The position numbers and the translations under genes were made by a program. Positions 1 through 13,889 of a DNA stretch of 13,889 nt are shown in pieces. The notes beneath the pieces were generated by a model that ran no database searches, was not told the DNA's origin, and saw only the letters and a program-made list of their open reading frames with translations. Each line of letters begins with the position of its first letter. Position 1 is the stretch's first letter. Source of the DNA: Planctomycetota bacterium (GTDB lineage Bacteria > Planctomycetota > Phycisphaerae > SM23-33); contig QNCB01000007.1 in assembly GCA_003644335.1 (NCBI GenBank), positions 1 through 13,889 on the forward strand. The letters run 5' to 3'.

Positions 1-65
1 GCAACCACGGCACCCACGCTTACGGAAAATTTTGCAGACTTTAATATCTGGTAGGAGTAACGAAT

Positions 66-2243
66 ATGTCAATGTTGGGTTTCTTCCGCAAAAGACAAAA
101 ATTGATTTTCATCATAATGGTCGTTTTGATGGTCAGTTTCCTTATCGGCTTTCAAGGGTTTTCGATGCTGTTCAGCAAGAAGCCCGGCAAGGAAACCATA
201 GGCCAAACCCCCGACGAAAAATTCTCGCTCGATATGCTGCGGCAGGCACGGGGCGATCTGGAAATTCTGCGGCTACTCATGCCCGGTTTTGGCATGAGTT
301 CCGCCCAGGGCCTGGCCTTCCAGGCGATGCACATGGCCAGCCGATCTCAAGAGCAAGTCTCCCTGGCTTACATGCTTCTCCAGGCTGAGGCAGGCCTGGC
401 TGACAGAGGGATAACAGAGGGCGAGGTCGACGACGCGATTGCTCAGATGACGAACCGTGGGTTCGACTATGAAGGGCTGGCTGGGAACCTTCGGCAGAAT
501 CGCGGCATGCCCGAAAAAACTCTCCGCGGCATCCTGGCCCGCTGGCTTGGCGTTTTCAAAAATTACGAAGCGTCCAGCGTGCTAGTCCCGCCAAGCCAGG
601 CGGAGCTGCTGAACCTGTTTCGCGACCTGAACGAGAAGATGAACCTCAGCGTAGTCAAGCTGCCCGCCGAGTCGCTACTGGATAAGTTCGCCCAGGCCAA
701 GCCGACCGACGCCCAGGCCCAGGCACAGTTCGACAAATACAAAAATCGCCTGCCAGGCCGATTCAGCGGGTTTGACTCGTTTGACTTTGGTTACCTCCAG
801 CCGCCACGCGTGGCGATTGCGTATCTGTTCGTAAATCAGACCGCTGTGCAGCGAGCCACGAAGGTGCCGCTGGAAGATATCCAGGATTTTTACAATAATA
901 ATCAAGCCCAGTTCACCGAAGAGTCAGGCCAGGTCAAAACCTTCGCCGACGCCCGTAGCGAGATTATCGAGAAGCTCGCCCCCCAGGCCTCGGCTGTGAA
1001 GTTCCAGCAGATTCTCGAAGAAGTCCGCCAGGCCCTCTCGCAAGCTCGCACAGCTGAGGGAACAAAGACCGGCGGAAAAATATTCGACGAGATCGTCGCG
1101 AAATATACCATCCCCGCGACAGAACTGCTGCTGCGGAAAATCCCCGTCGTCGCCATCGAGCAACAGCCCCTGCAGGAAGCCATCGCCACGCTGGCAGAGC
1201 TGGTCAGCCCAAGGCTCACAGCTATCTGTTTTCCGTGGGGCAAGTTCGACAGCCTGACCATCGACCCGAAAATCAAGGTCTCGCTGATAGGCAGGAACCT
1301 GACGGTGGCAGAGGCCTTGGCGAAATTGGCAGGGCAAATCCCAGGCCTGCCCAAACTGCAATGGGCATGCTTCCCGGGCCTGGACGGCGTAGTATTCCCC
1401 GTCGCAGGGGTGCGTCTGTTCCCGCTAACCGCCCAGCAAAGCGATCTGCTTCCGCTGGAGCAACTTCGCAAAAACAAGCTCCTAGCCAGCGCAGCTTCGC
1501 GAGAACAACGAGCATGGCTGTTACAAATGGCAATGCAGGTCGACGCGATGAATCTCGACCAGACCCAGGGCAAGGGTAAGAGCAAACTCAAGCTCCGCCA
1601 ACTAGGCCCCGTCGCGACAGTCTGGACGCAGGATGGCCTGTCAGGCCAGGTGCTGTGGATGGTAACCGACGCCAAGCCCGCTCATAGCCCAGCGGAAATT
1701 TCGCCGGAGATACACAAACAAATTAGCCGAGACTGGCAGCTGGCCCAGGCGTTCGACGAGGCTGTCAAGCAGACCCAGGCGATAAAAACCGCGGAGCAAA
1801 TGCAAGCCTTGGTAAAGGCACGCAAGCTCACGCCCGTGGAAACAGGCCTGGTCGCCAGGCGAATGCGTTCCAACTATGGCGGCGGAATGTTCCGCAACAC
1901 CTCTCTGCCAATGCTGAAGTTCAGCGACGGCGTCGTCGACATGTATTTCCTGGGCAAGGCCTTCGACGCACTGGCTCCGAAGAACCCCAACAAACCCTAC
2001 GAGAAAAACTCAGCCCAGGCGATGGTGCTGCCGTTGAAAAGTCAGCGGGGAATCTACCTCGCACGGCGGACGGATTTCCTGCCCGCGATGGAGCAGAAAT
2101 TTGAGCAGGAAAAAAGTTCCCTTATCCTCCCGCTGCGGCAAAGTCAGTATATAATGACGCTTCGGGACTGGTTCACGCTGGGGAAAATCGTCGAGCGGAC
2201 GGGCTTTGTGGAAGAACACGCGGGAATGTTTCTTGCGAAATAA
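66..2243 (+). CDS. Membrane-anchored SurA/PpiD-like periplasmic folding-factor protein
   Basis: This 725-residue protein starts with a short basic stretch followed by one hydrophobic helix (about residues 13-34), so it is predicted to be anchored in the inner membrane with its bulk in the periplasm. The helix, the charged helical region after it (about 45-220) and the segment around FGYLQPPRVAIAYLFV (about 235-265) recall PpiD/SurA-type chaperones, which help outer-membrane and secreted proteins fold. I cannot find a convincing parvulin isomerase domain, so catalysis should not be assumed. A middle segment (about 370-460), with LTIDPKIKVSLIGRN followed by LTVAEALAKLAGQI, resembles the small STN/secretin N-domain fold; that is inference. 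The start at ATG 66 has AGGAG at 53-57, 8 nt upstream; an in-frame ATG at 72 is less well placed. It is followed by a separately promoted tRNA. The chaperone-like class is fairly likely; the exact role is unknown. Confidence 0.72.
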   Translation: MSMLGFFRKRQKLIFIIMVVLMVSFLIGFQGFSMLFSKKPGKETIGQTPDEKFSLDMLRQARGDLEILRLLMPGFGMSSAQGLAFQAMHMASRSQEQVSLAYMLLQAEAGLADRGITEGEVDDAIAQMTNRGFDYEGLAGNLRQNRGMPEKTLRGILARWLGVFKNYEASSVLVPPSQAELLNLFRDLNEKMNLSVVKLPAESLLDKFAQAKPTDAQAQAQFDKYKNRLPGRFSGFDSFDFGYLQPPRVAIAYLFVNQTAVQRATKVPLEDIQDFYNNNQAQFTEESGQVKTFADARSEIIEKLAPQASAVKFQQILEEVRQALSQARTAEGTKTGGKIFDEIVAKYTIPATELLLRKIPVVAIEQQPLQEAIATLAELVSPRLTAICFPWGKFDSLTIDPKIKVSLIGRNLTVAEALAKLAGQIPGLPKLQWACFPGLDGVVFPVAGVRLFPLTAQQSDLLPLEQLRKNKLLASAASREQRAWLLQMAMQVDAMNLDQTQGKGKSKLKLRQLGPVATVWTQDGLSGQVLWMVTDAKPAHSPAEISPEIHKQISRDWQLAQAFDEAVKQTQAIKTAEQMQALVKARKLTPVETGLVARRMRSNYGGGMFRNTSLPMLKFSDGVVDMYFLGKAFDALAPKNPNKPYEKNSAQAMVLPLKSQRGIYLARRTDFLPAMEQKFEQEKSSLILPLRQSQYIMTLRDWFTLGKIVERTGFVEEHAGMFLAK

Positions 2244-2255
2244 TACCGGAAGTAG

Positions 2256-2283
2256 TTGACAGACGAAAAAAATTAGATAAAGT
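2256..2283 (+). promoter_or_regulatory. Predicted sigma-70-type promoter of tRNA-Phe
   Basis: A perfect -35 box TTGACA (2256-2261) is separated by 16 nt from TAAAGT (2278-2283, four of six matches to TATAAT). Transcription would begin near 2290, about 19 nt before the mature tRNA. The promoter sits just after the stop codon of the large membrane protein, so the tRNA does not depend on read-through. Confidence 0.6.
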
Positions 2284-2290
2284 ATGAGAC

Positions 2291-2304
2291 CCTCCTTTCG
2301 GAGG
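2291..2304 (+). other. Small hairpin in the tRNA-Phe 5' leader
   Basis: CCTCC-TTTC-GGAGG forms a 5-bp perfect stem with a 4-nt loop. It starts at about the predicted transcription start and ends 4 nt before the first base of the tRNA, so it would fill nearly the whole precursor leader. It has no following T-run, so it is not a normal intrinsic terminator. It may affect 5' processing by RNase P or protect the leader; that is inference. Confidence 0.5.
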
Positions 2305-2308
2305 CGAC

Positions 2309-2381
2309 GGCTTGGTAGCTCAGTTGGTAGAGCGCGGCCCTGAAAAGGCCGGCGTCGCTGGTTCAAGTCCAGTCCGAGCCA
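2309..2381 (+). tRNA. tRNA-Phe (anticodon GAA)
   Basis: A full cloverleaf can be drawn. The acceptor stem pairs GGCTTGG (2309-2315) with CCGAGCC (2374-2380), discriminator A at 2381. The D-arm is GCTC...GAGC. The anticodon stem CGGCC/GGCCG encloses the loop CTGAAAA, which gives anticodon GAA at 2342-2344 for phenylalanine. The variable loop is 5 nt, and the T-arm has loop TTCAAGT. The 3' CCA is not encoded (the DNA continues TTCAC), so it must be added by nucleotidyltransferase. Its own promoter lies upstream. Confidence 0.95.
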
Positions 2382-2390
2382 TTCACATAA

Positions 2391-2409
2391 CATGGGCGTC
2401 TCGCCCATG
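2391..2409. repeat. REP-like palindrome, GGGCGTCTCGCCC family, copy 1
   Basis: CATGGGCG-TCT-CGCCCATG is a perfect 8-bp stem with a 3-nt loop, lying between the end of tRNA-Phe and the rpmA terminator. Related copies occur at 3641-3660 (reverse orientation) and 12919-12940. Three copies in gaps of unrelated genes mark it as an interspersed element and not a gene-specific site. It may also help stop transcription from the tRNA, but there is no T-run on the plus side. Confidence 0.65.
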
Positions 2410-2415
2410 CTACGT

Positions 2416-2449
2416 AAAAAAAAGAACGACTCCACATTTGGAGCCGTCC
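2416..2449 (-). terminator. Intrinsic terminator of rpmA
   Basis: Read on the minus strand, a 10-bp stem (arms 2440-2449 and 2424-2433, with two G-U pairs; core GGCTCC/GGAGTC) closes a 6-nt loop and is followed directly by eight U residues (A-run at 2416-2423 on the plus strand). It begins about 60 nt after the rpmA stop codon. It is the clearest rho-independent terminator in the window. Confidence 0.85.
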
Positions 2450-2508
2450 TGGTGGGTTTATTGATCGGCCTGCAAATACCCAGGCCAGATTTTCGTCGTA
2501 ACTTCCGC

Positions 2509-2742
2509 TCAGACTACATCCACGAATCGCCCGCGAAACGCGACGCTGCCGTCAGCCAGGGCGAAAAGCGTGTCATCTCGACCTCGGCCTACGTTTTTGC
2601 CAGGCTTGAAGGGCGTGCCGCACTGGCGAATAATAATCGTCCCAGCTGTAACAGCTTGGCCACCATACCGCTTCACACCGCGGTGCTGCGGATTGCTGTC
2701 GCGACCGTTACGCGTTGAACCTTGTCCCTTTTTATGTGCCAT
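2509..2742 (-). CDS. rpmA: Large ribosomal subunit protein bL27
   Basis: This encodes bL27 of the 50S subunit, whose flexible N-terminus reaches the peptidyl-transferase centre. The family signature is unmistakable: [17 protein letters not shown] at the start, GVKRYGGQ, then [17 protein letters not shown] and [14 protein letters not shown]. At 77 residues it is somewhat shorter than the usual ~85, with a trimmed C-terminus. The start is fixed by homology and by an AGGAG (complement of 2751-2755) 8 nt upstream; a 13-codon in-frame extension upstream of it is non-coding. Unlike in most bacteria it is not preceded by rplU nor followed by obgE here. It has its own predicted promoter and a strong terminator, so it is probably a single-gene transcript. 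Confidence 0.97.
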
Positions 2743-2829
2743 GAAAAATACTCCTGCTATCGTGTTAAAGTTATATTTCATCTACCTGCCGCCAGCCAAA
2801 CCCAGCCCGCAAGCGGATTGGAACGGGAC

Positions 2830-2857
2830 AGCCTACCATTAAAATCGAGTTTGTCAA
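2830..2857 (-). promoter_or_regulatory. Possible rpmA promoter
   Basis: On the minus strand a perfect TTGACA (complement of 2852-2857) is followed after 16 nt by TAGGCT (complement of 2830-2835), a weak -10 that keeps the key T, A and final T. The start of transcription would be about 80 nt before the rpmA start codon. The -35 is strong and the -10 weak, so the exact start is uncertain. Confidence 0.42.
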
Positions 2858-2909
2858 CACCGGAGACTGTATTTTTTTATTGGCAACATTAGCTGGGCCT
2901 GGTTACCAG

Positions 2910-3596
2910 CTATCGCATTATCCAGCTTTTGCTGATGAGTTTGGGCTTGGCCTGTGCTCGGTCGGCTGCTTCTGTGCCGATGCGATAACTCAGCCAAAGG
3001 GTCTTAGTGAGAATGACGGAACTTTTTTTGACCTTCTTGTTTTTTTTCGCGCCGTCGCTGGCGGTAATTTTTATTGGCGTGGGAAGTTTGACCAGGACAC
3101 TATCGCCGCTCAGGCCGCTGAAGAAAATATCGAACTCCGCCGCTTTGGGGTCGAAGTTTCGGAAGACCGCGATGGCTGACTTGGCGTTGTCCTCGCCCTG
3201 GAGCAGCTTACCCATAACGCTCAAGCCATCGAGCAGCAGCGGTTCGTTGTGGATTTTTTTTATCGCCCGATAGACGTATGGATTTATCCCCGCCCCAGCC
3301 TGGATAATCTGCCCCGTAGCTGTGTAGAGGATGATCTCCGGCGTGAACATCTGGTCTTGCCCCGTGTGGTTCGCAACGGTGTACGTGAAATACCAGAACA
3401 GCTGTGGCGTCTGTTGGCCCGGCAGTTTCACCACGATAGGCAGCGGGGCTGAGTAGTTAATCTCCAGCGTCCACGAGTCCGCCCCGGCGTCCGCCCGCGG
3501 AGCAGCTACGCTCGGCGAAGCCAGCATGGCAATCGCCGCGACGATGGCCACAACAGCCAGGGATTTTCGACTTTTCGATATTGTCATAATGTTCAT
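2910..3596 (-). CDS. Secreted protein of unknown function
   Basis: I do not recognise a family. The 228-residue product has a classical signal peptide: basic MNIMTISKSRKS, a hydrophobic core, and a likely signal-peptidase-I site after VAA (about residue 32). The mature part looks beta-rich, e.g. SWTLEINYSAPLPIVVKL and FWYFTYTVANHTG, as in immunoglobulin-like or sandwich domains. A basic linker (GAKKNKKVKK) lies near the C-terminus, and the protein ends ISKSWIMR. The chosen ATG at 3596 has GGAG (complement of 3604-3607) 7 nt upstream; a longer reading starting at 3659 would run through a repeat element and is rejected. The gene follows the methyltransferase gene by 99 nt on the same strand and may be co-transcribed with it, but the repeat-filled gap gives no sign of functional linkage. 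Envelope or periplasmic location is likely. Confidence 0.7.
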   Translation of the reverse strand: MNIMTISKSRKSLAVVAIVAAIAMLASPSVAAPRADAGADSWTLEINYSAPLPIVVKLPGQQTPQLFWYFTYTVANHTGQDQMFTPEIILYTATGQIIQAGAGINPYVYRAIKKIHNEPLLLDGLSVMGKLLQGEDNAKSAIAVFRNFDPKAAEFDIFFSGLSGDSVLVKLPTPIKITASDGAKKNKKVKKSSVILTKTLWLSYRIGTEAADRAQAKPKLISKSWIMR

Positions 3597-3615
3597 GTAG
3601 AAGCTCCGATTTTGT

Positions 3616-3700
3616 ATACGTGCATGTCGCTCAAGGCCATGCATGGGCAAGACGCCCAAGCCACGCCATACGTGCAGGCTATCGACAATTGTCGCTCAAG
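3616..3700. repeat. REP-like element (copy 2) flanked by a partial duplication
   Basis: The gap between the two minus-strand genes holds TGGGCAAGACGCCCA (3644-3658), the inverted form of the GGGCGTCTCGCCC element seen at 2391 and 12921. On either side are copies of ATACGTGCA (3616-3624 and 3668-3676) and TGTCGCTCAAG (3625-3635 and 3690-3700). The two words are adjacent on the left but split by 13 nt on the right. The right-hand copy includes the stop codon of the methyltransferase gene. A 12-bp palindrome CGACAATTGTCG (3683-3694) overlaps the right copy. Confidence 0.6.
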
Positions 3701-4589
3701 TCAATAGCCCGTCCACGACGGCGCGGATGGCTCGGATGTGTTCCGGGCCCGTGCCACAGCAGCCTCCGACAATATTGGCCCCAGCGGAGATGACCGACTC
3801 AATGTACGCAGCCAGGTCCTGGGGACTTTGGCGGAAAACGGTCTTGCCGTCGATAAGCTCCGGCAGGCCCGCGTTGGCGTGAATGAGAACAGGCTTGTCG
3901 GTGTGCCTGCGAAACTCCGCTGCGATTTTCACCATCGCCTCGATGCCGTTGCCGCAGTTCGAGCCCAGCACATCCGCCCCAGCTGCGGTCAGGGCTTCGA
4001 CAGCCCCAGATGGGTCTATGCCCATCATCGTGCGAAAGCCGTTGGGCGTGTCGTCGAAGGTCATCGTAGCGATGACGTCCACCGCCGGGTCGAGCGACTT
4101 GGCAGCCCGGATCGCACAGGCGGCTTCTTCCACCGCCATCATCGTCTCGACGCAGATTACCCGCAGGCCCACGTCCAGCAGCGCCTTTATCTGCTCGGCG
4201 AATACCGCCTGCATTTCGTCTTCACTCATCAGGCCCAGTGGCTGAATGAACTCGCCGGTAGGCCCGACGGAACCCGCTACGATCGCGTCCGTTCCGGCTG
4301 CAGCATGGAGCGAATTGCGCCCGCCAGCTGCGTTGAACTCCTCTGCGCGATCGGCCTGGTGCTTCTTTTCCAGCTTTATTCTCGAGCCGCCAAACGTGTT
4401 GGTCAGCACCATATCGCTGCCAGCGGAGATATAAGCCTCGGCGATACTCGCCACCTGCTGCGCGTGCGAGATGTTCCATTCTTCGGGGCAGTCGTCCGGA
4501 GTTAGGCCACGGGCCTGGAGCTCCGTGCCCCAGGCACCGTCGGAAACCAAAATCTTTTTCTCCGCCAATTTATCCAGTAAAACACCCAT
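3696..4589 (-). CDS. Homocysteine S-methyltransferase family protein
   Basis: A 297-residue single-domain enzyme of the family that contains betaine-homocysteine methyltransferase, MmuM and the N-terminal domain of cobalamin-dependent MetH. Such enzymes bind homocysteine through zinc and methylate it to methionine. Visible hallmarks are SDGAWGTELQARG near the N-terminus, TNTFGGSR (64-70), AGSVGPTGE (105-113), and the zinc-binding cysteines: Cys212 in GSNCGNG and the pair Cys277-Cys278 in GGCCGTGPEHI. No folate, cobalamin or activation domains follow, so the methyl donor is unknown; it could be betaine, S-methylmethionine, or a corrinoid protein encoded elsewhere. The ATG at 4589 is preceded by AGGAG with 7-nt spacing. 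It opens a possible two-gene unit with the secreted protein downstream. The family is certain; the substrate is not. Confidence 0.9.
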   Translation of the reverse strand: MGVLLDKLAEKKILVSDGAWGTELQARGLTPDDCPEEWNISHAQQVASIAEAYISAGSDMVLTNTFGGSRIKLEKKHQADRAEEFNAAGGRNSLHAAAGTDAIVAGSVGPTGEFIQPLGLMSEDEMQAVFAEQIKALLDVGLRVICVETMMAVEEAACAIRAAKSLDPAVDVIATMTFDDTPNGFRTMMGIDPSGAVEALTAAGADVLGSNCGNGIEAMVKIAAEFRRHTDKPVLIHANAGLPELIDGKTVFRQSPQDLAAYIESVISAGANIVGGCCGTGPEHIRAIRAVVDGLLT

Positions 4590-4863
4590 ATCTTGTCTCC
4601 TGAAAAAGTTTTCAGTTTTCAGTTATCATTTATCAGTAACAGCAAAAACAGCAAAAAAGAAAAAACATGGATTCCCGCCTTCGCGGGAATGACACGGGGG
4701 GGGGCATTGGTTATTGTCTATTCATCGGGTTGGGCATTCATTGGTTATTGGGCATTGGTTCTTCAATGGGCATTGGGTATTTGGACATTGGGCATTTTCC
4801 CGTCATTCGTTATTCGTCATTGATTCCTAATTCTGGTTTCGTCATTCGAAATTCATCGGGACG
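4590..4863. repeat. Gene-free gap made of degenerate word repeats
   Basis: Apart from the methyltransferase ribosome-binding site at its left end, I see no gene here. From left to right it holds TTTTCAG-type words (4602-4640); a run of CAGCAAAAA; a palindromic element ATTCCCGC-CTTC-GCGGGAAT (4671-4690) followed by GACA; a G-run (4696-4704); several copies of GGGCATTGG or close variants (about 4702-4796); and a block of GTCATTCG/TTATTCG words (4802-4851). The last block matches one at 9498-9555, and the palindrome matches one at 11949-11968. Short translations across it are shadows. Confidence 0.75.
4669..4694. repeat. GGATTCCCGC...GCGGGAATGACA palindromic repeat, copy 1
   Basis: ATTCCCGC (4671-4678) and GCGGGAAT (4683-4690) form a perfect 8-bp stem with loop CTTC. 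The flanks ATGG and GACA are shared with the second, less perfect copy at 11945-11971. Repeats of this form are common in gaps of many bacterial genomes. It would fold in RNA from either strand but lacks a T-run. Confidence 0.7.
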
Positions 4864-5643
4864 CTAGCCTAGCCAGTCTCGCAGGATGTCCCACTCGGCG
4901 GGGTCGAAACGAGCGAAGATAAGGAAGGCTATGTAAGCCGCGGTCATAATGTCGTAAGGCCAGCTTGCCCGCGGGTACAACCAAGGCTGAATTTTGTGAT
5001 ACCACTTGCCATCGAGTCGCGCGTTTGTTACGGGTCGCCGACCAGCTAAAATCGCCCATGTGTGCCCAGCTCGGCGGAACATCGTGAAGATCGGCAAAAT
5101 ACTCTGCTCGACCACCAGCGCAGCTGGGTTGCATGCGAAGGCTGCGATGATGACGGCGGAGCATCGCTCGGGCCTCTGCCAGTAGCCCACCTGGCAGCTG
5201 AAAATAAAATCTTCCGACCGGGCTTTGATGTAGGATATCATCACCGCTTCAAAGAACCCCAGCATGGACAAAGCCACGAACGTAAGATTGGCTGGGGACT
5301 GCCAAGCAAAGCCCATCGCCAAGCCTGCCCATATCGCAAAGTCGCCCGCCCTGTCCATACAGCTATCGAGAAACGCCCCGAACTTCGTCGCCTGGCCTGA
5401 AAACCGGGCCACCGCGCCGTCGAGCATATCGCTGCAGAAACTGATATACAACAGCACCGCAGCCAGAATACACCAGTCCATGTTGTTCGTCTTGAGAGCC
5501 AGTGCGAAACACACACCCGCCCCGACCGTCGCAGCTGCACCAAAAACGGTCAGCATGTTCGGCGTAACGCCCGCCCGAACCAAAGCCCGGGCCACCGCGT
5601 CCCGCATGGAAGAAACAAACCAACCTATAGCTCTGCCGATCAT
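4864..5643 (-). CDS. CDP-alcohol phosphatidyltransferase, probably phosphatidylinositol(-phosphate) synthase
   Basis: An integral membrane enzyme of 259 residues that joins a CDP-activated lipid to an alcohol. The complete family motif D-x2-D-G-x2-A-R-x8-G-x3-D-x3-D is present: D72, D75, G76, A79, R80, G89, D93 and D97; these acidic residues bind the metal ions and CDP. Several hydrophobic segments surround it (about 33-70, 98-135, 162-190, 230-245). The family also makes phosphatidylglycerol-phosphate, phosphatidylserine and others. The acceptor is inferred from the upstream neighbour ino1, only 25 nt away, and from general likeness to actinobacterial phosphatidylinositol-phosphate synthases (SYIKARSEDF...GYWQRPER). 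The start has GGAG (complement of 5654-5657) 9 nt upstream, inside the short gap, so the pair is very likely one operon. The family is certain; inositol specificity is likely. Confidence 0.88.
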   Translation of the reverse strand: MIGRAIGWFVSSMRDAVARALVRAGVTPNMLTVFGAAATVGAGVCFALALKTNNMDWCILAAVLLYISFCSDMLDGAVARFSGQATKFGAFLDSCMDRAGDFAIWAGLAMGFAWQSPANLTFVALSMLGFFEAVMISYIKARSEDFIFSCQVGYWQRPERCSAVIIAAFACNPAALVVEQSILPIFTMFRRAGHTWAILAGRRPVTNARLDGKWYHKIQPWLYPRASWPYDIMTAAYIAFLIFARFDPAEWDILRDWLG

Positions 5644-5668
5644 ATTCGCTTGCTCCGGTTACAGCCTG

Positions 5669-6817
5669 TTATTTCACCGTTGCGTCCGCTGTCAGCTCGG
5701 CTGATTCATATTGGCCTGTCTGGTCGGCGATGAAATCTTCCAGCATTGTCCGGGCCTGGTCGTCGGTGAATTGCTTCGGCGGGTGCTTCATGGCATAGGC
5801 ACTGATAGCTTCCAAAGGCCCAGCCAACTTGCGGTCGCGGGCGAGTTTGCACACACGGACTGCGTCGATGGTTTCCCCCGCGGAGTTGGGCGAATCTTCC
5901 ACACTCAGCCTGGCTTCGATGTGCAGCGGCACGCCGCCAAAACCCCGAGCCTCGATACGAAGAGCGCAGACCTTGTTGTCCTTCTGCCAGGGCACAAACT
6001 CGGCTGGGCCTATATGGACATCATCAGCGGGCAGCGGCATGTCGAGCTGACTTTGCACGGCGTCGGTCTTGGATATCTTTTTGCACTTTAGTCTGCTGCG
6101 TTCGAGCATGTTCAGGAAGTCGGTATTGCCCGCCCAGTTTAGCTGATATGTGTGGTCTATCTTCGCGCCGCGGTCGTGCATCATACGGGCTAATACGCGG
6201 TGGGTTATCGTCGCGCCGACCTGGGCTTTGATATCGTCGCCGATGCACGGGATGCCAGCCTGGGTGAACCGCTGGGCCCATGCGGGGTTGGAAACTATAA
6301 AAACCGGGATGCAGTTTATCAGGCTCACGCCGGTTTCCAGGCAGCACTCAGCGTAGAATTCCGTCGCCCCCTGGCTGCCAACGGGCAGATAATTCATGAG
6401 AATCTCAGCCTGGCTGTCGCGCAGGAGATTGCATATATCTTCCTTCGTAGCTGGGGTCGCCGTGGCCAGGCGAAAGGCCTGGTCTTCCGGAAACTCCGCC
6501 ATGTGAGGAGCTGCGCCGTCCAGGGGGTTGCCCATAGCCACGACCACGTCGTCGTAGTTGATATTGTCGTAGAAAACCTTGGTGTTGTTTGGCTTGGCGA
6601 AGATAGCTTCGTGCAGAGGCTTGCCAACCTTTCGGACATCGACGTCGATAGCGGCGACGATTTCGATATCGCCGGGGGTGTATTCGCCCAGCGTCGGATG
6701 GGCCAGGCCTACGACTTCCTGGCCGGTCTCGAACACCTCGCGGTAATAGCCTATCCCCTGCACCAACGAAGATGTGCAGTTTCCAACGCCAACAATTGCA
6801 ACCCTGATTTCACTCAT
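5669..6817 (-). CDS. ino1: Inositol-3-phosphate synthase
   Basis: This 382-residue cytoplasmic enzyme converts glucose 6-phosphate to 1D-myo-inositol 3-phosphate using bound NAD. The N-terminal Rossmann motif is IVGVGNCTSSL (residues 8-18). Family blocks follow: MNYLPVGSQGATEFY, GDDIKAQVGATITHRVLA, TYQLNWAGNTDFLNMLERSR and KKISKTDAVQSQ. Length and sequence fit the short actinobacterial/archaeal type and not the ~500-residue eukaryotic type. I chose ATG 6817: family members start just before this Rossmann strand, and a GGAG lies 10 nt upstream; a TTG seven codons earlier overlaps that site. It is the first gene of an operon with the CDP-alcohol phosphatidyltransferase, so its product probably feeds an inositol phospholipid. 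Transcription is predicted from a good promoter at 6903-6932. Confidence 0.96.
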   Translation of the reverse strand: MSEIRVAIVGVGNCTSSLVQGIGYYREVFETGQEVVGLAHPTLGEYTPGDIEIVAAIDVDVRKVGKPLHEAIFAKPNNTKVFYDNINYDDVVVAMGNPLDGAAPHMAEFPEDQAFRLATATPATKEDICNLLRDSQAEILMNYLPVGSQGATEFYAECCLETGVSLINCIPVFIVSNPAWAQRFTQAGIPCIGDDIKAQVGATITHRVLARMMHDRGAKIDHTYQLNWAGNTDFLNMLERSRLKCKKISKTDAVQSQLDMPLPADDVHIGPAEFVPWQKDNKVCALRIEARGFGGVPLHIEARLSVEDSPNSAGETIDAVRVCKLARDRKLAGPLEAISAYAMKHPPKQFTDDQARTMLEDFIADQTGQYESAELTADATVK

Positions 6818-6902
6818 AATTTCCAGTCTCCGACGCAACGCGTCATTCTATTCCAGCCCGCGGACGCGCGCCAAAGTCAGACGCCGTCACAACCAAGCCC
6901 TG

Positions 6903-6932
6903 ATTGTAAGACTATCGACCCGGGTAAGTCAA
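6903..6932 (-). promoter_or_regulatory. Predicted ino1 operon promoter
   Basis: On the minus strand, TTGACT (complement of 6927-6932) and TACAAT (complement of 6903-6908) are separated by 18 nt, each matching the sigma-70 consensus at five of six positions. Transcription would start near 6896, giving a leader of roughly 80 nt before the ATG. I see no recognisable riboswitch in that leader. The -35 box lies only 15 bp from the large inverted repeat. Confidence 0.62.
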
Positions 6933-6947
6933 CTATCACCAAAAAAC

Positions 6948-7020
6948 TTGTCGTAACAAAGTTGTAATGTCCAGTGTTTCTGCAAAGTTAAAACCGGACA
7001 TTACAACTTTGTTACGACAA
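6948..7020. repeat. Perfect 25-bp inverted repeat between divergent promoters
   Basis: The arms 6948-6972 and 6996-7020 are exact reverse complements over all 25 bases, each AT-rich (left arm begins TTGTCGTAACAAAG and ends TAATGTCC), around a 23-nt centre. The centre contains CAAAGTTAAAACC, a partial echo of the arm's CAAAGTTGTAATGTCC. The element lies between the predicted -35 boxes of ino1 and of the divergent small membrane protein, so it is not the terminator of either. No T-run follows the arms. A MITE-like or solo insertion-sequence remnant, or a large palindromic operator, are both possible. Confidence 0.85.
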
Positions 7021-7036
7021 ACATCGAAAAAAACAC

Positions 7037-7066
7037 TTGTCAGCGGGGCGGGCAATCCATTAAAGT
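7037..7066 (+). promoter_or_regulatory. Predicted promoter giving a leaderless transcript
   Basis: TTGTCA (7037-7042) and TAAAGT (7061-7066) are spaced by 18 nt. A start site 7 nt after the -10 box falls on the A of the ATG at 7073, and no Shine-Dalgarno sequence lies before that ATG. Both observations fit a leaderless mRNA. The same -10 word is used by the tRNA-Phe promoter. Confidence 0.45.
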
Positions 7067-7072
7067 TACATC

Positions 7073-7576
7073 ATGAATGACACGACCGAAAATACCGAAC
7101 AGCGGCTACCCCAGCAGGTAGAATGTCACTCCACCAAAGACCCCGCCATTCGAGTCTTCATCGCAGCTGCGATGTTTCTGGGCTTTGGCATCTGGTGCTT
7201 CGTGGACATGAACAAGTACGATCCGCCCGAGGCTTGGAACATGCAGCACATCAACGATGCTGCCAAGTACGCCATGAACCACTACGGCGGGTTCGTGCTG
7301 GTGCCAGTCGGCCTGGTCTTGGCCATCGGCGGGGTGCGATTCCTCCGTCGCAAACTTGTCGCCGACGGAGCTGGCATAGGTTACGCGGGCAAGGACAAAA
7401 CCGCCTGGGACGCCGTGGCTGAGCTTGACGCGAAAGAACTCAAATCCAAGGGCATCGTCTATCTCAGGCTTGGTCAGGACAAGAGCCTGACGCTCGACAG
7501 CTGGAAGCTGACAAACTTCCGGGAACTGCTGAAATTCATAGAAACCAAAATCCCGCAAGACCGGCAAAAAGCTTGA
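7073..7576 (+). CDS. Small two-helix membrane protein of unknown function
   Basis: This 167-residue protein has a polar N-terminus, a first transmembrane segment (about 25-44, RVFIAAAMFLGFGIWCFV), a short loop, a second segment (about 73-89, GFVLVPVGLVLAIGGVRF) and a soluble C-terminal domain. The C-terminal part runs from GIGYAGKDKTAWDAV to LRELLKF-like residues (NFRELLKFIE). It looks like the small PH-like domains found in bacterial membrane proteins of the YcxB/bPH type; that is a weak impression. It is divergent from ino1 across the inverted repeat. There is no ribosome-binding site, in line with the predicted leaderless promoter. The reading frame is convincing from the hydrophobicity pattern and codon use; the function is unknown. 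Confidence 0.75.
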   Translation: MNDTTENTEQRLPQQVECHSTKDPAIRVFIAAAMFLGFGIWCFVDMNKYDPPEAWNMQHINDAAKYAMNHYGGFVLVPVGLVLAIGGVRFLRRKLVADGAGIGYAGKDKTAWDAVAELDAKELKSKGIVYLRLGQDKSLTLDSWKLTNFRELLKFIETKIPQDRQKA

Positions 7577-7700
7577 AATTAGGCAATGGGCAAGTAGGGA
7601 ATAGGCAATAGGAGTCCACAGATTACACGGATTGTTTTTTCAAAAAAAATCTGTGTAATCTTTTTAGAAATCCGTGAAATCTCTGGACTCTTGATGGTCG
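7577..7700. repeat. Word-repeat gap with a long imperfect hairpin
   Basis: After the membrane-protein stop comes AGGCAATGGGCAAGTAGGG and AATAGGCAATAGG (7580-7611), the reverse-complement family of the TATTGCCTA block at 9562-9613. Next is a long hairpin: arms 7612-7633 and 7669-7690 match at 20 of 22 positions around a 35-nt loop that itself contains another partial inverted copy (TCTGTGTAATCT, 7650-7661). The right arm is related to AATCCGTGTAATCCGTGGAC at 11976. No gene is visible. Confidence 0.7.
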
Positions 7701-7734
7701 GTTGCTCGGCTGCCTGAGTCTTTGTTTTTTCGGC

Positions 7735-7763
7735 TTGACGATTTTGGCTCTTTCGATTAAAAC
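7735..7763 (+). promoter_or_regulatory. Predicted tRNA-Lys promoter
   Basis: TTGACG (7735-7740, five of six matches) and TAAAAC (7758-7763, four of six) are spaced by 17 nt. Transcription would begin near 7770, about 16 nt before the mature tRNA, a geometry similar to that of the tRNA-Phe promoter. Confidence 0.55.
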
Positions 7764-7785
7764 AATGCCCCGCCAGACGGCGTAT

Positions 7786-7858
<73 letters not shown>

Positions 7859-7949
7859 GTTCAGGGGGTTGCTGGGCAGCAGCTTGGCGTCGAAAAAACG
7901 ACAGCGGCTAATACACAGCAAAAAAAAACTCTTGACCCCTTCTTTTTTT

Positions 7950-7967
7950 GTATAGCCTAGGCTATAC
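7950..7967. promoter_or_regulatory. 18-bp palindromic operator before hicAB
   Basis: GTATAGCCTAGGCTATAC is a perfect palindrome directly before hicA. A possible -10 box TATACT (7963-7968) overlaps its right half. Type II antitoxins with a ribbon-helix-helix domain, as in this HicB, usually bind such palindromes and repress their own operon, so this is the expected autoregulatory site. A TTGACC at 7932-7937 lies too far from TATACT for a normal promoter, so the exact -35 is unclear. Confidence 0.7.
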
Positions 7968-7974
7968 TTATCAT

Positions 7975-8166
7975 GTGGCGAGCGAAACCCGATATGCTAT
8001 AGTCCTGAAGATGCTCAAGGCCAGGGGCTATATGCTGGGTCGTGTCCGGGGTTCGCATCATGTTTTTACCAAGCCGGGCGAATTGCCGCTGAGCATCCCG
8101 GTTCATAAAGGGAAGGTGAAATCCTATTATGTCCGTCAAATCGAAAAAATCCAAATTGACAGCTAG
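7975..8166 (+). CDS. hicA: HicA-family toxin (type II toxin-antitoxin)
   Basis: A 63-residue HicA/YcfA-type mRNA interferase, a ribosome-independent endoribonuclease with a double-stranded-RNA-binding-like fold. The conserved core is IVLKMLKARGYMLGRVRGSHHVF, containing the catalytic histidine in the GSH context, followed by LPLSIPVHKGKVKSYYVRQIEKI. The reading frame is open further upstream, but a TTG start at 7948 would translate the operator. I therefore place the start at GTG 7975, which also lies 7 nt after the TATACT box, so the message may be leaderless; no Shine-Dalgarno is present. The out-of-frame ATG at 7973 ends after nine codons. The gene overlaps hicB by 38 nt. The family is well supported; the start is uncertain. 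Confidence 0.85.
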   Translation: MASETRYAIVLKMLKARGYMLGRVRGSHHVFTKPGELPLSIPVHKGKVKSYYVRQIEKIQIDS

Positions 8167-8524
8167 GCCTTTTAAGAAGGCAGACCTGGCCCGGGCCCGG
8201 CAGATAGCTGAGTGCTACCAGATTATCGTCAATCTTGAAGATGGCCTGTGGTATGGACATGGCTTGGAGATGCCCCATGTTTTTGCCGACGGCGATACGG
8301 TCGAGGCTTGCGTGGAGGACATGCGAGAAGCTCTGGTCGCCGCGGTCGCCACGATGATCGAGGCGGGGCAAACTCCACCCAGGCCCGCCAGCTGCGGAGC
8401 CAGGACCGAGCAGGTGAATGTTCGGATATCCTCGGAGGAAAAAATTTTGCTGGAATCCAGGGCGAGGCAGAAGGGTTTTCGGGGCGTGTCCGATTTTCTG
8501 CGAGCGACCGCTCTTGCGGATTGA
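8129..8524 (+). CDS. hicB: HicB-family antitoxin with C-terminal ribbon-helix-helix domain
   Basis: This 131-residue partner of HicA has three parts. A basic N-terminal arm (1-28) is extra relative to short HicB proteins. A HicB core (about 29-90) carries YQIIVNLEDGLWYGHGLEMPHVFADGDTVEACVEDMREAL, split here only for description: YQIIVNLEDG, then WYGHGLEMP, then GDTVEACVEDMREAL. An Arc/MetJ-like DNA-binding tail (about 92-129) reads RTEQVNVRISSEEK then GFRGVSDFLRATAL. It should neutralise HicA and bind the palindrome at 7950-7967. The ATG at 8129 is within hicA, with AAGGTGA (8113-8119) 9 nt upstream, so translation of the two is linked. No terminator is evident before dapB, 81 nt further on. 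Confidence 0.9.
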   Translation: MSVKSKKSKLTARPFKKADLARARQIAECYQIIVNLEDGLWYGHGLEMPHVFADGDTVEACVEDMREALVAAVATMIEAGQTPPRPASCGARTEQVNVRISSEEKILLESRARQKGFRGVSDFLRATALAD

Positions 8525-8605
8525 CTGGATTTGTAGTCTTATGGTATTGAACCTTATTTTGAGATTTTGACCTGAGATTATCCTAGCGGGTTTTGGAGCG
8601 AGAAG

Positions 8606-9409
8606 ATGATTAAAATTGCGATTATCGGCGCAGCAGGCCGAATGGGTCGGCGGATAGCAGCCTTGGCGATAGAGTCCGAGAAGTTCGACGTCGTGGCTGC
8701 GACGGAGTACGCAGGCAGTGAGGATGTCGGCAAGGATGTCGGCGAGTTGGCGGGGCTTGGCAAGTTTGGCTTGGCTGTGGCGGACAATCTTGACGCCCTG
8801 GACGCGGACGATTGGCCTGACGTTGCTATCGATTTTTCCATGCCGGAAGGCACGATGCGTTGGCTACCGATTCTCAAGCAAAAGGGCATCCCCGTGGTTA
8901 TCGGCACGACGGGCCTGACCGAAAGTCAGCAGGCTGAACTAGCTGACACTGCTGCGAGCCTGCCGATAGTTTTCGCGGGCAACTACTCGCTGGGCATCAA
9001 TTTGTTGTGCAAGCTCGTCGCCCGGGCCGCGGCGACGCTGGGCGAAGACTACGACGTCGAAATTTCCGAAACGCACCATCGTTTCAAGCAGGACGCCCCC
9101 AGCGGCACCGCGATAATGTTAGCCAAGTCTGTCTGCGAAGCCACGGGCAGAGACTACGGCCAGTCCGTAACGCATGGCCGGGGCGGCAGGCAGCCTCGTA
9201 AGCCGGGCGAAATCGGTATGCACGCAATTCGTCTTGGCGATACGGTCGGCGAGCACTCCGTCAGCTTCGGCTCTTTGGGCGAGACGATAACGCTCAGCCA
9301 CGCTGCACACACGCGCGACACCTTCGCCCGGGGCGCACTGCGAGCAGCGGCATGGCTAGTCGGCAAACGCCCAAACCAATACGACATGGCCGACGTGCTG
9401 GGACTGTGA
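8606..9409 (+). CDS. dapB: 4-hydroxy-tetrahydrodipicolinate reductase
   Basis: A cytoplasmic NAD(P)H-dependent enzyme of the diaminopimelate/lysine pathway, 267 residues, the usual family length. The N-terminus has the nucleotide-binding GAAGRMGR (8-15). The catalytic segment is ETHHRFKQDAPSGTA (155-169), with the conserved His157-His158 and Lys161, and Gly-Thr for substrate binding. The C-terminal block is EHSVSFGSLGETITLSH. ATG 8606 has GGAG (8595-8598) 7 nt upstream. It stands alone between the hicAB pair and a repeat-filled gap; dapA is not in the window. The presence of dapB fits meso-diaminopimelate and/or lysine synthesis but does not by itself prove peptidoglycan. Confidence 0.97.
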   Translation: MIKIAIIGAAGRMGRRIAALAIESEKFDVVAATEYAGSEDVGKDVGELAGLGKFGLAVADNLDALDADDWPDVAIDFSMPEGTMRWLPILKQKGIPVVIGTTGLTESQQAELADTAASLPIVFAGNYSLGINLLCKLVARAAATLGEDYDVEISETHHRFKQDAPSGTAIMLAKSVCEATGRDYGQSVTHGRGGRQPRKPGEIGMHAIRLGDTVGEHSVSFGSLGETITLSHAAHTRDTFARGALRAAAWLVGKRPNQYDMADVLGL

Positions 9410-9660
9410 AACAGGAGTCAGAAGTCGGGATTCAGGAGTCAGAAACAGCAGGACACGAATGACACGAATGAAAAACGAATGACACGAATTTTTGTTTTTC
9501 GTTATTCGGCTTTCGTCATTGATTCGTCATTCATCATTCGGATTTCGTCATTCGCTGTTTTCCTATTGCCTACTTGTCTAATCCCTATTGCCTAATTCTC
9601 TATTGCCTATTCCCTGGTTACCTAATAGAATAATCTCTTGTATTGCTTTGACGAATCGAC
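9410..9660. repeat. Gene-free gap made of four repeat-word blocks
   Basis: No coding sequence is seen. In order: AGGAGTCAGAAGTCGGGATTC (9413-9442 block), related to 11911-11943; ACACGAAT words (9452-9489), related to those at 10497-10645; CGTTATTCG/GTCATTCG words (9498-9555), related to 4802-4851; and TATTGCCTA words (9562-9610), the reverse complement of the family at 7580-7611. The ACACGAAT and TTCGT blocks are partly complementary and could fold on each other. A promoter is predicted at the right end. Confidence 0.75.
9603..9631 (+). promoter_or_regulatory. Predicted promoter with a repeat-derived -35 box
   Basis: TTGCCT (9603-9608, four of six) is followed after exactly 17 nt by TAGAAT (9626-9631, five of six). 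Transcription would begin near 9638, about 33 nt before the lipoprotein start and ahead of its ribosome-binding site. The -35 box is part of the last TATTGCCTA repeat word. Confidence 0.45.
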
Positions 9661-9670
9661 GGGAGTGCTT

Positions 9671-10075
9671 GTGCGAAACGGCAGATGGTTTATCTTCTTG
9701 GCGGGGCTGGCCTTGGCAGCGGGCATGGCGGGCTGTGTAGCTTCGACTCCCCAGGGCGGCACGGTGTATCAAAGGTTGCAAAGCGAAGACCCGGCTGTGC
9801 GAATCGACGCGATTATCCAGGCGGGAAATCGCAAGGACACCAAAGCTATAGCTCTGCTGGTCGACCGCCTTGACGACGTGCTGCCAGACGTCAGGCTGTT
9901 CGCGTCTATCTCGTTGAGAAAAATCACCGGAAAGGATTTCGGCTGGCGGCAGTACGACCCGCCAGGTCTACGCGACCAAGCCATAGGGAGGTGGCGAAAA
10001 TGGGTAAGCAAGCAACATGCCAAGCAGGCGTCTATATCGGCTCCGGCGAGCGAGCCTGCAAAGGCGGACAAGTGA
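9671..10075 (+). CDS. Small lipoprotein with a HEAT-like domain
   Basis: The 134-residue product has a lipoprotein signal peptide: MRNGRW, a hydrophobic core, and a lipobox ending MAGC with the lipidated cysteine at residue 22. After a short linker, about residues 38-85 form a HEAT-like helical repeat (DPAVRIDAIIQAG, AIALLVDRLDD, VRLFASISLRKITG). The C-terminus is charged (KQHAKQ...EPAKADK). HEAT repeats usually hold partner proteins. GTG 9671 is preferred because GGGAG (9661-9665) lies 5 nt upstream; the frame stays open to a TTG at 9638. The gene overlaps the next one, an RsbW-type kinase, in the GTGA arrangement, so the two are translationally coupled. A role as an envelope sensor for the kinase is possible but only inferred. 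Confidence 0.78.
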   Translation: MRNGRWFIFLAGLALAAGMAGCVASTPQGGTVYQRLQSEDPAVRIDAIIQAGNRKDTKAIALLVDRLDDVLPDVRLFASISLRKITGKDFGWRQYDPPGLRDQAIGRWRKWVSKQHAKQASISAPASEPAKADK

Positions 10076-10482
10076 ACGTGATGAATTTGGAGATTGAGAT
10101 TCTCTCCGACCCAGCTGAGCTTACGCGAGTTCGGCAAGAGGCAGAAGCCTTCGCTATAAAGGCTGGGCTTGATGAAAAATGCGCCGGGCGGGTAGTGTTG
10201 GCGGTGGACGAGGCATTGACCAACATCATCCGGCACGCTTACGCAGGCCGGGCTGACGGGCCTATCGAGATTTCGATGCGGGCTTCGGGCTTGGAGTTGT
10301 CGATAGTTATTCGCGATTATGGCCAGGTGGTACACCCAGCTGCGATCCGCTCGCGCGACCTCGACGACGTCCGACCAGGCGGCTTGGGTGTACATATTAT
10401 GCACGAATGCATGGACAAAGTAACCTACGCGCCAGCAGGCCAAGGCGGCGGGACGGTGCTGGCGATGTCGAAAAAAATATGA
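10072..10482 (+). CDS. RsbW/SpoIIAB-like anti-sigma factor serine kinase (GHKL ATPase)
   Basis: A 136-residue histidine-kinase-like ATPase of the RsbW/SpoIIAB type. These bind a sigma factor, and phosphorylate a STAS antagonist on serine, thereby switching partners. The N-box is VDEALTNIIRHAY (Glu47, Asn51, His55), the G1-like box is IRDYGQ (Asp82, Gly84), and the G2 box is PGGLGVHIMHECMD (103-115). No transmembrane or sensor domain is present. GTG 10072 is chosen because it overlaps the preceding stop (GTGA) and has AAAGG 7 nt upstream; ATG 10081 is the alternative and would remove three residues. A STAS protein follows 271 nt later and a sigma factor lies at the right end. The family is well supported; the actual sigma partner is inferred. 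Confidence 0.88.
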   Translation: MNVMNLEIEILSDPAELTRVRQEAEAFAIKAGLDEKCAGRVVLAVDEALTNIIRHAYAGRADGPIEISMRASGLELSIVIRDYGQVVHPAAIRSRDLDDVRPGGLGVHIMHECMDKVTYAPAGQGGGTVLAMSKKI

Positions 10483-10753
10483 CCGTTCCTAAAGCGAACC
10501 ACGAATAGACACGAATAAACACGAATTTTTTTGAAAAGAAAAAGAAAAAAAAACAAACTACGAAAGACGCGAAAACAGATTTTTTGAAAAAGAAAACAAA
10601 AACAGCAGAACCACGGGTGAACACGAATAAACACGAATTTTTTTTAAATAAAAAAACTTCATGTTCTTCATGTCCTTCATGGTGAGTTTCGTTTTTTCAT
10701 ATAGCTATGACGGGTTACAGAAAATTTGGTCGGCTTGGTTCGGGAAAGAGATA
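10483..10753. repeat. Gene-free gap with ACACGAAT arrays and A-rich tracts
   Basis: No gene is seen. Two closely similar blocks, 10497-10532 and 10609-10645, each consist of CCACG..., then ACACGAATAAACACGAATTT ending in a T-run. Between them lie A-rich tracts and a short GATTTTTTGAAAA echo. Next is CTTCATGTTCTTCATGTCC (10658-10676), a further word type. The last ~65 nt (10690-10753) lead into the STAS gene; I see CATATAG/TATGAC but no convincing promoter. The open frame through here upstream of 10754 is not coding. Confidence 0.72.
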
Positions 10754-11092
10754 ATGGAAAATTCGCCAATTAGTGATGTTCGCTGGACGGACAATGCGGT
10801 GGTGGTAGATGTAGCGGGGGATATCGACCTGCACCGCAGCCCGCAATTGCAACGCGGGCTGTTGGACGTCCTAAACAAGAAGCCCGAGCGGATACTCGTG
10901 AACCTCGCCGGCGTGGGGTACATGGACTCCTCCGGCGTGGCGTCGCTGGTGAAGCTCCTCAGCAGAACCAAAAAACTCGGCGTCACACTCGTGCTGCTAA
11001 GCCCTAGCAATAAAGTTCGCAGCATTTTGGAAATCACCAGACTCGACAGCGTATTTAGCATCTGCGAAAGCGAAACCCAAGCGATGGCATGA
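10754..11092 (+). CDS. STAS-domain protein: anti-anti-sigma factor (RsbV/SpoIIAA-like) or MlaB-like subunit
   Basis: A single STAS domain of 112 residues. The sequence VVVDVAGDIDLHRSPQLQ is the usual first strand and helix, and LVNLAGVGYMDSSGVASLV contains the DSSG motif (58-61), whose Ser59 aligns with the serine phosphorylated by RsbW/SpoIIAB kinases. The end, VRSILEITRLDSVFSI, is also typical. Two roles are possible. An RsbW-like kinase gene lies upstream, which argues for an anti-anti-sigma factor. The stop codon overlaps the MlaE start (ATGA), and in the Mla system a STAS protein, MlaB, binds the ATPase, which argues for a transporter subunit. I chose ATG 10754 because it begins the domain; GGGAA (10742-10746) lies about 8 nt upstream. 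The 31-codon upstream extension lies in repeat DNA. Confidence 0.88.
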   Translation: MENSPISDVRWTDNAVVVDVAGDIDLHRSPQLQRGLLDVLNKKPERILVNLAGVGYMDSSGVASLVKLLSRTKKLGVTLVLLSPSNKVRSILEITRLDSVFSICESETQAMA

Positions 11093-11907
11093 CGATGGCG
11101 GAGAGACAAAACAACATTATCGAGTCGCTGGGCCTGCGGGCAATGGGCCTGTGCGAGTACCTCGGCGGGCTGACGTTGCTGCTCGGTGCCACGGCGGTGT
11201 GGACTGTCCGAAGCCTGGCAAGGCCCAGATGGCGAGACATCCACAGCCTGAGCGAGCAGGTCGTCCGAGTGGGCATTCGCAGCGTTGGTATCGTAGCCCT
11301 CGTGCAGGGGTTTATCGGGGCGATATTGGCGTTGCAGCTCGTGCCGACGTTGGAGCAGTATGGCCAGGAGTCGCAGGTGGCGGCGATAATCGGTATCGGC
11401 GGGTTCAGGATGCTTGGGCCTATTTTCACCGCGGTGGTGCTCAGCGGCTTTGCAGGTGCGTCTATCGCTGCGGAGCTTGGCACGATGGTCGTAGCTGAGG
11501 AAATCGAAGCTCTCGAAGCAATGTCCCTGCCGCCCGTGCGGTTCCTCGTCGTGCCGCGAGTGTTGGCGACATTTATCGTAATGCTGCTGCTGACGACCTT
11601 CGCCGATTTGATGATAGCGTTGGGGGGCTATCTGGTTTCTCGCCTTGCGCTTGGCCCGGCGGTTTATCTGGAATACTGGCAGAACATGCGCGACACGCTG
11701 GAAGGGTCGGACTACGTTTCAGGCCTGGTCCAGGGCGGCGTCTTCGGCGTGCTGCTGGGACTCATCGCCTGCTTTGAAGGACTGAAAGTCAAAGGCGGTG
11801 CCCAGGGCGTCGGCAAGGCGACAACTATGACCGTAGTAAACTCAATCGTCGCAATAGTCCTCGCTGCGTGCGTATGCACGATAGTATTCTATCTTTTCAA
11901 ACTGTAA
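11089..11907 (+). CDS. mlaE: MlaE-family lipid ABC transporter permease
   Basis: The 272-residue membrane protein belongs to the MlaE/TTG2B (DUF140) family, the permease of transporters that move phospholipids between inner and outer membranes. The signature GASIAAELGTMVVAEEIEAL (124-144 region) is the family's conserved cytoplasmic-membrane motif. The C-terminal GVGKATTMTVVNS is also diagnostic. About five hydrophobic segments are visible, including SVGIVALVQGFIGAILAL and FIVMLLLTTFADLMIAL. ATG 11089 overlaps the STAS stop codon, so translation is coupled; ATG 11095 is an alternative start. An MlaF-type ATPase follows after a 100-nt repeat-filled gap. No MCE-domain (MlaD) gene, which would bind lipid in the periplasm, is nearby. 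Such a missing subunit may be encoded elsewhere. Confidence 0.94.
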   Translation: MTMAERQNNIIESLGLRAMGLCEYLGGLTLLLGATAVWTVRSLARPRWRDIHSLSEQVVRVGIRSVGIVALVQGFIGAILALQLVPTLEQYGQESQVAAIIGIGGFRMLGPIFTAVVLSGFAGASIAAELGTMVVAEEIEALEAMSLPPVRFLVVPRVLATFIVMLLLTTFADLMIALGGYLVSRLALGPAVYLEYWQNMRDTLEGSDYVSGLVQGGVFGVLLGLIACFEGLKVKGGAQGVGKATTMTVVNSIVAIVLAACVCTIVFYLFKL

Positions 11908-12007
11908 AAAATCAGAAGTCAGGAGACAGAAGTCAGGATTCAGAATGGATTCCCTCGCGGGCGGGAATGACAAAAAATCCGTGTAATCCGTGGACTCTTT
12001 TGAAACT
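11908..12007. repeat. mlaE-mlaF gap filled with repeat words
   Basis: The 100 nt between the two transporter genes consist almost wholly of shared words: CAGAAGTCAGGAGACAG and GAAGTCAGGATTCAG (11911-11944), the palindromic element ATGGATTCCC...GGGAATGACA (11945-11971), and AATCCGTGTAATCCGTGGAC (11976-11995) with following TC. The last word ends 10 nt before the mlaF ATG. No ribosome-binding site of normal form is left for mlaF. Confidence 0.72.
11945..11971. repeat. GGATTCCC...GGGAATGACA repeat, copy 2
   Basis: ATTCCC (11949-11954) and GGGAAT (11963-11968) pair around TCGCGGGC. The flanks ATGG and GACA match copy 1 at 4667-4694, but the inner stem differs (TCGCGGGCGGG against CGCCTTCGCGGG). 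This pattern of strict ends and a loose centre is usual for such elements. Confidence 0.6.
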
Positions 12008-12865
12008 ATGACAGACCAACAGAACAACTTGGAACCTGTGATTCGGGTGGTGGATTTGGTTAAGCGGTTTGGTGATCACACCGTGCTGAACGGCGTAACC
12101 TTTGACGTTTTTCCTGGCGAGATGGTCGTTATCATGGGCGGCAGTGGCTGTGGTAAGAGCACGCTGTTGCGACACATCATAGGCTCGATTTTGCCCACTA
12201 GCGGACGAGTGGAATTGCTTGGCGAAGACCTGGCCAAAATCGACGAGCCGCAGCTTGACGAGCTGCGCAAACGGTTCGGCATATTGTTTCAGTCCGGGGC
12301 GCTGTTCAACTCGATGACCGTGGGCGAGAATGTCGCTCTGCCATTGCAGGAGCATACCGACCTGGACGCCGACACGATCGATATCATGGTTAAGATCAAG
12401 CTCGAACAGGTCGACCTCCTGGCTGCGGAAGACCTTATGCCCGCTGAGATATCCGGCGGTATGAAAAAACGGGCGGGCCTGGCCCGGGCTATCGCGATGG
12501 ACCCCGAAATACTGTTTTACGACGAACCCTCAGCTGGGCTTGACCCGGTAACCAGCGCGGAAATCGATCAACTGATGATAGACCTCACCCGCAAGCTGGG
12601 CGTCTCCGGCGTGGTCGTAACGCACGAAATGGACTCCGCCTTCGCTATCGCCGATAGGATGATTATGCTCGACAAGGGCCGAGTGCTGATGAACGCTCCG
12701 CGAGCGGAGTTCGAGAAAATCCGCGACGGCGACCCGACCGGCGACGAGAAAATCGACCTGATCCGCCAGTTCCTCCGCGGCGACCCCGACGGGCCTATCA
12801 CGCAAAGACGCCAAGACAGCGGCTACGAGGAAGACCTCCTAGCCACCGCTGGCGGGTTTGGCTAA
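12008..12865 (+). CDS. mlaF: MlaF-family ABC transporter ATPase
   Basis: The 285-residue cytoplasmic ATPase powers the MlaE permease. Walker A is GGSGCGKST (44-52), the Q-loop lies in ILFQSGALF (92-100), the signature is ISGGMKKRAGLARAIA (148-163), Walker B is ILFYDEP (168-174), and the switch histidine is His206 in VTHEMDSAF. The GALFNSM and ISGGMKKR segments are specific for the MlaF/TTG2A group among ABC proteins. The C-terminal tail after about residue 240 (DEKIDLIRQFLRG...) is also family-like. I prefer ATG 12008; a GTG at 11990 would start inside a repeat word. Neither has a proper Shine-Dalgarno. It converges with the sigma-factor gene, 115 nt downstream, across a hairpin-rich gap. Confidence 0.95.
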   Translation: MTDQQNNLEPVIRVVDLVKRFGDHTVLNGVTFDVFPGEMVVIMGGSGCGKSTLLRHIIGSILPTSGRVELLGEDLAKIDEPQLDELRKRFGILFQSGALFNSMTVGENVALPLQEHTDLDADTIDIMVKIKLEQVDLLAAEDLMPAEISGGMKKRAGLARAIAMDPEILFYDEPSAGLDPVTSAEIDQLMIDLTRKLGVSGVVVTHEMDSAFAIADRMIMLDKGRVLMNAPRAEFEKIRDGDPTGDEKIDLIRQFLRGDPDGPITQRRQDSGYEEDLLATAGGFG

Positions 12866-12885
12866 ATGTGGCACCAAGCGGGAAT

Positions 12886-12942
12886 GTAGCACAGCCGCCC
12901 CCGGCTGTGTTCTTCGTGGCGTGGGCGTCTCGCCCATGCGGA
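12886..12942. repeat. Compound element: CACAGCCG hairpin plus REP-like copy 3
   Basis: In the gap between the convergent mlaF and sigma-factor genes, CACAGCCG-CCCC-CGGCTGTG (12890-12909) forms a perfect 8-bp stem. Then, after TTCTTCGTGGC, comes GTGGGCG-TCT-CGCCCATG (12921-12938), the third copy of the GGGCGTCTCGCCC family. Both hairpins are symmetrical enough to fold in transcripts from either side, so they may end both operons, though neither has a long T-run. Frames across it give well-worn spurious peptides such as GVGVSPM. Confidence 0.68.
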
Positions 12943-12980
12943 AACGTGGTTGCAAACGCCGCAACGACGGCACCTGGCAA

Positions 12981-13769
12981 TCAGGCAGCCAACTTGGCAG
13001 GTTCTTCGGCAAATCGTTTTTTCAGGCGGGAGATTATCTCCGCGTGTTTTTGGCTTACCCGCCCTTCGGAAATGGCCAGGGTCTGGGCGATGTCCTTCAT
13101 CAGTGCCCCTTGGTAGTAGTATCGCACGATGATGCTCCGCTCGCCGCGGTTCATTTCCCGCAGCATGACGTTCCACAGGTCGTGTTGAATCGCAGAGCGG
13201 TCGGGGGGCGGTTCTTTTTGGCTTGGCGGCAGGGCCCATTCGTCATTGTCTTGCTGCTCGACGCCGCCACAGCCTGATATGTTGTGTATGGAAATTATCT
13301 TGGCTGGGTTGGCGTAGCGGCAGCAGCGGGCGTATTCTCTCGGCGAGACGTTCAGCTCCTGTTTCAGCTCGGTTTCCGTCGGTGCTCGGCCCAACCTGCT
13401 TCGCACTGCCCAACTGGCCTGGTCAAACAGCCTGGCGCGTCGGCCAATCGACCGCGGCACCCAGTTGCCCTGTCGCAGTTCGTCGAGCATGGCTCCGCGA
13501 ATTCGTATCCATCCATAGGTCGAGAAGACAACGCCTCGAGCAGGGTTGAAATTGTCCACCGCGTTTACCAGCCCGAGGTGCCCCGCGGAGACCAGGTCGT
13601 CGATATTCACCGTCGGGGAGGAGTAAAGTCTGCTCCGCAATGTCTCGGCGATATGCCGAACCAGCGGAATATGGTACTCGATGAGTTTTTCCCGGGCGGC
13701 CATATCGCCATGGTCTCTAAAGCGATTCCACCAGTTAGCGACTCGATTGTCATCATCTACGGTAGACAT
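12981..13769 (-). CDS. Sigma-70 family, FliA/WhiG/SigF-type (group 3) sigma factor
   Basis: A 262-residue alternative sigma factor. Region 2 (about 26-108) contains EYHIPLVRHIAETL, NIDDLVSAGHLGLVNAVDNF, FSTYGWIRIRGAMLDELR and NWVPRS, the last being typical of the FliA/WhiG/SigB/SigF group. Region 3 spans about 112-160. Region 4 (about 198-252) carries the DNA-binding helix-turn-helix MKDIAQTLAISEGRVSQKHAEI, split as MKDIAQTLAISEG and RVSQKHAEI. The start at 13769 is fixed by GGAGG 7 nt upstream, which is present as an exact tandem duplicate; the open frame before it is non-coding. A kinase and a STAS protein of the kind that control such sigma factors lie a few kilobases away on the other strand. 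Group 3 is well supported; whether it serves stress, development or motility cannot be told. Confidence 0.93.
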   Translation of the reverse strand: MSTVDDDNRVANWWNRFRDHGDMAAREKLIEYHIPLVRHIAETLRSRLYSSPTVNIDDLVSAGHLGLVNAVDNFNPARGVVFSTYGWIRIRGAMLDELRQGNWVPRSIGRRARLFDQASWAVRSRLGRAPTETELKQELNVSPREYARCCRYANPAKIISIHNISGCGGVEQQDNDEWALPPSQKEPPPDRSAIQHDLWNVMLREMNRGERSIIVRYYYQGALMKDIAQTLAISEGRVSQKHAEIISRLKKRFAEEPAKLAA

Positions 13770-13795
13770 TTCACTTCCTCCCTTCACTTCCTCCC
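13770..13795 (-). promoter_or_regulatory. Tandemly duplicated ribosome-binding site of the sigma-factor gene
   Basis: The 13-base unit TTCACTTCCTCCC occurs twice without a gap (13770-13782 and 13783-13795). On the minus strand this reads GGGAGGAAGTGAA twice and then ATG. Each copy has a near-perfect Shine-Dalgarno, 7 and 20 nt from the start codon; only the first is correctly spaced. The rest of the upstream sequence to the window edge shows no clear promoter. Confidence 0.8.
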
Positions 13796-13889
13796 TGCCT
13801 GGGTTTGCAGGCAATTCTCGGTTGCTATGCACACGGAGTTTCGGCCTGAGTGTTTGCACTGGTACAAAGCTGCGTCGGCGGCCTGGAGC

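What the first reader, a model, noticed from the sequence alone, without database searches (positions are those of the whole stretch)
9671..13769. Partner-switching sigma circuit interleaved with a Mla lipid-transport operon
Within 4 kb lie an RsbW/SpoIIAB-like kinase, a STAS protein with the phosphorylatable DSSG motif, MlaE, MlaF and a group-3 sigma factor. The STAS gene overlaps mlaE (ATGA), as a MlaB subunit would, yet its motif is that of a kinase-controlled anti-anti-sigma factor. One protein might therefore serve both, so that phosphorylation would link lipid transport at the outer membrane to release of the sigma factor. The gene order and motifs are seen; the dual role is inference.
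Basis: partly seen in the sequence, partly recalled or inferred. Interest (0 to 1): 0.75.

Follow-up and report, generated by a model that had tools for sequence, protein, structure and literature searches.

The report
Kinase-switched lipid transporter operon in planctomycetes
In many planctomycete genomes a small serine kinase is encoded together with its likely target, a regulatory subunit of a lipid-transport pump, which gives a testable candidate for how cells switch this pump on and off; the nearby sigma factor looks like a chance neighbour.

Summary
The genes are there, but the sigma factor does not belong with them: it is convergent, not conserved beside the locus, and sits where relatives carry an MlaD-like gene. 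The conserved unit is HEAT protein – RsbW/SpoIIAB-like kinase – STAS – mlaE (– mlaF – mlaD-like). Of 150 genomes of one planctomycete class, 70 have a strong Mla-type kinase. Of 69 such loci fetched, STAS follows the kinase in 67, STAS and mlaE in 63; a sigma-like hit occurs in 2. Ser59 of DSSG is Ser in 67 of 67 and aligns with E. coli MlaB Thr52, at the centre of the MlaF–MlaB interface. The linked MlaF keeps the C-terminal extension that contacts MlaB in E. coli; other MlaF-like ATPases lack it (0 of 12). Best reading: the kinase phosphorylates an MlaB-like subunit and so controls a lipid ABC transporter. Two papers proposed MlaB phosphoregulation; my searches found none naming a kinase. 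Phosphorylation is inferred, not shown. Against it: Ser persists in 23 of 36 kinase-less loci, and the Ser-to-Gly loss is one clade. Verdict: new variant of a known kind, testable.

The parts
9671..10075 (+). HEAT-repeat protein, putative lipoprotein, usual first gene of the cluster (GTG start)
   Evidence: PF13646 above cut-off; upstream of the kinase in 67 of 69 loci; lipobox-like motif in 33 of 67 by a crude pattern
10072..10482 (+). RsbW/SpoIIAB-like serine kinase (ATG alternative start 10081)
10496..10655 (.). AT-rich spacer with CACGAATAAACACGAA-type repeats, separating kinase and STAS in this genome
10754..11092 (+). STAS protein, MlaB-like/anti-anti-sigma-like, 112 aa
   Evidence: PF01740 E 4.8e-21; TIGR00377 above cut-off; model pLDDT 92
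10928..10930 (+). Ser59 codon of the D58-S59-S60-G61 motif, aligned with E. coli MlaB Thr52
   Evidence: invariant in the window and 35 homologues and in 67 of 67 kinase-linked STAS
11089..11907 (+). mlaE permease (MlaE-1 paralogue), ATGA overlap with STAS
   Evidence: PF02405 E 6.1e-62
12008..12865 (+). mlaF ABC ATPase (MlaF-1 paralogue)
   Evidence: PF00005; best NCBIfam hit MlaF, below its cut-off
12764..12862 (+). MlaF C-terminal extension RQFL..GP..Y..DLL, matching the E. coli handshake that contacts MlaB
   Evidence: E. coli Tyr261/Leu265/Leu266 from PMC7367683
12981..13769 (-). FliA/WhiG-like sigma factor, convergent; judged an incidental neighbour, not part of the system
   Evidence: not conserved here

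Best explanation
An Mla-type lipid ABC transporter carries its own phospho-switch. The STAS protein is the MlaB-like subunit that docks on the MlaF helical subdomain and on the C-terminal extension of the partner MlaF. The adjacent RsbW/SpoIIAB-like kinase phosphorylates it on Ser59, in the middle of that docking face. This would eject STAS from MlaF or block its binding, and so lower assembly or ATPase activity of MlaFE; a PP2C phosphatase encoded elsewhere would reverse it. Shown by sequence: conserved gene order, conserved phosphosite, conserved kinase nucleotide-site residues, conserved MlaB-docking extension on MlaF. Inferred: phosphorylation of Ser59 by this kinase, its effect on MlaF binding, the direction of control, the phosphatase and the input signal. 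The sigma factor is not part of it.
For: (1) Kinase-anchored survey: 70 of 150 genomes have a kinase match of 88.9 bits or more. 69 of these 70 loci were fetched (the other is L001): STAS directly downstream in 67, STAS and mlaE in 63, HEAT upstream in 67, mlaF also in 36. (2) MlaE-anchored: 31 of 46 loci have kinase-STAS-mlaE; in 18 of the 31 the STAS domain starts at or before the kinase stop. (3) In four loci where mlaE does not follow, kinase and STAS are still together (L143, L153, L161, L176). (4) Ser59 is Ser in 67 of 67; kinase Glu 68 of 69, Asn 68 of 69 (exception both times L153), G1 Asp 69 of 69, three G2 glycines 69 of 69. (5) Ser59 aligns with E. coli MlaB Thr52, at the centre of the MlaF-MlaB interface; T52E weakens MlaF binding and T52A abolishes ATPase activity (PMC7367683, PMC5016091). 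(6) The MlaF extension core is in 15 of 15 (window, 13 of MlaF-1 type, E. coli), 36 of 37 kinase-linked (L180 lacks it) and 33 of 34 from kinase-less loci, but in 0 of 12 other MlaF-like ATPases and 0 of 6 from outgroup loci without STAS. No STAS lies beside the 11 MlaE-2 loci read. (7) All 12 Phycisphaerae genomes checked have a second, different kinase beside another STAS, and 2-11 SpoIIE/PP2C matches.
Confidence: 0.6

Rival explanations
1. One reading: unphosphorylated STAS both serves MlaFE and titrates the kinase, which otherwise holds a sigma factor, so lipid transport is tied to sigma release.
For: The kinase is of the sigma-binding RsbW/SpoIIAB family; its nearest solved folds are SpoIIAB, RsbW and UsfX. 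A FliA/WhiG-like sigma gene ends 115 bp from mlaF in the window.
Against: The sigma gene is convergent. A sigma-like hit occurs in 2 of 69 kinase loci and in 1 of the 31 kinase loci of the MlaE survey, about 9 kb away. The closest sigma homologues in 12 of 12 genomes are not near MlaE-1. An MlaD-like gene follows mlaF in 35 of 36 kinase loci with mlaF. Binding to an unlinked sigma factor is not excluded.
Confidence: 0.1
2. Kinase and STAS are an ordinary partner-switch for an unlinked regulator, merely co-transcribed with mlaE because they control envelope genes; STAS is not a transporter subunit.
For: STAS passes the anti-sigma-factor-antagonist model TIGR00377 but not the mlaB equivalog (24 against a cut-off of 90 bits), and its fold is nearest to SpoIIAA-type proteins. 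In four loci the pair is not followed by mlaE.
Against: STAS stays beside mlaE and mlaF in a clade without kinase and without the phosphosite. The MlaF with the MlaB-docking extension is the one of the STAS-bearing system. A separate kinase-STAS pair is present in all 12 genomes checked.
Confidence: 0.2
3. The kinase-like protein no longer phosphorylates: it binds STAS as a chaperone or as a nucleotide-sensing clamp that sequesters it from MlaF.
For: The G1-box glycine is replaced in 14 of 69. The ATP-lid region has low model confidence, residues 94-104. Ser is kept in 23 of 36 loci where no such kinase is found.
Against: N-box Glu and Asn, G1 Asp and G2 glycines are almost invariant, and the window keeps the G1 glycine (invariant in the window and 35 homologues).
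Confidence: 0.1

Closest known systems
E. coli MlaFEDB and its STAS subunit MlaB
   Same: STAS protein encoded with MlaE/MlaF; Ser/Thr at the same aligned position; MlaF C-terminal extension with Tyr and two Leu at the docking helix
   Different: The E. coli K-12 stretch read has mlaF-E-D-C-B and no kinase gene; MlaB is a shorter STAS; phosphorylation of MlaB was proposed by PMC5016091 and PMC7367683 but not shown
SpoIIAB-SpoIIAA and RsbW-RsbV partner switches
   Same: Kinase and STAS folds, DSSG phosphosite, adjacent genes here
   Different: No conserved sigma gene beside the pair; the conserved neighbours are a lipid permease, its ATPase and an MlaD-like protein
Partner switches with other or unknown outputs (SypE-SypA, BtrW-BtrV)
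   Same: Serine kinase acting on a STAS-only protein (review PMC8256260, passages)
   Different: Those outputs are biofilm control and type III secretion; a search of that review's text for 'Mla' found nothing
STAS-MlaE (DUF140) gene neighbours and fusions
   Same: STAS proteins beside or fused to MlaE were noted in 2007 and 2016 (PMC1810536, PMC5016091, passages)
   Different: The passages seen mention no RsbW-type kinase in those clusters

Membership tests
RsbW/SpoIIAB serine kinases | HATPase_c_2 domain with N, G1 and G2 boxes | tested here: met
   PF13581; residues; G1 glycine replaced in 14 of 69
RsbW/SpoIIAB serine kinases | Fold of SpoIIAB/RsbW | tested here: met
RsbW/SpoIIAB serine kinases | NCBIfam equivalog score for SpoIIAB or RsbW | tested here: not met
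   50.5 against 135 and 49.8 against 145 bits; hence 'RsbW/SpoIIAB-like'
RsbW/SpoIIAB serine kinases | Conserved linkage to a sigma gene | tested here: not met
   2 of 69 loci with any sigma-like hit in the fetched stretch
RsbW/SpoIIAB serine kinases | Phosphorylates STAS, binds sigma | not testable with these tools
   needs biochemistry
Phosphorylatable STAS-only proteins | STAS domain with Ser at the position of SpoIIAA Ser58 | tested here: met
MlaB | STAS encoded with mlaE/mlaF | tested here: met
MlaB | Ser/Thr aligned with Thr52 | tested here: met
MlaB | Partner MlaF with the docking extension | tested here: met
MlaB | Minimal STAS fold without fifth strand and last helix (E. coli) | tested here: not met
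   model has strand 102-104 and helix 107-111 (E. coli feature)
MlaB | NCBIfam mlaB equivalog score | tested here: not met
   24.2 against 90 bits; hence called MlaB-like, not MlaB
MlaB | Binds MlaF and is required for its function | not testable with these tools
   needs pull-down
Mla transporter | MlaE permease and MlaF ATPase | tested here: met
   PF02405 and PF00005 above cut-off; NCBIfam cut-offs for TIGR00056 and MlaF not reached
Mla transporter | MlaD next to mlaF | tested here: not met
   no MlaD-like hit in the window; present after mlaF in 35 of 36 kinase loci with mlaF; one of five such proteins over the Pfam MlaD cut-off
FliA/WhiG sigma factors | Family score | tested here: inconclusive
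   best NCBIfam hits FliA_WhiG and WhiG, 164 bits, below cut-offs 189.6 and 343

The most novel reading that the evidence does not exclude
A dedicated RsbW-type kinase directly gates an Mla lipid ABC transporter by phosphorylating its STAS subunit at the MlaF interface: a partner switch whose partner is an ABC ATPase instead of an anti-sigma/sigma pair. In different genomes it has been added to, or lost from, the same HEAT-STAS-mlaE-mlaF operon.
Probability: 0.55. Interest if true: 0.75.

Novelty: new variant of a known kind. Interest (0 to 1): 0.6.

Why it matters
Two E. coli papers proposed that MlaB is controlled by phosphorylation but reported no phosphorylation, and the passages I saw name no kinase (PMC5016091, PMC7367683). 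A kinase gene conserved beside an MlaB-like gene makes that question directly testable with soluble proteins. If true, an ABC transporter would be controlled by a partner-switch kinase, and the outputs of partner switching would widen from transcription to lipid traffic. It also warns against calling such pairs sigma regulators by name alone.

Tried and rejected
Sigma link: tested by flank surveys and homologue positions and rejected as conserved. Idea that kinase loss and Ser loss are coupled repeatedly: not supported; the Gly-site group is one clade and other kinase-less loci keep Ser. A first strict pattern for the MlaF extension matched only 29 of 74 and was replaced by a core pattern after seeing the misses. 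A lipobox pattern for the HEAT protein gave 33 of 67, so lipoprotein status is only putative. Promoter and terminator scan: 4 promoter-like sites against 2.4 expected, 9 terminator-like against 5.3; not used. Rfam found only the two tRNAs. Phosphatase near the locus: by the coordinates, none within 10 kb of kinase-STAS-mlaE in the Phycisphaerae genomes searched. No complex of STAS with MlaF or with the kinase was modelled, and MlaE and MlaF were not modelled.

Rows dropped before counts: ten further kinase matches (57.7-84.6 bits, loci L178, L179, L181-L188) were fetched; none has mlaE beside it and two have a STAS downstream. L180 (G087, 76 bits) was first added to the set after I had seen its neighbours (counts: 70 loci, STAS 68, STAS and mlaE 64, mlaF 37); the counts given now leave it out. 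The 26 remaining weaker matches were not fetched.

Papers: PMC7367683 passages and sections 7, 9, 11; PMC5016091, PMC8256260, PMC1810536 and PMC10665443 passages only. SpoIIAA Ser58 is named in a passage of PMC8256260. Statements about print rest only, in a library without most subscription journals and without bioRxiv.
Full report
What is in the window. One search lists the ORFs, the families. On the plus strand lie a HEAT-repeat protein (GTG 9671 to 10075), an HATPase_c_2 kinase (10072/10081-10482), a STAS protein (10754-11092), mlaE (11089-11907) and mlaF (12008-12865). The FliA/WhiG-like sigma gene (12981-13769) is on the minus strand and convergent with mlaF, so the claim of an interleaved operon is wrong. 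No whole genome is held for the window; the best MlaE match is titled a Phycisphaerales bacterium (64% identity).

The conserved unit, seen from mlaE. A scan of genome contigs with the window's MlaE returned 46 loci. In 31 of 46 (titles: Phycisphaerae or Phycisphaerales, other planctomycetes, or 'uncultured bacterium') kinase, STAS and mlaE are contiguous and in that order; a HEAT hit stands upstream in 30 of the 31. In 18 of the 31 the STAS domain begins at or before the kinase stop; in 9 it begins 3-58 bases later, in 4 it begins 166-175 bases later. Two loci (L028, L029) have STAS-mlaE-mlaF without kinase, one (L033, Spartobacteria, contig starts just upstream) has STAS-mlaE, and the other 12 have neither kinase nor STAS by my profiles. 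A sigma hit was seen in the flank of 1 of the 31 (L016, about 9 kb away).

The conserved unit, seen from the kinase. In 150 genomes drawn evenly from the class of G001 (the genome titled Phycisphaerales), 149 have MlaE and 90 have a kinase match at E 1e-12. Seventy of these have 88.9 bits or more; I fetched 69 of the 70 (the other is L001). Of the 69, STAS is directly downstream in 67, STAS and mlaE in 63, mlaF also in 36, HEAT upstream in 67, and a sigma-like hit somewhere in the fetched stretch in 2 (L120, 4.5 kb upstream; L150, 20 bits). L143, L153, L161 and L176 have kinase-STAS without mlaE following; L158 and L173 have neither. One weaker match (L180, 76 bits) also has kinase-STAS-mlaE-mlaF, and ten other weaker matches have no mlaE. 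An MlaD-like gene follows mlaF in 35 of the 36 loci with mlaF; the exception, L175, is a contig that ends there. One of five such proteins passes the Pfam MlaD cut-off, and the five are 32-56% identical. The window has its sigma gene at that place, which looks like a rearrangement in this lineage. The closest sigma homologue is present in 12 of 12 genomes searched, never near MlaE-1; in G008 it lies about 1.7 kb from the other MlaE paralogue.

Is the STAS protein a transporter subunit? Ser59 aligns with E. coli MlaB Thr52. In the E. coli structure Thr52 lies at the centre of the MlaF-MlaB interface, and the MlaF C-terminal extension inserts Tyr261, Leu265 and Leu266 there (PMC7367683, sections 7 and 9). 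The window's MlaF has the extension with Tyr and two Leu at the aligned places. Of 12 Phycisphaerae genomes, 11 have two MlaE (one has one), and most have two MlaF-like ATPases at E 1e-40. MlaF-1 is 62-74% identical to the window's in 11 of 12 (48% in G008) and is next to mlaE only in G001 and G008. The extension core is in 15 of 15 (the window, 10 unlinked MlaF-1, L001, L028, L029, E. coli), in 36 of 37 kinase-linked (L180 lacks it) and 33 of 34 from kinase-less loci, in 0 of 12 others (11 MlaF-2 and a third ATPase of G001) and in 0 of 6 outgroup MlaF. No STAS lies beside the 11 MlaE-2 loci. L216, one of two kinase-less loci with upstream sequence but no STAS hit, is the one whose MlaF lacks the core; the other, L220, keeps it. 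Against exclusivity, a shorter extension was reported for Veillonella, which lacks MlaB (PMC10665443).

Does the kinase act on this STAS? The pairing says so, but the co-loss test is weak. Of 107 genomes with MlaE-1 (269 bits or more), 39 have no Mla-type kinase; 38 loci were fetched and L028 stands for the 39th. A STAS hit is beside mlaE in 36 of 39; the site is Ser in 23 and Gly in 13. Against 64 Ser and 0 Gly in kinase rows (the window, L180 and 62 others) this gives Fisher p 3e-7, but the 13 Gly rows are one clade (SH-aLRT 100, quick tree), so it is a single event. The tree needs 15 changes of kinase presence, at least 10 forced by supported branches, and independent pairs give no significance. 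Some absences may be gaps in draft genomes. Ser59 therefore has a role besides kinase control, as Thr52 has in E. coli.

Other modules. All 12 Phycisphaerae genomes have a second, different kinase beside its own STAS; the Mla-linked kinases together with the Spartobacteria one are split from it (100/100). G008 and G017, two genomes of the Gly-site kind, have one strong kinase match each; in G008 it is the second type, in G017 its neighbours were not read. SpoIIE/PP2C matches number 2-11 in 13 genomes, so a phosphatase is available but unlinked. In Spartobacteria G013 the closest kinase follows a GAF-SpoIIE phosphatase, while its STAS(DSSG)-mlaE lies on another contig.

Mechanism and limits. 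I take the STAS protein to be an MlaB-like subunit and the kinase its regulator; phosphate on Ser59 would disturb the MlaF interface, as T52E does in E. coli. Not shown: phosphorylation, binding, direction of control, signal, phosphatase. The window lacks an MlaD-like gene, so the MCE partner of this transporter in this organism is unknown.

Known or new. MlaB phosphorylation was proposed in 2016 and 2020, and STAS genes beside or fused to MlaE genes were known. My ten literature searches listed no paper that joins an RsbW-type kinase with MlaB or MlaE. I rate it a new variant of a known kind: a partner-switch kinase whose conserved partner is a lipid ABC transporter.

Noticed in passing
window 9671-10075; HEAT gene in 67 of 69 kinase loci: A small HEAT-repeat, possibly lipid-anchored protein is the usual first gene of the cluster, also in most kinase-less versions; its role is unknown and it could be an envelope-side sensor or accessory.
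   Followed up: partly
window 10496-10655, 9463-9553, 4796-4854, 11945-11972: Intergenic gaps hold dispersed short repeats (CACGAATAAACACGAA, TTCGTCATTCG, GATTCCC types), including the gap between kinase and STAS; the first pattern occurs 4 times against 0.09 expected.
   Followed up: partly
L096 2321-4110 (Spartobacteria G013): The nearest kinase seen outside planctomycetes is encoded right after a GAF-SpoIIE phosphatase, a candidate for the missing phosphatase of the switch.
   Followed up: partly
L143, L153, L161, L176; L227, L228: Kinase-STAS pairs not followed by mlaE; in two of these genomes (G074, G140) the MlaE-1 gene elsewhere has no STAS beside it.
   Followed up: partly
L064-L073: In ten of twelve genomes mlaF-1 is not next to any mlaE; a gene that looks like murD (name by eye, not by profile) is conserved near it across these loci.
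   Followed up: no
window 4864-6838 (-): An inositol-phosphate-synthase-like gene and a CDP-alcohol phosphatidyltransferase are adjacent, suggesting inositol phospholipid synthesis.
   Followed up: no
window 8129-8524 (+): HicB-like antitoxin/ribbon-helix-helix protein near tRNA-Lys (7785-7859); no toxin partner was looked for.
   Followed up: no
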